From Natrinema sp. SYSU A 869 (GTDB lineage: Archaea; Halobacteriota; Halobacteria; Halobacteriales; Natrialbaceae), in NCBI RefSeq assembly GCF_019879105.1, contig NZ_CP082247.1:310001-374000 (forward strand): 64,000 nt of DNA, in the 5' to 3' direction. Below the pieces are notes generated by a model. It did not search any database. It was not told the DNA's origin and was given only the letters and a program-made list of their open reading frames with translations. Positions 1 to 64,000 of the stretch are shown in pieces (the first letter of the stretch is position 1; each line of letters begins with the position of its first letter). A program made the translations under genes and the position numbers.

Positions 1-462
1 CCCTCGAGCAATCGGGGCCAACACTGCAAACGGATCATTGAGACGATACTGGGACTTCGATTTTCCAATGACACCAACGTGCTGAAAGTCATCTAACCGA
101 CGGTATATCGTCGCCTGACTAACACCACTCAGTTCGGCTAACTCGGTTGCGGTCCGCCCTTGATCGAGATAATAGAGCACGAGTAGCCCAGCGCCAGCAA
201 TGAGATCGGGTAGATCCATGTGGCTATATTCCGTGAGAAGCCCCTCGAGTTGCTCGATTGGTTCGATATCCGTAGGAGAAACCAACTTTTGTCGACCGCT
301 TTGCTTGGTTTGGACGTACCCGTAGGCTTCTAATTCGGAGACAACACGTGAGGTGTGGCCAGCGCTCCAATCGAGTTGATCAGCGAGCGTACTGATACCC
401 ACTTCCGGCCCACCCCTCACTATAAGATATGATAATAGGCGAAAATGACTCTTTTCTACCAT
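1..462 (-). CDS. Tandem winged-helix transcriptional regulator (3' end outside window)
   Basis: The reading frame begins at ATG 460-462 and runs off the left edge after about 154 residues. The start MVEKSHFRLLSYL is followed by two helix-turn-helix segments: one near residues 20-50 (GISTLADQLDWSAGHTSRVV) and a second near residues 110-145 (TATELAELSGVSQATIYRRL). Two stacked wHTH domains of this kind are common in haloarchaeal MarR/TrmB-like regulators. The regulated gene is not visible. The AT-rich 463-580 stretch upstream is its probable promoter region. Specific ligand unknown. Confidence 0.7.
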   Translation of the reverse strand, partial: MVEKSHFRLLSYLIVRGGPEVGISTLADQLDWSAGHTSRVVSELEAYGYVQTKQSGRQKLVSPTDIEPIEQLEGLLTEYSHMDLPDLIAGAGLLVLYYLDQGRTATELAELSGVSQATIYRRLDDFQHVGVIGKSKSQYRLNDPFAVLAPIARG

Positions 463-661
463 GTGGTCTCATATTACGCAAACAATTTATAAAACCCTTT
501 CGTTATTTGAGACGATATGGCTGAAATCCAATAAGTGAGGTTCCAAACATTACTGATAGCTCACCTATACAATAGCTAGACGCTTTATGATGAAAACAGT
601 TGACACCAAGGGTGATATCACCGACGGTATCGAGGCGCTTGGTCGGGGCGACGTGAACCCC

Positions 662-1102
662 TTATTCCGTACATTCCTCGATGGTAGCAAGCACGAGGGG
701 CAGAACTCGGAGAGGATGAAACCGATTCTCGCCTGGATGATGAGATGGTGGCATCAACGTTTGAACGTTGTCTGACCCACTGTCTGATACTTTAATTTCT
801 TCCGTGTCAGGGAGATGTGTCCATCGGAGGAGTGGAGATGCACCGTTTGCCCGATTCGTCTGATACGTGATGATGAAATCCTTTGTCTCGTACCATCGAA
901 CCTCGAGAATGCCAGGTGCTGTCGGCGAACCTCGGTCACTAACAGTTGCACGTACCAGACGCGGATGAGATCGGTGTGGCTCGAGGCTGACGTTCTCGAT
1001 CCCCTCACGACGACTCAGAAAGCGGTGAATCACTTGCAGGGATTCCCTATCCGGATTGGTGTCCCAGCGCTTGATCGTCGGGACGTGGTTCGTGGTCGTC
1101 AT
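662..1102 (-). CDS. Hypothetical protein, possible TumE-like partner of a toxin-antitoxin-type pair
   Basis: 146 residues starting MTTTNHVPTIKRWDTN. Its ATG overlaps the stop of the upstream gene by four bases, so the two are translationally coupled. The C-terminal third has a run of His and Pro (MPPSHHPGENRFHPL) followed by an amphipathic helix. I associate that layout loosely with small TumE/DUF7718-type haloarchaeal proteins, but I cannot confirm the family. No membrane segment or signal peptide. Function unproven. Confidence 0.55.
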   Translation of the reverse strand: MTTTNHVPTIKRWDTNPDRESLQVIHRFLSRREGIENVSLEPHRSHPRLVRATVSDRGSPTAPGILEVRWYETKDFIITYQTNRANGASPLLRWTHLPDTEEIKVSDSGSDNVQTLMPPSHHPGENRFHPLRVLPLVLATIEECTE

Positions 1103-1497
1103 TGCGACTCGAATGATGCATGGTCATTGGTATGGGTCTCAACGAACGCCGATATCAGACGACCGTCGTTCTGTTGGAGCTGGCGTGCTGCTTCGTAGAG
1201 GCGGATATTCCGTTGAATACCGTTCCATGTACCGATCGCCTGCATCAGTTCATGTGTTGGCCGATCACTGTCTGATCTGTATACCGAGGCGGTATCCGGT
1301 CCTTCGACGCCGAATTCTTCTTTTAGTTCGGCTTCTTTCGCTTCCAGCTCACGCACCTGCTCGACGAGATCCTGGACCGAGTGACCTTCCGCGATCTGGG
1401 TTACCTCCCGCCATTCTAGGTACGCGTCGTTCCGACTGTCGCCATGGAACGGACAGTCACAGAATCCATCGCGAGCGACCGTGACGGCAGCGCCCAC
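1099..1497 (-). CDS. Hypothetical protein with CxC motif and helical middle
   Basis: 132 residues if translation starts at the GTG at 1497. It has an N-terminal CDCPFHGD motif that may bind metal. A charged, probably coiled-coil helix follows (residues about 40-65, VEQVRELEAKEAELKEEFG), then a second helical region. It is the first gene of a two-gene unit and overlaps the next by ATGA. The frame stays open upstream to a stop near 1612 with no ATG, so the start is doubtful: the true N-terminus may have been lost. Confidence 0.55.
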   Translation of the reverse strand: MGAAVTVARDGFCDCPFHGDSRNDAYLEWREVTQIAEGHSVQDLVEQVRELEAKEAELKEEFGVEGPDTASVYRSDSDRPTHELMQAIGTWNGIQRNIRLYEAARQLQQNDGRLISAFVETHTNDHASFESQ

Positions 1498-1618
1498 GAC
1501 CCGGGTCGTGACGCCGAAGAACGGCTCCTCGAGACGCTTGCTGGATGAAAAGCGCGTAGTCAGGACTGAGTCGGCGTAATCGGCGTAGTCGGCGCAGAAA
1601 GAGGGGACACGCTACAGG

Positions 1619-2098
1619 TCAGAGGATGTTCCGGATCGCGCCACGTGCGAGCGTCGGAAGCTGGCCGACGATCGCGGGGAACGTGAGCCCGAGCTGTTCG
1701 GCCATCGACGACTGGTCGAAGTAGACCCTGAGGGACTCGATCCCGTCCTCGGAGACGGTAAAGACGTCGACACCCTCGAGTTCGACCGTGTTCCCCGTCG
1801 ACGGAAGTCCGTTGAACGGCCCCGTGTGAGTTCCGTGCAGGGTCCACTCGAGGACGAACACGCCCTCGACGTCCGTCGACAGTAGATCGTGGTCGCCAAA
1901 GTGAACGTCCGGAAACCCTCTCACAGTCTCCACGACCCACTTACCAATCTCGGTACCCGTCCGCGGTTCGTCGAACGGCGGGGCGGTGACGGTTCCTCCG
2001 GGTGCGAACGCTGCCATCACCGCTTCCGGGTCGTGGTCGTCCCAGCCCTCTACGTAGCGGTTGCAGTATTCGTCCGTGTTAGTAGTTGCCACGGCCAT
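1619..2098 (-). CDS. SnoaL-like / NTF2-fold polyketide-cyclase family protein
   Basis: 159 residues from ATG 2096-2098 (MAVATTNTDEYCNRYVEGWDD). The frame extends upstream, but that extension has no family character. The pattern is classic SnoaL: an N-terminal helix, the GGTVTAPPFDEPRTG segment, FPDVHFGDHDLLS, a FVLEWTLHGTHTGPF strand, and VFTVSEDGIESLRVYFDQ. Members form small alpha+beta barrels that isomerise or bind hydrophobic compounds, and substrates cannot be read from sequence. Several related genes occur in this window (20213, 38267, 43089, 52629). Monocistronic here. Confidence 0.85.
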   Translation of the reverse strand: MAVATTNTDEYCNRYVEGWDDHDPEAVMAAFAPGGTVTAPPFDEPRTGTEIGKWVVETVRGFPDVHFGDHDLLSTDVEGVFVLEWTLHGTHTGPFNGLPSTGNTVELEGVDVFTVSEDGIESLRVYFDQSSMAEQLGLTFPAIVGQLPTLARGAIRNIL

Positions 2099-2136
2099 GG
2101 TATCTATACGAGATGGATACATAAAATCCGTGTTAA

Positions 2137-2286
2137 CGCCGAGAGCAAGCGCTCGAGGTTCTCTACAATATCGATGAATTGGCCCTTGAACCCGAGGACA
2201 CAACCCATGCACTCACCCGGTTGCTCGAGCGAGGCTACTTTTACAAGGTTGACGGCGACCTTTGGGTGACGACGCCAGAAGACTAA
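2137..2286 (+). pseudogene. C-terminal remnant of a small winged-helix-like protein
   Basis: An open stretch of 49 codons begins right after a TAA and has no start codon. It reads as genuine haloarchaeal protein (ALTRLLERGYFYKVDGDLWV, then TTPED and stop), which looks like the last helix and wing of a small wHTH domain. The region upstream is occupied by the divergent SnoaL gene. Probably a leftover of a rearranged regulator. Confidence 0.4.
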
Positions 2287-2475
2287 CTCGTGGACGCAGT
2301 TCGAAATGCCGTGCAATACTGGATTTGTAGTATAATCGTCTCTCGGTTTCCGTGATCGTTCCTTCACAGAATCCGCTGGATCGGTAGAAAACGGCTCGTC
2401 TTTGCGTTGTGGATCACGCCGATCCAAAATATGTGGCAGCGGTAGTCTCAATCGGCGTCGATGATTGAGTATTCC

Positions 2476-2628
2476 TCAGAGGTCAGGCGACGCGACTCGA
2501 CAGCCACACGGCGCCGCGACATGCTCCATCGGACCGCGTGTGTGTACCAGAATCACCGCTTTCCCACAGTGCGGACACGATGGCAGCGACCAGTCTTCTT
2601 CCTCTCCTGACTGTGTCTTCTCGCTCAT
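2476..2628 (-). CDS. Small CPxCG zinc-binding protein
   Basis: 50 residues from ATG 2626-2628 to TGA. It has an acidic leader MSEKTQSGEEEDW, then SCPHCGKAV, a short strand, and APCGCRV near the C-terminus. The two Cys pairs (CPHC and CGC) form a one-knuckle-pair zinc ribbon of the kind abundant in haloarchaea. Such mini-proteins are often missed, and most have no assigned role. Confidence 0.65.
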   Translation of the reverse strand: MSEKTQSGEEEDWSLPSCPHCGKAVILVHTRGPMEHVAAPCGCRVASPDL

Positions 2629-2699
2629 AGCCACCTCGAGCGGTGACTGTCGCGACCGACGGCTACTCGAGTGCGATACGACTCTCGTGCGGGACGTTT

Positions 2700-2860
2700 A
2701 TATCCCGTTAGAAGTAAGCGAAACATGGCTTTCGAGCCTCGCGGCTGGAAGCCACGTCTCGGGTGCTAGAGACACCCGGGACATTTCAACGCATGCCCCC
2801 GCGACAAGGTGGAGCGCGGCTTCCATCTTGATTAATGATACCTAGTTACTTATAGCATTG
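2700..2860. other. Hairpin-rich non-coding segment, possible IS200/605 end remnant
   Basis: No convincing reading frame. Several inverted repeats are packed together; the clearest is CGGGTG at 2760-2765 paired with CACCCG at 2773-2778. The arrangement resembles the structured ends of IS200/IS605-type elements, but no transposase is adjacent. Low certainty. Confidence 0.25.
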
Positions 2861-2940
2861 GGATTAGCACTCGAGAGAAATAGTTTGGTACCCATCTTGC
2901 TCGGTGACTTTTTGCCGGTGTTCTGACCCTCATGCTATGA

Positions 2941-2948
2941 TTTATATA
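2941..2948 (+). promoter_or_regulatory. TATA box of the 2972 gene
   Basis: TTTATATA lies 24 bases before the ATG at 2972. That spacing would place the transcription start at or just before the start codon, as in a leaderless haloarchaeal transcript. An AGGAGG-like stretch also lies between. Confidence 0.45.
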
Positions 2949-2971
2949 CGATCAGGAGGCCACTGTCGGCG

Positions 2972-3163
2972 ATGTCTGAATCCGAATACAGAGATGATCT
3001 TCTCATCGCTGTCGCACTGACTGAGTTCAGCGTTCAGTACGAGCAGGCTGATCCTGAACTAGCTGAACATGCGTGGCAACTGGCTGCCACCCGTCTCATC
3101 AATCACGATATTCGGCCTGCTAGGGCTGTCGACGAACTCGAGATTGGAGCATCAAGAGAGTAA
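2972..3163 (+). CDS. Small acidic helical protein
   Basis: 63 residues, MSESEYRDDLLIAVALTEFS onwards, rich in Asp and Glu and predicted almost wholly helical (AEHAWQLAATRLINHD). A clear TATA box lies 24 bases upstream. No cysteine motif, signal or membrane segment. The family is not recognised. The codon pattern and promoter argue that it is real. Confidence 0.55.
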   Translation: MSESEYRDDLLIAVALTEFSVQYEQADPELAEHAWQLAATRLINHDIRPARAVDELEIGASRE

Positions 3164-3362
3164 CTGACCTGATTAGAGAATCTAATCTTAGCTATCAGAA
3201 TTAATGAGAGCTGATGCTAAGTACAGGGAGCTCAGGTATCGATCGATCCGTTAAATCACTCGGCCTCTGTCAAGAAAGACGTGCGAGATACAGAGCGTCT
3301 ATTCAGTAGAACGGTTCCGACAGTAGAGTACAGTTATCAGTATAGGCGGTGTGTATCTCTCT

Positions 3363-3650
3363 ATGCCCGAAGAAGTGCTGTTCAAATCGGAAAGCGATCA
3401 GAGTCGAGAGGAGATTGCAGCGTATCTTCGCCGTGTAGCCGAGAAGTTGGAACAAGAGAACGCGATCACGCTAACATCGGGGGCCGAGTCCGTGACGATG
3501 GAGCCGCCAGCTCGCACGACGTTCGAGGTTAAAGCCGAACGTGAGGGGCCGACAGGTGGATCCGGTGAATTGAGTGTCGAGTTCGAACTCGAATGGGACG
3601 AGAACGGCAGTGAGGGAGACAGTGGGAACGGCCAACTAGAAATTGAGTAA
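3363..3650 (+). CDS. amphi-Trp domain protein
   Basis: 95 residues from ATG 3363 (MPEEVLFKSESDQSREEIAA). The order is a short strand, a SREEIAAYLRRVAEKLEQ helix, a strand pair around ITLTSGAESVTMEPP, then FEVKAERE and the terminal VEFELEWDE strand. These are the marks of the small amphi-Trp family found widely in haloarchaea. The acidic Gly/Ser-rich tail is variable. Role unknown in the family. Confidence 0.8.
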   Translation: MPEEVLFKSESDQSREEIAAYLRRVAEKLEQENAITLTSGAESVTMEPPARTTFEVKAEREGPTGGSGELSVEFELEWDENGSEGDSGNGQLEIE

Positions 3651-3722
3651 TAAACTAGTGCTCTGTATGGAGTACAATCGCTGAAACCGGGCACGAGCTG
3701 AGGATTCTAAATAAAGCCATTC

Positions 3723-3963
3723 GGCCTTGTTTAGACGCTAGCGAGAGGAGTTCTATGGCTAGATTGTGACCACTGAACGTGAGATGTGGTCGAGAGTTTG
3801 CTAACTGGACACTCGGTGTCGATTCTACACTCTCGGAAGAACGGCTGAGACGTCGACGTTTTTGAGAGGTGTTCTTGGACATCAACGACATTTCGGACAG
3901 TTATATCGCTACTCACGCACAACAGGATCTCTATCCCGCGAATTTTCGCGTCTAAACACGGCC
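3723..3963. mobile_element. 241-bp MITE, family A copy 1
   Basis: Bounded by inverted repeats GGCCTTGTTTAGACGCT and CGTCTAAACACGGCC, with a perfect 9-bp target duplication AAGCCATTC at 3714-3722 and 3964-3972. A second 241-bp copy lies at 47514-47754. The ends match those of the IS5-type element at 45903-46881, which probably supplies the transposase. It landed just downstream of the stress-protein stop codon. Confidence 0.85.
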
Positions 3964-3980
3964 AAGCCATTCCTTTCGAG

Positions 3981-4850
3981 TTACTCGCCGTGTCTAACTG
4001 TGATGACGGGAACCGGCGCTGAGCGGGCGGTCTTTTCAGCGACGCTCCCAAGTAGTATTCGATCACTTCCGCGCCTCCCAGTCGTTCCCATCACGACAGC
4101 GTGGATATCGTTCGATTCGATAGTGTCGAGTATCACCTCGATAGGGGATCCGTGTTCGACGTGCCGGACAGTGTTCGAAACGCCGCGTGTCTCCGCCTCG
4201 GACACAAGGTCGTCAACGGCATCGGCCCCAGCCTGTTCACTTTCCCCTCCCAAAATAGTTGAGCGAACGTCCAGACCAAGCGATGTATCGTCGACGACAG
4301 ACAGTACGTGAACAGTCGCATCGAGAGCCGCTGCAAGTGAGAGGCCATGCTCGGCAGCATGAACTGCACTAGCACTCCCGTCGGTCGGTAGGAGGATGTT
4401 CTCGTAGGGGAACACCAATTGTTCATCGGGCTGCATCCGTGCCGTCAGAACGGGGACGGAAGACAGACGGATGACTTTCTCCGTGACGCTTCCGATGAGG
4501 TATCGTGACACCCCCTCCCGACCGTGCGTTGGCATTACGATCAAGTCGTAGTCGTATCGCTCAGCGTATTCGACGACCGTCGGCGCTGGGTTCCCTTGGA
4601 CGACGTCAGAATCGTAGTTTACACCGAGTGTGTCCAGTGTCTTTTCCGCTTCTTCGACGACGCTCTCGCCTTCCTGAACAAGTGCGTCAACGACCTGTGT
4701 TTCGACGACTGTGACACTATCGCGTGTCGTATCCGCGACAAACAGAACGTGGATAGTGGCGTCGGCCCAGTGTGCGATCTCAGCAGCGTGATGTAGTGCC
4801 TCCGCAACACCATCGCTTCCATCGAACGGGAGTAGAATGTCCTCGTACAT
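3981..4850 (-). CDS. Tandem universal stress protein (UspA family)
   Basis: 289 residues containing two Usp domains, about 1-145 and 148-289. Each begins with the nucleotide-binding strand (YEDILLPFDGSDG; YENILLPTDGSAS). Each carries a C-terminal Gly-rich ATP loop: PTHGREGVSRYLIGSVTEKV in the first and GTTGRRGSDRILLGSVAEK in the second. The second is the better G2xG9xG-type match. Usp proteins bind ATP and take part in general stress responses. Monocistronic; a MITE sits eight bases beyond the stop. Confidence 0.92.
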   Translation of the reverse strand: MYEDILLPFDGSDGVAEALHHAAEIAHWADATIHVLFVADTTRDSVTVVETQVVDALVQEGESVVEEAEKTLDTLGVNYDSDVVQGNPAPTVVEYAERYDYDLIVMPTHGREGVSRYLIGSVTEKVIRLSSVPVLTARMQPDEQLVFPYENILLPTDGSASAVHAAEHGLSLAAALDATVHVLSVVDDTSLGLDVRSTILGGESEQAGADAVDDLVSEAETRGVSNTVRHVEHGSPIEVILDTIESNDIHAVVMGTTGRRGSDRILLGSVAEKTARSAPVPVITVRHGE

Positions 4851-5195
4851 ATGTATGACTGACTATGAGAACCACCGTCAAATGGTTTGTCACCCATTAG
4901 ATTTCGGCTCACGCACACACATCACCGGGACTGGTATCGTTTGGGCGACCTCCATACCCACACTACCCGTCATGTATCGGTTGAAATCCGTTTCGCCATG
5001 CGTATCCACAATAGTGACCTGTGCCTGTACGAGATACGCGTGCTGTATCTCGTACGGCTATCGGAACACCTCGCTGAACTGGAAGAACTCTCAGTGGTCA
5101 GTACGCATATACACTTACCAGACTATTCATATCGATTAGGAATGAAATTTATATGGTACACAAACGGACAGAGGAGAACCAGATAGGCTCTCCTA
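4851..5195. other. Intergenic, no gene seen
   Basis: 345 bases between the stress-protein start and the 5196 gene. It carries the stress-protein promoter region. No further coding or structured signal is recognised. Confidence 0.4.
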
Positions 5196-5408
5196 CTACG
5201 GACTCGGAAGGACCTGCACATCGGACTGCATCACGCAGAGACGAAACTCACCGACCGAGAATCTGACCTCGAGATCAGCGCCTGCTGAGTCGACGAGTTG
5301 CTCGAGCGCTTCGATGTCGATCACCCGTTGCAATTGGTACTCGTCATGACCGAGTCCCTGCTCTTCGAGTGCAGTGACGATCTCGAGGAGGAGATTTCGC
5401 TCATTCAT
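5196..5408 (-). CDS. HalOD1-like small protein
   Basis: 70 residues, MNERNLLLEIVTALEEQGLG then RVIDIEALEQLVDSAGADLEVRFSVGEFRL. The ID-x-EALEQL helix followed by a beta hairpin is the HalOD1 output-domain pattern. It overlaps the upstream metallopeptidase gene by 8 bp, so the two are co-transcribed. This pair is recurrent on haloarchaeal plasmids. Likely an accessory or regulatory partner. Confidence 0.7.
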   Translation of the reverse strand: MNERNLLLEIVTALEEQGLGHDEYQLQRVIDIEALEQLVDSAGADLEVRFSVGEFRLCVMQSDVQVLPSP

Positions 5409-6036
5409 CCACCATCACCTCGTCGACGACATCAACGATCTCCGCAGCTGTCGAACTGATCCGTTCGAGTCGGTCAAAGATCGCCTCTGGTTCGTCGCCC
5501 TCCCATGCAGCCAGATAGAACGCTGACCCGCTCGTATCCAGCCCGAAGTACCGCCCGACGATATAGCCGACTGCTTCAGCCTCGAGTTCGCGTTTCGAGC
5601 GGTCAGTCTCATTGCCGTCACCATGCAAGCGTGCGTGGGCGTATTCGTGGACGAGCGTCACAGCGAGAGCTGCGCTGTTCTCACGATTTCGGACCTCGAT
5701 TAGTGGTTGTTCCGCAGGAGAGCGATACTGACAGATGCCTTTGGCGTCGCCATGAGTCCACTCCGTTGGGGAGACGACCTCTACATCTACGTCGAGTGAT
5801 GAGGCCACCTCGAGAAGTACTGGGAGCAGTTCGCTGGCATCTCCACTCGCTTCGGTCTCGAGTTCGGGAAGTGGCTCTCCCTCAGTTTGGGAAATATCGA
5901 ACACGGGTGCTGGCCAGAAGCCTACGAGCCCTTTTGACCACTCTTTGGGCGCTGTCTCGTCGTATCCGCAGTCGCTTCGGTCGTGGTACGACGGCGAGTT
6001 TTCACACTCGTGTTCGAGACGTATCCTGTGGCCCAA
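5401..6036 (-). CDS. ArdC/ImmA-IrrE-type metallopeptidase, N-terminally truncated
   Basis: About 211 residues. The zinc-peptidase signature HEYAHARLH is followed by the downstream Glu helix (RELEAEAVGYIVGRYFGLD), as in ImmA/IrrE and haloarchaeal ArdC-type plasmid proteins. Those normally carry an N-terminal single-stranded-DNA-binding domain. Here the frame opens immediately after a stop, has only a TTG-type start, and begins with a Cys-containing linker, so that domain is missing. ArdC proteins protect incoming plasmid DNA from restriction. The truncated form may retain only peptidase function. Coupled to the 5196 gene. Confidence 0.75.
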   Translation of the reverse strand: MGHRIRLEHECENSPSYHDRSDCGYDETAPKEWSKGLVGFWPAPVFDISQTEGEPLPELETEASGDASELLPVLLEVASSLDVDVEVVSPTEWTHGDAKGICQYRSPAEQPLIEVRNRENSAALAVTLVHEYAHARLHGDGNETDRSKRELEAEAVGYIVGRYFGLDTSGSAFYLAAWEGDEPEAIFDRLERISSTAAEIVDVVDEVMVDE

Positions 6037-6137
6037 GACGATTCATTCCCCGTCCGCGTGGAAACCGGAGGGAGTTCCGATGAACGGACCGTCACTGCGT
6101 ATGGGACAGAGTCATAGAATACGCTGACTGGACTACG

Positions 6138-6326
6138 TCACAGCTGCTGTTCAGGTGTCCGTGATTCTTGGAGTTCGAGGTGGTCGCTCTCCTGGATCTC
6201 CGCCAGCCGCATCTGGAAGTGTGATGGGCAGTAGTATTGCATCTGTTGCGCCCCATCGTCTGTGTCCTGAACGACGAGTTGGGCGGTGGCATCTCGGACA
6301 CACGGCTGCCACCAGTCGCAGTGCAT
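6138..6326 (-). CDS. Small Cys-containing plasmid-type protein
   Basis: 62 residues, MHCDWWQPCVRDATAQLV, then YYCPSHFQMRLAEIQESD. Two Cys near the N-terminus plus the CPSH motif could chelate zinc. The C-terminal half is an acidic helix. It lies upstream of and divergent from the 6421 gene. Family not recognised. Confidence 0.45.
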   Translation of the reverse strand: MHCDWWQPCVRDATAQLVVQDTDDGAQQMQYYCPSHFQMRLAEIQESDHLELQESRTPEQQL

Positions 6327-6420
6327 ACGTGTCTTGACACCGTGATAGGTGATAATACAACAGGATGATGTTCGATATCTGCACCGCCATTTCTTACTGG
6401 TTGCGCCTGTATACTGGTAT

Positions 6421-6702
6421 ATGTCCCAAGGGGAGGAGAGCTACGAGGTCCGGGTGTATTCGAACATGGTACAGGTCGGTGAGAAGGAGACGTTCGGGGA
6501 TGTCCGGAGCTGGACGTATGGTATCTCGGAGGATGCGCCGCCGGGTGCGGTGCACAAGGACGGCGATCGCAATGTGTTCGATGATGAGGACGTGGTTGCG
6601 GAGGAGTTGGGGACGCCGCTGATTGGCTGGGTGATCGTGTTTGAGGAGCCGCCGCTGGAGGACTACTCATACTACCGGTATCCGCAGTTTGAGGGCGAGT
6701 GA
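6421..6702 (+). CDS. Hypothetical protein, beta-rich
   Basis: 93 residues if started at ATG 6421 (MSQGEESYEVRVYSNMVQVG). The frame is open further upstream but without haloarchaeal character. The composition suggests alternating strands with aromatic residues (SWTYGISED, GWVIVFEEPP, YSYYRYPQF). No signal, no membrane segment. Followed 66 bases later by another small gene on the same strand. Not recognised. Confidence 0.5.
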   Translation: MSQGEESYEVRVYSNMVQVGEKETFGDVRSWTYGISEDAPPGAVHKDGDRNVFDDEDVVAEELGTPLIGWVIVFEEPPLEDYSYYRYPQFEGE

Positions 6703-6768
6703 GCGACGGTCCCATTGATTCTCTTTTACTCCTGTAGAATTATGCGGGTTGTTCTCGTACCACGCGGT

Positions 6769-7158
6769 ATGAGTACGGAAGAGCCACACTGGGTTGGTGT
6801 CCTGGAGCAGGATGCGGAGAATCCGGCAGTAGGCACGTTTCCAGCGACGGTCTCGACATCCGCGTTCGATGCGGTCACCTTCAACGATCTCATCTATTGG
6901 GGGTACTGGAAGGAGCGTGATTATCTGGTGGCGACACGGCACCTATCCGTGTACGATGGTGATCACCGATTCACGCAGCTCGGCCAGTCACTGCTCGATG
7001 GTGACGGGTCAACCACGTTGCCGCCACCGGTGATCGACCGGATCACACAGTGGGGAACAGAGCAGGTACACTGCCTCGGCGACCGATCGATTCCGATAGT
7101 ATGCTTCCTGGTGTCGGACGAAGCGTACCGACTGGCGACAGAGCAATTCGAGGAGTGA
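6769..7158 (+). CDS. Hypothetical protein
   Basis: 129 residues from ATG 6769 (MSTEEPHWVGVLEQDAE). It is predicted alpha/beta with the segments FNDLIYWGYWKERDYLVATR and VHCLGDRSIPIVCFLVSDE. It lies in the same direction as the 6421 and 7235 genes and may be transcribed with them. No family assignment. Confidence 0.5.
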   Translation: MSTEEPHWVGVLEQDAENPAVGTFPATVSTSAFDAVTFNDLIYWGYWKERDYLVATRHLSVYDGDHRFTQLGQSLLDGDGSTTLPPPVIDRITQWGTEQVHCLGDRSIPIVCFLVSDEAYRLATEQFEE

Positions 7159-7697
7159 CCGGTTACGATGCCTTTCGAATCGTCATTGGGAACGATGCCG
7201 AGCAGATAATCCGCTGGGATCTCGTAGATGGACTATGGTCATACTTCTTGAATTCAGTATTGCTGCCGAAGACTTCGTTGTCGGCAGTATCCTTCAACAG
7301 GTGATTGGTGTCAAATCCGTCGAGCTCGAGCGGGTGATCCCGCTGGGGGAGCATCCGGTCCCTTTCCTGTGGGTGACAAGCGACGATCTCGATGAGTTTG
7401 AGAAGGGGGTGCTTTCACATCCGCTTGTGAAAACGGTCCATCAGCTGGAGCAGATCGGTGATCAAGGACTCTACCGCATCGAGTGGGCGGATAACCCTCC
7501 CAACAATCTGCTTGCAGGTATCCAGACCAGTGAGGGGACTCTCCTTGAGGCGTACGGCGATGAGAACTGGTATTTCCGTCTCCGGTTTCCGACTCACGAT
7601 TTGGTCGGTGAGTTCTACAATTTCTGTATTGACCATAGTATTACAATCCATATTGAACGGGTGGTTCCGTTGGCTGAGATCGGTGGGCCAGGGCCTA

Positions 7698-8752
7698 TAG
7701 TAACCGTTAGAACTTTCTACTCAGAGATTGTTGCTAAGCGTAGTGGATCATCTCGACGAAATCTCTGTCGAGGAATTGCAAGATGCCCTCGACAACGTGG
7801 AGGGGAAGAAGCCGACACAACGGCTCTTAGCGGCAATAGCGTTCAAAAACGGCGTTACACAGACTGAACTAGCCGAGTGGTACGACGTTCAGCGACGCAC
7901 GATCTATAGCTGGCTCAAGCGACTCGACACCGACGAGTCGCTTGAGCAGGCTGTTACTGATGCTCACCGATCTGGGAGAAAACGAAAGCTCTCAGAAAAA
8001 GAGCAACAAGAATTCGAGGAAGTTGTCCACGACTCACCCGAGGAAGTTGGGGTTGACGCGCCGGCGTGGACGCCGGCGCTCGTCCAGCAGTATCTCGACG
8101 AGACCTACGATGTCGAGTACTCAATCCCGAGTTGCCGGCGGTTGCTGAACGAGGCGGGATTGAGCTACCAAAAACCACGCCGCACAGCCGCTGAAGCTGA
8201 GGCTGACGAACAAGAAACGTTCTACGACGAACTCAAAAAAAGCGGCGGGAGATGGACGCCACAGTAGTCTGTATCGACCAAACCAAGAAATCCGTGCAAG
8301 TTGAGCCGCGTGCCGCGTGGTTTCCGCGCGGCACGCGGCCCTCTGTCGAACTCTCTGGCCAACGCGACTGGACGTGTCTGCTGGGCGCGATCACCGAAAA
8401 CGGTGATCGCTTTTTCTCCCGATTCACTGAGTACGTCACCGCCGAACACACGAAACATTTCATTTTAGCATTATGCAGAGAATTCGAAGGTAACTTGATT
8501 GTCGTCCTAGATGGTGCGCCATATTTTCAGGCGTCAGCCGTCACGGACCTGGCGGCCCGTGACGACCTCGCCTTCGTGACGTTACCGTCGTATTCGCCGG
8601 AACTGAATCCTGTCGAGGAGTGCTGGAGACAGCTTCAAGCGTCCCTTAGCAACCGCTTCTTTGATTCACTCGACGAGCTGACGACAGCGATTGATACAGC
8701 TCTCGACCAACTCTCAATCCCAAAGGTGAGTAACTATTTCTAACGTCTACTA
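7698..8752 (+). mobile_element. IS630-family insertion sequence, copy 1
   Basis: 1055 bp, starting TAGTAACCGTTAGAA and ending TTCTAACGTCTACTA. It is flanked by TA on both sides (7696-7697 and 8753-8754), the standard IS630 target duplication. It carries one transposase in two overlapping frames. A near-identical copy in the opposite orientation is at 13263-14318. It interrupts a regulator gene. Confidence 0.9.
7743..8743 (+). CDS. IS630 transposase, two frames joined by -1 frameshift
   Basis: The first frame (from GTG 7743; ends at 8267) holds the helix-turn-helix DNA-binding part: GVTQTELAEWYDVQRRTIYSW and later a second HTH. The second frame (from about 8252 to 8743) holds the DDE catalytic part: VCIDQT, VLDGAPYF and SYSPELNPVEECWRQLQ. 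They overlap at a run of seven A at about 8236-8242, a typical slippery site for -1 frameshifting that would give one fused enzyme. The other copy has the same arrangement, so this is not decay. Confidence 0.88.
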
Positions 8753-9669
8753 TATCTTTGATGTTACGCCTGAACAGCGGGAGGCCCTGTTGTTGGCGCT
8801 TGAACGAGGTTATTTCGATACACCGCGGAAAGTTACATTGACTGAACTCGCCGAGGAATTTGATATCTCGTCACAAGCACTCTCTGATCGGATTCGTCGA
8901 GGTGTTAAAGAAGTGCTCGTGAAGTCTTTGGCCGCAACAGGTGATGAATGAGACAAGAGGGGGATTTAACTATGCTGTTGCAGCAAGACGAAGTATCTCC
9001 CGGCGCACCGGTTTCAGTTGCAGGTAATGAGTGATGAGATTTCTGTTGATCCTGAAGCAGATCAATTGTTTGAATGTCTTGCCAGTTATCGTCGCCGGTT
9101 CGTGCTTCAGTTCCTTGCGGAAGAATCCAACCCGGCTACCGTAGATGAACTCACAACTGCTCTCTTCCGCTGGGAAGCAGACAGCGATGATCCATCGGAT
9201 GCGCTCTTCGAGAACATCCAGATCTCTCTTTTTCACCACCATCTCCCGAAATTAGCTGAGGCCGGGCTCGTCATCGTTGCTGGCGAGCAGGTGTCCCTCG
9301 TAAACTGGTCTGTCCTCTCCGTGATCGAATCGATGGCGGAGTCCACCGGAGGTTCAGAGGAGAGTCGTGATGTGCAGCTGGAGTTTGAAGATCCTTCTGT
9401 AGAAGACCCTGGCGCTGATATTCTGTTAGTCGAAGATAATCTGGGGGATGTCCGGTTGATGAAAGAAGCGTTTTCTGACGCGCAGATTGCGAACTCGATC
9501 TATGTCGTCGGTGATGGGGAGGACGCCCTTGACTTCATCTATCATCGCGAGGAGTATACGGATGTACCGCGACCGGACCTCATCCTGCTCGACCTGAGTC
9601 TTCCCTGGATGAACGGCGATGAGGTTCTCGCTGAACTTAAAGACGACCGCGAGCTGAAACACATCCCAG

Positions 9670-10609
9670 GGCTGTGTTGAATCACTAGACAGCGGCGGAA
9701 TGGTTCGCTAAATCGAAGGTCTTGAAGCGGGAGACTTCAGTTGTTCATGACCCAAATCTCCCGCTTCATTGGGGCAGTTGTGCCGATTGCTCAAAACGTT
9801 ACTGGCGATGGAGACGAATCCGCCGCCCCGAAAGGTGGCGGCGGATTCACCGACTATGCCCTCGTTTCCCTGCATTGTCTGCGGATTTACCTCGATACGT
9901 CCTATCGAATGACGATCGATCTGCTGAAGGAAATGCCGCAAATAACAGGGGAGATCGGCCTTGATACGGCCGATCTCCCCGCACCATCTACGCTGTGTAA
10001 GGCGTTTGATCGGATCGAGATGAGCGTTTGTCGAGTGTTGCTGTGCCAGTCGGCGCAGCTACACGACCTCTCTGAGCACGCTGCGATCGACGCTACGTTC
10101 TATGAACGAGATCGTGCAAGCCGTCACTACTGTCAACGAACGAATTATCGCGTTCAGACGCTCAAAGTAACCAAACTCGTCGATACAGCAACGCAAGCTG
10201 TGCTTGATCTTCACTGCTCGACGACGTTAGAAGGCAGCGACGCAGATCTCTGTGAGCAGATCGCCCGCCGGAACGCGGGCGATCTGCGGTCTCTAGCCGC
10301 TGATAAGGGCTATGACAAGCAACAACTCCGCGAACGACTCCGTGAACTCGACATTCGCCCGCTGATCAAACACCGGATCTTCGCTCCGTACGATCACGCA
10401 CACAACGCCCGCATTGATGAAGATCGGTACGCTCAGCGGTCAATGGCCGAAACCGTCAACTCAGCCGTCAAGCGCTCGCTCGGCTACGCCGTGCGAGCGC
10501 GTAGCTGGTATCGAGAGTTCCGTGAAATTTCTCTGATGTGTGTCGTCTACAACATCAAACGTGCCGTCAAACAGTGAAATCTACCGCCTTACAGCGATTC
10601 AACAGAGCC
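9670..10609 (+). mobile_element. IS5-type insertion sequence, group I copy 1
   Basis: 940 bp bounded by GGCTGTGTTGAATCACT and AGCGATTCAACAGAGCC, with a perfect 8-bp target duplication CATCCCAG (9662-9669 and 10610-10617). An identically sized copy in reverse orientation lies at 38710-39649. It splits the receiver domain of the host gene. Confidence 0.9.
9747..10577 (+). CDS. IS5-type transposase
   Basis: 276 residues from MTQISRFIGAV. It is a DDE transposase with AAIDATFYERDRAS (first Asp), SLAADKGYDKQQLRERL (second Asp) and the C-terminal RSMAETVNSAVKRSLGYAVR Glu segment. A Gly-rich run (PKGGGGF) lies near residue 30. Full length compared with the second copy at 38742. Confidence 0.9.
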   Translation: MTQISRFIGAVVPIAQNVTGDGDESAAPKGGGGFTDYALVSLHCLRIYLDTSYRMTIDLLKEMPQITGEIGLDTADLPAPSTLCKAFDRIEMSVCRVLLCQSAQLHDLSEHAAIDATFYERDRASRHYCQRTNYRVQTLKVTKLVDTATQAVLDLHCSTTLEGSDADLCEQIARRNAGDLRSLAADKGYDKQQLRERLRELDIRPLIKHRIFAPYDHAHNARIDEDRYAQRSMAETVNSAVKRSLGYAVRARSWYREFREISLMCVVYNIKRAVKQ

Positions 10610-10793
10610 CATCCCAGTGATCGTGTTGACGGGGTCAAAAGCGGAGGAAGACATCATCAAATCCTACGATCTCAACGCGAACGCGTATCTTGCGAAACCA
10701 GTTGAACCAGATGATTTTATTGAACTTGTCAGCTCATTGAATCACTTCTGGCTTACGCTCGTTCGGTCGCCGCCTCACTCTCATGGCGATTAA

Positions 10794-11246
10794 CTTCTGT
10801 GACTGGATCAGAAACTCTCGCTTCGAATGGTGGTCAAGGTAAAGGGTTCCTTCTTCTTAGGGTTCATCCATCTTTCACAAAACTGGTAAAAAGATCGGAT
10901 TCCAGACAGTGTTCTGTGCCTGCGGCGGTACTAGCTGAGTCCGCGTTGTAATGCGGTGGAGCCGAGTTGGTTACTAACCGGCGAGGGACGCCATTGACCC
11001 GGTTATACTGCTTCGGTGACCTGGGACCTTTGTGAAATAGCGGGGGCAACCCGAGGCGCGAACCAATTGATCAACGGGTGCTATCCCAGATACTCGCGAC
11101 TGGGACGCGGTTGCTAGCGCCGTGTTGCGCCAAAACCCGCCGAGGCACGGGCCATTTCGGCCCATGCTTCTGATCGATGGCTGGCTGTTGGTCATGGCTG
11201 TAACTGGCCAGATTCTCATTATAGGGAGTGAAGACCTATGAGGTAG
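10794..11246. other. Intergenic, no gene recognised
   Basis: About 450 bases following the interrupted regulator. Open frames exist on the minus strand but lack protein character. A GC-rich, hairpin-prone section near 11040-11110 was considered and rejected as a tRNA. Confidence 0.3.
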
Positions 11247-11456
11247 TATATTCTGGCAAAGAAATGTCCGAGGTGTAAGAAGCGCAAGTTGAAGAAAGTA
11301 ACTAGCAACTGGTCGTATACGTACTGTTTGGGACGGGAGAAGTGGATGCGAGATATGAAACAGAAGTGCTCGGGCTGCGGGCACGCTAAGGCTCTTAACG
11401 CGGATACTCGTGGTTTGAAGCCCTGGTCTTCGCGTTTCACGGATTCAGCTATCTAA
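11247..11456 (+). pseudogene. Zinc-ribbon mini-protein without a start codon
   Basis: 69 codons open between TAG (11244) and TAA (11456). The sequence is clearly coding: KKCPRCKKRKLKKV, then KCSGCGHAKALNADTRG, forming a two-knuckle CxxC-CxxC zinc ribbon with Lys-rich flanks. The nearest in-frame ATG (11238) is separated by the TAG, giving only Met-Arg. Either a nonsense mutation removed the start or a rare initiator is used. Confidence 0.4.
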
Positions 11457-11580
11457 TCAAAGGCGTTTTCGTTAGCGGAATATATACTATGAATTCAGAT
11501 AGAGTGGTTCTTTGAATATACTGTATTCAATGAAAAAAGATTCATGTCTTCTACTGTCCTCTATAGAGCATAGTAGAACT

Positions 11581-12960
11581 ATGTCCGTTCAAGATCGGGA
11601 TTTGAATGCTCCGACACAAGAGGAACGGCAACTATCCCGATTTCTACCGAAGAAGAGAAGTGAACTTAGAGATCTCTTCCAAAAAATCCCGCCTTATATT
11701 TTCTCAACAATCAATGGACTCCGTACAAGAGAATTCACCTACTTTACCGTATCTCTAAATAAAGGGTTAGTTCGTACCGGTATCTGCCTCTATCCTGGTG
11801 ATACAGTCGAGATCTTGGCTGGCAAATCCAATCAAATCATACAGGACTGGCCATTTGGGGGATCGGTTACCGACTCTCCGGACCTCAACTACGCGTTCGT
11901 CCCTTTTGAGCGGTCAGTCAATGATGTTCCTTGGTTCGTATATGATGACGGAGTAGGGCGCGATCGACGGTTCCCAATTACGGTTGCCCATCGGGACGAT
12001 CAGGTTCAAGGGGGAGAGGGCCAGTTTATTGACGGGACTGCGTTCCCGGCTTCCCCTCGGTTGAGTGGTGAGTGGCTCGGAGTTCGAGACCGATCAGACT
12101 CCGGTCCTGACAAATTTTTCTGGGACCTGGAGGAGAATCAGTCACCTCGGAAAGGGGCTGAACTATTCTTACATTCGTTTGAAGATAACCGTGTTTGGAT
12201 CGCGGTGAAAGTTACGTACTCGTCTTTGTTCCTCGATATCTACCGTGGTGAACAGAGGGTGAAAGAGATTACGGGGGGATATGGCTCCGGTGTCATTGCC
12301 ACGATTGCCGACAACTCTGATGCTCGCTTATCTATTGAGTATCCAACTGTATCATTTAATCCACGGCACCTGTTGTTTGATATGGCTGGAGGCCGTGTTC
12401 GTTCGCTACGATCTCATCTTTCTGGGGGGTGTGAGGGAAGTTTCGGTACCGAACGGTCTCCTACTCCGAGGCCGGTAGCCGGTGATTGTGCGATCACTTC
12501 GTCTGCAGTGTTCCAGGAATTGCCTATCGTGGTCAATATGTTGGGGCTGGAGCCGGTTGCGCGGATTCTTCAGTGGTATGGGATTGATACGATCGGTTCG
12601 TTTGGAAATGAGGCGTCTTCTGACGGGCGGTTGTATTGGCTAACTGGGGAGGGAAAAGTACCGGAGGGACCACCAGACTATTACTCTTTCAAGAAGTTTG
12701 GGTTTGCAACTATCCGTCAGTTTGAAGAGGTCATTCGTATATTTAGTCCGGATGACCTGAGAGTTATAGAAAGTACGGTGGGTGCTGCGAATGGTGGAAC
12801 CGTTAACGAGTGGGCGCTTACTGATGGTAGAACGATTATCTGGCGGTTCACCGGGAGATATGAGGCGTATCGTGCTCAGGAGTTCATTGAAGAACATCGT
12901 TTGACGCATGTGTGCCGGTTGGCAGATGCTGTAGAACCGTTTTTCTATCTCCGGAAGTAA
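11581..12960 (+). CDS. Large orphan protein of unknown function
   Basis: 459 residues from ATG 11581 (MSVQDRDLNAPTQEERQLSR). An alternative ATG at 11530 fits a TATATA box at 11481-11486. The protein is soluble and beta-rich with no signal peptide, no membrane segment and no cysteine cluster. The N-terminal half has repeated strand-turn segments (YFTVSLNKGLVRTGICLYPG; FVPFERSVNDVPWFVYDDG). The C-terminal half is helical. Codon choice is noticeably more A/T-ended than in neighbours, suggesting recent acquisition. It lies between IS elements. I do not recognise a family. Confidence 0.75.
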   Translation: MSVQDRDLNAPTQEERQLSRFLPKKRSELRDLFQKIPPYIFSTINGLRTREFTYFTVSLNKGLVRTGICLYPGDTVEILAGKSNQIIQDWPFGGSVTDSPDLNYAFVPFERSVNDVPWFVYDDGVGRDRRFPITVAHRDDQVQGGEGQFIDGTAFPASPRLSGEWLGVRDRSDSGPDKFFWDLEENQSPRKGAELFLHSFEDNRVWIAVKVTYSSLFLDIYRGEQRVKEITGGYGSGVIATIADNSDARLSIEYPTVSFNPRHLLFDMAGGRVRSLRSHLSGGCEGSFGTERSPTPRPVAGDCAITSSAVFQELPIVVNMLGLEPVARILQWYGIDTIGSFGNEASSDGRLYWLTGEGKVPEGPPDYYSFKKFGFATIRQFEEVIRIFSPDDLRVIESTVGAANGGTVNEWALTDGRTIIWRFTGRYEAYRAQEFIEEHRLTHVCRLADAVEPFFYLRK

Positions 12961-13262
12961 GGGGGTGTCTATCTCTGCTGGAGCAGGTTTTTAACCGCTA
13001 TTCCTCTTGATGTTCTCTTCGGTTCTGTGTGGAAACCCGATTCTTTAATCCTTTGGTGCTTGCGATAAGATTCAGGAGTTATCGTTGGCGTATTTTACAT
13101 CTGGATACCTCGCTGTGCACCTTGTCCAAACCTACGTTTTGCTGCCGTGTTGAATAGCGATCTAATCGGTTGATATCGCGGGTTAGAAAGGTGAAGTCGA
13201 AGAAATCGATTCTGTCCATGGAAGTCGATCTCCTCGACTTCGTTGAGCAGTGTCGCCACCTA

Positions 13263-14318
13263 TAGTAGACATTAGAAGTAATTACTCACCCTAGGAATAG
13301 AGAGTTGGTCAAGAGCGGTGTCGATTGCTATTGTGAGTTCAGTAAGTGAATCAAAGAACCGATTGCTAAGATCCGCTTGGAGTTGTCTCCAGCACTCCTC
13401 GACTGGATTGAGTTCAGGAGAGTACGCCGGTAACGTGACAAAGGCGAGGTCGTCGCGGACCGCTAGGTCCGTGACGGCCGACGCCTGGAAGTACGGCGCA
13501 CCATCTAGCACGATAATCAAATTGTCTTCGAACTCTTTGCATAACGCGAGAATGAAATGTTTTGTGTGTTCGGCGGTGACGTACTCTTCGAACCGGGAGA
13601 AAAAGCGATCACCGTCCTCGGTGATCGCGCCCAACAAACACGTCCAGTCGCGTTGTCCAGACAATTCGACGGATGGCCGCGTGCCGCGCGGAAACCACGC
13701 GGCACGCGGCTCAACTTGCACAGATTTCTTGGTTTGATCGATACAGACTACTGTGGCGTCCATCTCCCGCCGCTTTTTTTGAGTTCCTCGCGGAACGTTT
13801 CTTCCTCCTCAGCATCTGCTTCAGCGGCTGTACGGCGTGGTATTTGATAGCTCAATCCCGCTTCTTTGAGCAACCGCCGGCAGCTCGGGATTGAGTACTC
13901 GACATTGTAGGTTTCGTCGAGATACTGCTGGACGAGCGCCGGCGTCCACGCCGGCGCGTCAACTCCAACGTTCGCTGGTGATTCGTGGACAGTTTCTTCG
14001 AATTCTTTTTGCTCTTTTTCCGAGAGCTTTCGTTTTCTCCCAGATCGATGAGCATCAGTAACGGCCTGCTCAAGCGACTCGTCAGTGTCGAGTCGCGTGA
14101 GCCAACTGTAGATTGTTCGTCGGCCAGTGTCGTGCCACTCTGCTAGTTCGGTCTGTGTCACACCGTTTTTGTACGCAATTGCTGCTAGTAACCGCTGTGT
14201 CGGCTTGTTTCCCTCGACGTTGTCGAGAGCATCTTGAAGTTCTTCGACAGATATTTCGTCGAGATGGTCCATTAGTATACGCAACATTCCTTGGGCGGAA
14301 AGTTCTAACGGTTACTAT
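13263..14318 (-). mobile_element. IS630-family insertion sequence, copy 2
   Basis: 1056 bp with the same ends as copy 1 (TAGTAGACATTAGAA and its inverted partner GTTAGAACTTTCC) and TA on each side (13261-13262, 14319-14320). It is inserted in the transposase gene of an IS5-type element. Coding direction is opposite to copy 1. Confidence 0.9.
13272..14272 (-). CDS. IS630 transposase, two frames joined by -1 frameshift
   Basis: The first frame starts at ATG 14272 (MDHLDEISVEELQDALDNVE) and carries the HTH. The second, ending at 13272, carries VCIDQT, VLDGAPYF and AYSPELNPVEECWRQLQ. A seven-T run on the plus strand near 13776 (seven A in the transcript) sits in the overlap. Protein divergence from copy 1 is small and spread out, so both may be functional. 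Confidence 0.87.
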
Positions 14319-15251
14319 AGCCAAACAAGCGTTGGGGAAGCACGCGGGCGAGCCCGCCAGCGGCGGGTTCGCCCGCTGGGTCCATGTCGTACTGCACTGT
14401 TTTCGACTCGAAGAGGGCCACAGCTACCGCGAAACGCCGAATCGACTGGAGTACATGACTGAGATTCGTGATATACTCGGCCTAGATCGGGACGATCTGC
14501 CGGAGTACACGACGATCTACAAGTCGTTCGACCGGCTGAAAATGTGGGTATGGCGGGCGTTGCTGCGCGTTTCCGCGCAGCAACACCCGCAGTCTGGCCA
14601 CGCAGCACTCGACAGCACGTTCTTCGACCGACGTTCAGCCTCATCGTACTACCGCCAGCGGTCGGGAAGTACCGTTCAAACGCTGAAAGTGACGACATTA
14701 ACCGACAGGGAGTCCCTTGCTGTTCTTGACGTCCATATCTCGGCCCGGTGGAAACACGATACGAAGACCGGGCCGCAGGTCGTCCGCGTTCCGGCGGACG
14801 ACCTGCTGTCCGTCGCGGCGGACAAAGCGTTCCACAACTGGGTCACAAAATATGAGTTCTACGCGCTCGGTGTCGATCCACTCATTTTACAGCGTGGATC
14901 GAGACCGCTCACGGTAGGACATAACGCACTCATCCGGGCAAAAGGCTACTCTCAGCGCTGGATGGCTGAAACCTCGTACTCAACAACGAAGCGCTCGCTC
15001 GGCGATGCCGTGCGAGCGCTGGGCTGGTATCGACAGTTCCGTGAGATCGTCTTGATGTTCGCCCTCATCAACATTGAACCGCTGTGTGAATCGCTCTAAC
15101 CATGACTCAGCATCTATTCAACACGGCAGTTCTATGACACCCTCTAGAACAGCAATTCAGTAGATATGCGTATGCACCAGTCAAGGGACACTAGACGACC
15201 GATGCAGCGAAAGTTTGTTCTCAGTGACCACCGCGAGGCCCCGACCGGGAA

Positions 15252-15377
15252 TCACCCGGGCGTGGGCACCCCGGGTCCTGTCGGCGTTTCCTCATCGTCC
15301 CCATCACCACGATTGAGGATCGCGTCGCGAACGCGCTCGAACGGTGACTTGTCCGTGCGGATAGTAGGGCGATACAT
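15252..15377 (-). CDS. Possible 41-residue protein
   Basis: ATG 15375-15377 to TGA: MYRPTIRTDKSPFERVRDAI, then an acidic Asp/Glu-rich linker and a Pro/Gly tail. The helical start and acidic middle look haloarchaeal. The short length and GC-rich hairpins in the same stretch leave it doubtful. Confidence 0.3.
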   Translation of the reverse strand: MYRPTIRTDKSPFERVRDAILNRGDGDDEETPTGPGVPTPG

Positions 15378-15752
15378 TGTATGTTCATGTTAGTTCTTGA
15401 CACACTTGGGGCTTGTGGGAGCAACCGTTTGACGAAGGAGTTCGTAACAGACCAGCCGTCCATTCGGCTGGCCAGTGTCATTTGAGCGTGATAGATACGC
15501 GCTCTGTACTGACCATCACGGGGTAGAATTCATCACTTACTGAGGATTTCAACAGAGCCATATCTTCGAATTTTATAGTAGCAGTCTACCCTTTGTCACC
15601 AGTCCATTCATAATCTGTCCTCGGGTTACTCTCGCTCTCGACTCGAAACGTATTCTCCACCCGAAGTACTCGAACCAGCCGAAACGTAGCTGACAGACGT
15701 CAGCCGTGCGTCTGACGCATCCTGATGAGGATGCGAGTGTGTTCGTTTGAAC
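15378..15752. other. Gap with solo IS5-type end
   Basis: Contains TTTCAACAGAGCC at about 15547-15559, identical to the right-end core of the IS5-type group I elements but with no element attached. Otherwise no gene is seen. Confidence 0.4.
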
Positions 15753-16137
15753 ATGCAACAGATTACGCTCCGACTCTCCGAGGACACGCTTGAATCCCTC
15801 GAGGATGCGGCTGAGGATGCGGGGCGATCACGAAGCGAACATACGAAGTGTAATCGAATCACGAGAGGATGCCGATGAAGTGCGCTCCGAATACGAAGAG
15901 AAGGTGGACGAACTTCGCACCGAACACGAAGCGGAGTTAGACGAACTTCGCACCGAACACGAACAGGAGGTGAACGAATTACGCCGGGATGTGAAGCGAT
16001 TACGCAATGAGAAGCAGGCACTCATCGCCGATCGCGAAGAAAAACGGGAGCTGGTCAAGTACGTCGAAGACGAGCAATCCTACCGAGAAGCTCCGTTGAC
16101 AACGAGACTCCGCTGGTGGGTGTGGGGCAAAAACTGA
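15753..16137 (+). pseudogene. Ribbon-helix-helix/coiled-coil protein with frameshift
   Basis: From ATG 15753 the frame reads MQQITLRLSEDTLESLEDAA and continues GRSRSEH, a typical CopG-like RHH start. It then goes out of frame near 15845 where two bases (AT) appear lost. The next frame continues IRSVIESREDADEV, then a long heptad coiled coil (VDELRTEHEAELDELRTEHE) and a C-terminal LRWWVWGKN. Intact relatives would be about 128 residues. Such RHH-coil proteins are common on haloarchaeal plasmids. Confidence 0.75.
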
Positions 16138-16245
16138 GCGTCACTTCGCGAAGAATTAGTATATATGGAGATAGTCAGTGACTGATACATAGTAGATACT
16201 AACCCGCCCGTTGGTGGTTACTTCTTAGCGCTCTATTCAGCGCTC

Positions 16246-16743
16246 ATGCTAATATTCACGCCATATGCCGCAATAAAAGTGGCATTAGATGGTGAGCTGG
16301 GAGTAGCAGCAGTATTATTGGTCGGAGGAATCGTAATGTGGTATCTGTTTATAAAATGGGGGCTTCGTCTGAATCAAGAAGCACGTGACTTTCGCAGATG
16401 GCTTCGTGCTGAGCACCACTGGTTGTCGTCTCTTGGCGTGGTGACTCGACTAGGATTTCCTGCGCTTCTTGGGGTTGCTGTTTTGACCGACTTCATATTT
16501 TTCGACCCAGATCCTTTAGCACAGCTCATAGGAGTTCTCGGCGTGCTCGGAATCGCATCAATGTTCTCTGTATTTATTTCGGGTATAGGGAACACAATCA
16601 GAGGTCAACCAGATTCGTCAGAACCCACTCGAGCGCGACGTTCTTTAAGAGCGCTTATTATGACGCGAGAATTTTTCTCTCAGTACAGGGAGGCACCGCG
16701 TCGACACACCACCAGTCATCCCCTCACCCCCCCTCCCTGTTGA
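16246..16743 (+). CDS. Small multi-pass membrane protein
   Basis: 165 residues with about four hydrophobic segments: IFTPYAAIKVAL, LGVAAVLLVGGIVMWYLFIK, GFPALLGVAVLTDFIFF and LIGVLGVLGIASMFSVFI. A basic soluble tail follows. The final 20 residues are Pro/Thr-rich and lack family character, so the 3' end may be a junction with foreign DNA. Function unknown. Confidence 0.55.
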   Translation: MLIFTPYAAIKVALDGELGVAAVLLVGGIVMWYLFIKWGLRLNQEARDFRRWLRAEHHWLSSLGVVTRLGFPALLGVAVLTDFIFFDPDPLAQLIGVLGVLGIASMFSVFISGIGNTIRGQPDSSEPTRARRSLRALIMTREFFSQYREAPRRHTTSHPLTPPPC

Positions 16744-17279
16744 GGGGGACTTAAGCTACCTCGGTTACCACTTCCCGACGTAGCTTTTCAGTGCTATCGA
16801 CAGGTCGAGGAGTCCCCGTTCTGCCTACACCTGACTCGTTAGAGTGTAACTTTATTACCCATGATAGTGTTGAATGGTAACATGGCGGGTGATCCATCGA
16901 ACTGAATGATATCCCGACGCATTGTCCTGCACCGCCTACCATCATCCCGCCCAACCTACCCTTTCGATACGATAGATCCCGCTCGCGGAACCCGGTTCTC
17001 CCTGCTTGTACCCTACCTCGAGGACCGAGAACAGGGTTGTAGATGCGTCTATCCAGCCAAATACGGGAAAAGTAGACGTCTAAAGCAGGTCTTTCTTCTG
17101 AAGGTGCGCTTCGGTACTGAACCTTCTTACGAGTGGCAACGCCGTCGCGTCGGCGGCTGACCGCCGCCGACAGCGACGACTCTGCTCGATCTTCGGTCAG
17201 AACTACTATCAATCACTACCGGTCAGGATGAAACTGCGGCTTCAGCCCAAGTAAGTAGAGACGCTTTGTGAGGTACTGA
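16744..17279. other. Gene-poor stretch, degraded
   Basis: About 535 bases. Minus-strand open frames exist (16751-17212) but their composition is not convincing. They could be tail sequence of a degraded transposon gene. No intact feature is supported. Confidence 0.3.
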
Positions 17280-17399
17280 GGATACGATTGGCAGCAATTA
17301 CGTGAGGAAATGTGCAAAGGAGGTGTGAGACCGCTGATCAAACATCGTGAGTTTCGCTCCATCGAGCACCGCGACAAACTTACGAATCTCGTCTCTTAA
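17280..17399 (+). pseudogene. Transposase fragment (IS5-type)
   Basis: 40 codons reading GYDWQQLREEMCKGGVRPLI then KHREFRSIEHRDKL and stop. The GYDW...RPLIKHREF pattern corresponds to the second-Asp region of the IS5-type transposases at 9747, 38742 and 45999. No ends or other parts are nearby, so it is an isolated remnant. Confidence 0.6.
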
Positions 17400-17640
17400 C
17401 CCGGATCAGCATGCCGAAGCTGACCAGGATAACGAGCAGGAGTATGACGAAAGCACTGGCATAGTAGGGGTTATCCAGGTTCAAGTCCCCACTTCCGCTC
17501 AGATAAGGGAAAAATAGGAAGAAGAGAGCTATAATGGACGACCAGATCGTGATTTTGATTGACTGCTCTTTGGAGATGTGTTCTGAGGTCATGGAAACTG
17601 TCAATGGTGGGAGAACTATTGTACTTTTCGGTGAGACCAC
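17380..17640 (-). CDS. Two-TM membrane protein, possible immunity partner
   Basis: 86 residues from GTG 17640, or 70 from the internal Met (MTSEHISKEQS). Two transmembrane helices: ITIWSSIIALFFLFFPYL and YYASAFVILLLVILVSFGML. It starts one base after the stop of the upstream secreted protein, so it is co-transcribed. A short membrane protein coupled to a secreted Gly/Ala-rich peptide gene is the layout of bacteriocin immunity proteins. That function is inferred from context only. Confidence 0.6.
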   Translation of the reverse strand: MVSPKSTIVLPPLTVSMTSEHISKEQSIKITIWSSIIALFFLFFPYLSGSGDLNLDNPYYASAFVILLLVILVSFGMLIRVKRRDS

Positions 17641-17641
17641 G

Positions 17642-18241
17642 CTACTGGGAGCGTATCTCGTAGATATCGAGATCAGCGAGGTTTGGTCCGTGGAACCAGA
17701 GTTTTACGCCGCTCCCCTCGTTGTTCGCTGAGATGAGGGTTGCGCCGCCCCCCATGATGATGCCTGCACAGGCTGCAACCGCAGCTGCCCCTTGCCCCAC
17801 GCCGGGGACGGCGTTTGCTATGACGGCAGCGACTTCGGACACAACCATGCCACCCAATAACTTGTTTCGGAGCTCGGTGGAGGTGCAATCGTCGAGCCAG
17901 AAGATGTGGCGCAGGCCCTGCCAGTGAAGTTTGTTCTTGTAATCGTTTTTCCCCTTACAATAGAGGGCGGAAACGGACTTTGACGAGTCCGCCGGGATAA
18001 TTGTGACTTGGCCGTTCTGCTCTTCGAAACGGATTTCGCCGCTGTCTTTGGCTTCGTTGAAACCGTCGACAGCGTTTGCCAGATAGTTGTTCTCCCCCTG
18101 ATCGGGGCCAACGTAGACGATGTCTCCGACGTCGTCGATCTCGTAGTACGTGTTCTGGGACTGAGATTCTGCTGCGCGAGAGCGTGAGGCCGCTAACGGG
18201 ATGACAGAGAGGCTCCCGATGCCAGCCACCGATCGGATCAT
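17642..18241 (-). CDS. Secreted bacteriocin-like protein with damaged Tat signal
   Basis: 199 residues from ATG 18239-18241. In-frame upstream codons read TRRN before the Met, giving a twin-arginine motif followed by MIRSVAGIGSLSVIPLAAS. That is a full Tat signal, but the original start has been displaced by a MITE at 18275. The mature part has an acidic domain, then CKGKNDYKNKLHW, DDCTSTELRNKLLGG, a hydrophobic Gly/Ala helix (GQGAAAVAACAGIIMGGGA) and a terminal strand. Such a C-terminal amphipathic Gly/Ala region with paired Cys is typical of secreted antimicrobial-type proteins. Family not proven. Confidence 0.6.
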   Translation of the reverse strand: MIRSVAGIGSLSVIPLAASRSRAAESQSQNTYYEIDDVGDIVYVGPDQGENNYLANAVDGFNEAKDSGEIRFEEQNGQVTIIPADSSKSVSALYCKGKNDYKNKLHWQGLRHIFWLDDCTSTELRNKLLGGMVVSEVAAVIANAVPGVGQGAAAVAACAGIIMGGGATLISANNEGSGVKLWFHGPNLADLDIYEIRSQ

Positions 18242-18274
18242 GTTTCGCCTTGTCTTTGAAGGATTGTTTTTAAC

Positions 18275-18505
18275 GGCACTGTCTAGATAAGAGAAACCGC
18301 AATACGGGAAGGTGATGATGTGACAGTATCGGCTGTAAAATCACCATATTGGATCTGATATAGGGGACTCTGTTCCACGAGGAGCGACAATTCGGCTGCT
18401 TCAGCAAATTTCTCATAAGCAGTGACAATCTCAGATTTCACCGTGAATGCTGTAGCAGGCTCTGAAACGCTGCTATACGTCGGAATCGAGTAACTAGACA
18501 GTGCC
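18275..18505. mobile_element. 231-bp MITE, family B copy 1
   Basis: Inverted ends GGCACTGTCTAGATAAGAG and AGTAACTAGACAGTGCC. Further copies at 37702-37932 and 58646-58877. There is no coding capacity and no obvious target duplication. It sits directly at the 5' end of the secreted-protein gene and has probably removed its native promoter and first codons. Confidence 0.85.
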
Positions 18506-18570
18506 TACAACGTCAATCGGGGTCGTTACCTAACCATCCGGTGTCTCGTGTGATTCCGTATTGTCTCCAT

Positions 18571-18825
18571 TCACCCGTTACCACCTTTCTCGCGGCAACC
18601 TTGGAGAAGTTCTACACGGAACGTCTTGCCGCGGAAGCGTTTGGGGAGGAGGATGTGGGCGCTGTTGCCGCAGGCTTTGGCTTCCAGTGTCTCCCGCCAC
18701 TGCTTCTCTTCGGCTACCAGTTCTGCCTGGAATGGTTTGCCGCGGAATCGTTTTGGTACCCGGATGTGTGCGCTGTTCCCGCACTGGTCTGCGTTCCGGG
18801 TCTCCACCCACTGCTCCGTCGCCAT
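18571..18825 (-). CDS. DUF2080-like protein with two tandem repeats
   Basis: 84 residues from ATG 18823-18825. Two copies of one unit are visible: CGNSAHIRVPKRFRGKPFQA at residues about 19-38 and CGNSAHILLPKRFRGKTFRV at about 52-71. The GNSAHxxxPKRxxGK pattern is that of the DUF2080 transposon-encoded or AbrB/SpoVT-like family, normally present once. A tandem form may bind DNA as a pseudo-dimer. Role unproven. Confidence 0.65.
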   Translation of the reverse strand: MATEQWVETRNADQCGNSAHIRVPKRFRGKPFQAELVAEEKQWRETLEAKACGNSAHILLPKRFRGKTFRVELLQGCREKGGNG

Positions 18826-19227
18826 GAGTACATACTATGTAAGAACATTTAAATAAGTGATTCAGTCGCTTAGAACTCCGAACGTTTGTATATCCGTTCC
18901 CAGCGACTACTCTACAGCCTTTCCGTTACTATATCGCATCCTCAATAGGCGGTAAGTCTACTGCCAACACCAGACCGAAGACGAGTGTACTCTCGTATTC
19001 TATCGGTAGATTATCTTCGTAGGAGGAATACTTGCGACAGTTTCGCTACGCAACGTTCTGCTGTATTACCGTAAACTGCGGTGGCTCTCCGGTAATACCG
19101 AGTAGAAGAACAACAGTCTGTATTAACGTCTGAAACAGATGCCATAGCATGTTAATAACTAAAATTATGATCCTCTGTTGTCATCTGTGGCGATTACACC
19201 GCCATACTCCAGACGGAGGAGAAAACC
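18826..19227. other. Intergenic
   Basis: About 400 AT-rich bases containing the promoter regions of the divergent flanking genes. A dyad-like CGGTAATAC-rich section lies near 19060-19100. No gene is seen. Confidence 0.35.
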
Positions 19228-19866
19228 ATGATAGAGAGACGCAATGCACTCAAGCTCACCGCAGGTACACTACTCGGAAGTCAGTTTGGCACTGCGGCCG
19301 CAAAGAGTGATCAAGATAGGGCAAGGAACGACCAGGGCGAACAGCAGGACATCGGGATGTATGTCGCAATACCAACAGGTGAACAGCAGGTTCCGCCAGT
19401 CGAGACGGCGGCCCAGGGCGCAGCAGCATTTGCTGTCACCGAGGACAGGAGCGCAGTTCATTACGGGCTTGTTGTTCAGGCGATCGAAAACCTCACGCAG
19501 GCCCATATTCATCAGGGAAGTCCCAACGAGAACGGGCCAGTCGTTGCATGGCTATACCCGGGTCCTGAAGCACAAGAACCGATGCTGATAGAAGGACGAC
19601 ACGACGGCGCCGTCGCTGACGGCACGATCACAAGTGAGAACTTGACGGGACCGCTCGAAGGTGAGTCGATCGAGACGCTTCTGGAAGCGATGGCTACCGG
19701 CAACGCCTATGTTAATCTCCACACTGAGCAGAATCCAGCGGGCGAGATTCGTGGCCAGATTGCTCCCGCGATGGCAGTAGTTGAGAGTCTTGGGCTCGGA
19801 CAACAGCCGACACCGACACAGGAAGAGGAGACACAACCCACTCCGGAAGAGAACATGACCGGGTGA
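19228..19866 (+). CDS. Secreted CHRD-domain protein
   Basis: 212 residues. Signal region MIERRNALKLTAGTLLGSQF with a twin-Arg motif. The CHRD domain runs from about residue 45 to 190: VPPVETAAQGAAAFAV, HYGLVVQAIENLTQAHIHQG, GPVVAWLYPGP and VNLHTEQNPAGEIRGQI. The last is the diagnostic CHRD end. The Thr/Pro/Glu tail may be a stalk or wall region. CHRD proteins are extracellular with poorly defined roles. Monocistronic. Confidence 0.88.
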   Translation: MIERRNALKLTAGTLLGSQFGTAAAKSDQDRARNDQGEQQDIGMYVAIPTGEQQVPPVETAAQGAAAFAVTEDRSAVHYGLVVQAIENLTQAHIHQGSPNENGPVVAWLYPGPEAQEPMLIEGRHDGAVADGTITSENLTGPLEGESIETLLEAMATGNAYVNLHTEQNPAGEIRGQIAPAMAVVESLGLGQQPTPTQEEETQPTPEENMTG

Positions 19867-20212
19867 GCTGGTAACCGGTCATCTCTAATCCACATGCAAT
19901 TTTCACTGCACATCTTCTGGATCCGAACAGTCTGCCGTCCACTCCTTGACCGTCCCCGTTACTTCAGAGCACCCCCGACAGGCGGCGCGATGATGTTGAC
20001 ACAGTAGATAGAGGCCCAGTACACTCTAGTTAGAGTGTTAATCAGGCAGATAAACATCTAATACAGTTAGACAGAAAGCTATCAGCAGCCGGGCTCCACT
20101 GATCTCAACGAGTGTATGGAATAGTGGTCAGTGTCTGTATTCAAACCTTCCTGTTGGATATATTATAACTATTTATCCTTGCGAGTGGATTGCACGCATA
20201 GGGGGACAACTA

Positions 20213-20616
20213 ATGGCAGCGACAGAAAAAACCAACGTCGAGATCGCGGAGGAACTATACGAGGCATTCAACCAGGGCGACATCGAGACATGCCTGGCCG
20301 GATTCGCCGACGACATCACGTGGACCGAACCCGAGGAATCACCGATGATCGGGGGACACACCATGGCCCAGATGCAGTCCTGGAAAATGTGTTTACGCCA
20401 ATCGACGAGGAGTTCGACTCCTTCGAAGTAACTGTTGACTGATTCATCGACGGCGGCGACACCGTCGTGATGGAAGGTGCACACAGAGTCACCACAGCGG
20501 ACGGTGATGTCATGGAGATTCCTGCCGTCCATGTCTCTGACATGGAGGACGGGAAGGTCAAGAAATTCACCGGCTACGAGGATACCGCACTCGCCCAGCA
20601 GCTGATGGACGAGTGA
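20213..20616 (+). pseudogene. SnoaL-like gene, frameshifted copy
   Basis: Starts MAATEKTNVEIAEELYEAFN, nearly identical to the intact gene at 38267. It loses frame after MIGG near 20355 (bases missing around the VHHGP segment). The remainder continues in another frame: NVFTPIDEEFDSFEVTVD, an in-frame TGA where the intact copy has Arg, then FIDGGDTVVMEGAHRVTTAD to ALAQQLMDE. At least two lesions, so this copy is dead. About 250 bases of upstream DNA are also duplicated. Confidence 0.85.
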
Positions 20617-20917
20617 TCTCCGTCACTTCATCCATCAACCATATTACAAATTTTCGGTTTTTCTCCATCGCCGAACGATCAGTACAGGCTAAGCACACAT
20701 CGCTCAGTAGAGATGAGAGAATGACCAGTGGTAGGCCCAGAGTGTGATGATATGGGTGAAAACCATTCTTATAGGTCTGACGCACGTCTGACGATACACA
20801 GTGTGCGTCCGCTTTAACAAGCAGTGGACATCTCGTTGACGGCGTGCTGCCGTCCATTCCCGTGTTTTCCACGTGGTTCGCATACAGAACTCGCACTGGA
20901 ACAAGCGAACCCCAATA

Positions 20918-21232
20918 ATGGAACAACAGAACTCACTACACCCTAAGAAGAAGGACGAACTGCTGACTATACTTGCCAACCATCACCGACGTATTATCCT
21001 AAACTACTTCCAAAACTTGTCGGATAACGTAGCCTCAATCCAGGACCTTGCAGAGGAGATTATTGAGCAGGATAATGGAGGGAAAAAACAGGTTACTCTC
21101 CAACTCCTCCACTCGACCCTCCCTCGACTGGCAGATGTCGGTGCCATTGAGTACGACCAGAGGAGCAACACAGTCCGGTATCAGGGGCACTCTAAGTTAG
21201 AAATGATGATGGGTTCCATTGCGAATCTCTGA
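20918..21232 (+). CDS. DUF7344-type winged-helix protein
   Basis: 104 residues from ATG 20918 (MEQQNSLHPKKKDELLTILA). The motif NHHRRIILNYFQNL, helix VASIQDLAEEIIEQ, recognition segment LHSTLPRLADVGAIEYDQ and wing NTVRYQGH match the haloarchaeal DUF7344 family. It is likely a DNA-binding regulator, with no sensor domain attached. Monocistronic. Confidence 0.8.
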   Translation: MEQQNSLHPKKKDELLTILANHHRRIILNYFQNLSDNVASIQDLAEEIIEQDNGGKKQVTLQLLHSTLPRLADVGAIEYDQRSNTVRYQGHSKLEMMMGSIANL

Positions 21233-21513
21233 CCAATAGCAGACATTCAAAGCAATAAGGTATGTTGTTGAAGGAGGCCGACGCTGACCGGTTTTCTTCT
21301 CTGTCCGGTCTCTCCTTCACGTGATAGGGTGTCCAGCCTTATCTTAACTCTGTAGAGGGAATTTGAATGAACGTCCAGTTTCACGAACTTATAGCATATA
21401 TATGTGGTTTGGATGTCACGAGCAGTTCGCAGGTGTAGTGACCGGAAGCTCCACGAGATTAGATAGCTAAAGAAGAGAATTGCTATAGAGCCCTTTGATC
21501 TGAAGCTCGGTCT

Positions 21514-21807
21514 TCACAGAAGATCAGAAACGTACTGGTCTTCCCAGTCGCGTCGGGCCTTGATCTCGCGGGTTCCTCGTCGCGTCACCGAGTACACGTT
21601 CGTCCGGCGGTCGGCCTGCTCCTTTTCGAGAAGTCCTTTATCAACGAGTTCGTCCAGATTCGGGTAGAGTCGGCCGTGATGGATCTCCTTCTCGTAGTAG
21701 TCCTCAAGTTCTTCCTTGAGCGCGAGGCCGTGCGGTTCATCCAGTCCCGCAGTTACGTACAGGAGATCTCGCTGGAAACCGGTCAAATCGTACATATCAG
21801 ACCTCAT
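21514..21807 (-). CDS. PadR-like transcriptional regulator, copy 1
   Basis: 97 residues from ATG 21807 (MRSDMYDLTGFQRDLLYVTA), or 93 from MYDLTGF (21795), the start shared with the third PadR gene at 42853. The PadR core is complete: HGLALKEELEDYYEKEIHHG, RLYPNLDELVDKGLLEKEQ, and DRRTNVYSVTRRGTREI forming the wing. A palindrome covers the upstream edge of the start. Divergent from a HalOD1 gene; the whole pair is duplicated at 47908-48630. Confidence 0.88.
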   Translation of the reverse strand: MRSDMYDLTGFQRDLLYVTAGLDEPHGLALKEELEDYYEKEIHHGRLYPNLDELVDKGLLEKEQADRRTNVYSVTRRGTREIKARRDWEDQYVSDLL

Positions 21808-21822
21808 GGTGATTAGCACCAT
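21806..21822. promoter_or_regulatory. Candidate PadR operator
   Basis: ATGGTGATTAGCACCAT has 6-bp arms ATGGTG/CACCAT around five bases. It lies at the start of the PadR gene, between it and the divergent HalOD1 gene. The duplicated locus keeps it with one change (48200-48216). Autoregulation is inferred. Confidence 0.5.
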
Positions 21823-21930
21823 AAGAATAGGGATGACAATCCTCCGTCAAACATGAAAGACCGTGGCTCATTCAACAGAGTTTGCAAATCCTTTTCTGGT
21901 AGACTACTTCACTTCAGGGTCCATGGGAAG

Positions 21931-22236
21931 ATGAGCACACAGGTTAATACGGATGACTCTCAAGCTGAACTGACTCTATCTACTACTACTGAATGGAAGC
22001 AAGATACCGAGAATACGCCTGTCTATGCGGTTGTTTCGGCGGTTGCAGAAGCGTCTGGTCTGGATATGTTCGAGTTACCGTCACTCTATGAGGCGATCAA
22101 TCCGGACGCGTTGAACGAGTTGTTCACTTCTCGATCTGAGCCTGCTGTCGGCAAAGTGTCCTTCGAGTACGCGGGATACGATGTCGTCGTACGCGGAACC
22201 GGTGTGGTCGAGGTTCAAACGACGGACGACGACTGA
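21931..22236 (+). CDS. HalOD1 output-domain protein, copy 1
   Basis: 101 residues from ATG 21931 (MSTQVNTDDSQAELTLSTTT). HalOD1 features: TPVYAVVSAVAEASGLDMFE, then LPSLYEAINPDALNELF, then the hairpin VSFEYAGYDVVVRGTGVVEV. It stands alone without a receiver or kinase. Divergent from PadR. A second copy is at 48325. Confidence 0.82.
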   Translation: MSTQVNTDDSQAELTLSTTTEWKQDTENTPVYAVVSAVAEASGLDMFELPSLYEAINPDALNELFTSRSEPAVGKVSFEYAGYDVVVRGTGVVEVQTTDDD

Positions 22237-22341
22237 TCCCGGATCGATTCCCGGCCGTGACACGGATTCGGCGTACCGGTTCTTACATTTGAAGTGTGAG
22301 ATAGTGTAGAGGTCTTCAGCCAGCATCGGATCGCCCGTGTC

Positions 22342-22599
22342 TTGCTTCTGCAGCAGTTCGAGGACCTGACCACCAAGGACATTATGACCGACGACGTGTT
22401 CACGGTGGACGGCGACTATGAACTGTTCGACGTATTCGCGGAGATGGACGAAAACAGCGTGCGCCGCATTCCGATCGTGGAGGACGGGCAGCTCACCGGC
22501 ATTATCACACTTGACGATCTGCTTGCGGTCCTCCACAGCAAGATGGGGAATGTGACAGAGGTCGTCATGGCCGAATCGCCGCCACACCTGGCCCTGTGA
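22342..22599 (+). pseudogene. CBS-domain fragment
   Basis: 85 codons holding one CBS module: TKDIMTDDVFTVDGDYELFD, RRIPIVEDGQLTGIITLDDL, then HSKMGNVTEVVMAESPPHLA. It aligns with the second half of the CBS protein at 35962. The first CBS module is missing, and the first dozen residues do not fit the family. A truncated gene. Confidence 0.65.
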
Positions 22600-23617
22600 A
22601 CCGACCAGGACACACGAGACAGGACAGACGATCCTGGGTTCGTACCGCAGCTATTTTTCGGTTTACGTGTTCGCACTCAACAAGGGACGCTCCGAAGGAA
22701 ATCCATCAACCACTGCAACACCGATCTGCCATGCTACGTACTGGTCTGCATCATCCGTCACCATGATGCGATACTGGTGGGCGTAGACAGTGAGAAAACA
22801 CGGGGACGAAGACCACGATTTGGATCCGAACGAGAGCACGTTTCTGCAGCCCTTCGGCCCTGGGTATCTGCAGTTCACGAATCTCACTTACGCGAGATCC
22901 GTTACTGAGCCTTCTCACTCGACCACCATGGTGGACGAGTTATGGGCCGCGTTGGTCTCCTTGGAGGCGTTCACCTTGTTCCCTGTTACGGGGGCTTTGG
23001 TTGTACCTCTAACTCGACCTTTCCTGCCCTGTATGGACATTCGAATCGAGTCGTTCGGTGGATCCTCGTGACTTCGCCCGGTATCATGTTGTATGCTACC
23101 ATAGAACATAAACCTTCCCACCTTCAACGTAGCTGTCATACGATCAGAGCAACGATGTCGTCACCTCCCGTTCCGCCACTGACAGGTTGACACAACGCTC
23201 TCACTATCAATATGAACGTAGACAGAAGTACGAGTGATGGCCACCTTGCACAAGCGCTGGTGCGGTGACCGTCTGGAATCGGGATGGTGGATTGTGATGC
23301 ATCCAGCGATACGATCCAGTCCACGTCCACCGCTGGTTGGCCTGGGATCACAGCGGATGACGCGCCGGGACTGCATGCGTCCTCGGTTTAAATCGACTAT
23401 TCATTCTTTCTGGCTCAGTTGGAAGATTGGTCGGTCAAGACGCTGTTCGTTGCCTCTGAGAAGGGGGTCCCGAACTAGACAGTCAAAGGTCGTAGCTCTT
23501 GGAAACTGTTTCAGACACGCCAAGCCAGCAACCGCTAAAATGCGATACCAGAGCGACTACTGGAACCAGCTAATCTGAAACCGAAATAACAATGTATGTG
23601 TCGTGCTAACGTCTAGT
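22600..23617. other. 1-kb gene-poor region
   Basis: Several short frames on both strands (for example minus 22663-22764 and 22915-23139, plus 23298-23405), none with a convincing family signature. Probably degraded accessory DNA. Confidence 0.3.
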
Positions 23618-23836
23618 ATGGCTCCCATTGAACCCGGTGACGAGTACCGTATCCAGATTACGGAGTTTGGTGCGGAAGGAGACGGTATCGGGTACATCGA
23701 CGGATTTGTTATCGTCGTTCCTGAGGCCGGCATCGGACAGTGGGTTACGATCACGATTGATGCTGTGTACGAGAACTTTGCACTCGCGTCGGTAACCGAG
23801 ACAGATCTCTTCCTGGGCCAGCCACCGGAAGCGTGA
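23618..23836 (+). CDS. TRAM-domain protein
   Basis: 72 residues from ATG 23618 (MAPIEPGDEYRIQITEFGAE). The TRAM beta-barrel pattern is complete: Y-x-I-x-I-x-x-FGAEGDGIGYIDGFVIVVP, GQWVTITIDAVYENFALASV. TRAM proteins bind RNA, and small stand-alone forms in haloarchaea are thought to act as RNA chaperones. Monocistronic. Confidence 0.88.
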   Translation: MAPIEPGDEYRIQITEFGAEGDGIGYIDGFVIVVPEAGIGQWVTITIDAVYENFALASVTETDLFLGQPPEA

Positions 23837-24361
23837 TCCACATCCATCTGGCGTGAGCCTCCTGTGTCGCAATCTTACCAGCCACTGATGGTTACGCAGT
23901 AACGGCTTAATCCCTTGTACAGACGGGTAGTCTGATCTACATGCTTAGCTGATCACACAGCGGAGAGAGAGAGGCTGAGGTGACCGGTGACGGCCACTTC
24001 ACGAGAGGTATGCTAGTTTGTCACCGATATCCGTAGGTTTGATACCGTCCCACTCCGGTACGAGGTGCGGTGGTGCATGTTCCATCTTCCAGCCGCATAC
24101 TCCTGCCACTCACCTATCCTGTAACTGCCAGTCCCATCGGTTGCCGGATCGCAGCAGGGACATCACTCCGTATCTCCACTGCTAGCTTCGAGTACATCCA
24201 AATGACCAGCCGCCGCTGCTACTGTAGTAGACCTCTGCGATCTTCCGATCAGTGCCAGGCAGTTCGTCGAATCTGGTGTTCCGTCCTGCCGCTCTCTACC
24301 AAGCGCCGTCGCTGAGTCTATTTTCTGCTCAAGAATGGTAACGTGACGTCGGGGAGTGTGA
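23837..24361. other. Intergenic with one possible mini-ORF
   Basis: Mostly featureless. A minus-strand 28-codon frame (23999-24085) reads MEHAPPHLVPEWDGIKPTDI and then GDKLAYLS. Its composition looks protein-like, but it is too short to prove. Confidence 0.25.
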
Positions 24362-25093
24362 TTAGAACGTGTATGCCATCATCACCTCGTCGACAAGCTG
24401 GTCACCGATCGTGTAGTGTTCCTTCCGGATCGCCTCAATAGTCCAGTCATGGGCTTCAAGGAACGCGATAGCTGCCTCGTTGGAGGCGGGCACGCTGTTG
24501 TACACCTTGCGGTAGCCGGTCGCCTCGGCCCAGTCAAGCCCCTGCTGCAGAAGGTTGCTGCCAACGCCTGCCTCACGGTACTCTTCGCGCACACCAACCG
24601 TTAGCTGGGCAGTATCTTGCAGCTTCGTTGTCTGGGGCAGGGTGAGATGCGTCCAGCCGATCACAGTCTCGTCAGCCGTGGCCACAAAGAACACGCGTGA
24701 TTCGACGGTATTGTGCCGGGTGACCGCATCTTCGTAGAGCAGTTGCTCGGCGACGCTTTCAGCGACGATATACGTCTCTTCGCTCGTGACATCCCGGATT
24801 GTCTCGACAATACCGTCAACGTCAGTGTGGCGTCCTGGGCGGATGGTATAGGTGAAATCATCCGCCGTATATTCTTTTTCGGTGCCGATATCAACCGTGA
24901 TCTGGAGCGATCCGCCTTCTTCCGTGATATACCCCGCTGCTTTCAACTGCTCCAGTTCGCTTCGAAATTGTTCAGGCGGCAGCGAAACCGTTTCACGGAC
25001 CGTATTCCGAGTTGCAGGCCCATTCCGCTCAACATACTGATAAAGCTGTTCACCGGCTTCGCTCTCGAACGTTGGACGCTCAAGCGCTTGCAT
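24362..25093 (-). CDS. GNAT acetyltransferase with N-terminal winged helix
   Basis: 243 residues. Residues about 10-70 form a helix-turn-helix (LYQYVERNGPATRNTVRETV; FRSELEQLKAAGYI). From about 82 the GNAT fold follows: YTIRPGRHTDVDGIVETIRD, VFFVATADETVIGWTHLTL, and the acetyl-CoA loop LTVGVREEYREAGVGSNLLQ with Q/R-x-x-G-x-G/A. It ends with YNSVPASNEAAIAFLEAHDW. Acceptor unknown; the wHTH may be a protein-interaction module. Confidence 0.9.
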   Translation of the reverse strand: MQALERPTFESEAGEQLYQYVERNGPATRNTVRETVSLPPEQFRSELEQLKAAGYITEEGGSLQITVDIGTEKEYTADDFTYTIRPGRHTDVDGIVETIRDVTSEETYIVAESVAEQLLYEDAVTRHNTVESRVFFVATADETVIGWTHLTLPQTTKLQDTAQLTVGVREEYREAGVGSNLLQQGLDWAEATGYRKVYNSVPASNEAAIAFLEAHDWTIEAIRKEHYTIGDQLVDEVMMAYTF

Positions 25094-25197
25094 ATCGGTA
25101 ATACACGAGCATAGCGTTTATCCCTTGCCATCTAGTAACATACAACATTGTATGGCGAACTGCGATATCGGACGGACATCAATTAGTGTGGAGCACA

Positions 25198-26160
25198 TTA
25201 TGAGTCAGTGATCGCCTCGGCCTGCTCCTGGTACCGATTTCGAACGGTCACGACCGTTACTTGTGCGACGTCCGCAACCGCTTCTTGAGAACGGTCCTGG
25301 CCACAGCGGCGGGCAGCGAGATAGATGGCTGCAGCCGCAACACCGGCCGGCGACCTGCCGGAGTGGAGCCCCTCCTCGGTGGCGACGCCGAGAATCGCCT
25401 GTGCCTCCTGGTGGACGTTCTCTTCGAGATTGAGTTCCGAGCAGAACCGGGGCAGGTATAGTTCGGGGTCGACCGGTTCGACTGTGAGTTCGAGTTCCTG
25501 GGCGATGTAGCGGTATGCGCGCCCGATCCGCCTGCGATCCACACGGGCCACCTGTGTGACCTCGTCGAGAGTACGCGGGATCTCTTCCTGGCGACACGCC
25601 GCGTACAGTGCTGCTGCAGCGATCCCCTCGATCGACCGTCCCGGCAGCAGGTCGGCGTCCAGTGCTTGCTGATAGAGCGTGCTTGCGACCTCTTGGACTG
25701 GCCGAGGGATTTCCAATGCGCTGGCCATCCGGGCGATCTCTGTGAGTGCCTGCCTGAGGTTGCGCTCACCGGCGTCGCTGGTCCGTGCACGGTGCTGCCA
25801 TGTCCGCAGCCGCTGGACCTGACTCTGCTTCTCGGGCGTGATCGCCTGCCCAAACGCGTCTTGGTTGCGCCAATCGATGGTCGTCGTGAGCCCTTTATCA
25901 TGCAGCAACGCTGTTGTCGGTGCCCCCACGCGCGACCGTTCCTCCCGTTCAGCCTGGGTAAACGCACGCCACTCCGGCCCGTAGTCGATCGTCTCATCGA
26001 CCACAACCAGCCCACACGCGTTACAGACCACCTCATGCCGGTCACCATCGTGGATCAGCGTCTCTGACTCGCACTCCGGACACGTCGTGCGCTCACTGGC
26101 GTCGGCAGCGTTCTCAGCCTGTCGCCGCTCCGACTGTGGGTCTGTCTCGTTCGGTAACAT
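25198..26160 (-). CDS. tfb: Transcription initiation factor TFB
   Basis: 320 residues from ATG 26158-26160 (MLPNETDPQSERRQAENAAD). A zinc ribbon (CPECESETLIHDG, VCNACGLVV) is followed by the B-reader region (YGPEWRAFTQAEREERSRVG), then two cyclin repeats (about 130-215 and 225-315). Each carries the typical IEGIAAAALYAACR and PAGVAAAAIYLAARR segments. It recruits RNA polymerase to TATA-TBP complexes. Haloarchaea carry many TFB paralogues, and an extra one here may serve accessory genes. The frame extends further upstream, but this Met precedes the conserved part. Confidence 0.95.
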   Translation of the reverse strand: MLPNETDPQSERRQAENAADASERTTCPECESETLIHDGDRHEVVCNACGLVVVDETIDYGPEWRAFTQAEREERSRVGAPTTALLHDKGLTTTIDWRNQDAFGQAITPEKQSQVQRLRTWQHRARTSDAGERNLRQALTEIARMASALEIPRPVQEVASTLYQQALDADLLPGRSIEGIAAAALYAACRQEEIPRTLDEVTQVARVDRRRIGRAYRYIAQELELTVEPVDPELYLPRFCSELNLEENVHQEAQAILGVATEEGLHSGRSPAGVAAAAIYLAARRCGQDRSQEAVADVAQVTVVTVRNRYQEQAEAITDS

Positions 26161-26431
26161 CAGCCCGGGGGTTGGGTACGTTTTCGCTGCTCTCACAGAT
26201 GTCAATTTCAGGGGAACTCACCCATTAGAAGGATTTATTGAATCGGGGCAGTCCGCATCCTGCCTCCGCATCTGGGGCAGAACGGTGGATGTGACTTTTT
26301 GTTCGTGGTGTAAATACAGTCCCGACATTCGAACCGGGGTTCATCTGGTGCAGACGGGTCTCTCTGAACCATACGTGATGATCACGGTACTACGTGTTAA
26401 ATGTTAACACTTGACGTTGTATCTGGGCCCG

Positions 26432-26902
26432 TCACCTGACTGATTCGAAAACAGGTGCTGCTGAGCGAGTGCTATGCTTACAACGCCAGTCACCGATACC
26501 CATCTGCAGCTCCTCCAATTCGAGGTAGAGGTCGTCCGTTTCTGGGTCATAAATGGATGTCGCGATTCGGGTCCTATTGTGCATCACCAGACAGGTAAGC
26601 TGGACGGCGACCAGACTCGCGTTTGGATCGCGATACACTGCTGTAACAATGAGTTCTGCCCCACAATCAGGGCAGGTATCAGGCACCTCTGCCGACTGTG
26701 ACCCAACAAACGTCACGCCATCAGTGAACGTCCAGCCATCACCCTCAGCCGCAAGTTCATCAATCCGTGTCCGGAGCGTGAGTGGCACCTCAGAAGTACT
26801 GCCTGTCCATGGCCACACATTCAGCATGAAGTGGCAAAATACAGATACCTCATCGGTACAGGGCCGGCCACCGGGGGCAAACAGTAACGCTGATCTGTCC
26901 AC
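26432..26902 (-). CDS. Hypothetical protein with CPDCG zinc motif
   Basis: 156 residues: RPCTDEVSVFCHFMLNVWPW near the N-terminus, then VPDTCPDCGAELIVTAVYRD in the middle, and an acidic YLELEELQM helix near the end. One CPxCG pair plus isolated Cys suggests a metal site. I considered an organomercurial-lyase relationship because of the FCHF-like motif but cannot support it. Not recognised. Confidence 0.5.
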   Translation of the reverse strand: MDRSALLFAPGGRPCTDEVSVFCHFMLNVWPWTGSTSEVPLTLRTRIDELAAEGDGWTFTDGVTFVGSQSAEVPDTCPDCGAELIVTAVYRDPNASLVAVQLTCLVMHNRTRIATSIYDPETDDLYLELEELQMGIGDWRCKHSTRSAAPVFESVR

Positions 26903-27154
26903 ACCAAGGGTTGTTTTCCCGCCAGTTCAAAACCACAACAGGACCCCTGATATCATATCCATCAAGGAGAGAATGATAACCGAAGATACCGCCCAACAGG
27001 GCGCACCAAAAACAGTCCACCTGCTGATACGGTTTCAGACGTTGCTCTTCTGTAGAGTTGCGGAAGAAGATTCGATCACGGAATTTTAGTTCATTCTATC
27101 CAGGACAGAATCCACTATGCGAAAGATCATGCATGTGTTCCTCTAACAACCACC

Positions 27155-27562
27155 ATGGACTACAGAGTCGCCGTCGATGCCGCAGTGCCGGTATACAATA
27201 TCGATACAGCGGATGAGGCTATCCGGATTGCCATCGCCAAGACCGGGAACATGCTCAACCCGGATCTCAGCTATGTCGAGATCACTCCCGGCTCCCGGGT
27301 GTCGGCCGGCGAGGAGTTGCCGCCGGTGTTCGTCGCTGCCGACCAGGCACTGGTCGCACTGGAACTCGAACTGGACGTGTTCAACGTTACTACCGAACAC
27401 CACGCCGAACGGATCACACTAAAAGAAATCGGCCAACACGTCGACAATACCCCGCTAAAGGTACTTACTGCCGATATCATTGAAGAAGAGGAAGGAACCG
27501 AGACAGACCCTGAAGGCGATAACGGCGGCGAGACCGCCGCTGTTGAAGACGACGTTCTATGA
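27155..27562 (+). CDS. UPF0212 (DUF555) family protein lacking its Cys pair
   Basis: 135 residues. The N-terminus MDYRVAVDAAVPVYNIDTAD, EAIRIAIAKTGNMLNPDLSY and later EELPPVFVAADQALVALELE, LDVFNVTTEHHAERI match the family closely. Known members carry a CPxCG motif in the loop before EELPP. Here that loop reads TPGSRVSAGEELPP with no cysteine. A variable acidic tail follows. Function of the family unknown. Confidence 0.85.
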   Translation: MDYRVAVDAAVPVYNIDTADEAIRIAIAKTGNMLNPDLSYVEITPGSRVSAGEELPPVFVAADQALVALELELDVFNVTTEHHAERITLKEIGQHVDNTPLKVLTADIIEEEEGTETDPEGDNGGETAAVEDDVL

Positions 27563-27865
27563 CGTGATCGGCACCGGTCGGTCCCTACCCCGAGGAGCTC
27601 ACAGCACAGTCGGAACCCAACGCGCATTTCATGCAGCGCGGCCGCACTCACATTTCTGCAGTTACGTTGAGGGCGTCGCCAGCCTGACTGATGGCGGCGC
27701 AAACCAGCGAGAGTCGTCTTGTTGATCGACCGGGTGCAGGAACTGGAACAGGTGGCTGCCCGCCTCAGGTAATCCACCACATTCCGTACTCCGAACGTTC
27801 GGAATTTCGATCCCAGGATAATCACCTACCGCCTGATCCCTTTAGACAGCAGTTCTCTCCGGATC
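27563..27865. other. Intergenic with palindrome
   Basis: About 300 bases. A short plus-strand coding-like trace near 27720-27770 (LLIDRVQELEQVAARLR) suggests a lost coiled-coil gene. A perfect 14-bp palindrome TCCGAACGTTCGGA lies at 27790-27803 and recurs at 37974. Confidence 0.3.
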
Positions 27866-28551
27866 TTACATGAACTCATCGAGATCCGATTGGTCCGTGT
27901 CGAGCGGTTCGATAACGCGAGCGTCATCGGTCGCCGGATCGTTGATACGCGGTGCAATCGGATAGGCTGCGAGATCGTCGCCCGGATACGGACGGTACAG
28001 CTCCTGGCGATCGTCCGGCCCGGCGGTGAGCCACGTCTCCTCGTCGTCCCGGGAGAGAACAACCGGCATCCGGTCATGGATCGGTTGGACGATATCGTTC
28101 GGGTCGGTGGTGAGCACGGTCACGGTCCGCAGCCGTTCGCTGTTGTCGCCGTGCCACTCCTCCCAGAGGCCGGCCATGGCGAACGCGGGATCGTCCTCCC
28201 GGTAGATGCGGTACGGTTGCTTCGGACCGCCGTTCCGGCGCTGCCACTCGTAGAAGCCGGAGGACAGCACAAGACAGGGCCGCATCGCCCATGCATCCCG
28301 GAACGACGGCTTCTCGTGGGCGGTTTCCGCCCGGGCATTGACGAAGCCCTCGCCGGGATCGTCCTGCCAGTGCGGGACCAGTCCCACGTGTACCGGTCGA
28401 TCTCGGTGGGTGCCTCGTTCGTGATGACCTCCAGCGGCTCCCCCGGTGCGATGTTGAACCGCGGCCGATACCCGCCGTCTGCCACGACACGGACATCAAA
28501 CCGCTCCTCGAGATCTGCCTGTGCGATGAACAGCGAAGTACGGCCACACAT
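27866..28551 (-). pseudogene. SRAP (HMCES/YedK-like) protein with single-base frameshift
   Basis: Starts MCGRTSLFIAQADLEERFDV with the catalytic Cys2, then YRPRFNIAPGEPLEVITNE and DRYTW. Here one G is missing near 28386 (expected WGLVPHWQDDPGEGFVNARA). The other frame carries the rest: ETAHEKPSFRDAW with the active-site Glu/His, CLVLSSGFYEWQR and TTDPNDIVQPIHDRMPVVLS. SRAP proteins crosslink to abasic sites in single-stranded DNA. The lesion in a G-run could be a sequencing error. Otherwise the gene is complete, at about 228 residues. Confidence 0.88.
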
Positions 28552-29740
28552 ACGTGTTCTACGGCTGCAGACGCGAAAAGGCTCGCGGCACCCCCTAAAA
28601 GTCGAATGACTCTAACACGCTACACGCTCGCTGCCTGCTCGAGCGAGTGGGCCGTGTCCGATTGAATCCATGTATCTGGGTCTCGCTGGCAGGTCTCCGC
28701 GCTGCGTCGCAGGTTCTTCGTCAGTAGATCTGTTCGTTTGATGCTGGTTCGAAGACGTATCGTCCAATGCCATCTGTTTCTGCGGTGTTTCCACCGTTGC
28801 GTGTGAACCTCTATCACTGAGTTTAAGCCTTCCTATTATCCGAATATAGTTGTAATAGGCCATCCTAGCCTACTACAGTCTGCATTCAGATTACGACCTT
28901 GTTCGGTCAAATCTATAGCATGGCTGCAGTTTCTTGCAGGCCCTACATCTGTCACCACTACTCAGAACAATCTGAAACAGAAGATGTTACCGAAGAACGG
29001 GGTGAGGACACCGTCTACGAGGAACCGCTGACGAAGACGCCTGATACCTGCCTCGTCGACCGGCTGGTACAAACAGGCCACGGGTCAACCTCAGTGGCTC
29101 TACTGAACTCACGAACTGAAATGACAGACATCGCGCAGTTCAGATATCGCTACTCTCAGCATTACCAGCTTATCTCAACACACTCGTTACTGAAGCAACT
29201 GGTATATACTCGTCAGAATTTCTCCCCGGCACTAATCGCCGTCGATCACCGCGCCGTTTTCTTCAAAACTGCACCGGACAGAAAGAACTCTCTAGATTGA
29301 CATCAGCCACCGCGCTTGCTCCTTAATTGACGGTCTGTTCGACCGAGACCTTGGCTTCCATATGGAAGATCGGGGTATCACACGGCGCCTCCAGACCGGG
29401 ATGAGTGTCTCCGCCAGTTCAGTTTGTGTTTCTTTTGTCCCCTCGAACAGTGCTGTACCCATACAGTGCTTCACCTGCGCCGATGAACCCGGTTGTGGAC
29501 CGTTGGTGGCGTACTCCAGTCAGCGGTATATTGGCATCCAGCGCTTATTGCCATCTACTCTTTCCTGCTCTTTTTACCAATATGTGCAGGTTCCTGTGAG
29601 TCGCCTATCAGGACGTCCACGATCTCGAAGCCCTGCCGCTCGTCATCCTGCTGGATCTCCGGACAGGACACGCCACCTACGGTGCGGCCGTGCGCCTCCC
29701 GGTTCGGGATCAGCGTCACGACCGGCTGTTGCGCAGGTTA
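28552..29740. other. 1.2-kb stretch without a supported gene
   Basis: Open frames at plus 28920-29300 (MAAVSCRPYICHHY...), minus 29292-29474 and plus 29590-29740 were examined. None shows a family signature, though the last (LVILLDLRTGHATYGAAVRL) looks like a remnant of real protein. Likely degraded. Confidence 0.3.
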
Positions 29741-30933
29741 TCAGCGGGGCTGGCGACGGGACAGGTCGTCCTCGGTGTTGAGGGTGCGATCGGTGTCCGA
29801 GTCCGGTGACCCGGCCGCCTGGAGAATGGTAAATGCCCGTATTAGATCTGTTCGAGAGATGAGGCCCACTAGGTCCCCTGCTGGGTTGACCACCGGAAGC
29901 CGGCCGATGTCGTGCTGTTGAATGTAGTGGAAGGCCTCTACTGCCTCTGCGTCAGGAGCGATTGTGACAACTGGTTCCGTCATCACGTCCTCGACAAGAG
30001 AGGCGTCACGTTCGACCGTCCTGACGTTCCGGACATCGTTCAGAGTCACCATCCCGATGACACTGTTGGCGCAGATAACCGGGTACCCGGTATGGCGCTC
30101 GTGGAACATCCGTTCCAGCAGCTCTGCGATCGTGGTATCCGTCGTGACGACGTGCAGGTTCTCGCGAGGTGTCATAATGTCGGCGACTGTGACGCCTTCA
30201 AAGGCAGCTTTTACCGTCGTCTGCCGGGCTTCGCCGGTGGCGGCGATGTAGACGAAAACGCCAGGAGGATGAGGATGAAGTTGAACGCGAGCAGGCCCAG
30301 CACCCCCATGAGGAACGCAAAGCCCTTGCCGATCTCAGCCGCCTGCTGCGTGGCTTGTGCGTGAGGTTGGGTGCGGCTGAGCAGTGCCCGAAGCACCCGG
30401 CCGCCATCCATCGGAAACGCGGGCAACATATTGAACGCCGCCAGAACCACATTGAGCACAGCGAGATACCCCAATACGAACTGGGCCTGATCGAGATTCG
30501 GCGGCGTCAGGAGGAAGCCAAGATAGCAGATGCCCCCGACCGCGATGCTCACCACCGGGCCGGCCACCGCGATCCAGAACTCGTGGCGCCAGTGCTCGGG
30601 GACCTCGGTGAACGTGGCGAGGCCGCCGAGCAGCCACAGCGTGATCGCATCGATCTCATAGCCATACTTTAATGCGACCAGTGAGTGGCCGAACTCGTGG
30701 AAAAGCACGCCGACGAACAGCCCTACCGCCGCAACAAACCCAAGTACCCATGGCTGCCAGGCCCCGTCCAGCACAGCAGGATCAATCCCCGCCTGGAGCA
30801 CGGTATCGAGGAAAACCGCGAGCTGGACGATATCCATCCCGATGAGACCGGTAAACAGCGGGAGGATCACCAGAAACGTCCAATGCAGCCTGATCGGGAT
30901 GCCGACCACGCGCCCGATGGTAATATCCTTCAT
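29741..30933 (-). pseudogene. Site-2-type M50 metalloprotease with C-terminal CBS pair, frameshifted
   Basis: The first frame (30933 to about 30240) has MKDITIGRVVGIPIRLHWTF, zinc motif FHEFGHSLVALKYG, membrane helices, and NMLPAFPMDGGRVLRALLS with the third metal ligand. Near 30257 one T is missing (LLAFFVYIAATGEA expected). The remainder reads on in another frame: KAAFEGVTVADIMTPRENLH and two CBS modules ending near 29741. Together it is a full rhomboid-unrelated S2P-like protease of about 395 residues. It may be functional if the lesion is a base-call error. Confidence 0.88.
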
Positions 30934-30975
30934 GATATTAGGCTCGCTGAGAGGTGATTCCCGGCGTGCATGTGG

Positions 30976-31194
30976 CTATGGCCGGGATGCTGGCCGGTCC
31001 CCCTGAAGATCGCGCGTGGTTGCATACGGCGCATGGGGCCGGCTGACGCCGTCACTGTACTCGATCAGTCCGTCACACCAGAGACAGACACTAAACGAGA
31101 TCGGATTCCCTAACGAGTCGTAACCCGACCTGTAGACCGGAGTCTCCTCAGTACAGTGGGGACAGGAACGCAGTTCGGCACCCTGATCCAGCAT
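30976..31194 (-). CDS. Small zinc-ribbon protein
   Basis: 72 residues from ATG 31192-31194 (MLDQGAELRSCPHCTEETPV). Two knuckles, CPHC and CLWC, flank a strand region (YRSGYDSLGNPISFSV). The tail is basic and disordered. Located just upstream of the protease, on the same strand. Function unknown. Confidence 0.6.
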   Translation of the reverse strand: MLDQGAELRSCPHCTEETPVYRSGYDSLGNPISFSVCLWCDGLIEYSDGVSRPHAPYATTRDLQGDRPASRP

Positions 31195-31434
31195 CTGCTT
31201 CCCGACTCCGCAGTTGAGTCGATACCACCGGACTACGTACTGGATCAGGCTCATGAGCCCTCATTCACATATTGGCGGCACACACCCGTAATCCTTTGGG
31301 GAATGCTACCATCCAACTCATCCAATGCAGATAATAATCAGAACCCAGCAATTCTTTCCAGAATCCATGTGCGAAGAAGAGATTGTAATCTCGAACCGGG
31401 TCGCTGCGACCGCTACTTCCCGACAGCATCACCG

Positions 31435-31654
31435 ATGACGGAGACTGAGGACCTCACCTGTCCTTGTAGTTCTCGAGATTGATTTCGGCAATCTTGTGGC
31501 GACAACATTTGACGACCCGATCTGTACAGAGACCATGTGCCCGGCATGTGACGCGCTTCTCGAAGTCATCCTGGAGTCAGCGCTTCCTGACGCGCTCGGG
31601 GTCGATGCCCGGATTGAGGGCAAGACGGTCAACGAAGTCTCAGTAGACGAATGA
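31435..31654 (+). pseudogene. Small double-zinc-knuckle protein, frameshifted
   Basis: ATG 31435 reads MTETEDLTCPC, then goes out of frame near 31466. The adjacent frame continues VVLEIDFGNLVATTFDDPIC, TETMCPACDALLEVILES and ends VNEVSVDE at 31654. The expected product is about 73 residues with CPC and CPAC pairs. A few bases are missing in between. Confidence 0.55.
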
Positions 31655-32003
31655 GTGCCTGACCGAACGCTACGAGGGCTGAGAACGGAACCTCTGGAAT
31701 GGAAGTGCTCCTAACCTTTGGTAGTAGTGCTCGAGACATGGATGAGCTTTGTCCTGGTCTTCAGATCGGAGGACGGCGCGCTGGAACGGATCATTCACGA
31801 GACGTTTGTACTCTCCCGTGCCTGAGATACCACTCTTAATCCAGGCCACCGATAACACCCATTGCTTGACAACTTCACCGGCGGTGAGATTGGTTTGACC
31901 AGGGTAGAGACAGTTCCTGGATGAGGAAATACTGGGCACAATCTATGAGCATTCTGTACAGTACCGGTGATATTTACCGGAGAGCGGTCCGTACTCCTAG
32001 GAA
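31655..32003. other. Gap with a doubtful minus-strand frame
   Basis: A minus frame (31670-31900) contains NLTAGEVVKQWVLSVAWIKS and CLEHYYQRLG, which look protein-like, but no start or family could be fixed. The rest is the histidine-kinase promoter region. Confidence 0.3.
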
Positions 32004-35000
32004 ATGACCAGAGAACCAAACCCAGTTGAGCCCCCCGATAGTACGGCACGCGTCTTCGACCGGATCACCGACGGCGTCTTCGCGCTGGACGACGAGTTCC
32101 AGTTCACGTATCTCAACGACCAGGCAGAAGACCCCTTGGCGGCCGATACCGACGAGGTTCTCGGCAGGCAGATATGGGATGCGTATCCAGCCGCCACAGA
32201 GACAGAACTCTACGATGCGGTCCATGACGCACTCGAGACGCAGGAGCCTGTTGAGACCGAACTGTACCTCGACTCACTCGATATCTGGATCAGCGCCCGT
32301 ATCTATCCGTCCGAGTCAGGATTATCTGTCTATTGTCATGATATCCCAGAGCAGCGGGAACACAAGCGCAAACTCGACTTCAGAACCGCACTGTTGGAAG
32401 CGCAAACGGAGACAACGATCGACGGACAGCTTGTCGTCGATCAGGACCGCAATATCCTCTATTACAATCAGCGGTTCGCCGAGATCTGGGGGATTCCCGA
32501 TGAAATCTTGTCGGAGTGGTCGGACGAACGCGCCCTTGAGTACGTGCTGGATCTGCTTGCCGATCCCGATTAATTCCTCGAAAAGGTTGAAGACCTCTAC
32601 GACAATCCCGAGGAGGAGAGTCGGGATGAGATCAAACTCGCGGATGGCCGCTGGCTTGATCGATACTCTGCCCCGGTCATCGGCGAGGACGAGACCCACT
32701 ACGGTCGGCTCTGGACGTTTCGCGACATCACTGACCGGAAAGAGCGTGAACGGCAACTCGAGCAGTTCCATGCACTCACGCAGGCCGCCAACGATGCCAT
32801 CATCACGATCGACGAGCACGATCCAATCGGTGAACCCGGCCATCGAAGCCATCTTCGGATACGAACCTGACGAACTCCTTGGCGAACCACTTACCATCTT
32901 GATGCCTGATGAGCGTGCAGAGCAGCACCGCCAGGCGATCGCACGCTATTTGGAGACGGGTGAACGGTCTCTCGACTGGGAGTACGTCGAACTGCCCGGC
33001 CGCCGCCGCAATGGAACCGAGGTCCCGCTCGCGATCTCGTTCAATGATGTCGACCATGAGGGCGAACGCTTTTTCACCGGGATTGTGCGAGACATCACCG
33101 AGCGAAAACGTATCGAGGCGGAACTCCGGGAACGCGAGGAGCGCTTCCGCCAGATCGCTGAAAACATTGAGGAAGGGTTCTGGATGACACCGCCCGATAA
33201 ACAGGAAGTACTCTACATGAATCTGGCCTACGAGGAGATCTGGGGTCGGAGCCGCGAGAGCCTGTACGACGAGCCGCTGTCGTTCCTCGATGCGATCCAT
33301 CCGGAGGATCGTGATCGGGTCCGGGACGCCCTCGACACGCAACCCGAGGGCGAGTACGACGAGCAGTATCGGGTTGTCCAGCCCAATGGCACGGTCCGCT
33401 GGGTCCGTGACCGGGCGTTCCCGATCGAAGACAAAGACGGTGAGGTCGCCCGGATCGTTGGGATCACTGAAGATATCACCGACCGCAAGGAATTCGAGCA
33501 GCAGCTGAAAGCACTCAACGACACCGCCCAGCAGCTGTTGACCACCGCAACGCGCGAAGAGGTCAGTGAGAAAGTCGTTACTACCGTAGCCGACGTCCTC
33601 GATCTCCCGCTCGTTGCGTACTACCGCCATGATGACGATGAGAATGCCCTCGTTGCAGACGCGCAAACAGCAACGGCGGAGTTCTCCGGCCAGCAGTTCC
33701 CGACGCTTCCGGCCAAGGGGAAGAGTCTTGCCGCTGCGGCCTATGCCGGCGGTGAGCGTCGCCACTACCATACTGAGACCGAGTCGTCCGAGGTCCAAGT
33801 GAATACGAGCGGTACCGAGATGCGAAGCGGGCTGTACGTCCCCGTGGACGATCACGGTGTCATCGTTGCCGGTGCCTGTGAGATTGGCATGATCGGGGTC
33901 CAACAGCGGCAGTTCGTCGATATCCTGGCGATGACCGCCCAAGCCGCGTACGATCGGGTCGAACGTGAACAGGATCTCCACGATGCCAAGCAACGGTTTG
34001 AAGCCGCGACCGAGGCCGGTGGAGTCGGCACCTGGGAGTGGCATGTTCAGGAGGATGAAATGGTCACGGGTCCCGCGTTCGCCAGACTGTTCGGCGTCGA
34101 TCCTGACGCAGCTCAGGAGGAGGTCTCGCTCGATCGGTTTGTTTCTTCGATTCATGAAGACGACCGTGGTCGGGTTGAGGCAGCGATCGAAGAGGCACTC
34201 GAGACCTGCGGGGAGTACAAGGAGGACTACCGTGTCTGGAACGCAGACGGCGAACTCCGATGGGTTGTCGCCCAGGGCCATGTCGAGTGCGACGATGACG
34301 GCAACCCTGTCACATTCCCAGGCGCGCTCACCGATATCACAAAGCGATGGGAATACCGCCAGAAAGTGGAGGAATCTAACGAACGGCTTGAGCAGTTCGC
34401 CTACGCCGTCTCACACGACCTCCAAGAGCCGCTGCGCATGGTCTCGAGTTATCTCCAACTCCTTGAGGACCGGTACCGAGACAAGTTGGATGACGATGCT
34501 CAGGAATTCATCGACTTCGCCGTGGATGGGGCTGACCGCATGCAGTCGATGATCGAAGGACTGCTCGCGTATTCGCGGGTCGAAACACAAGGTGAGTCCT
34601 TTGAGCCAGTCGAGCTTGAGGCGGTACTTGATGATGTTCTCGACGATCTCCAACTCCGGATCGAGGAGAGTAGTGCCGAGATCACAACGGAGTCGTTACC
34701 TACCGTCGATGGCGATCGAGACCAGTTGTACGAGGTGTTTCAGAACCTGGTAAGTAATGCCATCAAGTATGCGGGCGATGCACCGCCACGCATCCACATT
34801 ACCGCCGACCGAAACGGAAGGAAATGGATTATCTCTGTCACGGATAACGGCATTGGTATTGCTCCTGATGAGCAGGAACGCATCTTCGAGGTGTTTGAAC
34901 GGCTTCATACGCGCGAGGAGCAGTCTGGGATTGGAATGGGGCTTGCACTGTGCCAGCGCATCATCGAACGCCACGGCGGCGACATCTGGGTCGAGTCCAC

Positions 35001-35103
35001 GCCAGGTGACGGTTCGACCTTTTTCATCGCATTTCCAGCTGCGGAACGAAAGTCTAATGCTGGAAATCATCCAGGAGTCAGAGAAAAGATCGACGACTAT
35101 TGA
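32004..35103 (+). pseudogene. PAS/GAF sensor histidine kinase with stop and frameshift
   Basis: From ATG 32004 a first PAS domain (about residues 15-115) and the start of a second are intact. A TAA then interrupts at 32571-32573 within the DPD-FLEKVEDLYDNP segment. The same frame continues through DITDRKERERQLEQFHALTQ and shifts near 32817. The second frame carries NPAIEAIFGYEPDELLG (PAS), another PAS, a GAF domain (RSGLYVPVDDHGVIVAGACE), a further PAS, the H-box AVSHDLQEPLRMV, the N-box NLVSNAIKYAG and Gly boxes DNGIGIAP and GIGMGLAL. Intact it would be about 1,030 residues. No response regulator adjacent. Confidence 0.9.
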
Positions 35104-35473
35104 CCCCCTCCACGCCCTGAAGGACGTGGAATCCGATCATCGGATTTCCGCCGAGTGCGGCGTTCGAGGTTCCAACCCGCACTCAAGGGGAACCGGCGAC
35201 ACACCGGGGGAACTCTCGTTTCCTCCCCTGTATAGGGCTGTGGCCCGGTCAAATAGGCCCCATCGAATACCATGTCATCGCCGTGTGAGGAACAGACTGC
35301 GCTCCTCACCATCCCTTGTCTGTTCGGGAACGGCCTCTCACGGTATTCGTAGCACCCTATGTTACGTGCTATCACACTAAAACGATTACGATGGAAATCC
35401 GTCCCGATCACCGGCTGCGGGTGACACGCTGCGCCTACCGCTCGACCTGCGCCTGAAGACGCAGGTATGCGCT
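35098..35473 (-). mobile_element. Hairpin-ended IS200/605-like element, copy 1
   Basis: One end carries the hairpin CCTGCGTCTTCAGGCGCAGG (plus-strand 35447-35466 region). The other carries CCACGCCCTGAAGGACGTGG near 35109-35130. A second copy in opposite orientation is at 63359-63729, about 80% identical, with the same end hairpins. There is no transposase, so it is probably mobilised in trans or is the structured right-end/guide RNA remnant of a TnpB element. It abuts the stop codon of the histidine kinase. Confidence 0.65.
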
Positions 35474-35664
35474 CGAAATTCGTATCATCGAGACGATCAG
35501 ATTGCCGTTCTACGTGGTAAGAACGCCCATCTCGCTCCCGATACCTCGTCTGGTCAGCAAGTTTCTTTCCTACTCAGTTTTGGAGCATGACTGGCGAAAG
35601 GTGGCCACATTCAGTCGGCTGTTTCCATCAGCGTGAGGACTTCGGCAAGTACTGGCCACTCATC

Positions 35665-35958
35665 TTAGAACATGTCTGCGGCATTATGGCGGATATGCCA
35701 GTCATACTCAGCGAGGGCTTCAACGAGACACCCACACGCGGCCATCTCCGGTTGACCGGTACCTCCACTGAGGTCGACCGCCTCCCAGACCGTTTGCAGA
35801 TTATGCGGATGAAACATCTCCTCGAGGATGTTCCCGTCCACACGCTCACGGTACCGCAGTTTTGCGCCGTTCGCAAACCAACATGTCGTAGCTCTTCCAA
35901 TATGTAGAAAATATGAGTAAATATCAGAGAGGCGATTAAAAAAACGTGTAGTTGCCAG
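35665..35958 (-). pseudogene. Unrecognised gene remnant downstream of the CBS gene
   Basis: An open frame without a start codon, in frame with and directly after the CBS stop. It reads ANGAKLRYRERVDGNILEEM, FHPHNLQTVWEAVDLSGGTG, ACGCLVEALAEYDWHIRHNA and stops at ADMF. Seven further in-frame residue groups (DEWPVLAEVLTLMETAD) follow the stop. Good protein character but truncated and interrupted. Family unknown. Confidence 0.4.
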
Positions 35959-35961
35959 TGC

Positions 35962-36393
35962 TTACGATGTCTCGTAGGCCGGTGACTCAGTTCGGACGAC
36001 GTTGGAGAGATTGCTCATTTCGTCGTCGAGGAGAACCACCAGATCATCGAACGTAACGATTCCAGTTAGTTTCTCGCCTTCGACGACGGGCATCCGGCGC
36101 ACACCGTGTTCAGCCATCGTCGCACACAGGTCGAAGACGCCGTCGTCGGTTGATACCGTGTGGGGCTCGCGATTCATGATGTCTTCGGCCGCCAGATCGT
36201 CGAGGGTTTTCCCCGCACTGAACGCCATTGCGATGTCTCGGTCGGTAATGATCCCGGCGGGTTCCTCGTCTGATTCGATCACGACACAACCGACCCGCTT
36301 GTCGTCCATGAGCTGGCAGATCTCTCGGAGTGACGCTGTCGGTTCGGCTGATACCAATTCCTCGCGTGGACGGGCGATGTCTTTGACGGGCAT
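35962..36393 (-). CDS. Two-CBS-domain protein
   Basis: 143 residues. CBS1: MPVKDIARPREELVSAEPTA, GCVVIESDEEPAGIITDRDI. CBS2: EDIMNREPHTVSTDDGVFDL, RRMPVVEGEKLTGIVTFDDL. It ends LDDEMSNLSNVVRTESPAYE, a tail shared with the fragment at 22342. Stand-alone CBS pairs bind adenosyl nucleotides and modulate partner proteins or channels. Monocistronic. Confidence 0.92.
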   Translation of the reverse strand: MPVKDIARPREELVSAEPTASLREICQLMDDKRVGCVVIESDEEPAGIITDRDIAMAFSAGKTLDDLAAEDIMNREPHTVSTDDGVFDLCATMAEHGVRRMPVVEGEKLTGIVTFDDLVVLLDDEMSNLSNVVRTESPAYETS

Positions 36394-36551
36394 GGACTCT
36401 CACCTCCTCTCCGCAGGCGCTAACGTGGCCTGTGTTGTTCGTTAACACTAGCCACGCTCATATCTAACACGGGAAAGAGGTAAATAGCTTCTCCTACTGG
36501 AATGCGAGAATCGCGGAATCGTATCGATCTAAAAGACAGATTGAACTGGAA

Positions 36552-36911
36552 TCAGACAGGTTCGAACCGGTAGCCGTCCCACTCCTGGCTCTCGGGTTCG
36601 CGGATGCCGGCGCCGGGTTCGCGGAGTTCATCGACGTAGACGGGTTCGACCTCGTCGCCGGTTTCGATTTCGTCGGTCGTCGCCTGGCCGAGCGCGCGGA
36701 CCGTCTCGCCCTCGACCCCGAATTCGACGATCGCGAGCGTGTTGGGTTCGCGGACACCGGGCGGGGTCGCCGTGCTGGTCGTCCAGGTGACGACCTCGCC
36801 GGTGTACTCGCTGAGATCGATCGTGTCGACCGGCTCCGCGCCGCCGGGACCGCGCGGATGGCCGGGGTAGCTGATCGAACCGTCCTCGTACCTGTACGCT
36901 TCCATAGTCAT
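36552..36911 (-). CDS. DUF35-type OB-fold protein (thiolase partner)
   Basis: 119 residues, MTMEAYRYEDGSISYPGHPR, then VVTWTTSTATPPGVREPNTL, AIVEFGVEGETVRALGQATT. The OB-fold of the DUF35/ChsH2-like family is recognisable, but the usual N-terminal zinc ribbon is reduced. It overlaps the thiolase-like gene by ATGA, the normal arrangement for thiolase-DUF35 complexes. With the thiolase truncated, it is probably no longer functional. Confidence 0.82.
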   Translation of the reverse strand: MTMEAYRYEDGSISYPGHPRGPGGAEPVDTIDLSEYTGEVVTWTTSTATPPGVREPNTLAIVEFGVEGETVRALGQATTDEIETGDEVEPVYVDELREPGAGIREPESQEWDGYRFEPV

Positions 36912-37701
36912 TGTCCCGCCTCCATGATGGTCGTGATGACGCAGTTACCGAAGCCGCCGACATTACAGCAGAGCCCGACGTCCGCGTCGACCTGTCGCAG
37001 ACCCGCCTCGCCGACGACCTGTTCGTAGATTTCCACGCCCTGTGCGACGCCGCTGGCGCCCAGCGGATGGCCCTTCGATTTGAGCCCGCCGGAGGTGTTG
37101 ATCGGCAGTTCGCCGTCGCGCTTCGTATAGCCCTCTTCGACGAGTTTCCACGCTTCGCCCTGTTCGGCGAAGCCCAGCCCCTCCATCTGGAGGAACTCGA
37201 GGATGGTGAACATGTCGTGGAGTTCAGCAACGTCGATGTCGTCGGGCCCGTAGCCGCTCATCTCGTAGGCTCCTTTCCCGCTCTCGACAACGCCGTCCAT
37301 ACTCGTCGGATCCTCGCGCTCGTGGACAACGTGGGTATCCGTGGCGCCATCAACACCGGCGATCACGGCGTAGTCGTCAGTATATTCCTGGGCGATTGAC
37401 TCTGGACAGAACATGAGTGCGGCCGACCCGTCCGTGACTGGACAGAAGTCGTACAGCCGTAGCGGGTCGGCGATGATCGGCGACTCCAGTACCGTCTCGA
37501 GATCGACCTCTTTCCGGAACTGGGCATTGGGATTGTCGACGCCGTTCTTATGATTCTTGACGGCGACCTTCGCAAGGCTCTCGCGGGGGACATCGAATCG
37601 CTCAAGGTAATGACGCGCCGTGAGGCCCGCAAATGACGGGAGGGTGACCCCGTGTTTGTACTCGACAGGGTGGCCGATCGAGGCGATAATATCGGTCGAT
37701 T
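36908..37701 (-). pseudogene. Thiolase-family protein, N-terminus removed by MITE
   Basis: About 264 codons, C-terminal part only: HGVTLPSFAGLTARHYLERF, VTDGSAALMFCPESIAQ, then VAELHDMFTILEFLQMEGLG with the family His. It continues GELPINTSGGLKSKGHPLGA, the conserved GHPLGASG loop, and ends CCNVGGFGNCVITTIMEAGQ. The family is about 385 residues. The first third is cut off exactly at the MITE end (37702) and is not found beyond it. The usual role is SCP2/acetyl-CoA acetyltransferase-like chemistry. Confidence 0.9.
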
Positions 37702-37932
37702 GGCACTGTCTAGATAAGAGAACCGCAATAAAGGGAGGTGATGAAGTGACGGTATCGACTGTAACACTACCATATTGGATCTGATATAGGCGGACTCTGT
37801 TCTACGAGCAGCGATAAGTCGGCTGCTTCAGCAAACTTTCCATAACCAGTGACAATTTCAGATCTCACCGGTAACGATGTAACAGGCTCTGAAACGCCCC
37901 TATGCGTCGGAATAGAGTAACTAGACAGTGCC
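37702..37932. mobile_element. 231-bp MITE, family B copy 2
   Basis: Same ends as copy 1 (GGCACTGTCTAGATAAGAG; CTAGACAGTGCC). GATT flanks both sides, a possible short target duplication. It marks the breakpoint of the thiolase gene, whose missing part is not on the other side, so a deletion followed insertion. Confidence 0.85.
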
Positions 37933-37973
37933 GATTTCTGGATGTTCTGGAAGGCTTCTTGCTTCTCCCTCAT

Positions 37974-37987
37974 TCCGAACGTTCGGA
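37974..37987. promoter_or_regulatory. 14-bp palindrome TCCGAACGTTCGGA
   Basis: A perfect palindrome in intergenic DNA, identical to the one at 27790-27803. It could be a regulator site. No linked regulator is identified. Confidence 0.35.
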
Positions 37988-38266
37988 GTCTACTTCCCAC
38001 GAACTACCTGTCTCCGTCCTTACCTCAGAGCGCCTCCGCCAGGCGGCACAACCACTGCTGACACAGTAGATAGAGACACAGTGCCCTATAGAGCGTCAAT
38101 CTTCAAGATGATTATCTCACGAGGTGACACGGAAAACTATCAGCAGCTTGGTCCCGCTGACATCAACGAGTCTCTGAAATAGTGGTCAGTGTCTCTATTC
38201 AGACCTTCCTGTTGAATCCGTGATAGCTATTTGTCCTTGATAGCCGTTGCCACAGATAGGGGTACC

Positions 38267-38671
38267 ATGGCAGCAACTGAGAAATCCAACGTCGAAATCG
38301 TCGAAGAACTGTACGAGGCATTCAACCAAGGCGACCTCGAGACATGCTTAGCCGGATTCGCCGACGACATCACGTGGACCGAACCCGAGGGCGCACCGAT
38401 GATCGGGGGAGTACACCACGGCCCAGACGCCGTCCTAGAGAATGTGTTCACGCCTCTAGACGAGACATTCGATTCCTTCGAAGTAGATGTCGACCGGTTC
38501 ATCGACGGCGGCGACACAGTCGTAATGGAAGGATCACATAGAGTCACCACAGCGGACGGTGATGTCACGGAGATTCCTGCTGTCCACGTCTCCGACATGG
38601 AGGATGGAAAGGTTAAGAAATTCACCGCCTACGAGGATACCGCACTCGCCCAGCAACTGATGGACGAGTGA
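38267..38671 (+). CDS. SnoaL-like protein, intact copy
   Basis: 134 residues from ATG 38267 (MAATEKSNVEIVEELYEAFN). Typical SnoaL segments: CLAGFADDITWTEPEGAPMI, GGVHHGPDAVLENVFTPLDE, DGGDTVVMEGSHRVTTADGD and AVHVSDMEDGKVKKFTAYED. The dead copy at 20213 and its upstream DNA are about 85% similar, so the pair arose by a segmental duplication of about 660 bp. Small-molecule ligand unknown. Confidence 0.88.
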   Translation: MAATEKSNVEIVEELYEAFNQGDLETCLAGFADDITWTEPEGAPMIGGVHHGPDAVLENVFTPLDETFDSFEVDVDRFIDGGDTVVMEGSHRVTTADGDVTEIPAVHVSDMEDGKVKKFTAYEDTALAQQLMDE

Positions 38672-38709
38672 CCGACACCACCTCATCCGTCACACCCGTC
38701 ACTCATTTT

Positions 38710-39649
38710 GGCTGTGTTGAATCGCTGTAAGGCGGTGGATTTCACTGTTTGACGGCCTGCTTGATGTTATAGACGACACACATTAAGGCGATTTCACGGA
38801 ACTCTCGATACCAGGTACGCGCTCGCACGGCGTAGCCGAGCGAGCGCTTAACGGCTGAGTTGACAGTTTCGGTCATTGACCGCTGAGCGTACCGATCTTC
38901 GTCAATACGGGCGTTATGTGCGTGATCGTACGGAGCGAAGATCCGGTGTTTGATCAGTGGGCGAATGTCGAGTTCACGCAGTCGTTCTCGGAGTTGTTGC
39001 TTGTCATAGCCTTTGTCAGCAGCAAGTGACCGCAGATCGCCCGCGTTCCGGCGGGCGATCTGCTCGGCGAGGTCTGCGTCGCTTCCTTCTAACGTCGTCG
39101 AACAGTGGAGATCAAGAACGGCTTGCGTTGCTGTATCGACGAGTTTTGTGACTTTGAGCGTTTGAACGCGGTAATTCGTTCGTTGGCAGTAGTGACGGCT
39201 CGCTCGATCTCGTTCGTAGAATGTCGCGTCGATAGCAGCGTGTTCAGATGGATCGTGTAGCTGCGCCGACTGGCGCAGCAACACTCGACAGACGCGCATA
39301 CTGATCCGGTCGAATACCTTACATAACGTGGATGGCGAGGGGAGATCGGCCGCTCTGAGGCCGATCTCCCCGGTTATTTGTGGCATTTCCTTGAGCAAGT
39401 CAATCGTCATCCGGTAGGACGTATCGAGGTAAATCCGCAGACAATGGAGGGAAACAAGTGCATAGTCGGCGAATCCGCCGCCTCCTTCCGGGGCGGCGGA
39501 TTCGTCTCCATCACCAGTAACGCTTTGAGCGACCGGAACAACTTCCCCAATGAAGCGGGAGATTTGCGTCATAGACACTCGCAGCCTCCCGCTTCATCAC
39601 CTTTGATTTAGCGACCTATCCCGCCGCCATCTAGCGATTCAACACAGCC
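38710..39649 (-). mobile_element. IS5-type insertion sequence, group I copy 2
   Basis: 940 bp, ends GGCTGTGTTGAATCGCT and AGCGATTCAACACAGCC, with a perfect 8-bp target duplication CTCATTTT (38702-38709, 39650-39657). Inserted between the SnoaL gene and non-coding DNA, without breaking a gene. Confidence 0.9.
38742..39572 (-). CDS. IS5-type transposase
   Basis: 276 residues from MTQISRFIGEVVPVAQSV. DDE segments: AAIDATFYERDRAS, SLAADKGYDKQQLRERL and RSMTETVNSAVKRSLGYAVR. About 95% identical to the copy at 9747 and full length. Confidence 0.9.
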   Translation of the reverse strand: MTQISRFIGEVVPVAQSVTGDGDESAAPEGGGGFADYALVSLHCLRIYLDTSYRMTIDLLKEMPQITGEIGLRAADLPSPSTLCKVFDRISMRVCRVLLRQSAQLHDPSEHAAIDATFYERDRASRHYCQRTNYRVQTLKVTKLVDTATQAVLDLHCSTTLEGSDADLAEQIARRNAGDLRSLAADKGYDKQQLRERLRELDIRPLIKHRIFAPYDHAHNARIDEDRYAQRSMTETVNSAVKRSLGYAVRARTWYREFREIALMCVVYNIKQAVKQ

Positions 39650-39836
39650 CTCATTTTCGTTTTCCCTATCGCCGAACGGACAATACCAGGTAAGGAATTC
39701 CAGTCGGCTATCTCGACGAATGATGTCACAAATAGGGTCTTGAATGTAGAGAACATCTGCAGTAAGAGGGTGTCAGAGAACCCTTACTACACTATTTGTT
39801 TCCCCGATTGTCACGGGCTGCCCGGTTCTCCGTTCT

Positions 39837-40877
39837 TTATACTGCCTTGTCCGGCGTCGTTTCCTGCGTTGGTTGTTGGCCCAGCTGCTCGTCCATACCG
39901 AGTTGATCTACCTCCCACGCAAGATAGTCACGCAGCCCGTCTTCCAACGACCGGAATTTGACACCGAGGTCGCGCTTAGCCTTCGAGGTGTCAACATTGA
40001 ATTGTCTTCCGGCTAAGAATGCAAGGAGTTCTGCTTCGAGGCCCTCCGGTGGCGTGGTGACACGCTCAACTCCCCGCATGATGGTGGCTAGCCCACCAAA
40101 CACTGCGTCCGGCACAACGCGTGGGGCTGGAATCCCCGTGATTTCCTCAGCGCAGCCGAATACCTCGGCCATCGTTCGCGCTTCGCTAGCAACGATGTAC
40201 TCCTCGCCGGGAACTCCCTCGTCCATCGCTCGGATATGCGCCTGCGCGATATCTTCAGCATGATCCATCGGAAGGGCCCAACTGCGGGGAATCATCGGGA
40301 GGTCGCCCGTCAAGTAGTCTCGAAACACGGCCCGCCCCGACCCGTAGAGTTTGTCGTGCGGGCCGTAGACGCCGCCCGGCTGCACGATAACGAGCGGGAG
40401 ACCATCCTCCATCAGAGGTTTCGCAACCTCGAAGTGTGCCTTCCACTTCGTGCGGAAGTACTCAGCGTAGGTTGGACACTCAGGATCGATGGATTCGTCG
40501 AGTGTCTCCCCGCTATTCCCCGGGTAGACGCCTACTGTACTGGTGTAGACCCCTTTGGAGATGTCAAGTTCATCCATTAGTTCGAGAACGTTGCGCGTCC
40601 CCTCCACGTTGATGCGTTCGGCCTTTTCGACGTTGCGTGGGCCGGGGCCGACGTAGAACCATGCGGCGATATGGAACACCCCATCGACGTCGGTCATTGG
40701 CTCGCGCAGACTCGCCTTGTCCGTGATGTCGCCCTCGACCACCGTAACCTCATTTGGAAGGTGATTCGCATTCGAGCGTGAGCGGGTCAATGCAACGACA
40801 TCGTGGTCTTCGTCCACTAGTTGCTCGACTAGGTGAGTGCCGATGAGCCCGGTCGCCCCCGTGACAAAGTACTCCAT
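39837..40877 (-). CDS. NAD-dependent epimerase/dehydratase (extended SDR)
   Basis: 346 residues from ATG 40875-40877 (MEYFVTGATGLIGTHLVEQL). The glycine motif TGATGLIG, DITDKASLREPMTDVDGVFH, the Thr/Ser of STVGVYPG and YFRTK as the catalytic Tyr-Lys pair are all present, followed by VQPGGVYGPHDKLYG. Closest in style to NAD(P)H-dependent dihydroflavonol-reductase or hopanoid-HpnA-like SDRs. Substrate unknown. Confidence 0.92.
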   Translation of the reverse strand: MEYFVTGATGLIGTHLVEQLVDEDHDVVALTRSRSNANHLPNEVTVVEGDITDKASLREPMTDVDGVFHIAAWFYVGPGPRNVEKAERINVEGTRNVLELMDELDISKGVYTSTVGVYPGNSGETLDESIDPECPTYAEYFRTKWKAHFEVAKPLMEDGLPLVIVQPGGVYGPHDKLYGSGRAVFRDYLTGDLPMIPRSWALPMDHAEDIAQAHIRAMDEGVPGEEYIVASEARTMAEVFGCAEEITGIPAPRVVPDAVFGGLATIMRGVERVTTPPEGLEAELLAFLAGRQFNVDTSKAKRDLGVKFRSLEDGLRDYLAWEVDQLGMDEQLGQQPTQETTPDKAV

Positions 40878-41035
40878 GTATTGGCATATGGTAACAAGTA
40901 ACAAGCAGTTTCGGGTGAGAGCGCAAGTAGTTCATACCTCCCCCACTAGGGGATCTAGTGTGTTAGTCTTCACCAAGGAGATAAGTGGAAGGTTTGCTAA
41001 GACTAGCTGGTGCACGAATCGCATCGGAAGCGACT

Positions 41036-41638
41036 ATGACAGAGAACACATCGACCTTGACAGACGTCAACCCCCTCGATATCGTGAAAGGAGCTGACGA
41101 GACGGATGGCGAGTTCGTACGCGTTGAGTATACAGCGCATCCGTCTCTGGATGTATCAGACGCCGAAACCGTTCTCCCTCACGCTCGGTGGGCCGCTGAT
41201 ATTCAAGACGAGCACGTGAATCCCCAGATAAAGGAGACCTTCAAGGTACTTTCGGGCGAACTGAAAGTCGTTGCTGGGGAGCAGGAGCAACTGCTGACAG
41301 AAGGTGACGAGATCACGATTTCCGGCCGCTATCCTCACCGCCACTGGAACCCAAGCGAGAAGCCTGCACGCATCCGCTACGAGGCACGGCCTGCTCTCCA
41401 TATGGATGAGGCACTCGAAACTGCGTTTGTGCTTGCCCAGGCTGGCAAGGCAGATGGACACGGAAATCCAGACCTCCTGCCGATTGCGGTGTTCCAAGAT
41501 GCCTATCCCGACCACTTTTACTCGACCGACCTCCTGATTTTCGTCCAAAAAATACTGTTCAAAATCCTCGCACCCATCGGTCGGTTGGCTGGCTACCGTG
41601 CGACGTATTCACGCGAGGATATCGCTGATCTCCGATAA
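41036..41638 (+). CDS. Cupin-domain protein
   Basis: 200 residues from ATG 41036 (MTENTSTLTDVNPLDIVKGA). Cupin barrel: ADIQDEHVNPQIKETFKVLS, GELKVVAGEQEQLLTEGDEI and TISGRYPHRHWNPSEKPARI, with the His pair of motif 2. The C-terminal third is a helical extension ending in YRATYSREDIADLR. Divergent from the epimerase. Likely a metal-dependent dioxygenase or sugar-binding barrel, but not assigned. Confidence 0.82.
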   Translation: MTENTSTLTDVNPLDIVKGADETDGEFVRVEYTAHPSLDVSDAETVLPHARWAADIQDEHVNPQIKETFKVLSGELKVVAGEQEQLLTEGDEITISGRYPHRHWNPSEKPARIRYEARPALHMDEALETAFVLAQAGKADGHGNPDLLPIAVFQDAYPDHFYSTDLLIFVQKILFKILAPIGRLAGYRATYSREDIADLR

Positions 41639-42164
41639 CGATAGTACAGGAACTGACCATGTGGTTTGAGAATCAGGATATTTCGAACAATTGGGTCTGA
41701 CGTTTTGGATGGCCGTCGGCTCACTCCCTGAATTTGTATGGAGGAAACCATAGCAGAAGAACTAGTAGTTCCTACGTAGATGGTCTGTTTCCTCGCCTAT
41801 TGCTAACGCTTAACACGCGCCTTGTCGAATTCGACAATAGGCGTTCGGGTTTCAAGAATGACAGCCTGTGCGCCAGAGGAGACGCCGACAATGGCCACCC
41901 AAACCTCAAAGCGGCTTCGGCGGAACCAGACCGACCGGGGTACATCCAACACGGATACACCGCAAGCAAATATGTCCTTCCGAACAATCTTCCTTCTCCT
42001 TCTAGCAGCAGGCTTTTTCACCGTTCTAATAATGGCTATAGCTATTATCAGGGTGAGTTACCGGCCCTACCGAGGATGCTAATAACTATCACTACTAGTC
42101 TTTTAATAGTATTAAAAAATACAATTTGCTGAAATAACCGCTCATGGCGGTTCCTACGACTGAA
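41639..42164. other. Intergenic with possible one-TM mini-protein
   Basis: A plus-strand frame at 41891-42082 gives 63 residues: a basic N-terminus, then SFRTIFLLLLAAGFFTVLIM AIAII as one membrane helix. Plausible but unsupported by family. The rest is AT-rich and featureless. Confidence 0.3.
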
Positions 42165-42482
42165 TTATCGTTTAGTATTGTCTTCTTGAGCGAGAACGCC
42201 GTAATTGATGTGAATCTCCGGAGTACTCGGTGATTCCGGTGCAGAAACACCATTCCAATCGACGGCGTGCACGTTCGTCATTTCGCCGGAGAATCTGAAC
42301 CGGTCGACCCCCGTTTCGATTGCTCCCTCCGCTGTCTGTTCTGAGACGATCACTGCCTCTTCCTCTGAGTTGGCATCGACCATCTCGATGGTGCCGTCAA
42401 CGCTAATTTCGTAGTTCGATGGTACTCCCCTGCCAACGATTGTAATGAGGTTTGGTAGCGTATCGTCAACTTCTGTCGGCAT
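42165..42482 (-). CDS. Haloarchaeal hypothetical, beta-rich
   Basis: 105 residues: MPTEVDDTLPNLITIVGRGV, PSNYEISVDGTIEMVDANSE, then RFRFSGEMTNVHAVDWNGV and the PSTPEIHINYG end. Regular alternation of strands. Similar conserved haloarchaeal proteins exist, without known function. Divergent neighbour is non-coding; the PadR gene follows upstream on the same strand, 95 bases away. Confidence 0.7.
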   Translation of the reverse strand: MPTEVDDTLPNLITIVGRGVPSNYEISVDGTIEMVDANSEEEAVIVSEQTAEGAIETGVDRFRFSGEMTNVHAVDWNGVSAPESPSTPEIHINYGVLAQEDNTKR

Positions 42483-42577
42483 AATCGGAGAACACGATTC
42501 TGCCAGTATAAGCCTTCCTGTCGACGGAATAGTCGGGCTGAGAGACCATGCCGAGCGGACGAATACGAGCCTTCTCC

Positions 42578-42853
42578 TTAGAGTTCAACGTACTGGTTCT
42601 CCCACTCTCGTCGCTCCTGAATCTGTTGTTCGCCGGCGTCGGTGATGGCATAGTAATTTGTCCGGCGATCGAGCTGGCCTTTCTCTACCAGCTCTTTGTT
42701 GACGAGGGTGTCGAGATTGGGGTACAATCGGCCGTGATTGATCTCTGAGTTATAATATTTCTCAACTTCATCCTTGACGCTTTGGCCGGACGGCTGGTCG
42801 GCACCTGCGATGACGTACAGGAGGTCGCGCTGGAAGCCGGTCAGGTCGTGCAT
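42578..42853 (-). CDS. PadR-like regulator, third paralogue
   Basis: 91 residues from MHDLTGFQRDLLYVIAGADQ. Core PadR elements: GQSVKDEVEKYYNSEINHGR, LYPNLDTLVNKELVEKGQLD and RRTNYYAITDAGEQQIQER. About 60% identical to the pair at 21514 and 47908, but not linked to a HalOD1 gene. It may regulate the 42165 gene. Confidence 0.85.
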   Translation of the reverse strand: MHDLTGFQRDLLYVIAGADQPSGQSVKDEVEKYYNSEINHGRLYPNLDTLVNKELVEKGQLDRRTNYYAITDAGEQQIQERREWENQYVEL

Positions 42854-43088
42854 CTCGCGTGAGACTTCAACGAATCTGTATTTGACTTCTTTTCCGAGAT
42901 TGATTATAGGTATATAAAGCGTGAATGTCTTGTACTGATTGATGACAGAGGGGGTTCTTCTCGGGTGATTGAGGCGCTTTTCTCGTACCATTTTTCAATC
43001 CTGTGAAGGATAGAGGGTGAACTTCCTATAACCGGTCGGAGGATGACGTCACGAAATGCAGAGCGACGGCAAAGAAAAAGATGGAACC

Positions 43089-43508
43089 TTACTCAAGGAC
43101 GCCGAGCTGTTTGAACGCACGCAAGAAGTTGGCGATGATCCACTCCTCGGCGATGAGTCCATCCTCGAGTCGGTAGATGGCGACACCAGCAACTTCGACT
43201 TCCTCACCCGTTGGCGGAATCCCTTTCAATTCGCCTTCTTGGGTACCAGTCATCGTATACCGGACAACCACCTTCTCGTCGGTTGCGATCGTCTCATCGA
43301 TCTCCTTATGTAGGTCAGGAACGGCGGCACGCGCTGACGCCACGAGGTCTTGGAACTCCCCGAGTGTGTGGTCTTCGTGAGTCCCAAGTCTCGTCTGCAC
43401 GCGATACTCATCTGCGAGGAAGTCTGTATCGAACTCCCCCTGATTCCAGACGCGGTCAAAATGTTCTCGGACGAGACGCTCGTTTTCCTCGACTGATGTT
43501 GTAGCCAT
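43089..43508 (-). CDS. Ester-cyclase/SnoaL-like protein
   Basis: 139 residues. MATTSVEENERLVREHFDRV, WNQGEFDTDFLADEYRVQTR, then VVVRYTMTGTQEGELKGIPP, TGEEVEVAGVAIYRLEDGLI, AEEWIIANFLRAFKQLGVLE. The SnoaL polyketide-cyclase pattern is complete. No neighbours in the same operon. Confidence 0.88.
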   Translation of the reverse strand: MATTSVEENERLVREHFDRVWNQGEFDTDFLADEYRVQTRLGTHEDHTLGEFQDLVASARAAVPDLHKEIDETIATDEKVVVRYTMTGTQEGELKGIPPTGEEVEVAGVAIYRLEDGLIAEEWIIANFLRAFKQLGVLE

Positions 43509-43910
43509 TGTTCTCTCCTGTGACGTCCTCCATCCCCAAATCGGTGTCTCCGCCCAATCCTCAGATAGGGACGCCTATGATCTGATTCAACGCATCGTTT
43601 GTTAAAAGCTACCAAGATAAGAATACCTATAGATACGTATCTATTGTTACTGCTTAGTACAAGTCCAGTAAGTAACGGAGCGGCGACTGATATCTCCAGA
43701 ATGTAGCAGAAAAAGTACTAGATACAGAGATTTTATCGGTCAATGCCGACGCCGACTTTCTCCCAAACTGTACTGTCTCACGCACACGGAAATTAAAGTC
43801 GGCACTGTGGAAGCCAACAGCCAACCACTGTCGGCTGCCGGTTGGTCAAGCCTTATTCGCTCAGTACCGGGAACGACCTAAAATCGGTGAAGAAGATGGA
43901 GATATCACTG
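43509..43910. other. Intergenic with partial gene-end duplication
   Basis: Contains the unit at about 43869-43919, which repeats the 3' end of the neighbouring DUF5602 gene (43939-43989, offset exactly 70 bases, about 79% identical). It would encode an alternative C-terminus ISIFFTDFRSFPVLSE followed by a stop. Otherwise empty. Confidence 0.55.
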
Positions 43911-44792
43911 TCACCGGCGAGGTCCAGGCACTGGCGCTGGGAACGACTTGAAATCAGTGAGCAAGACGGAGATACCACCGTCATCGTCGGGTTGGATCAC
44001 GTACGACGTTGGGTACTTGTCAGCTGCAAGGTACCTCGTCGGTGTCTTCAACGAAGTATCAACCGTGGTAGTGAGTTGGTCAACGTAGTCGATCGTAACC
44101 ATCGGCTCGAATAGGGAGATTCGTCCCAAGCCACCACCGTCTGGTCCAGTGGCACCGTAGATATGCGTGTGAGTGAATTCACCGTCCTCTTGATGCTCCG
44201 ACGCACTCGGATCGGCGATCGGCTCACCTCGACCTGCCTCAACGAGTGGTGTATCAGGTTCTCCGTCGTTGGTGGTATCGACCACAGGTGGACGGATGTG
44301 ATCCTCAGGCATCTGGGCCTGCGGAATCGAATAGGTCGCTGGCCGTTCTTCGATCCCCGCGACGGTCGACTGGTCAGGCATGAAGAACTGGGTATCCAAG
44401 TGGGGCACGTCGTAGACTCCCTCTGGCCAATGCCCTTCTGGCAGGTAATCGAACTGCACGAAGGTGAACTGATGGCAATCGAGGGCGTCACCGCCGGCTA
44501 TCTCCGATGGGAAGGCAAGCGGGACTGCCACCTCCTCCTCACCTAACGTATCAATTACGGCCTTATCGAAATGCACGCCGAGTGACGAGAGAGCGCCGTC
44601 CGACGCCGTTGTTGCGTATGCCGTCACCATCCCATTGCCGACCGCGGCCGAGTCGCCTCTGTGGACCTGTTGTGACTCCGACGCAGACGCGCTAGCGGTC
44701 CCGGTCACGAGACTGCCACTGGCTATAATCGCCGCCGTTTTCAGCATCCTTCGTCGGTCAATACGTCTCTGCTGATTCGCTGGTCGTGACAT
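43911..44792 (-). CDS. Secreted DUF5602-type protein (Tat signal)
   Basis: 293 residues. Twin-Arg signal RRIDRRRMLKTAAIIASGSL. Mature region: GNGMVTAYATTASDGALSSL, GVHFDKAVIDTLGE, then FDYLPEGHWPEGVYDVPHLD TQFFMP, which matches the TTHB210/DUF5602 barrel. A C-terminal ISVLLTDFKSFPAP segment is partly duplicated downstream. Divergent from the winged-helix gene at 44937, which may regulate it. Confidence 0.8.
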   Translation of the reverse strand: MSRPANQQRRIDRRRMLKTAAIIASGSLVTGTASASASESQQVHRGDSAAVGNGMVTAYATTASDGALSSLGVHFDKAVIDTLGEEEVAVPLAFPSEIAGGDALDCHQFTFVQFDYLPEGHWPEGVYDVPHLDTQFFMPDQSTVAGIEERPATYSIPQAQMPEDHIRPPVVDTTNDGEPDTPLVEAGRGEPIADPSASEHQEDGEFTHTHIYGATGPDGGGLGRISLFEPMVTIDYVDQLTTTVDTSLKTPTRYLAADKYPTSYVIQPDDDGGISVLLTDFKSFPAPVPGPRR

Positions 44793-44936
44793 TCGTTTCC
44801 CTCCCGGCCCCCGTGGGCCGTGGTTACAGATAGCGGCGATTGATCCATAGTCCTACTCGAGGAGAAATTTCCGAGACCTTGCGAACCTTCCCACCCCTGC
44901 AAAGGTATTTGCAACTGCTCGGACGTAGCGTACGAC

Positions 44937-45770
44937 ATGGCCAACCATCGTCACGCGCTACCAACAAACATGGAATCGGCACTGGACGCGATCCAGTTCT
45001 TCGCCGATTCAGCGAACAGCGTGCGCGTGTTCGAGGCACTCACCGCCGGGCCGATGAGGAGCCGCGACCTCGCAGAGCAAACCGGCGCCTCACGGTCAAC
45101 CGTCGCACGAGTCCTAGACAAGGGTGAATCACGAGGGTGGATCACCTCCGAGGGGAGCCAGTACGAACTTACAGAGGTAGGTGAGATCATGATCGCTGAG
45201 TTTCGTGTCTATCTGCAGACTCTCGAGGGAATCCAGCATCTCAGTGACGCTATTGAGTGGCTTCCAGAACCTGTTCACTCAATTGATTACCGCCATTTCC
45301 GTACCACAGAGATCATAACGCCGAAGACACCGGCCCCAGCCGAGCCGTACGATCACGTGGCAGAGAAGATTCGCGCTACAGATGAGGTCCGCTCACTTGT
45401 TGAGGTCACGCTGCCTCGATATGTGAGGCTTATCTATGAGGAGGTTAACGAGCGGCAGTTGGAGTCTGAACTCGTGATCGACGCGGACTGGATCAAGACT
45501 CTCTCTGCGGGGTCAGAGCAGTTGCCGCTGTTGCAGGCCCGTGCAGAGCGGGGTAGCATCTGGACCTATGAGGGGGAGATTCCACTGAATATGCACCTCT
45601 TTGATGACTCAGTGGCAATTTGGTTAGGTGAAGAACTTGAGGGCGAACGGGTTGTTCGGGGATTATTGGTCGCTGAGGCCTCAGCCGTTATATCGTGGGC
45701 GGAAGAGCTGTATGAAGACTATCAAGCCGAAGGGGAGCTGCTTGACCCAGAGACGTTACCTGCGGAGTGA
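44937..45770 (+). CDS. Winged-helix transcriptional regulator with C-terminal effector domain
   Basis: 277 residues. ATG 44937 or 44970. Residues about 25-85 hold a wHTH: NSVRVFEALTAGPMRSRDLA, EQTGASRSTVARVLDKGESR, GWITSEGSQYELTEVG. The remaining 190 residues form a regulatory domain typical of haloarchaeal/methanogen TrmB-like regulators (ELVIDADWIKTLSAG; VAIWLGEELEGERVVRGLLV). Divergent from the secreted protein gene. Confidence 0.88.
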   Translation: MANHRHALPTNMESALDAIQFFADSANSVRVFEALTAGPMRSRDLAEQTGASRSTVARVLDKGESRGWITSEGSQYELTEVGEIMIAEFRVYLQTLEGIQHLSDAIEWLPEPVHSIDYRHFRTTEIITPKTPAPAEPYDHVAEKIRATDEVRSLVEVTLPRYVRLIYEEVNERQLESELVIDADWIKTLSAGSEQLPLLQARAERGSIWTYEGEIPLNMHLFDDSVAIWLGEELEGERVVRGLLVAEASAVISWAEELYEDYQAEGELLDPETLPAE

Positions 45771-45902
45771 GCAGTCTGCTAATAAAGACACGCTCTTTCT
45801 CCGACGAACTTCCCAACGCTGTATTGAGGCTGAGTAGGTAATAGGGGCAGCAATCGACCTCACCGATAGCTGTCAAGAACAGCGTGCTGAATATAGAGGA
45901 TG

Positions 45903-46881
45903 GGCCTTGTTTAGACGCTCAAACGTTAACAGTGTAGAGCCGATCGAACTCGTATCGTCGTACTAGTAGCTCGGAGAAAATACCAAATCTACTAGGAAGT
46001 GAAGCGGGACGGGTTCGTTGTGCACACGAAGACCTCCCGCTTCACAGAGAAGGTTGTATCGCTCGCCCAAAAAGCCGTCGTTGGCACGCCAGCTCCGGTC
46101 TACCGTCCGGGAGAAGAAGGCTACGCTGACTGGGTGATTCTCGCCGTTCAGGGATTGAAAGAGTATCTCGGCCATCCGTACCGGAAGCTGATGGACGTCC
46201 TCCGCGAGATGCCGAGAGTGACGAAATCACTCGGATTGACGCCTGAAACGGTCCCACACTTCTCGACCGTGTGTACGCGAAAGCAGGCGATTCCGATGAA
46301 GCGGTGGCGAGCGATCCTCGATCGGTCCGTCGAACTGTATGATCTCGGTGATGTGCAGGCGGTCGACGCAACCGGTGTCGATCGCGTCCAGGCCAGCCAG
46401 CACTACGCAAAACGGACGGACTACACGTTCGAAGCGGTGAAGACGACGCTGCTCATTGATTGTGAAACCAGTGCGATTCTCGATATACATTGTTCGATGA
46501 AACAGCCGCACGATACGCAAGTCGGCTGGAAGGTGTTAGTGCGGAATCTCGACGATTTGGCGACTGTCGCTGCCGATAAGGGCTACGACTGGGAGGAGCT
46601 TCGCACGAGGTTGCGTGCGGAAAGTATCACGCCACTGATTCCGCAGCGAGATCCTGGGATGCGGGGGTGGGCGAGAAATCTGCTCATCAAGGATCGGGCG
46701 TACCACCAGCGCTCGAACGCTGAATCGGTGTTTTTCGGGCTCCGACGCAGATACGGCGATACGCTCTGGTCAAGAACCTGGTTCGGTCAATTCCGTGAAC
46801 TTGTCATGAAATCCGCGGTCCGCAACATCGAACGCGCCATAGAGAACTCACACCCGTGAAATCACGCGTTCAAACAAGGCC
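45903..46881 (+). mobile_element. IS5-type insertion sequence, group III
   Basis: 979 bp with ends GGCCTTGTTTAGACGCTC and GCGTTCAAACAAGGCC. The 9-bp flanks (TAGAGGATG/CAGAGGGTC) are only partly alike, a decayed duplication or none. Its ends match the 241-bp MITEs at 3723 and 47514, making it their likely driver. Confidence 0.85.
45999..46859 (+). CDS. IS5-type transposase
   Basis: 286 residues, MKRDGFVVHTKTSRFTEKVV onwards. DDE segments: VQAVDATGVDRVQAS, TVAADKGYDWEELRTRL, and QRSNAESVFFGLRRRYGDTL with the final Glu. Distantly related to the group I and II transposases. Intact. Confidence 0.9.
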   Translation: MKRDGFVVHTKTSRFTEKVVSLAQKAVVGTPAPVYRPGEEGYADWVILAVQGLKEYLGHPYRKLMDVLREMPRVTKSLGLTPETVPHFSTVCTRKQAIPMKRWRAILDRSVELYDLGDVQAVDATGVDRVQASQHYAKRTDYTFEAVKTTLLIDCETSAILDIHCSMKQPHDTQVGWKVLVRNLDDLATVAADKGYDWEELRTRLRAESITPLIPQRDPGMRGWARNLLIKDRAYHQRSNAESVFFGLRRRYGDTLWSRTWFGQFRELVMKSAVRNIERAIENSHP

Positions 46882-47013
46882 CAGAGGGTCTATTCATCAG
46901 AACAGGCCATCAGCAGTGTACAAGGTGGAAACCGCTGGCGTATGTAGCGTCAGTAGCTACCCGGGCGGTGGATTTTTCAGGGTAGCCATCAGATTTGCTA
47001 ACAAGTGACACAC

Positions 47014-47445
47014 ATGGTCGATAATTCGCTAGTGATCAGAGAGGGGGACCTTGTCCCTGATGGGGGGTCGGCGAGTCCCGAGTTCGTCACGCCGGACGAT
47101 CTCCAATCTGCTGCCGAGACGCCGGGTGTTGACAGAAAAATGGCCTTCAAGACCGAGAAGAACGTGATGGTGCAATCGCGCGTCGCCGGAAACACAGCAA
47201 CCGACTGGCACCACCATGGAGACCGTCACGTCTACATCTATCTGGTCGAAGGGAGCGTGGTTCTTGAGTACGGTCCCGACGGTGACCAGCGACTCGAAGG
47301 GACCGCTCCTCTATTCGCGCAGATTCCGCCTGGGATCGTCCACCGTGATATCAATCCCGCCGACACAGAGCAAGTGAGTATCATCAACTTTGTCGGCTCG
47401 GGCCCGCTCGTAGTGAATGTCGATGGTCCGACGGCTTCCGAGTGA
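47014..47445 (+). CDS. Cupin-domain protein
   Basis: 143 residues from ATG 47014 (MVDNSLVIREGDLVPDGGSA). RVAGNTATDWHHHGDRHVYI gives the His-rich cupin motif 1, followed by VEGSVVLEYGPDGDQRLEGT and AQIPPGIVHRDINPADTEQV (motif 2 His). A small single-barrel cupin, probably metal-binding. Monocistronic. Confidence 0.87.
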   Translation: MVDNSLVIREGDLVPDGGSASPEFVTPDDLQSAAETPGVDRKMAFKTEKNVMVQSRVAGNTATDWHHHGDRHVYIYLVEGSVVLEYGPDGDQRLEGTAPLFAQIPPGIVHRDINPADTEQVSIINFVGSGPLVVNVDGPTASE

Positions 47446-47513
47446 GGGGGTTCTATCGAGTAAGTAGCCGACCGGTCACTCGCATCAGTTGGCTCTGCTG
47501 AATTTGCGCTGTG

Positions 47514-47754
47514 GGCCTTGTTTAGACGCTAGCGAGAGGAGTTCTATGGCTAGATTGTGACCACTGAACGTGAGATGTGGTCGAGAGTTTGCTAACTGGA
47601 CACTCGGTGTCGATTCTACACTCTCGGAAGAATGGCTGAGACGTCGACGTTTCTGAGAGGTGTTCTTAGACGTCAACGACAGTTCGGACAGCTATATTGC
47701 TATTCCCACATAACAGGCACTCTATCCCGTGAGTTTTCCCGTCTAAACACGGCC
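47514..47754. mobile_element. 241-bp MITE, family A copy 2
   Basis: Same length and ends as copy 1 (GGCCTTGTTTAGACGCT; CGTCTAAACACGGCC), with a perfect 9-bp target duplication TGCGCTGTG (47505-47513, 47755-47763). About 92% identical to copy 1. Confidence 0.87.
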
Positions 47755-47907
47755 TGCGCTGTGTATTCAGCATGGATCCATCAAAATAAGTGGTATTTGA
47801 CAGATGAACCGCGTTAGATTCGCATGTCTTAGTGACTGGTGGCTTCACAGACTTAGATAGCGAAAGAGGAGAACAACAACAGAACTCTTTAATTTGAAGT
47901 TCGGTCT

Positions 47908-48201
47908 TCAAAGGATATCAGAAACGTACTGGTCTTCCCAGTCGCGTCGAGCTTCGATTTCCCGTGTGCCTCGTCGCGTCACCGAGTACATGTTCGTTCG
48001 ACGATCGGCCTGCTCCTTTTCGAGAAGTCCTTTATCAACGAGTTCGTCCAGATTCGGGTAGAGTCGGCCGTGGTGTATCTCCTTCTCGTAGTAGTCCTCA
48101 AGTTCTTCCTTGAGCGCGAGGCCGTGCGGTTCATCCAGTCCTGCAGTCACGTACAGGAGGTCGCGCTGGAAACCGGTTAAATCGTACATATCAGACCTCA
48201 T
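47908..48201 (-). CDS. PadR-like transcriptional regulator, copy 2
   Basis: 97 residues from ATG 48201 (MRSDMYDLTGFQRDLLYVTA), almost identical to copy 1 at 21514. Changes are few and mostly conservative (NVYSV/NMYSV; IKARR/IEARR; SDLL/SDIL). The palindrome ATGGTAATTAGCACCAT lies at its start. Divergent from the HalOD1 copy at 48325. Confidence 0.88.
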   Translation of the reverse strand: MRSDMYDLTGFQRDLLYVTAGLDEPHGLALKEELEDYYEKEIHHGRLYPNLDELVDKGLLEKEQADRRTNMYSVTRRGTREIEARRDWEDQYVSDIL

Positions 48202-48324
48202 GGTAATTAGCACCATAAGAATAGGGATGACAGTTCTCCGTCAAACATGAAAGACCGTGGCTCATTCAGCAGAGTTTGCAAATCCTTTATGGTGGACTGC
48301 TTCACTTCAGGGCCCATGGGAAAG

Positions 48325-48630
48325 ATGAGCACACAGGTTGATAATGACGACTCTCAAGCTGAACTGACTCTATCCACTACTGCCGAATGGAAGAAGGATA
48401 CCGAGAATACACCTGTCTATGCGGTTGTTTCGGCGGTGTCAGAAGCGTCTGATCTGGACATGCTTGAATTGCCGCCACTCTATGAGGCAATCAATCCGGA
48501 CGCGTTGAACGAGTTGTTCACCTCCCGATCTGAGCCTGCTGTTGGCGAAGTTTCCTTCGAGTATGCGGGGTACGATGTTGTTGTGCGCGGAACTGGTGTG
48601 GTCGAGGTCCGGACATCGGTTGACGCCTAA
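48325..48630 (+). CDS. HalOD1 output-domain protein, copy 2
   Basis: 101 residues from ATG 48325 (MSTQVDNDDSQAELTLSTTA). Same core as copy 1: TPVYAVVSAVSEASDLDMLE, LPPLYEAINPDALNELF, VSFEYAGYDVVVRGTGVVEV. Substitutions are spread evenly, so both copies appear to be under selection. Confidence 0.82.
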   Translation: MSTQVDNDDSQAELTLSTTAEWKKDTENTPVYAVVSAVSEASDLDMLELPPLYEAINPDALNELFTSRSEPAVGEVSFEYAGYDVVVRGTGVVEVRTSVDA

Positions 48631-48690
48631 TCGCGGATCTGTTATCTAACTGCGTTCGTGGCTGGCCAGTTCTACCAGTATCTCTACCAT

Positions 48691-49179
48691 CTACTCGGTG
48701 ATGCTGTCGTCAGTCAGCTTCCAGCCCCAGCCGGGTTCGTACTTAACTTGGTCCTTCCCGGCCATGACGTACAGCTCGTCTTCAATCCGCTTCCGGATCA
48801 AGTCATCCATCGCCCCGGACTCCACAATCTCCTGTAGCAGTTCGGACTGCGTCTTGTAGGTGTCCTCGAGATAGCGTTCAAGGAACCTCGCATCGTCGAC
48901 TTCGACGCGAGCACTCCGTTTCACTTGTTCCCGTTCCAATTTATTCTCCAGTAGTTCAACTTCCGTCTCTAATTCCTCGATCCGCTCCTCACTGCTCCGA
49001 TCCGCGAACACACCGTGCTGCCGGTACGCCCGTGCCTCCTGGATCAGGATATAGAGATATTTGGATTGGCTGCTGAATCCCGCTTTGGCAGCCTCTTTAC
49101 TCCAGATTTCGCGTTCCTTTTTGCTACACGTGAGCGTGATCTGTGTCGATCCCTCTGCCAAACCCATCGATCCTCCCAT
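48691..49179 (-). CDS. Ribbon-helix-helix-like plasmid protein with coiled coil
   Basis: 162 residues from MGGSMGLAEGS (or Met 5). STQITLTCSKKEREIWSKEA then SQSKYLYILIQEARAYR resembles an RHH-type DNA-binding module. RSSEERIEELETEVELLENK forms a heptad coiled coil. The C-terminal DDARFLERYLEDTYKTQSEL plus a conserved LTDD tail complete it. The layout resembles haloarchaeal plasmid proteins that pair with an integrase, but none is present here. Inverted repeats lie upstream (49272, 49366). Confidence 0.65.
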   Translation of the reverse strand: MGGSMGLAEGSTQITLTCSKKEREIWSKEAAKAGFSSQSKYLYILIQEARAYRQHGVFADRSSEERIEELETEVELLENKLEREQVKRSARVEVDDARFLERYLEDTYKTQSELLQEIVESGAMDDLIRKRIEDELYVMAGKDQVKYEPGWGWKLTDDSITE

Positions 49180-49271
49180 TGCGGTCTATCGGTCATCAAC
49201 CATTACATAGGGCGGCCAGACCTTGTATCAGCCGTGCGATCTATCTATATAACAGTGATATGTCATAAATG

Positions 49272-49381
49272 TGGTGAACCACTACAATCAAATTAGACGT
49301 TGTTGATGGCGCCGCTTTCGATCAGGGAATGAAGCCGGTGGGTGATGACCAAGAGTGTCAGGAAATAGTGGTGGTTCACCA
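49272..49381. promoter_or_regulatory. Inverted repeat upstream of the RHH-like gene
   Basis: TGGTGAACCACTA at 49272-49284 and TAGTGgtGGTTCACCA-type sequence at 49366-49381 form an inverted pair 80 bases apart. GTGGTGAACCAC is itself palindromic. Possible autoregulatory operators of the gene at 48691. Confidence 0.35.
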
Positions 49382-49434
49382 AGACCGTGTCGATCCGCCA
49401 CTCACTAACTGTACGTAACGAGTCAGGGGAGCAG

Positions 49435-51878
49435 TTAACACGAGAAGCCAAATGTCACTCGAGCCGGTTCTCGCAGCAATGGACACGAGTGAAATCCGAT
49501 CTGGGCAATTCCAGCCGAGATGTGTTCGTCATCGAGCTCCTCACTCGTTTCTACGATTCCTGCCCGCCCGTCCTCGCGGTATGACGCCTCCTCGCCAACA
49601 TCGAACATCTCGGTCACGACCTCAGAGTCAACAGCGGATTCATCGATGAAGAGAACGATAATCTGCCTCTGGACGACCGAGCCTTCGACGAGGAAACTAG
49701 AGGCGAATCCGAGGAGATCCGAGGCTAATCCACTACCATCCGCGGAAGTCGTCTCAGACGATCCTACTCTAAGTACTGCGGCATCACCTGCCTGACCCAT
49801 GAGGTCAGCGAAATGCTCGTGCGCCTCGTGAAACCGCTGCTCGTCGCCCGTGCCTGCGTCGATGACAGACCGAGCCGTCTCAGTCATCTCTGTTGACGTA
49901 TTTCCTCGCGTTCCTGGGATAACGATGGTACCGTCACCGACTCCGATGACTGTATCGCCGTCGGAATATAGGGTAAACGAGTTGTACTGCTCCTGTCCAA
50001 GCTGGTCGCGGTCTAGATGGAGTTCAACCTCTTCGCTACCGAATGATCCCCTGATAACCTCGAACGCGATGTCATCGCCGTACCGGACCTGAATGAAATC
50101 GCGTTCAGCCTCCGGAGTAACGAAATTGTACGGTGAGGCCGCGGTATGGTACTCACCGAAATCGATGTCGTCGCGGGAGACGTTCTGAGTAATCTCGATC
50201 ACGTCGCGGAGATCGTCGAATCCCCGGTATGCGACACCGATGTCGTCTTGCGGGGCGTCGTTCGGGACAGGAATCCAATCGATCCAAGAGGTGAGTTCGG
50301 TTCGGACATCGCCGTCGCTGATCGCGTACGCGTGGCCGACGCTGGCGCTGCCACTGCCCACGTAGATTGTGTCATCGGCGATTGCCGGCGATCCGACTAC
50401 CGGGGTACCGGTCTCGAAGCGTCCCTGCTCGTCACCTGATGCGGCGTCGAGCGCATACAGGTAACCATCGTCCGAGCCGACGTAAACGGTGTCCTCAACC
50501 ACTACTGGTGAACTTCGCACCGTGTCCTCGGTCTCGAACTGCCACTGTTCGTCGCCGGAGCGGGCTTGTGCATAGACGTGGCCGTCGTTGTTCCCGACGT
50601 AGACGGTATCGTCGACCACTGCCGGCGAACTCCACACCTCGTCGGTTTCGAACCGCCAGTCTTCATTGCCGGACCCGGCATTCAGCGCGGACACAGCGCC
50701 CTCGTTCTCTGCTCCTCTTGATCCGACGAAAACAGTGTTGTCAACGACCGTTGGCGAACTGAAAACCTCCCGGTTAAGTTCTTCAGACCAGCGAGCTTCA
50801 CCTGACCTGCCATCCACCGCGTATACGTGCCCGTCGTTGCTCCCGATGTAGGCGGTGCCGTCGACCACCGCTGGTGAACTCCTGACTGCGTCGTCGGTTT
50901 CGAAGCGCCACTGCTCTTCACCCGCTGCATCTAATGCGTACAGGACCCCATCGTCCGAGCCAACGTAGATGGTATCGTGGGCCACCGCTGGTGAACTCCA
51001 CACCTCGTCGGTAGTCTCGAAGCGCCATCGTTCCTCTCCCGAATCCGTGGCCAGTGCGTAGACGTTGCCGTCCAAACTCCGACGTAGACAGTGTCATCAG
51101 CCACCGCCGGCGCCCCCTCAACGTTGGCCCCGGTCTGGAAGTCCCACTGGACATCACCCGTTTCGGCGTTCAGCGCAAACACACCATCCGGGTCGACCGT
51201 CCCAATATAGACAGTGCCGTCGGTCACTGCTGGTGAACTTCCTCCAATTGCGCCGAACTCGACATGCCACTTCTCGTCGAGATTTGTGGTCGGCGGAGCT
51301 TCGGGTGACTGCGGCGTTCCGGTATTAGCGGTGTCGAACTGGAACTGCGGCCATGTATCGTCAATTGCGGTTCGCACAGGTTCCACCTCGAACACACCCC
51401 GGGCGGTTGCGTAGCGAACCAGGGCAACGTCGCCGGCCACCAGCACGCCATCAACGTAGAGGTCGATCGCTTCGGTCGCGCGAAGGGCAATCCCTTCGAA
51501 CGACTCCGGTGTGAACGCGAGGGCCTTGACATTGTCGACGACATCCGTCCCGATGCGGTTGTCGTCGGTGTCAATGGTTCCATCCCATGTCCCGCCGGGG
51601 ACCAACGCGTCTGCAGCCAGGTAGCCGATCGCCGTAACGGTCTCGTCGTTGCCATCGGAACCGAATCGGAGCACGCCCGTCTCGGAGTTGATCGCGAGCG
51701 TTCCGGAGGACCGGTCAAGATCGGTGTGCTCGTCGTCGACGAACTCCTCCTCAGGATCCGAAATATCTCGTGTGAGTATCTCTGGTGCCGGTTGACCCAG
51801 CAGCAATCTCCTCTCTATCCACCTGTTACTTGTAGCCGTCAGCCCACTTCCGACAGCGAGGAAATTTCGGCGCCTCAT
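49435..51878 (-). pseudogene. Secreted PQQ-type beta-propeller protein, frameshifted
   Basis: Starts MRRRNFLAVGSGLTATSNRW (Tat-like signal). After about 190 residues of a separate domain, repeated propeller blades follow: TDGTVYIGTVDPDGVFALNA, ETGDVQWDFQTG and so on. The frame breaks near 51072, where one base is missing between YVGV and DGNVYALATDSG. The second frame continues through at least six more blades (SSPAVVDDTVYVGNNDGHVY) and a C-terminal non-propeller domain to 49435. The whole protein would be about 810 residues. Probably extracellular; may be intact if the lesion is an error. Confidence 0.82.
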
Positions 51879-52628
51879 ATTTCAAACCGCCACCAATTGA
51901 ATGCTTAATTCTTTCAGTGAACGTAGGATACACTCTGTATATAGAACAGGAAGCGTACAATCGGCGGGGACTGAACGACCGCGCCAGCCCAAGATCCTGC
52001 ACTTTTTGAAGGACCCATACTCTGCCTACGACAGATTCCTATCCATTCATTTAACTCGAGAGACTAGACCATCTGAACCCAACTCATCCGCCACACCTGT
52101 GATGATCCACCACATTCGTAGCAGTTTGCCAGACCTATAGAGAAGTATTACATTCGTGAAAACTGATATCAGTTTCGTGGTCTGGGAGTGTCGAGGCCCC
52201 ATTTCTGACGTCAGGTTTTTCGAGATAAAATCAAATCGTCCAGAAACGTAGAGCCTTAGCACTCATTTCTGACGATGTTATAATGATCTATTTCTATATT
52301 ATCTGAATTTAATGTGTTACGGACTGTTTCGATCCGTATGCGGCCATAGGATGGGAATCTGACGTCAGTTCCGTTGGACCGTCGATGCATCATTGTCTTA
52401 TTACTGGCTGCTGATCACAACGCCGTATGCCACTTACTCACAGGGACAGCACAAAAATACTACCGGGTATCTCAATTGACCGGCCTCGTCACTCTAATAC
52501 TACGAAAGCAACCGGATACTCGTTAACTCCCGTCCACTTTCCGAATCAGACACAATTAGCAGATTCGCTCCGTCTTGCACTGGGAGCGGAAACGCCCACA
52601 AAGAGGTAGCAAAAATACGGAGTCGTTG
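51879..52628. other. 750-bp gap with two CTGACGTCAG palindromes
   Basis: Perfect palindromes CTGACGTCAG at 52205-52214 and 52359-52368, with a half-site CTGACG at 52269. A 41-bp stretch at 52158-52198 is about 83% identical to 53880-53920. A plus-strand 60-codon frame at 52427-52609 (MPLTHRDSTKILPGISIDRP...) is doubtful. Confidence 0.45.
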
Positions 52629-53063
52629 CTATTCTCCAGGCTGCTCGATTACACCGAGCTGTTGCATGAGTCCGAGCATGTCGGGTTGGACCCAGCGTTC
52701 GACAATCTGTCCATCCTTGACCCGAGTAAACACCATGTTCACGACTTCGAACTCGGTGCCAGTCGGATCAACACCCATGAACTCACCCGCATGGGTGCCC
52801 TGTAGGGTTACCCGCATTGCAACGAGATTGCCTTCAGCGATCACCTCCTCGACGGTCGCCGAGAACTCGCCAAACGCGGTCTGTAGCGACTCGAGGTGAT
52901 CTTTCAGTTCGTCACGGCCATGTATCTCGCCGAGCGGGTTATGGCCGATCACATCTTCGGCGCAGATTTCGTCAATGAGATCGACCTTGCCCTCGGTCGC
53001 GACCTCCTCTGGGAAGCGCCGGGCAAGACGCTTGTTCTCTTCTGGTGTGGTTGTTGCTGCCAT
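52629..53063 (-). CDS. Ester-cyclase/SnoaL-like protein
   Basis: 144 residues. MAATTTPEENKRLARRFPEE, then EICAEDVIGHNPLGEIHGRD, and VAMRVTLQGTHAGEFMGVDP TGTEFEVVNMVF give the SnoaL fold. It follows the AhpD-like gene by 24 bases and is co-transcribed with it. The pairing suggests detoxification or modification of a small reactive compound (inference). Confidence 0.88.
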   Translation of the reverse strand: MAATTTPEENKRLARRFPEEVATEGKVDLIDEICAEDVIGHNPLGEIHGRDELKDHLESLQTAFGEFSATVEEVIAEGNLVAMRVTLQGTHAGEFMGVDPTGTEFEVVNMVFTRVKDGQIVERWVQPDMLGLMQQLGVIEQPGE

Positions 53064-53087
53064 TGGCTCCTCCAGTCACTATGCTCG

Positions 53088-53501
53088 TCAGTCGTCACCC
53101 GCGGCCATCTGCTCTTGTAGGTGTTCAGCGATCTGTTCGGTTTCCTCTTTGAAGACGTCGATATCGTAGTCCTGTGCCTGGATCAAGGCGCTGTACCGAG
53201 GCGTGTAGCTTGCGAGGAAGAACAGTTCCGAGAGTTCCTCTTCAGTTGCGCCATGCAGTTGGGCCGCACCCTTGTGGAAGTGTCTGCAGTACTCACAGCC
53301 AATCGCCGCCGCCATCGCGAGGCCGATAAATTCACGGGTCTTCGGATTTATCTCCGTCTCTCCGAAGAGGAACCGCTTCAGATTCGGCCACTCGTTCACC
53401 AGTTCCTGTTCTGGAAGAGCCTCTAAGTATCCTGGAAGAAGCCCGAACGTTTCTTCGATATCTGTCACCGTTTCATCATACAGCTGTTGTTGGCTAGCCA
53501 T
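53088..53501 (-). CDS. Carboxymuconolactone-decarboxylase (AhpD-like) protein
   Basis: 137 residues. The active-site region IGCEYCRHFHKGAAQLHGAT contains the CxxC and following His of AhpD-like peroxidase-reductase proteins, and the all-helical surroundings fit. The N-terminal MASQQQLYDETVTDIEETFG and the acidic tail are variable. First gene of the pair with the SnoaL protein. Possible peroxide-related role. Confidence 0.9.
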   Translation of the reverse strand: MASQQQLYDETVTDIEETFGLLPGYLEALPEQELVNEWPNLKRFLFGETEINPKTREFIGLAMAAAIGCEYCRHFHKGAAQLHGATEEELSELFFLASYTPRYSALIQAQDYDIDVFKEETEQIAEHLQEQMAAGDD

Positions 53502-54115
53502 GGTTCCTCCCTCCCATTCGGTCTTCCGGTGACCGAATATTGATACCTGGTAGCACAGCTAGTGGTACCAAGCATCAATACTAGTACCACGATACCTTAC
53601 TTATCGTTTTGGTTGAAATTTACTCATAACTGTATCAAAGCGTCTATAGGAAAATCCAGTCGTGGAACAACCGACAGTTCCCTTCTCTTGCACCTCCGCT
53701 TTCGCCCATCATCTGTCTTCCTGAGGGGTGGTGGTGAGGACAGAGGCACACTGGAGGTCCGGCAGGTCACCGTCTAGTTTAGCACCTCCTATTGAATATC
53801 TGTGAGGAAGGATGATTTAAATCGTTAATCGACTGCTGGATGCCGATCCGCCGCAAGTGTGGTGATTCGTCACGAACGTGTAAACTAATATTGGTTTCGT
53901 GGACTGAGAGTGCCGAGGCCATGGAACTAAGGGTAGTTCTCAGCGGAAAACCTTAGTTCTTCTCATACCCCTTAAACCAGGATAGACATATGTCTCCTAC
54001 TGCATCAGTAATGCAGAATACGTTATTTTGGCACTGTTCTAGTGGTTAGAGGATGATAGGATGAATCCTACCGACGATAAGTATAGGCGGATCACAGGGC
54101 AGTCGATCAACTGAG
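53502..54115. other. Intergenic
   Basis: About 610 AT-rich bases with the AhpD promoter region and the 53880-53920 repeat of the 52158 stretch. No gene supported. Confidence 0.4.
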
Positions 54116-54598
54116 CTACCCATCTCTTGCTTCCCGATGAGCTCTTATCTGCTCCATCGACTCCTCGGTATAGTTTCGTTCCATGAGAGGGATGTCATAT
54201 TCGTAGAACCAGTATGTCACCAGCGATGGATGGACACCAGTCAGTATTCCAATCCACCATAGCGTCCGTTCTCGCTCCCAAAACAGTTCTCTTAATCGTT
54301 CTCCAGTAGGACGACGCGTGACAATTGAACGGTATTCGCTTCCTGTATCGTCGTCACGGGGAGAGATGATCTCGTTCTTCTCAAGCAAATACGCAGTGAT
54401 GAATGGCTCCCCGAGATTGGGGACTGTTCGATCTACATCATCGTCGTACAAGGCATCGTGGATGGTTTTCACCGCGTCATAGGGGTCTTTATCGTGTACT
54501 TCCCCTTGCAGTTGGTTAACCATCTCTGTCACCTCTGACGCAGGGGGACCAAGGGCAGCCTCGCTTGTCTCCCACGAAACGGGGTCAAAATTGCCCAT
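54116..54598 (-). CDS. Helix-turn-helix-like haloarchaeal protein
   Basis: 160 residues. The C-terminal half has ERLRELFWERERTLWWIGIL, TGVHPSLVTYWFYEYDIPLM, ERNYTEESMEQIRAHREAR. This is a homeodomain-like HTH (helix, VHPSLVTYW turn-helix). The N-terminal half is acidic and helical with LEKNEIISPRDDDTGSEYRS. Similar proteins occur on haloarchaeal plasmids. Adjacent and divergent to the ubiquitin-like operon, so possibly its regulator. Confidence 0.65.
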   Translation of the reverse strand: MGNFDPVSWETSEAALGPPASEVTEMVNQLQGEVHDKDPYDAVKTIHDALYDDDVDRTVPNLGEPFITAYLLEKNEIISPRDDDTGSEYRSIVTRRPTGERLRELFWERERTLWWIGILTGVHPSLVTYWFYEYDIPLMERNYTEESMEQIRAHREARDG

Positions 54599-54985
54599 GC
54601 TCTGTTCACCGGACGTATCTACCTGCTGCCCTGTTGTAAAGGTGGTACCAAGGAACGCACTACTTGACCGCTCAGTTCGTACCTAGAATGTACGGAGATT
54701 TCGCTTGTCAGTGGGAGGAAATCAAGCAAGGCTACTATTTTCAATACCAGATTCCTCTCCTCTTAAATCCTGATTGTGACAGTAATCGCTGGTGCTCGCG
54801 ATCATCGTTCTGCTGGTCAATCTGCACGTCGCTGACGAATCTCTTCACACTCTGACGCATCGCTTCTCCCCTGACGGATCTCCCCCGCGCTGACGAATCT
54901 ACAGGCTATAGAGTACTGCTAAATGCTGCTAAGTGGGTGCCGGCCGTCGGTCCCGATGCAGCGTTGAACGCTGCTGAGATAGCCC
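54599..54985. promoter_or_regulatory. Control region of the ubiquitin-like operon with spaced repeats
   Basis: Four to five units of the form CTGACGAATCT occur at 54813, 54832, 54852, 54871 and 54890 with 19, 20, 19 and 19 base spacing (the first as CTGGTCAATCT, the third CTGACGCATCG, the fourth CTGACGGATCT). Just before the first gene lies the palindrome GCAGCGTTGAACGCTGC (54958-54974). Helical-phase repeats of this kind are typical of iterons or cooperative operators. Confidence 0.55.
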
Positions 54986-55198
54986 ATGTTCGGCCCATTC
55001 GACGAGACCGACCTGGAACCGGACGACTCGGCGATGTCCGAGTCCGAACTGAACACTGAGCCCACGTACGGGGACTACGACGATCCCGGGGATAACTGGT
55101 TCGGCGACAGCGGCCCCCAGAACCCGAACCCCGACGGCTGGACCCGGTACGATCCGTTCAAGGAGGAGGACTACGAGAACGAGCTGCTCGAACCGTAG
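54986..55198 (+). CDS. Small acidic protein, first gene of the ubiquitin-like operon
   Basis: 70 residues, MFGPFDETDLEPDDSAMSES onwards, with roughly a third Asp/Glu. Motif NPNPDGWTRYDPFKEEDYEN near the end. No cysteine, signal or membrane segment. It starts 11 bases after the upstream palindrome. The gap to the next gene is 78 bases. Not recognised; it may be a regulator, a modification target or an additional modifier. Confidence 0.7.
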   Translation: MFGPFDETDLEPDDSAMSESELNTEPTYGDYDDPGDNWFGDSGPQNPNPDGWTRYDPFKEEDYENELLEP

Positions 55199-55275
55199 CC
55201 TCCGGATCTCCTTCCGCACAACCCCGTAACGGCCAACAAACACCATTCTTTCACGACGCATACAGGAAAAATATC

Positions 55276-55518
55276 ATGGGAACTGAACTGTACATCGACG
55301 GCGAACGCACTGAAGTTGAAGATGACCGCACCGTCCAGGATCTGAAGCAGGCCGCCGGCTTCCCGGCAGATGATACGGTCGTCTACACGGCCGACGGCCC
55401 CGAGCAGATCGCGGTCAGCGACCACGACACAGTGGAGACGATTCCGGACGGTGCCACCGTCGCAAGTCAACCCCAGCGCGGCCGCATCTTCGGTACCGAC
55501 CGGTGGTCCCCGCTATGA
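55276..55518 (+). CDS. Ubiquitin-like beta-grasp protein
   Basis: 80 residues: MGTELYIDGERTEVEDDRTV then QDLKQAAGFPADDTVVYTAD, GPEQIAVSDHDTVETIPDGA. This strand-strand-helix-strand-strand order is the beta-grasp fold of ThiS/SAMP/ubiquitin-like proteins. It ends VASQPQRGRIFGTDRWSPL without the usual terminal diglycine, so maturation would need cleavage (for example after QRG or at RIFG). Its stop overlaps the start of the E2-like gene by ATGA. Confidence 0.72.
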   Translation: MGTELYIDGERTEVEDDRTVQDLKQAAGFPADDTVVYTADGPEQIAVSDHDTVETIPDGATVASQPQRGRIFGTDRWSPL

Positions 55519-55919
55519 GCCGGTACCAAGCTATGAACGAGGATCGCATCATCACCGAGGCCCGAGCCTTAGCGGACCTCTGCCCCGCGGTCGACTTCGA
55601 CCTCACGACGGGCGAGATCATGCTCTACGACTTCCCGCTGCCCACCGGCTGGAATCAGGACCGGACCCGGCTCTGGTTCCAACTGCCCGAAGAATACCCG
55701 GCAACCCAGCCGGACGCCTACCTGCCGGCGGACCTGCGGTACCAAGACAAGAAGCCGTACGTCCTGCTGTTCGGTAGAGGACCGGACGACTGGGCGCAGC
55801 ACTGCATCCATGAACTCCATGACTGGGAGCCCCGCCGCCACACGCTGGTTACGCTCACCCGGATGATCGCCACGTCACTCTCCCAGCCGAACTCCAGCAA
55901 CCCGCTGGAACAGACCTGA
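55515..55919 (+). CDS. E2-like ubiquitin-conjugating protein (prokaryotic UBC)
   Basis: 134 residues (MSRYQAMNEDRIITEARALA). UBC-type features: strands VDFDLTTGEIMLYDFPLPTG, a conserved RLWFQLPEEYPATQPDAYLP containing the typical YPxxxP turn, then GRGPDDWAQHCIHELHDWEP with a single Cys in the expected active-site region, and a C-terminal helix. The family is the Prok-E2 group found beside E1 and JAB genes. Translationally coupled to the beta-grasp gene and followed after 5 bases by the E1 gene. Confidence 0.75.
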   Translation: MSRYQAMNEDRIITEARALADLCPAVDFDLTTGEIMLYDFPLPTGWNQDRTRLWFQLPEEYPATQPDAYLPADLRYQDKKPYVLLFGRGPDDWAQHCIHELHDWEPRRHTLVTLTRMIATSLSQPNSSNPLEQT

Positions 55920-55924
55920 TCATC

Positions 55925-57415
55925 ATGCAACTCGTTCTTTCCACGTCACACGTCCAACAGCTCCGGGACCACCTGTTGCAGGACGACCAGGAGCGGATCG
56001 CCGTCGTCCATTGCAGTACGTCCGGCGGCGACCACGCTCACCGCGAAACGCGGCTGCTCGCCACGGCGGTCCACCCGGTACCGGATGCTGACCTGGAAAC
56101 GCAGAGCCGGTCGGCATGCCGTCCCGCGCTCGACGTGGAACGCGACATCACGGCGGACTGTCGCCGTCACGGCATGCACCCGATCGTTATCCACAGCCAT
56201 CCCTTCGACGCGACGCCGACGTTCAGTCGCAGCGACTCCGACATGATGGACGGCTACCGGGAGTGGCTGACCGGGCTCTACCCCGATATGCATCTCGGTG
56301 TCGGCGTCCTCGGGACCCACGGCCTCGCCACCGTGATCGTTCCTGCGGCTGCGGACCAGTTCACCGACCTGCCTGTCACAGTGGTCGGCGACTGGCTGCT
56401 CGACCCACCGCTCACCACGGGACCCGCCTGCGATACTCCAGAGACAGACACGGTGAACGGTGGCACCCCCGGTTCGATCGACCGGGAACGGTACGACCGC
56501 AGCATCCGCGCCCTCACCACATCCGGCCAACACCGGCTGGCCACGACCCCCATCGCTGTCGTCGGCATAGGCGGCCTTGGATCGATCATCGCCGAGGAAC
56601 TTGCGCGGTACGGCGCTCACCGGCTGACCGTGGTCGATCCCGACGTCATCGAACCGTCGAACCTACCCCGGCTGTTCGGCTGCCATGCAGACCACGTCGG
56701 CGACCCGAAAGTCTCGGCCATCAAACAGCACCTCGAGCGTCTCAACCCGCAGATGGAGATCAGTGCAGTCCAGGCCATGGCCGAAGACGTCCCGGACCTG
56801 CTGAAGGCGGTGGATCTCATCGTTGCCGGTGTCGACCGTGTCTCCGCACGGATGTGGCTGAACCAGTTCGCGGCTCGCCACCTCGTCCCCTACGTGGACG
56901 CGGGGATGGTCATCGACGTTGACGACGACCCGGACACGCAGCAGATTACTGCGATGGAAGGCTACATCCAGCTGATCGCACCGGGTGCCACCGCCTGCTT
57001 CGACTGCCTTGGCCGCGGTGACCCGGAACAGGCCCGCATCGAACACCTGTCCGACGACGCTCTGGCCGAGGAGCTGGACCGCGGCTACATCACGGCAACC
57101 GACTTGGCGCCGGAACCGGCCGTCGTCCCACTCAACGGAATTATCGCGTCGAAAACAGTTCAGTTACTGGCCAAACAGATCACGGGGTACGATGATCCGG
57201 CGGCATCCCTCCGGTTCGAGGGCCTTGATAACGTGCTGGTGGAAACTCGCACGATACCGAGCGACAACTGCCCTACCTGCGGCGGCAACGGCATTCTCGG
57301 GCGCAGCGACACCACTGCGACCAATCCAGACCGCATCGATACCAACGACCTGGACCTCAGTCTCGCTCTAGAAACCGAGCCCACCGGAGGGAAGGACACG
57401 GAGGAACAGCCATGA
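55925..57415 (+). CDS. Fused JAB/JAMM peptidase and ThiF/E1 activating enzyme
   Basis: 496 residues. Residues about 1-165 are a JAB domain with HRETRLL for the Glu and the full JAMM motif HxHP-x7-S-x2-D in IHSHPFDATPTFSRSDSDMM. From about 185 the ThiF/E1 domain follows: PIAVVGIGGLGSIIAEELAR with GxGGxG, LTVVDPDVIEPSNLPRLFG, VDLIVAGVDRVSARMWLNQF, then ACFDCLGRG and CPTCGG as the Cys-pair zinc or active-site elements. In other systems JAB and E1 are usually separate proteins; fusion links maturation or deconjugation with activation. Acts on the beta-grasp protein (inferred). Confidence 0.9.
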   Translation: MQLVLSTSHVQQLRDHLLQDDQERIAVVHCSTSGGDHAHRETRLLATAVHPVPDADLETQSRSACRPALDVERDITADCRRHGMHPIVIHSHPFDATPTFSRSDSDMMDGYREWLTGLYPDMHLGVGVLGTHGLATVIVPAAADQFTDLPVTVVGDWLLDPPLTTGPACDTPETDTVNGGTPGSIDRERYDRSIRALTTSGQHRLATTPIAVVGIGGLGSIIAEELARYGAHRLTVVDPDVIEPSNLPRLFGCHADHVGDPKVSAIKQHLERLNPQMEISAVQAMAEDVPDLLKAVDLIVAGVDRVSARMWLNQFAARHLVPYVDAGMVIDVDDDPDTQQITAMEGYIQLIAPGATACFDCLGRGDPEQARIEHLSDDALAEELDRGYITATDLAPEPAVVPLNGIIASKTVQLLAKQITGYDDPAASLRFEGLDNVLVETRTIPSDNCPTCGGNGILGRSDTTATNPDRIDTNDLDLSLALETEPTGGKDTEEQP

Positions 57416-57840
57416 CGGGCTCACTGCTGATCCTGGAAGAGGAGTTCATTATTGTACTGGTGATCTGGCTCGTGGTTCTCCTCCTCGCACCGCTGGAGTG
57501 GGCCAATGGGTTCTGGATGGGTGGTGCCCTCTGGCTGCTTGGCTCCGCAGGTGCCGCCATCATCGGACCCGGGATCACGAGCGACACGATACTCATGGTT
57601 ACCGGCCAACTGTTTGTCTGGCTCCTCCTCTCCATAATCATCTTCGTCCGGGACTACTTCGAGCACGGTCCCGGCGATGATCGTAGTGCCACAGCCCGGA
57701 TCATTGGCATCCTCGCGTTCATCGGCCGCCTCGTCGCCACTGACCCGGACCAGGAACAAGCCCCAGCGGCAGCAACGCCGCCAGCAACACCAACCACCGT
57801 GGCAGCGAGAGCAGCAGCCCCGGCAGAACACCCGCCGTAG
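57412..57840 (+). CDS. Membrane protein ending the ubiquitin-like operon
   Basis: 142 residues overlapping the E1 gene by ATGA. Membrane helices: EEFIIVLVIWLVVLLLAPLE, MGGALWLLGSAGAAIIG, TILMVTGQLFVWLLLSIIIF. The C-terminal third is an Ala/Pro-rich soluble tail. Being translationally coupled, it belongs to the system, perhaps as the membrane effector or target. No known family. Confidence 0.75.
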   Translation: MTGSLLILEEEFIIVLVIWLVVLLLAPLEWANGFWMGGALWLLGSAGAAIIGPGITSDTILMVTGQLFVWLLLSIIIFVRDYFEHGPGDDRSATARIIGILAFIGRLVATDPDQEQAPAAATPPATPTTVAARAAAPAEHPP

Positions 57841-57974
57841 ACCCGACCGCGACGCCGCGGCCGGCCAACCGGAGGACAACGGCAACGTGTTCGCTGGCCT
57901 CGATCTCGACACGGGCCCACTCCGCGACGACCATGACCGGTGACCGCTATCGACCCCGCCGGACCGGTGCCGGA

Positions 57975-58442
57975 TCATCCCCGGCTGTATATCGCCTCGA
58001 AAAAATCAGCACCCATTGAGACACCTGATACACCGCTATGGACCCGACCAATCCCGAACTCCGTGATTGCGGGCACGTCGGCCACTATACCGGCGTCTGC
58101 CAGTACGAGGGCTGTGCAAAACAGCTCTGCGCGACCTGCGTCCAGTCCTGCGAGACGTGCGGTATCCTTCAACTGGGCGCGTCGCCCCTCTCCCGTGTCG
58201 CGTCCTAACCGGGACAGCTGTTCAAGCTGGTCGGTGTACCGGTCGATCTTCCACTCGAGTTCGTCGACAATCTCTGCATGGAGCTCATCCCGCTCGGCCA
58301 GTTGCTCGGCAATCCGATCTAGTTCGTCCGTCAGCCGGTCGTGCTGCTGGCGTTGTGATCGCTCCAGGAATCGATCAACAGCCTCAGCCCAGTCCGTATC
58401 CGAGCCGTGCCCATTCCATGCACTGTAATCAACGTAATCCAT
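57975..58442 (-). CDS. Coiled-coil haloarchaeal protein, 3' end rearranged
   Basis: 155 residues, MDYVDYSAWNGHGSDTDWAE then DRFLERSQRQQHDRLTDELD and RIAEQLAERDELHAEIVDEL, a long helical region. The last 55 residues, from about 58163, overlap antisense the zinc protein below. They show no haloarchaeal family character, so the true gene was probably cut at a recombination junction. Confidence 0.6.
   Translation of the reverse strand: MDYVDYSAWNGHGSDTDWAEAVDRFLERSQRQQHDRLTDELDRIAEQLAERDELHAEIVDELEWKIDRYTDQLEQLSRLGRDTGEGRRAQLKDTARLAGLDAGRAELFCTALVLADAGIVADVPAITEFGIGRVHSGVSGVSMGADFFEAIYSRG
58038..58208 (+). pseudogene. Zinc-cluster protein truncated at a junction
   Basis: 56 codons from ATG 58038: LRDCGHVGHYTGVCQYEGCA, KQLCATCVQSCETCGI, then the frame runs into unrelated residues and stops at 58208. 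Up to CETCG it matches a known haloarchaeal style of multi-Cys protein that continues with a further CP-x-H region. That continuation is absent. It lies antisense to the end of the coiled-coil gene. Confidence 0.6.
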
Positions 58443-58645
58443 GCCCCCATTCCATCAACGGGGACTGGTGCCGGATGGGCGTTCGCCCTCACCCCGGTTC
58501 GCAAGCCATCGCGGCTCCTCTCTTCCAGGGCTACGATCCGGTTTGTGAGTCTCCATTGCTCGCCGGCAACCGATCTGCCTGTAATTTGGTCCTGCGATAC
58601 GCCCACCTAGAAGATATATAAATACACAGAACTAATGCATAAAGA

Positions 58646-58877
58646 GGCACTGTCTAGATAAGAGAAACCGCAATACGGGAAGGTAATGAAGTGACGGTAT
58701 CGGCTGTGAAACTACTATATTGGATCTGACAGAGGTGAACTCTGTTCCACGACCAGCGATAATTCGGCTGCTTCAGCAAATTTCTCATAAGCAGTGACAA
58801 TACCAGATCTCACCGGGAATGCTGTGGCAGGCTCTGAAACACTTCTATACGTCGGAATCGAGTAACTAGACAGTGCC
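58646..58877. mobile_element. 232-bp MITE, family B copy 3
   Basis: Ends GGCACTGTCTAGATAAGAG and AGTAACTAGACAGTGCC, more than 90% identical to copy 1 over most of its length. In non-coding DNA, no obvious target duplication. Confidence 0.85.
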
Positions 58878-59113
58878 CCTCCGTCTGATCCATATCTAGT
58901 CCTACATAGACTAGGGGTCTGCTGGTGAAAATCACTCTGTCTAATTACATTGGGACTGGATGGCCGGGCACCGGGTCACGGTATCTTTCCTGACAACATT
59001 CTCTCAGATACGCTATTTCACGTCCTCTTGGCTCATTTCGTCTACATGCGTACCGGGATAGAAGTACAGTCGATCAGTGGGACGACCGGTGATTTGACGG
59101 GAAGCAGTCGACA
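58878..59113. other. Intergenic
   Basis: No gene seen between the MITE and the 59114 gene; 58443-58645 is likewise empty. Confidence 0.35.
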
Positions 59114-59500
59114 CTATTCTTGGGGAATCGCTGACTCAAAGGCATGGGTAATCGCAGTTTCGAGTTCTGTTGGGTGTTCCGTACCGATGAAGATCCGCGT
59201 TCCATCGGTCAGCGTAAGTTCTACACCGTGATCTCCCCGGAGTCGATATACTGTGTTTCCTCCTGGAGTTTTCCGTAAGCCCCAGTGCCAGCCAGCGTAT
59301 GTCGTCGAAGAATACGTGGTCACCTGAACCTCGTCAATATTCTGGAGCGGGATATAGCGGAATGATCGCTGAATCGGTCCAAGCCGAAGATAGACGCCGT
59401 CATGCCGTACTTCGATAACCAGACGGAGCACCCAGAAGCGTTCGATCGTCTCCCGGTAGATACGTGTGCGGTCCCTCTCTCCCCTATCGGGTGCCACCAT
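59114..59500 (-). CDS. DUF6141-like (PH-type) protein, N-terminally truncated
   Basis: 128 residues. The C-terminal part of the family is clear: IERFWVLRLVIEVRHDGVYL, RLGPIQRSFRYIPLQNIDEV, NTVYRLRGDHGVELTLTDGT, RIFIGTEHPTELETAI. Full relatives carry two N-terminal membrane helices before this PH-like domain. Upstream codons here show one hydrophobic stretch (FTAFLLVLAVWWH) in another frame, so a frameshift or truncation has occurred. Confidence 0.65.
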   Translation of the reverse strand: MVAPDRGERDRTRIYRETIERFWVLRLVIEVRHDGVYLRLGPIQRSFRYIPLQNIDEVQVTTYSSTTYAGWHWGLRKTPGGNTVYRLRGDHGVELTLTDGTRIFIGTEHPTELETAITHAFESAIPQE

Positions 59501-59684
59501 ACCGCTAGAACGAGCAGGAATGCAGTAAAAGATATTTCATCACCGCGTAAGCGACCGACCGAGTAATCAGAACTAGATATCGTGCCAGCGGTGGACCAAG
59601 TGAGAGTGCTACCTCTCATACATCTTTCTCATTTTACCATGATAAGTGTTAACATTATTCCCACCCAAGATCCACAGAGAGGTC

Positions 59685-61040
59685 ATGACGTTAACAAGTG
59701 TGGCGAGGTACGAGCCCGAACAGCTCTCCTCGGTCGGCGACCATGCTGTTGTCGTCGGGGCAAGCATGGCCGGCCTGTGCGCGGCCCGGGTCCTCGCTGA
59801 CGGATTCGAGGATGTCACGGTGATTGAGCGCGATCCATTACCTGATGAACCGATCGCCCGCCGTGGTGTCCCACAGGCCAACCATATTCATGTCCTGCAG
59901 GAGGCCGGCCGAGCCACACTGACGGATCTCTTCCCGGATTTCGGTGAAAATCTGCTCTCGGCCGGCGGTCTAGTGCTTGACGGGACACGCGATCTGAAAA
60001 TGTATGACGAAGGAGATTTCAACGCAGATAGTCCTCACCGCATACCTGTATATAGCGCGACCCGGCCGCTGTACGAGTCCGTCGTTCGCCGGAGCGTCAC
60101 CACTCTCGACAATGTCCAGATGCGTTCAGAATGCCAGTTAATAACCTTCCTTACTGATGAGGAAGTGACGGCCGTGGAAGGAGTGATAGTGAAACCAGCA
60201 GGCAGGCAGTCCGAAGAACTCCCTGCTGATCTGGTCATTGATACGACTGGCCGTACGAGTCACACACCAACCTGGTTGAAGGAACACGGGTATCCGTCGC
60301 CGCCTACAGACGAGGTACGGATCAACGTAACCTATAGCACCACCTTTATCGAACGTCCTAGCGATGACCGCCACGGGATTCTCGTTGTCCCTTCTGCACC
60401 ACGCACTCGTGGTGGGGCGTTCCTTCCGGTTGAAAACGACCAATGGCAGGTAACCTTATTCGGTATGCACGGTGATCATCCGCCGGCCGACCTCGATGGC
60501 TTTCGGGAGTACACAGCGAGCTTTCCGATACCCCATCACAAACGACTACTCGACGAGTATCCACAAACCACTGAAGAGATCGTTCAGTATCCGTTTCCAT
60601 CCAATATGCGGCGCCGCTACGAGGACCTTGACCGGTCCCCTGACGGGTTAGTCGTTCTTGGAGATGCGATCGCCAGCTTCAACCCGATTTACGGCCAGGG
60701 GATGTCAGTGGCGGCACTCGAGGCCCTGGAGCTCCACCACGCCCTTGCAGCAGGTGGTCGTGAGGATCTCCCGTCCCGGGTCTTTGAGCGGATCAAGCAG
60801 ACGGTCGATATTGCGTGGAGCATGGCCGTCGGTGCCGATGTTCAGTTCCCGCAAACTGAAGGCCCAAAGCCCCGGAGCGCGGACGTTCTGAACTGGTATT
60901 TGACCCGCCTGATCCGGAAGGCACACACTGACGGCATGCTGTTTGATGCCTTCTTCCGCGTCCAAATGATGGAACAGCCCCCTAGCTCGCTATTCCGGCC
61001 CAGAATCATGTGGCGGGTACTGAGACCGACTGGCGGATGA
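59685..61040 (+). CDS. FAD-dependent monooxygenase/reductase
   Basis: 451 residues from ATG 59685 (MTLTSVARYEPEQLSSVGDH). FAD motif HAVVVGASMAGLCAARVLAD, ADLVIDTTGRTSHTPTWLKE and the second flavin motif LVVLGDAIASFNPIYGQGMS. Similar to 2-polyprenyl-6-methoxyphenol hydroxylase/geranylgeranyl-reductase-type flavoproteins and to epoxidase-like enzymes in haloarchaea. Substrate unknown. Monocistronic, no cofactor partner adjacent. Confidence 0.92.
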   Translation: MTLTSVARYEPEQLSSVGDHAVVVGASMAGLCAARVLADGFEDVTVIERDPLPDEPIARRGVPQANHIHVLQEAGRATLTDLFPDFGENLLSAGGLVLDGTRDLKMYDEGDFNADSPHRIPVYSATRPLYESVVRRSVTTLDNVQMRSECQLITFLTDEEVTAVEGVIVKPAGRQSEELPADLVIDTTGRTSHTPTWLKEHGYPSPPTDEVRINVTYSTTFIERPSDDRHGILVVPSAPRTRGGAFLPVENDQWQVTLFGMHGDHPPADLDGFREYTASFPIPHHKRLLDEYPQTTEEIVQYPFPSNMRRRYEDLDRSPDGLVVLGDAIASFNPIYGQGMSVAALEALELHHALAAGGREDLPSRVFERIKQTVDIAWSMAVGADVQFPQTEGPKPRSADVLNWYLTRLIRKAHTDGMLFDAFFRVQMMEQPPSSLFRPRIMWRVLRPTGG

Positions 61041-61205
61041 CTGGCAAGAAAAGGGGTCACTGGTGACCCTGACCTCGGAATCCGCCAGAACGTCGCCTTC
61101 ACTATCACCAGATTCGGTCGCCCCTTCTGGCTCAGCTTGTGTACCGGAGTCTCGCGTGCCAAGAACTGGTATGGGTGTGTGAAGTGAGAAACCTGGGATC
61201 AAGAT

Positions 61206-61265
61206 ATGAAGCGATTAAACCGTGTTTCAGGCCAGATCGAGGGAATCATTCATAGCCTCCGTTAG
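61206..61265 (+). pseudogene. CsoR/FrmR-family N-terminal fragment
   Basis: 19 codons, MKRLNRVSGQIEGIIHSLR, then stop. This is the first helix of the CsoR/FrmR/NcrB metal- or formaldehyde-sensing regulators (RLxRVxGQIxGI). The remaining 70 residues are missing. Confidence 0.55.
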
Positions 61266-61332
61266 GGTACACGGTTTGAGACCTGCCTAGTTAGGTGCCG
61301 CACAGATACCTTTCTCTGCCTCTACTGTCAGT

Positions 61333-61488
61333 ATGGAATACGCGGATCGTGTAAATCGGACTGTTGCTGTTTGTCTAGAGTGCCGATCACCGTACGCTGC
61401 CCGGATCTGGCCAGATGGTGAGATCAGACTCATCGGTACTGGACATGAATGCCCATGTGGCGGGACAGCTTTTCAGATGCTTGAATGA
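61333..61488 (+). CDS. Small zinc-ribbon protein
   Basis: 51 residues from ATG 61333: MEYADRVNRTVAVCLECRSP, then IWPDGEIRLIGTGHECPCGG, TAFQMLE. CLEC and CPCG knuckles bracket a strand. It overlaps antisense the 3' end of the 61430 membrane gene. Family role unknown. Confidence 0.65.
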   Translation: MEYADRVNRTVAVCLECRSPYAARIWPDGEIRLIGTGHECPCGGTAFQMLE

Positions 61489-61867
61489 CCAGCAGAGGAT
61501 TAGCTAGTTCTGGTAGACCCGTTGGTGCAACTTTCCCTGAGGCATCGAACTGTCGCAGGACCGGATACCTGCGTTCAACCCACTCAACAATCGAGGCAAG
61601 TCGATCGCTACGGGGGATTGACGTACTCCGAAGGACAGAGACCACTGTCCCAGTAAGGAACAGCACGGCGAACAACGCAAGGACTAGCCCGGCCATGACC
61701 CATTCGGCGGCTTCCCCAAGCATCGCCAGGAGGATGAACTCCTCGCCGTAGGACATCCCTCCAGAGAGCACCGACAGTGCATCCACGAGACCCATCAGAC
61801 CAGCACCGACCAGCAAAACCGCGGAGATCACGAACCCACTGAAGTACAGCCAATGACGAGACACCAT
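61430..61867 (-). CDS. Membrane protein
   Basis: 145 residues with two or three membrane helices: LYFSGFVISAVLLVGAGLMG, WVMAGLVLALFAVLFLTGTV, plus a weaker middle one. The cytoplasmic C-terminal part is helical and basic. The last 20 residues overlap the zinc-ribbon gene on the other strand, so the true stop could be a little earlier. Not recognised. Confidence 0.65.
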   Translation of the reverse strand: MVSRHWLYFSGFVISAVLLVGAGLMGLVDALSVLSGGMSYGEEFILLAMLGEAAEWVMAGLVLALFAVLFLTGTVVSVLRSTSIPRSDRLASIVEWVERRYPVLRQFDASGKVAPTGLPELANPLLVIQASEKLSRHMGIHVQYR

Positions 61868-62036
61868 ATTTCGGATAGTGGGGCGAGAAGATGTTAAACG
61901 TACGGAACCCTGGAGATGCCACCCAACTTTCGCTAGTTTCCCTGTTCAGTCTTTATGAAGAACATGCCTCTCACGGCAAATGCCTCCTCTCCATTACCCG
62001 GAATGTTTATGCGACTATTATTATGATACCAACGTG

Positions 62037-62219
62037 ATGAGGATAAAATTTGCGGTCGACGCGGGCATTTTTGCAGCCCTTAGCGCAGCAGCCGCTTTAT
62101 TGATACAACCCACATTCATAGAATCTCAGGTAGCACACGCAACTCTCGACGGTCTTTTCGTCGGAGCAGCCGTCTACATTGGTCTCAAAATTCTCAAACG
62201 AACTACGGATCCACAGTAG
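62037..62219 (+). CDS. Small two-TM membrane protein
   Basis: 60 residues from ATG 62037 (MRIKFAVDAGIFAALSAAAA). Hydrophobic segments AGIFAALSAAAALLIQP and ATLDGLFVGAAVYIGLKIL, with a basic C-terminus. The frame is open further upstream but without membrane character. Function unknown. Confidence 0.55.
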   Translation: MRIKFAVDAGIFAALSAAAALLIQPTFIESQVAHATLDGLFVGAAVYIGLKILKRTTDPQ

Positions 62220-62354
62220 GTTACCCAGTCAGTTGTCGTTCACTACAATGAGTCCCACCTAGGGGCCAAATGGAGGTGTTCACTCCCTGATCAAACACGC
62301 TGCTACCGTGAATCTCACTCGTACTAAGTAGACGTCTCTCAACTAAGGGAGATA

Positions 62355-63247
62355 ATGGACGAACACTCTGGTCGAACGATTGGCAATACTGAGATCGAAC
62401 TGTCGAGTCCCTGGGTGTTCTTTGCTGTCACGTTCGCTATCACGTGGGGTTCTGGGTGCCAGCCATCATCTTCGACCTTGCGTTCGATAACGCTCTTGGA
62501 CTCGCATTACTGTTGCTAGGTCTCCTTGGCCCTGGTCTTTCAGGAGTTGTGTTCATGAAACTCCAGTACACGGAGAGTGCGCAGAAGGATTTCTGGGATC
62601 GTGTTACCAATCTCCGCCGAATCGGCCTCCAGTGGTATCTTGCCATTTTTCTCTACGCACCGGTACTGTTCGCCATCGCCGCCGGAATCGACATCGCACT
62701 CGGTGGAACAGGCTACTTTGTGGCCGATTGGGTATCCCAGCTCACGTCCAATCCCGCTGCTTTCCTCCCGACCCTGCTCTTTTCGACCCTACCGCCAGTT
62801 CTCGAAGAACTCGGATGGCGTGGCTATGCACTCGATCAACTGCAACGAACCCGGACAGCGCTAGCCGCCGGATTGATTCTGGGAGTGATCTGGGCCGTCT
62901 GGCACCTCCCGCTCTTCCTGATTGAAGGAACAAATCAGCATGACGCCGTCGGCTTCCTGACGACACGATTCTGGCTGTTCATGATCGGCGTCGTGGCGCT
63001 TTCGGTAGCGTTCACCTGGATACACAATGGGACAGGAGGAAGCATTCTTGCCAGCATCCTGCTCCACTCGTGGACAAACTTCACCCTCCAGACCTTCGAG
63101 GGAACTCTCCGAACAGATATCCTGTTCTATCTCGGTACGTTGTGGGGGTTTGTCGTGGTCGTCACCATACTCTATGGAGCAAAAACACTGGCCCGTCACG
63201 ACAACATACCACATCCCGCGCTCAAATCAGAACCAGCAGTAGAATAA
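62355..63247 (+). pseudogene. CPBP-family intramembrane protease with single-base frameshift
   Basis: ATG 62355 reads MDEHSGRTIGNTEIELSSPW, VFFAVTFAITWG, then one G is missing from a G-run near 62446 and the other frame continues FWVPAIIFDLAFDNALGLAL. Motif 1 EELGWRGYALDQL (Glu-Glu and Arg), motif 2 HLPLFLIEGTNQH and motif 3 ILLHSWTN are all present, so the active site is complete. CPBP (Abi) proteases cleave within membranes; some act in bacteriocin immunity or prenyl-protein processing. Probably intact if the missing base is an error. Confidence 0.88.
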
Positions 63248-63358
63248 CTCTCGATACTCCGGGCCACCATCGGGAACACCGTGACGGAACGAGCACGAGC
63301 CGTCTGGCAGATCGTTCCTGCTCACGCGAGCATACTCGTCAACTTGATACAGAACGAT

Positions 63359-63729
63359 AGCGCATACCCGCGTCTTCAGGCGCGGGTCGAGCGGTAGGCC
63401 TATCCGACCAACTGTCGTAGATGGCCGGAACGGATTTCCATCAAAACTGGTTTAGTGTGGTGCGTCGTAGCATAGAGTGCGACGAATACCGTGAGATGCC
63501 GTTCCTGAACCACAAAGGATGGCGAACCAGCGGTGGTTCACACGGCGATGACATGGTATTCGACGGGGCCTGTTTGACCGGGCCACAGCCCTATACAGGG
63601 GAGGAAACGAGAGTTCTCCCGGTATGCTGCCGGTTCCCCTTGAGTGCGGGCTGGAACCTCGAACGCCACACCCGGCGGAAATCAGATGGGCGGATTCCAC
63701 GCCCTGAAGGGCGTGGAGGTGGTCAATAA
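63359..63729 (+). mobile_element. Hairpin-ended IS200/605-like element, copy 2
   Basis: Left hairpin ACCCGCGTCTTCAGGCGCGG near 63366 and right hairpin CCACGCCCTGAAGGGCGTGG at about 63698-63717. About 80% identical to copy 1 at 35098. An internal 102-codon frame is shared by both copies, but its evenness of codon use is poor. It disrupts a membrane-protein gene whose last 24 codons remain after it. Confidence 0.65.
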
Positions 63730-63793
63730 TGCCGTAGCGGTCATCGTTGGAGGACTGGTCTCCCTCGGAATTGCGACCGCTCTCGGTGCATAG
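63719..63793 (+). pseudogene. C-terminal remnant of a membrane protein
   Basis: After the element the frame reads NNAVAVIVGGLVSLGIATAL GA and stops at 63793, a Gly/Ala/Val membrane helix. The rest of the gene is not visible on the other side of the element. Confidence 0.35.
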
Positions 63794-64000
63794 GTGGGTG
63801 GATTGGCGGCAGGCTCGCCGAATGAGACCTACTGAGAAGTTAATCTATTAGCAGACGTATTTCCCGTAGTTTCTGTGTCCGTGAAGTCCGTCTTGGGTAT
63901 ATTCAGTCAGCGGTAAGTAGAGAGGACACAGTTATCGCAGTTGGTATGCTTCTCGCTTAGAGTACGACTGAACCTATCGGCCAATCATAAGGCAATTAAT
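63794..64000. other. Window end, no gene supported
   Basis: About 200 bases with no convincing frame. Confidence 0.3.

Follow-up and report, generated by a model that had tools for sequence, protein, structure and literature searches.

The window, that is, the whole 64,000-nt stretch analysed, spans positions 310001-374000 of contig C1 (891 kb) in a genome of 5.67 Mb that consists of three contigs. It contains two copies of a divergent gene pair, in which a PadR-family gene (PF03551) on the minus strand faces a gene for a HalOD1 domain protein (PF18545) on the plus strand. The repeated block had been proposed from the sequence and is borne out: positions 21426-22245 (copy 1) and 47819-48639 (copy 2) align with 88.7% identity over 823 columns. 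A third PadR gene at 42578, which had likewise been predicted, matches PF03551. The features are as follows.

21514..21795, minus strand: PadR1 copy 1, 93 aa, RosR-like winged helix (PF03551, 55.3 bits)
47908..48189, minus strand: PadR1 copy 2 (PF03551, 54.5 bits; 97% identity with copy 1)
21931..22236, plus strand: stand-alone HalOD1 copy 1, 101 aa (PF18545, 76.9 bits, scored on the longer ORF)
48316..48630, plus strand: HalOD1 copy 2 (PF18545, 77.3 bits, scored on the longer ORF)
21806..21822, no strand: palindrome ATGGTG-N5-CACCAT, exact, copy 1
48200..48216, no strand: palindrome site of copy 2, ATGGTA-N5-CACCAT, one mismatch
21819..21825, minus strand: putative PadR TATA-like box CTTATGG, 24-30 nt before the PadR start, its role assigned from position
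21850..21865, plus strand: AACATGAAAGACCGTG, candidate cis element of copy 1, the longest perfect spacer run in close relatives
48244..48259, plus strand: AACATGAAAGACCGTG element of copy 2
21890..21899, plus strand: HalOD1 TATA region of copy 1, altered to CCTTTTCTGG (most relatives have CCTTTTATR)
48284..48292, plus strand: HalOD1 TATA region of copy 2, CCTTTATGG
42578..42853, minus strand: PadR3 (PF03551), found near the pair in L172 (G255), L174 (G335), L201 and L173
42165..42482, minus strand: 105-aa protein, partner of PadR3, no Pfam or NCBIfam match

Here, G, C and L numbers are our labels for genomes, contigs and loci, G000 being the genome of the window. The family assignments are clear for both copies, with E-values of 6.5e-15 and 1.2e-14 for PadR1 (curated cut-off 27 bits) and of 1.3e-21 and 1e-21 for HalOD1 (curated cut-off 26.3 bits), the latter consisting of one domain of about 101 aa. 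Judged against relatives, the gene starts implied by the original prediction lie too far upstream. The listed PadR reading frame of copy 1 reaches 21822; a start at 21795 with the sequence MYDL agrees with the relatives, and the PadR genes most likely begin there and at 48189 in copy 2. Based on the G255 and G211 loci, the HalOD1 protein of copy 2 has 104 aa if it starts at ATGGGA (48316) or 101 aa if it starts at ATGAGC (48325), and the start in copy 1 has been displaced through a 1-nt deletion relative to the relatives. The start at 21853 of the listed 127-aa HalOD1 reading frame was rejected as the protein start, since indels among the two copies, G255 and G211 break the frame. We consider its first 26 codons as spacer because they are in frame only through indels that are absent from relatives.

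A PadR gene that faces its neighbour is a familiar arrangement, and PadR opposite a stand-alone HalOD1 gene had been proposed as a recurring unit. Our survey supports this proposal, as the pair is conserved elsewhere. Within this genome, a profile search yielded 33 PadR matches (28 above the cut-off) and 41 HalOD1 matches (39 above the cut-off). Only three of the 41 HalOD1 matches lie less than 1 kb from any of the 33 PadR matches, and all three are divergent; these are the two window copies and C2:5694/6238, located on the two smaller contigs. Relatives of the HalOD1 subfamily (E<=1e-22) were detected in at least 17 of 392 genomes of the order and at least 17 of 125 genomes of the family, which are lower bounds because 12 candidates per genome were scored in the order sample and up to 39 in the family sample. 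Together they cover at least 19 different genomes, all of them in the window's own family. We compared 32 HalOD1 loci, representing 32 of 33 distinct places after the near-duplicate G276:C1:630 was dropped. Significant divergent PadR homology is found within 300 bp upstream in 15 of the 32 (12 full-length, three truncated or internally deleted), and the other 17 have no significant PadR match within that distance. As HalOD1 is interrupted at one of the 12 loci with full-length PadR (G335:C2), there are at least 11 intact pairs in at least seven genomes and three genera. PadR and the HalOD1 domain are separated by 214-218 bp in 11 of the 15 loci and by 269-272 bp in the remaining four, which makes two tight classes. 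Four further pairs were found on plasmid records, namely phalar01 of halophilic archaeon DL31 (in NCBI unclassified within Halobacteriales), pHTS220 of Haloterrigena salifodinae and two plasmids of Halomontanus rarus. The pair belongs to the haloarchaea and mainly to the window's own family; it is real, recurrent and mostly carried on secondary replicons, and it combines known families in a known orientation.

When the comparison starts from PadR, the association is looser. Among the best 80 of the nearest PadR relatives in a GTDB scan, three face HalOD1 and a fourth has HalOD1 elsewhere within 3 kb, where some of these loci end at contig edges. Over 101 PadR loci compared, HalOD1 is nevertheless the commonest cluster of divergent neighbours (six loci vs four for the next cluster), and these six belong to one HalOD1 lineage, with three coming from this genome. 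Since HalOD1 is retained at loci whose PadR is broken or missing, and no more than three of the best 80 PadRs face HalOD1, we conclude that neither gene requires the other.

By sequence, PadR1 is a homologue of RosR (VNG0258H) of Halobacterium salinarum. The phmmer alignment to hsRosR (6qfd) covers 83 residues (residues 3-85, E=2.4e-23), and PadR1 has in common with RosR the PadR-type winged helix and a near-identical recognition segment, HGRLYPNLD.LV.KGL.EK. Structures of hsRosR are available as PDB entries 6qfd, 6qh0, 6qil, 6qua and 6ez1, some of which we take to be DNA complexes. The motif predicted for RosR is TCG-N-CGA (PMC3443676). PadR1 differs from RosR here, as this motif occurs in one of the 17 spacers compared and is absent from both copies in the window, and a role in oxidative stress is without support. 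PadR1 is small like the PadR-s2 regulators LmrR and bcPadR1, whose ATGT/ACAT operators differ from the window spacers; the consensus ATGT-N8-10-ACAT is found in none of the 17 spacers, and the closest sequence in copy 1 is the predicted palindrome with six of eight letters. The LmrR operators are reported to lie within the lmrR and lmrCD promoters, and a gel-shift assay (EMSA) on the intergenic region is described for bcPadR1 (PMC3506622). The same source gives a precedent, in LmrR, for small PadRs that act at their own or a neighbouring promoter.

The HalOD1 proteins of the window have the same domain and short architecture as other stand-alone HalOD1 proteins (PF18545). Up to 49 copies of this domain are reported for a single genome, some haloviruses have it as well, and it is counted among the components of the haloarchaeal signalling network, with unknown activity (PMC5847659). 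The word 'PadR' is absent from the main text of that paper, and the pairing seems undescribed, as we found no paper naming both PadR and HalOD1 in the literature searched. Published data exist for two other HalOD1 proteins: Haloferax volcanii needs DdfA (HVO_2176) for its disk shape (PMC10869688), and HVO_0777 was reported to increase about tenfold at 0.9 M salt (PMC12852389). These findings transfer no function to the HalOD1 subfamily of the window. The window proteins contain HalOD1 as does DdfA, and they score 77.9 and 80.5 against the NCBIfam model NF053557 'DdfA' (cut-off 70). Yet this match is not specific to orthologues: the model matches 57 of 57 diverse HalOD1 proteins tested, and seven of ten scored singly exceed the cut-off. 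As all 57 match, the model does not single out DdfA orthologues. We set the orthologue reading of the window proteins aside as non-specific, and haloarchaeal DdfA annotations may be over-general. In the genes flanking the window copies we recognised neither rdfA nor the SMC-like sph3, the neighbours of DdfA; the flanking genes gave matches to DUF7344 and CBS, and there are in addition a protein that resembles cupins but stays below the Pfam cut-off and one of 162 aa that has no match. An AlphaFold2 model of HalOD1 built from 57 sequences was of moderate quality (mean pLDDT 72.8, pTM 0.58). Both structure comparisons with this model were uninformative: Foldseek found nothing at E<=0.001 (best E 1.4), and the best Z in VIA was 4.3, where the many chains matched include PAS, roadblock and YeeU. 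A profile search of PDB sequences with HalOD1 returned a designed protein at E=0.0054 and another at 0.17. Viral relatives of HalOD1 copy 2 were absent from 50,697 phage records (E<=1e-3), and the IMG/VR candidates contained no confirmed relative in a search that reaches close relatives.

The original prediction placed a palindrome shared by both copies between the two genes and implied that PadR binds it. The palindrome is exact in copy 1, whereas copy 2 carries a mismatch (ATGGTA). Because PadR most likely starts at 21795 and 48189, the palindrome would lie within the PadR promoter, and its overlap with the PadR TATA-like box may explain part of the ATG...CAT symmetry. As a shared operator it did not hold up. 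Across 20 spacers it is exact in one, has one mismatch in copy 2 and deviates at 3-5 of 12 positions in the other 18. In the 17 ungapped PadR upstream regions, which leave out G000:C2 and two G368 loci with indels, its arms form six of six pairs in one region, five of six in copy 2 and one to four of six in the other 15. It also lies in a less conserved part of the spacer, with perfect columns at 7 of 17 positions in the palindrome vs 64 of 114 in the remaining spacer. Over the palindrome, 12-base windows have a pairwise identity of 0.66-0.72 among six close relatives. For comparison, third codon positions of HalOD1 reach 0.758, and identity is equally low (0.63-0.67) in a few more spacer windows of this size. 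When the alignment columns of the 60 bp upstream of PadR were permuted in 200 shuffles, chance produced an equal or better dyad with 6-bp arms at p=0.145 when copy 1 was considered alone and at p=0.21 for the two copies together. Other conserved 6-bp-arm dyads in the PadR promoters did not rise above the shuffles either (best p=0.675 in seven close relatives and 0.905 in 17). We thus rejected the palindrome as a conserved operator. The locus G347:C23 was left out of the dyad test, since its full-length PadR, 381 bp away, adjoins a 105-aa partner and looks like PadR3, and the nearer PadR fragment is insignificant (E 1100). Separately, three sibling PadR loci without HalOD1 (L034, L036, L039) carry inverted arms TCGGAAT...AT(T/G)CCGA about 30 bp apart around the TATA box, which were spotted by eye and represent a candidate autoregulatory operator.

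Another part of the spacer is better conserved. The element AACATGAAAGACCGTG is identical in all seven close spacers, both window copies included, and its run length exceeds that of column shuffles (p=0.0014). In this genome, its 14-base core is found in the two window copies only, as are matches to CATGAAMRAYYGTG; the promoter stretch TTTGG..CTTTTAT is found at the C2 pair only. With 0-3 mismatches and a mononucleotide-shuffle p<=0.02, the core is present in 11 of the 32 HalOD1 loci. These are the seven close loci (PadR is broken in three of them), G335:C2, and three without working PadR (G335:C1, G240:C3, G205). The element is identical despite PadR damage in G255, G211:C3 and G211:C2:314, and it has one to three mismatches in L150, L189 and L191. 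As it outlives PadR, AACATGAAAGACCGTG most likely belongs to the HalOD1 side and is probably read by another factor. As a general signal its reach is limited, the element being undetectable in several more distant pairs; among the 32 loci, the core is not significant in G000:C2, both G368 pairs, G377, G249 and most HalOD1 loci without PadR. On the other side of the spacer, the PadR-proximal 35-44 bp are kept in L062, L071, L073 and L078, which are PadR relatives with no HalOD1 found upstream, and this suggests a PadR autoregulatory site. L067 also keeps this stretch, and its contig ends 418 bp upstream.

The two copies have been diverging for some time. Between them, PadR has dN 0.014 and dS 0.349 (dN/dS about 0.04), and HalOD1 has dN 0.054 and dS 0.480 (dN/dS about 0.11). 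Purifying selection thus acts on both genes, and the divergence of the copies is old. Furthermore, the HalOD1 gene of G255, which comes from another genus, has 90% nucleotide identity with copy 2, more than the 87% between the two window copies. Compared with a recent origin, separate arrival or an old duplication is the better fit for the two copies.

The pair is also unstable. PadR is cut short or internally deleted with HalOD1 still open in G211:C3, G211:C2:314 and G255, and a PadR relic of about ten codons accompanies an open HalOD1 in G240:C3. Conversely, HalOD1 contains a stop in G335:C2, and in L072 the retained stretch runs from PadR across the spacer and the HalOD1 promoter into the first few HalOD1 codons, after which the gene is missing. 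Copy 1 itself shows signs of decay, with the altered HalOD1 TATA region, the shifted start and a SnoaL-like neighbour broken into two frames. The PadR of G211:C2:190 looks chimeric: over the first 90 bases it is nearer to copy 1 (40 and 38 of 45) than to L118 (35 and 35), and after base 90 it is nearer to L118 (41-44 of 45) than to copy 1 (32-37). In the PadR tree, which is limited by few columns and many open forks, the HalOD1-linked PadRs do not form one clade, with seven label changes of which at least five are forced by supported branches. The label is still clustered, as none of 500 shuffles gave as few changes, to which near-copies contribute.

The third PadR is connected with the pair through its gene neighbourhood. 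PadR3 has 63% identity over 90 aa, and its 105-aa partner is kept beside a PadR in L172, L174, L192 and L201 and also in L042 and L046 of this genome. On pHTS220, the genes that come after the pair encode a SnoaL-like protein, a protein of ~298 aa and a FilR-like regulator; then comes a gene for a ~103-aa protein, with a second PadR at its side. All have counterparts in the window: the SnoaL-like gene at 38267-38671 (70%), the ~298-aa protein at 43911-44792 (75%), the FilR-like regulator at 44937-45770 (80%), the ~103-aa protein at 42165-42482 (68%) and the second PadR at 42578-42853 (82%). In G377 and G249, HalOD1 is followed by the SnoaL gene and part of the ~293-aa protein, where the locus ends. 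In G255 and G335, PadR3 and the 105-aa protein are among the genes flanking the pair, and in G347 a homologue of the 105-aa protein adjoins a nearby PadR. From these loci, we conclude that the third PadR belongs to the neighbourhood of the pair, which has been rearranged in the window.

Several transposase genes lie in the window. Inverted paralogous blocks at 7695-8754/13261-14320 and 9668-10609/38710-39651 (87-89% identity) hold transposase genes. The SnoaL-like gene is intact at 38267-38671 (block 38020-38696); a second copy, broken into two frames, lies in block 19959-20640, about 1 kb away from copy 1 of the pair, and the two blocks are 82% identical. This genome also contains three same-strand tandem PadR-PadR pairs 640-680 bp apart (C2:699254/699894, C2:462173/462811 and C1:133439/134122), with an internal stop in the second match of two of them. 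A ThiF/E1-type protein of 496 aa (55925-57415) matches many PADLOC E1-E2 models.

We interpret the locus as an accessory, often plasmid-borne pair, in which a RosR-like PadR controls itself and damps HalOD1 across the shared spacer, and we give this reading a probability of about 0.5. Back-to-back promoters, positioned such that the transcripts would have no leader or almost none, would drive PadR and the gene of the ~100-aa HalOD1 protein in divergent directions. A PadR dimer most likely binds within its own promoter and thereby would control itself; damping of HalOD1 across the short spacer is a weaker expectation than this self-control. In close relatives, HalOD1 may also depend on the upstream AACATGAAAGACCGTG, and the HalOD1 protein could serve as a protein-interaction output. 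Local control by PadR is the simplest reading because of the back-to-back promoters and the short spacer, and this architecture makes it plausible that PadR controls HalOD1. Also in favour are the recurrence of intact pairs, the two spacing classes, the purifying selection on both genes, the RosR homology, the PadR-proximal stretch kept without HalOD1 and the LmrR precedent. Several observations speak against it, namely that no dyad stands out, that canonical PadR and RosR sites are absent from the spacers of both copies, that PadR is lost with HalOD1 open, and that the HalOD1-linked PadRs are not one clade.

Some of the same observations would be expected if PadR regulated only itself or distant targets and HalOD1 were a passenger at a plasmid hot-spot with a promoter and a regulator of its own. 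HalOD1 and the element upstream of it outlast damage or loss of PadR, the PadR promoter sequence is kept without HalOD1, and the association is infrequent both among the best 80 PadR relatives and among the 41 HalOD1 matches of this genome. However, a passenger does not readily account for a divergent order and two tight spacing classes that are kept over three genera, or for HalOD1 being the top divergent neighbour cluster, albeit through one lineage; we regard this explanation as possible but doubtful. That the two copies merely reflect a recent local duplication without wider meaning could be argued from their position on the same replicon, 26 kb apart, amid paralogous blocks and some transposases, but the old divergence and the closeness of the G255 HalOD1 to copy 2 make this very improbable.

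Co-location and purifying selection on both genes would also agree with HalOD1 being a protein partner of the facing PadR, as a co-regulator or anti-repressor in a signal-responsive switch. Dispensable switches would allow the separate loss of either gene, whereas the chimerism of the G211:C2:190 PadR and the loss of PadR with HalOD1 intact argue against an obligate partnership; we consider such a role unlikely. Its mobile form, in which HalOD1 is the signal partner of the RosR-like PadR and persists with its promoter while the regulator is swapped, chimeric or lost, appears to us similarly speculative. Small divergent genes in several copies on secondary replicons might further recall an addiction pair of the toxin-antitoxin kind, and the HalOD1 model resembles E. 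coli YeeU (2h28, Z 3.5) weakly and non-significantly, among many other chains. But a PADLOC scan of the copy-1 proteins returned 0 families, and a toxic HalOD1 restrained by PadR is disfavoured since HalOD1 is open with PadR broken in G255, G211:C3, G211:C2:314 and G240:C3, unless a PadR paralogue substitutes. Of the explanations considered here, we give an addiction pair the least credence.

In haloarchaea, the signalling-type domain HalOD1 is highly amplified, and its biochemical role is given as not known in the literature we drew on. If HalOD1 were indeed the signal partner of PadR, this would be the first defined regulatory circuit for a HalOD1 protein. The pair is a compact, recurrent and genetically tractable unit with a nearby candidate regulator, which makes it a place to ask what controls HalOD1, and the natural copies with a broken PadR allow a comparison of HalOD1 after control has been lost.
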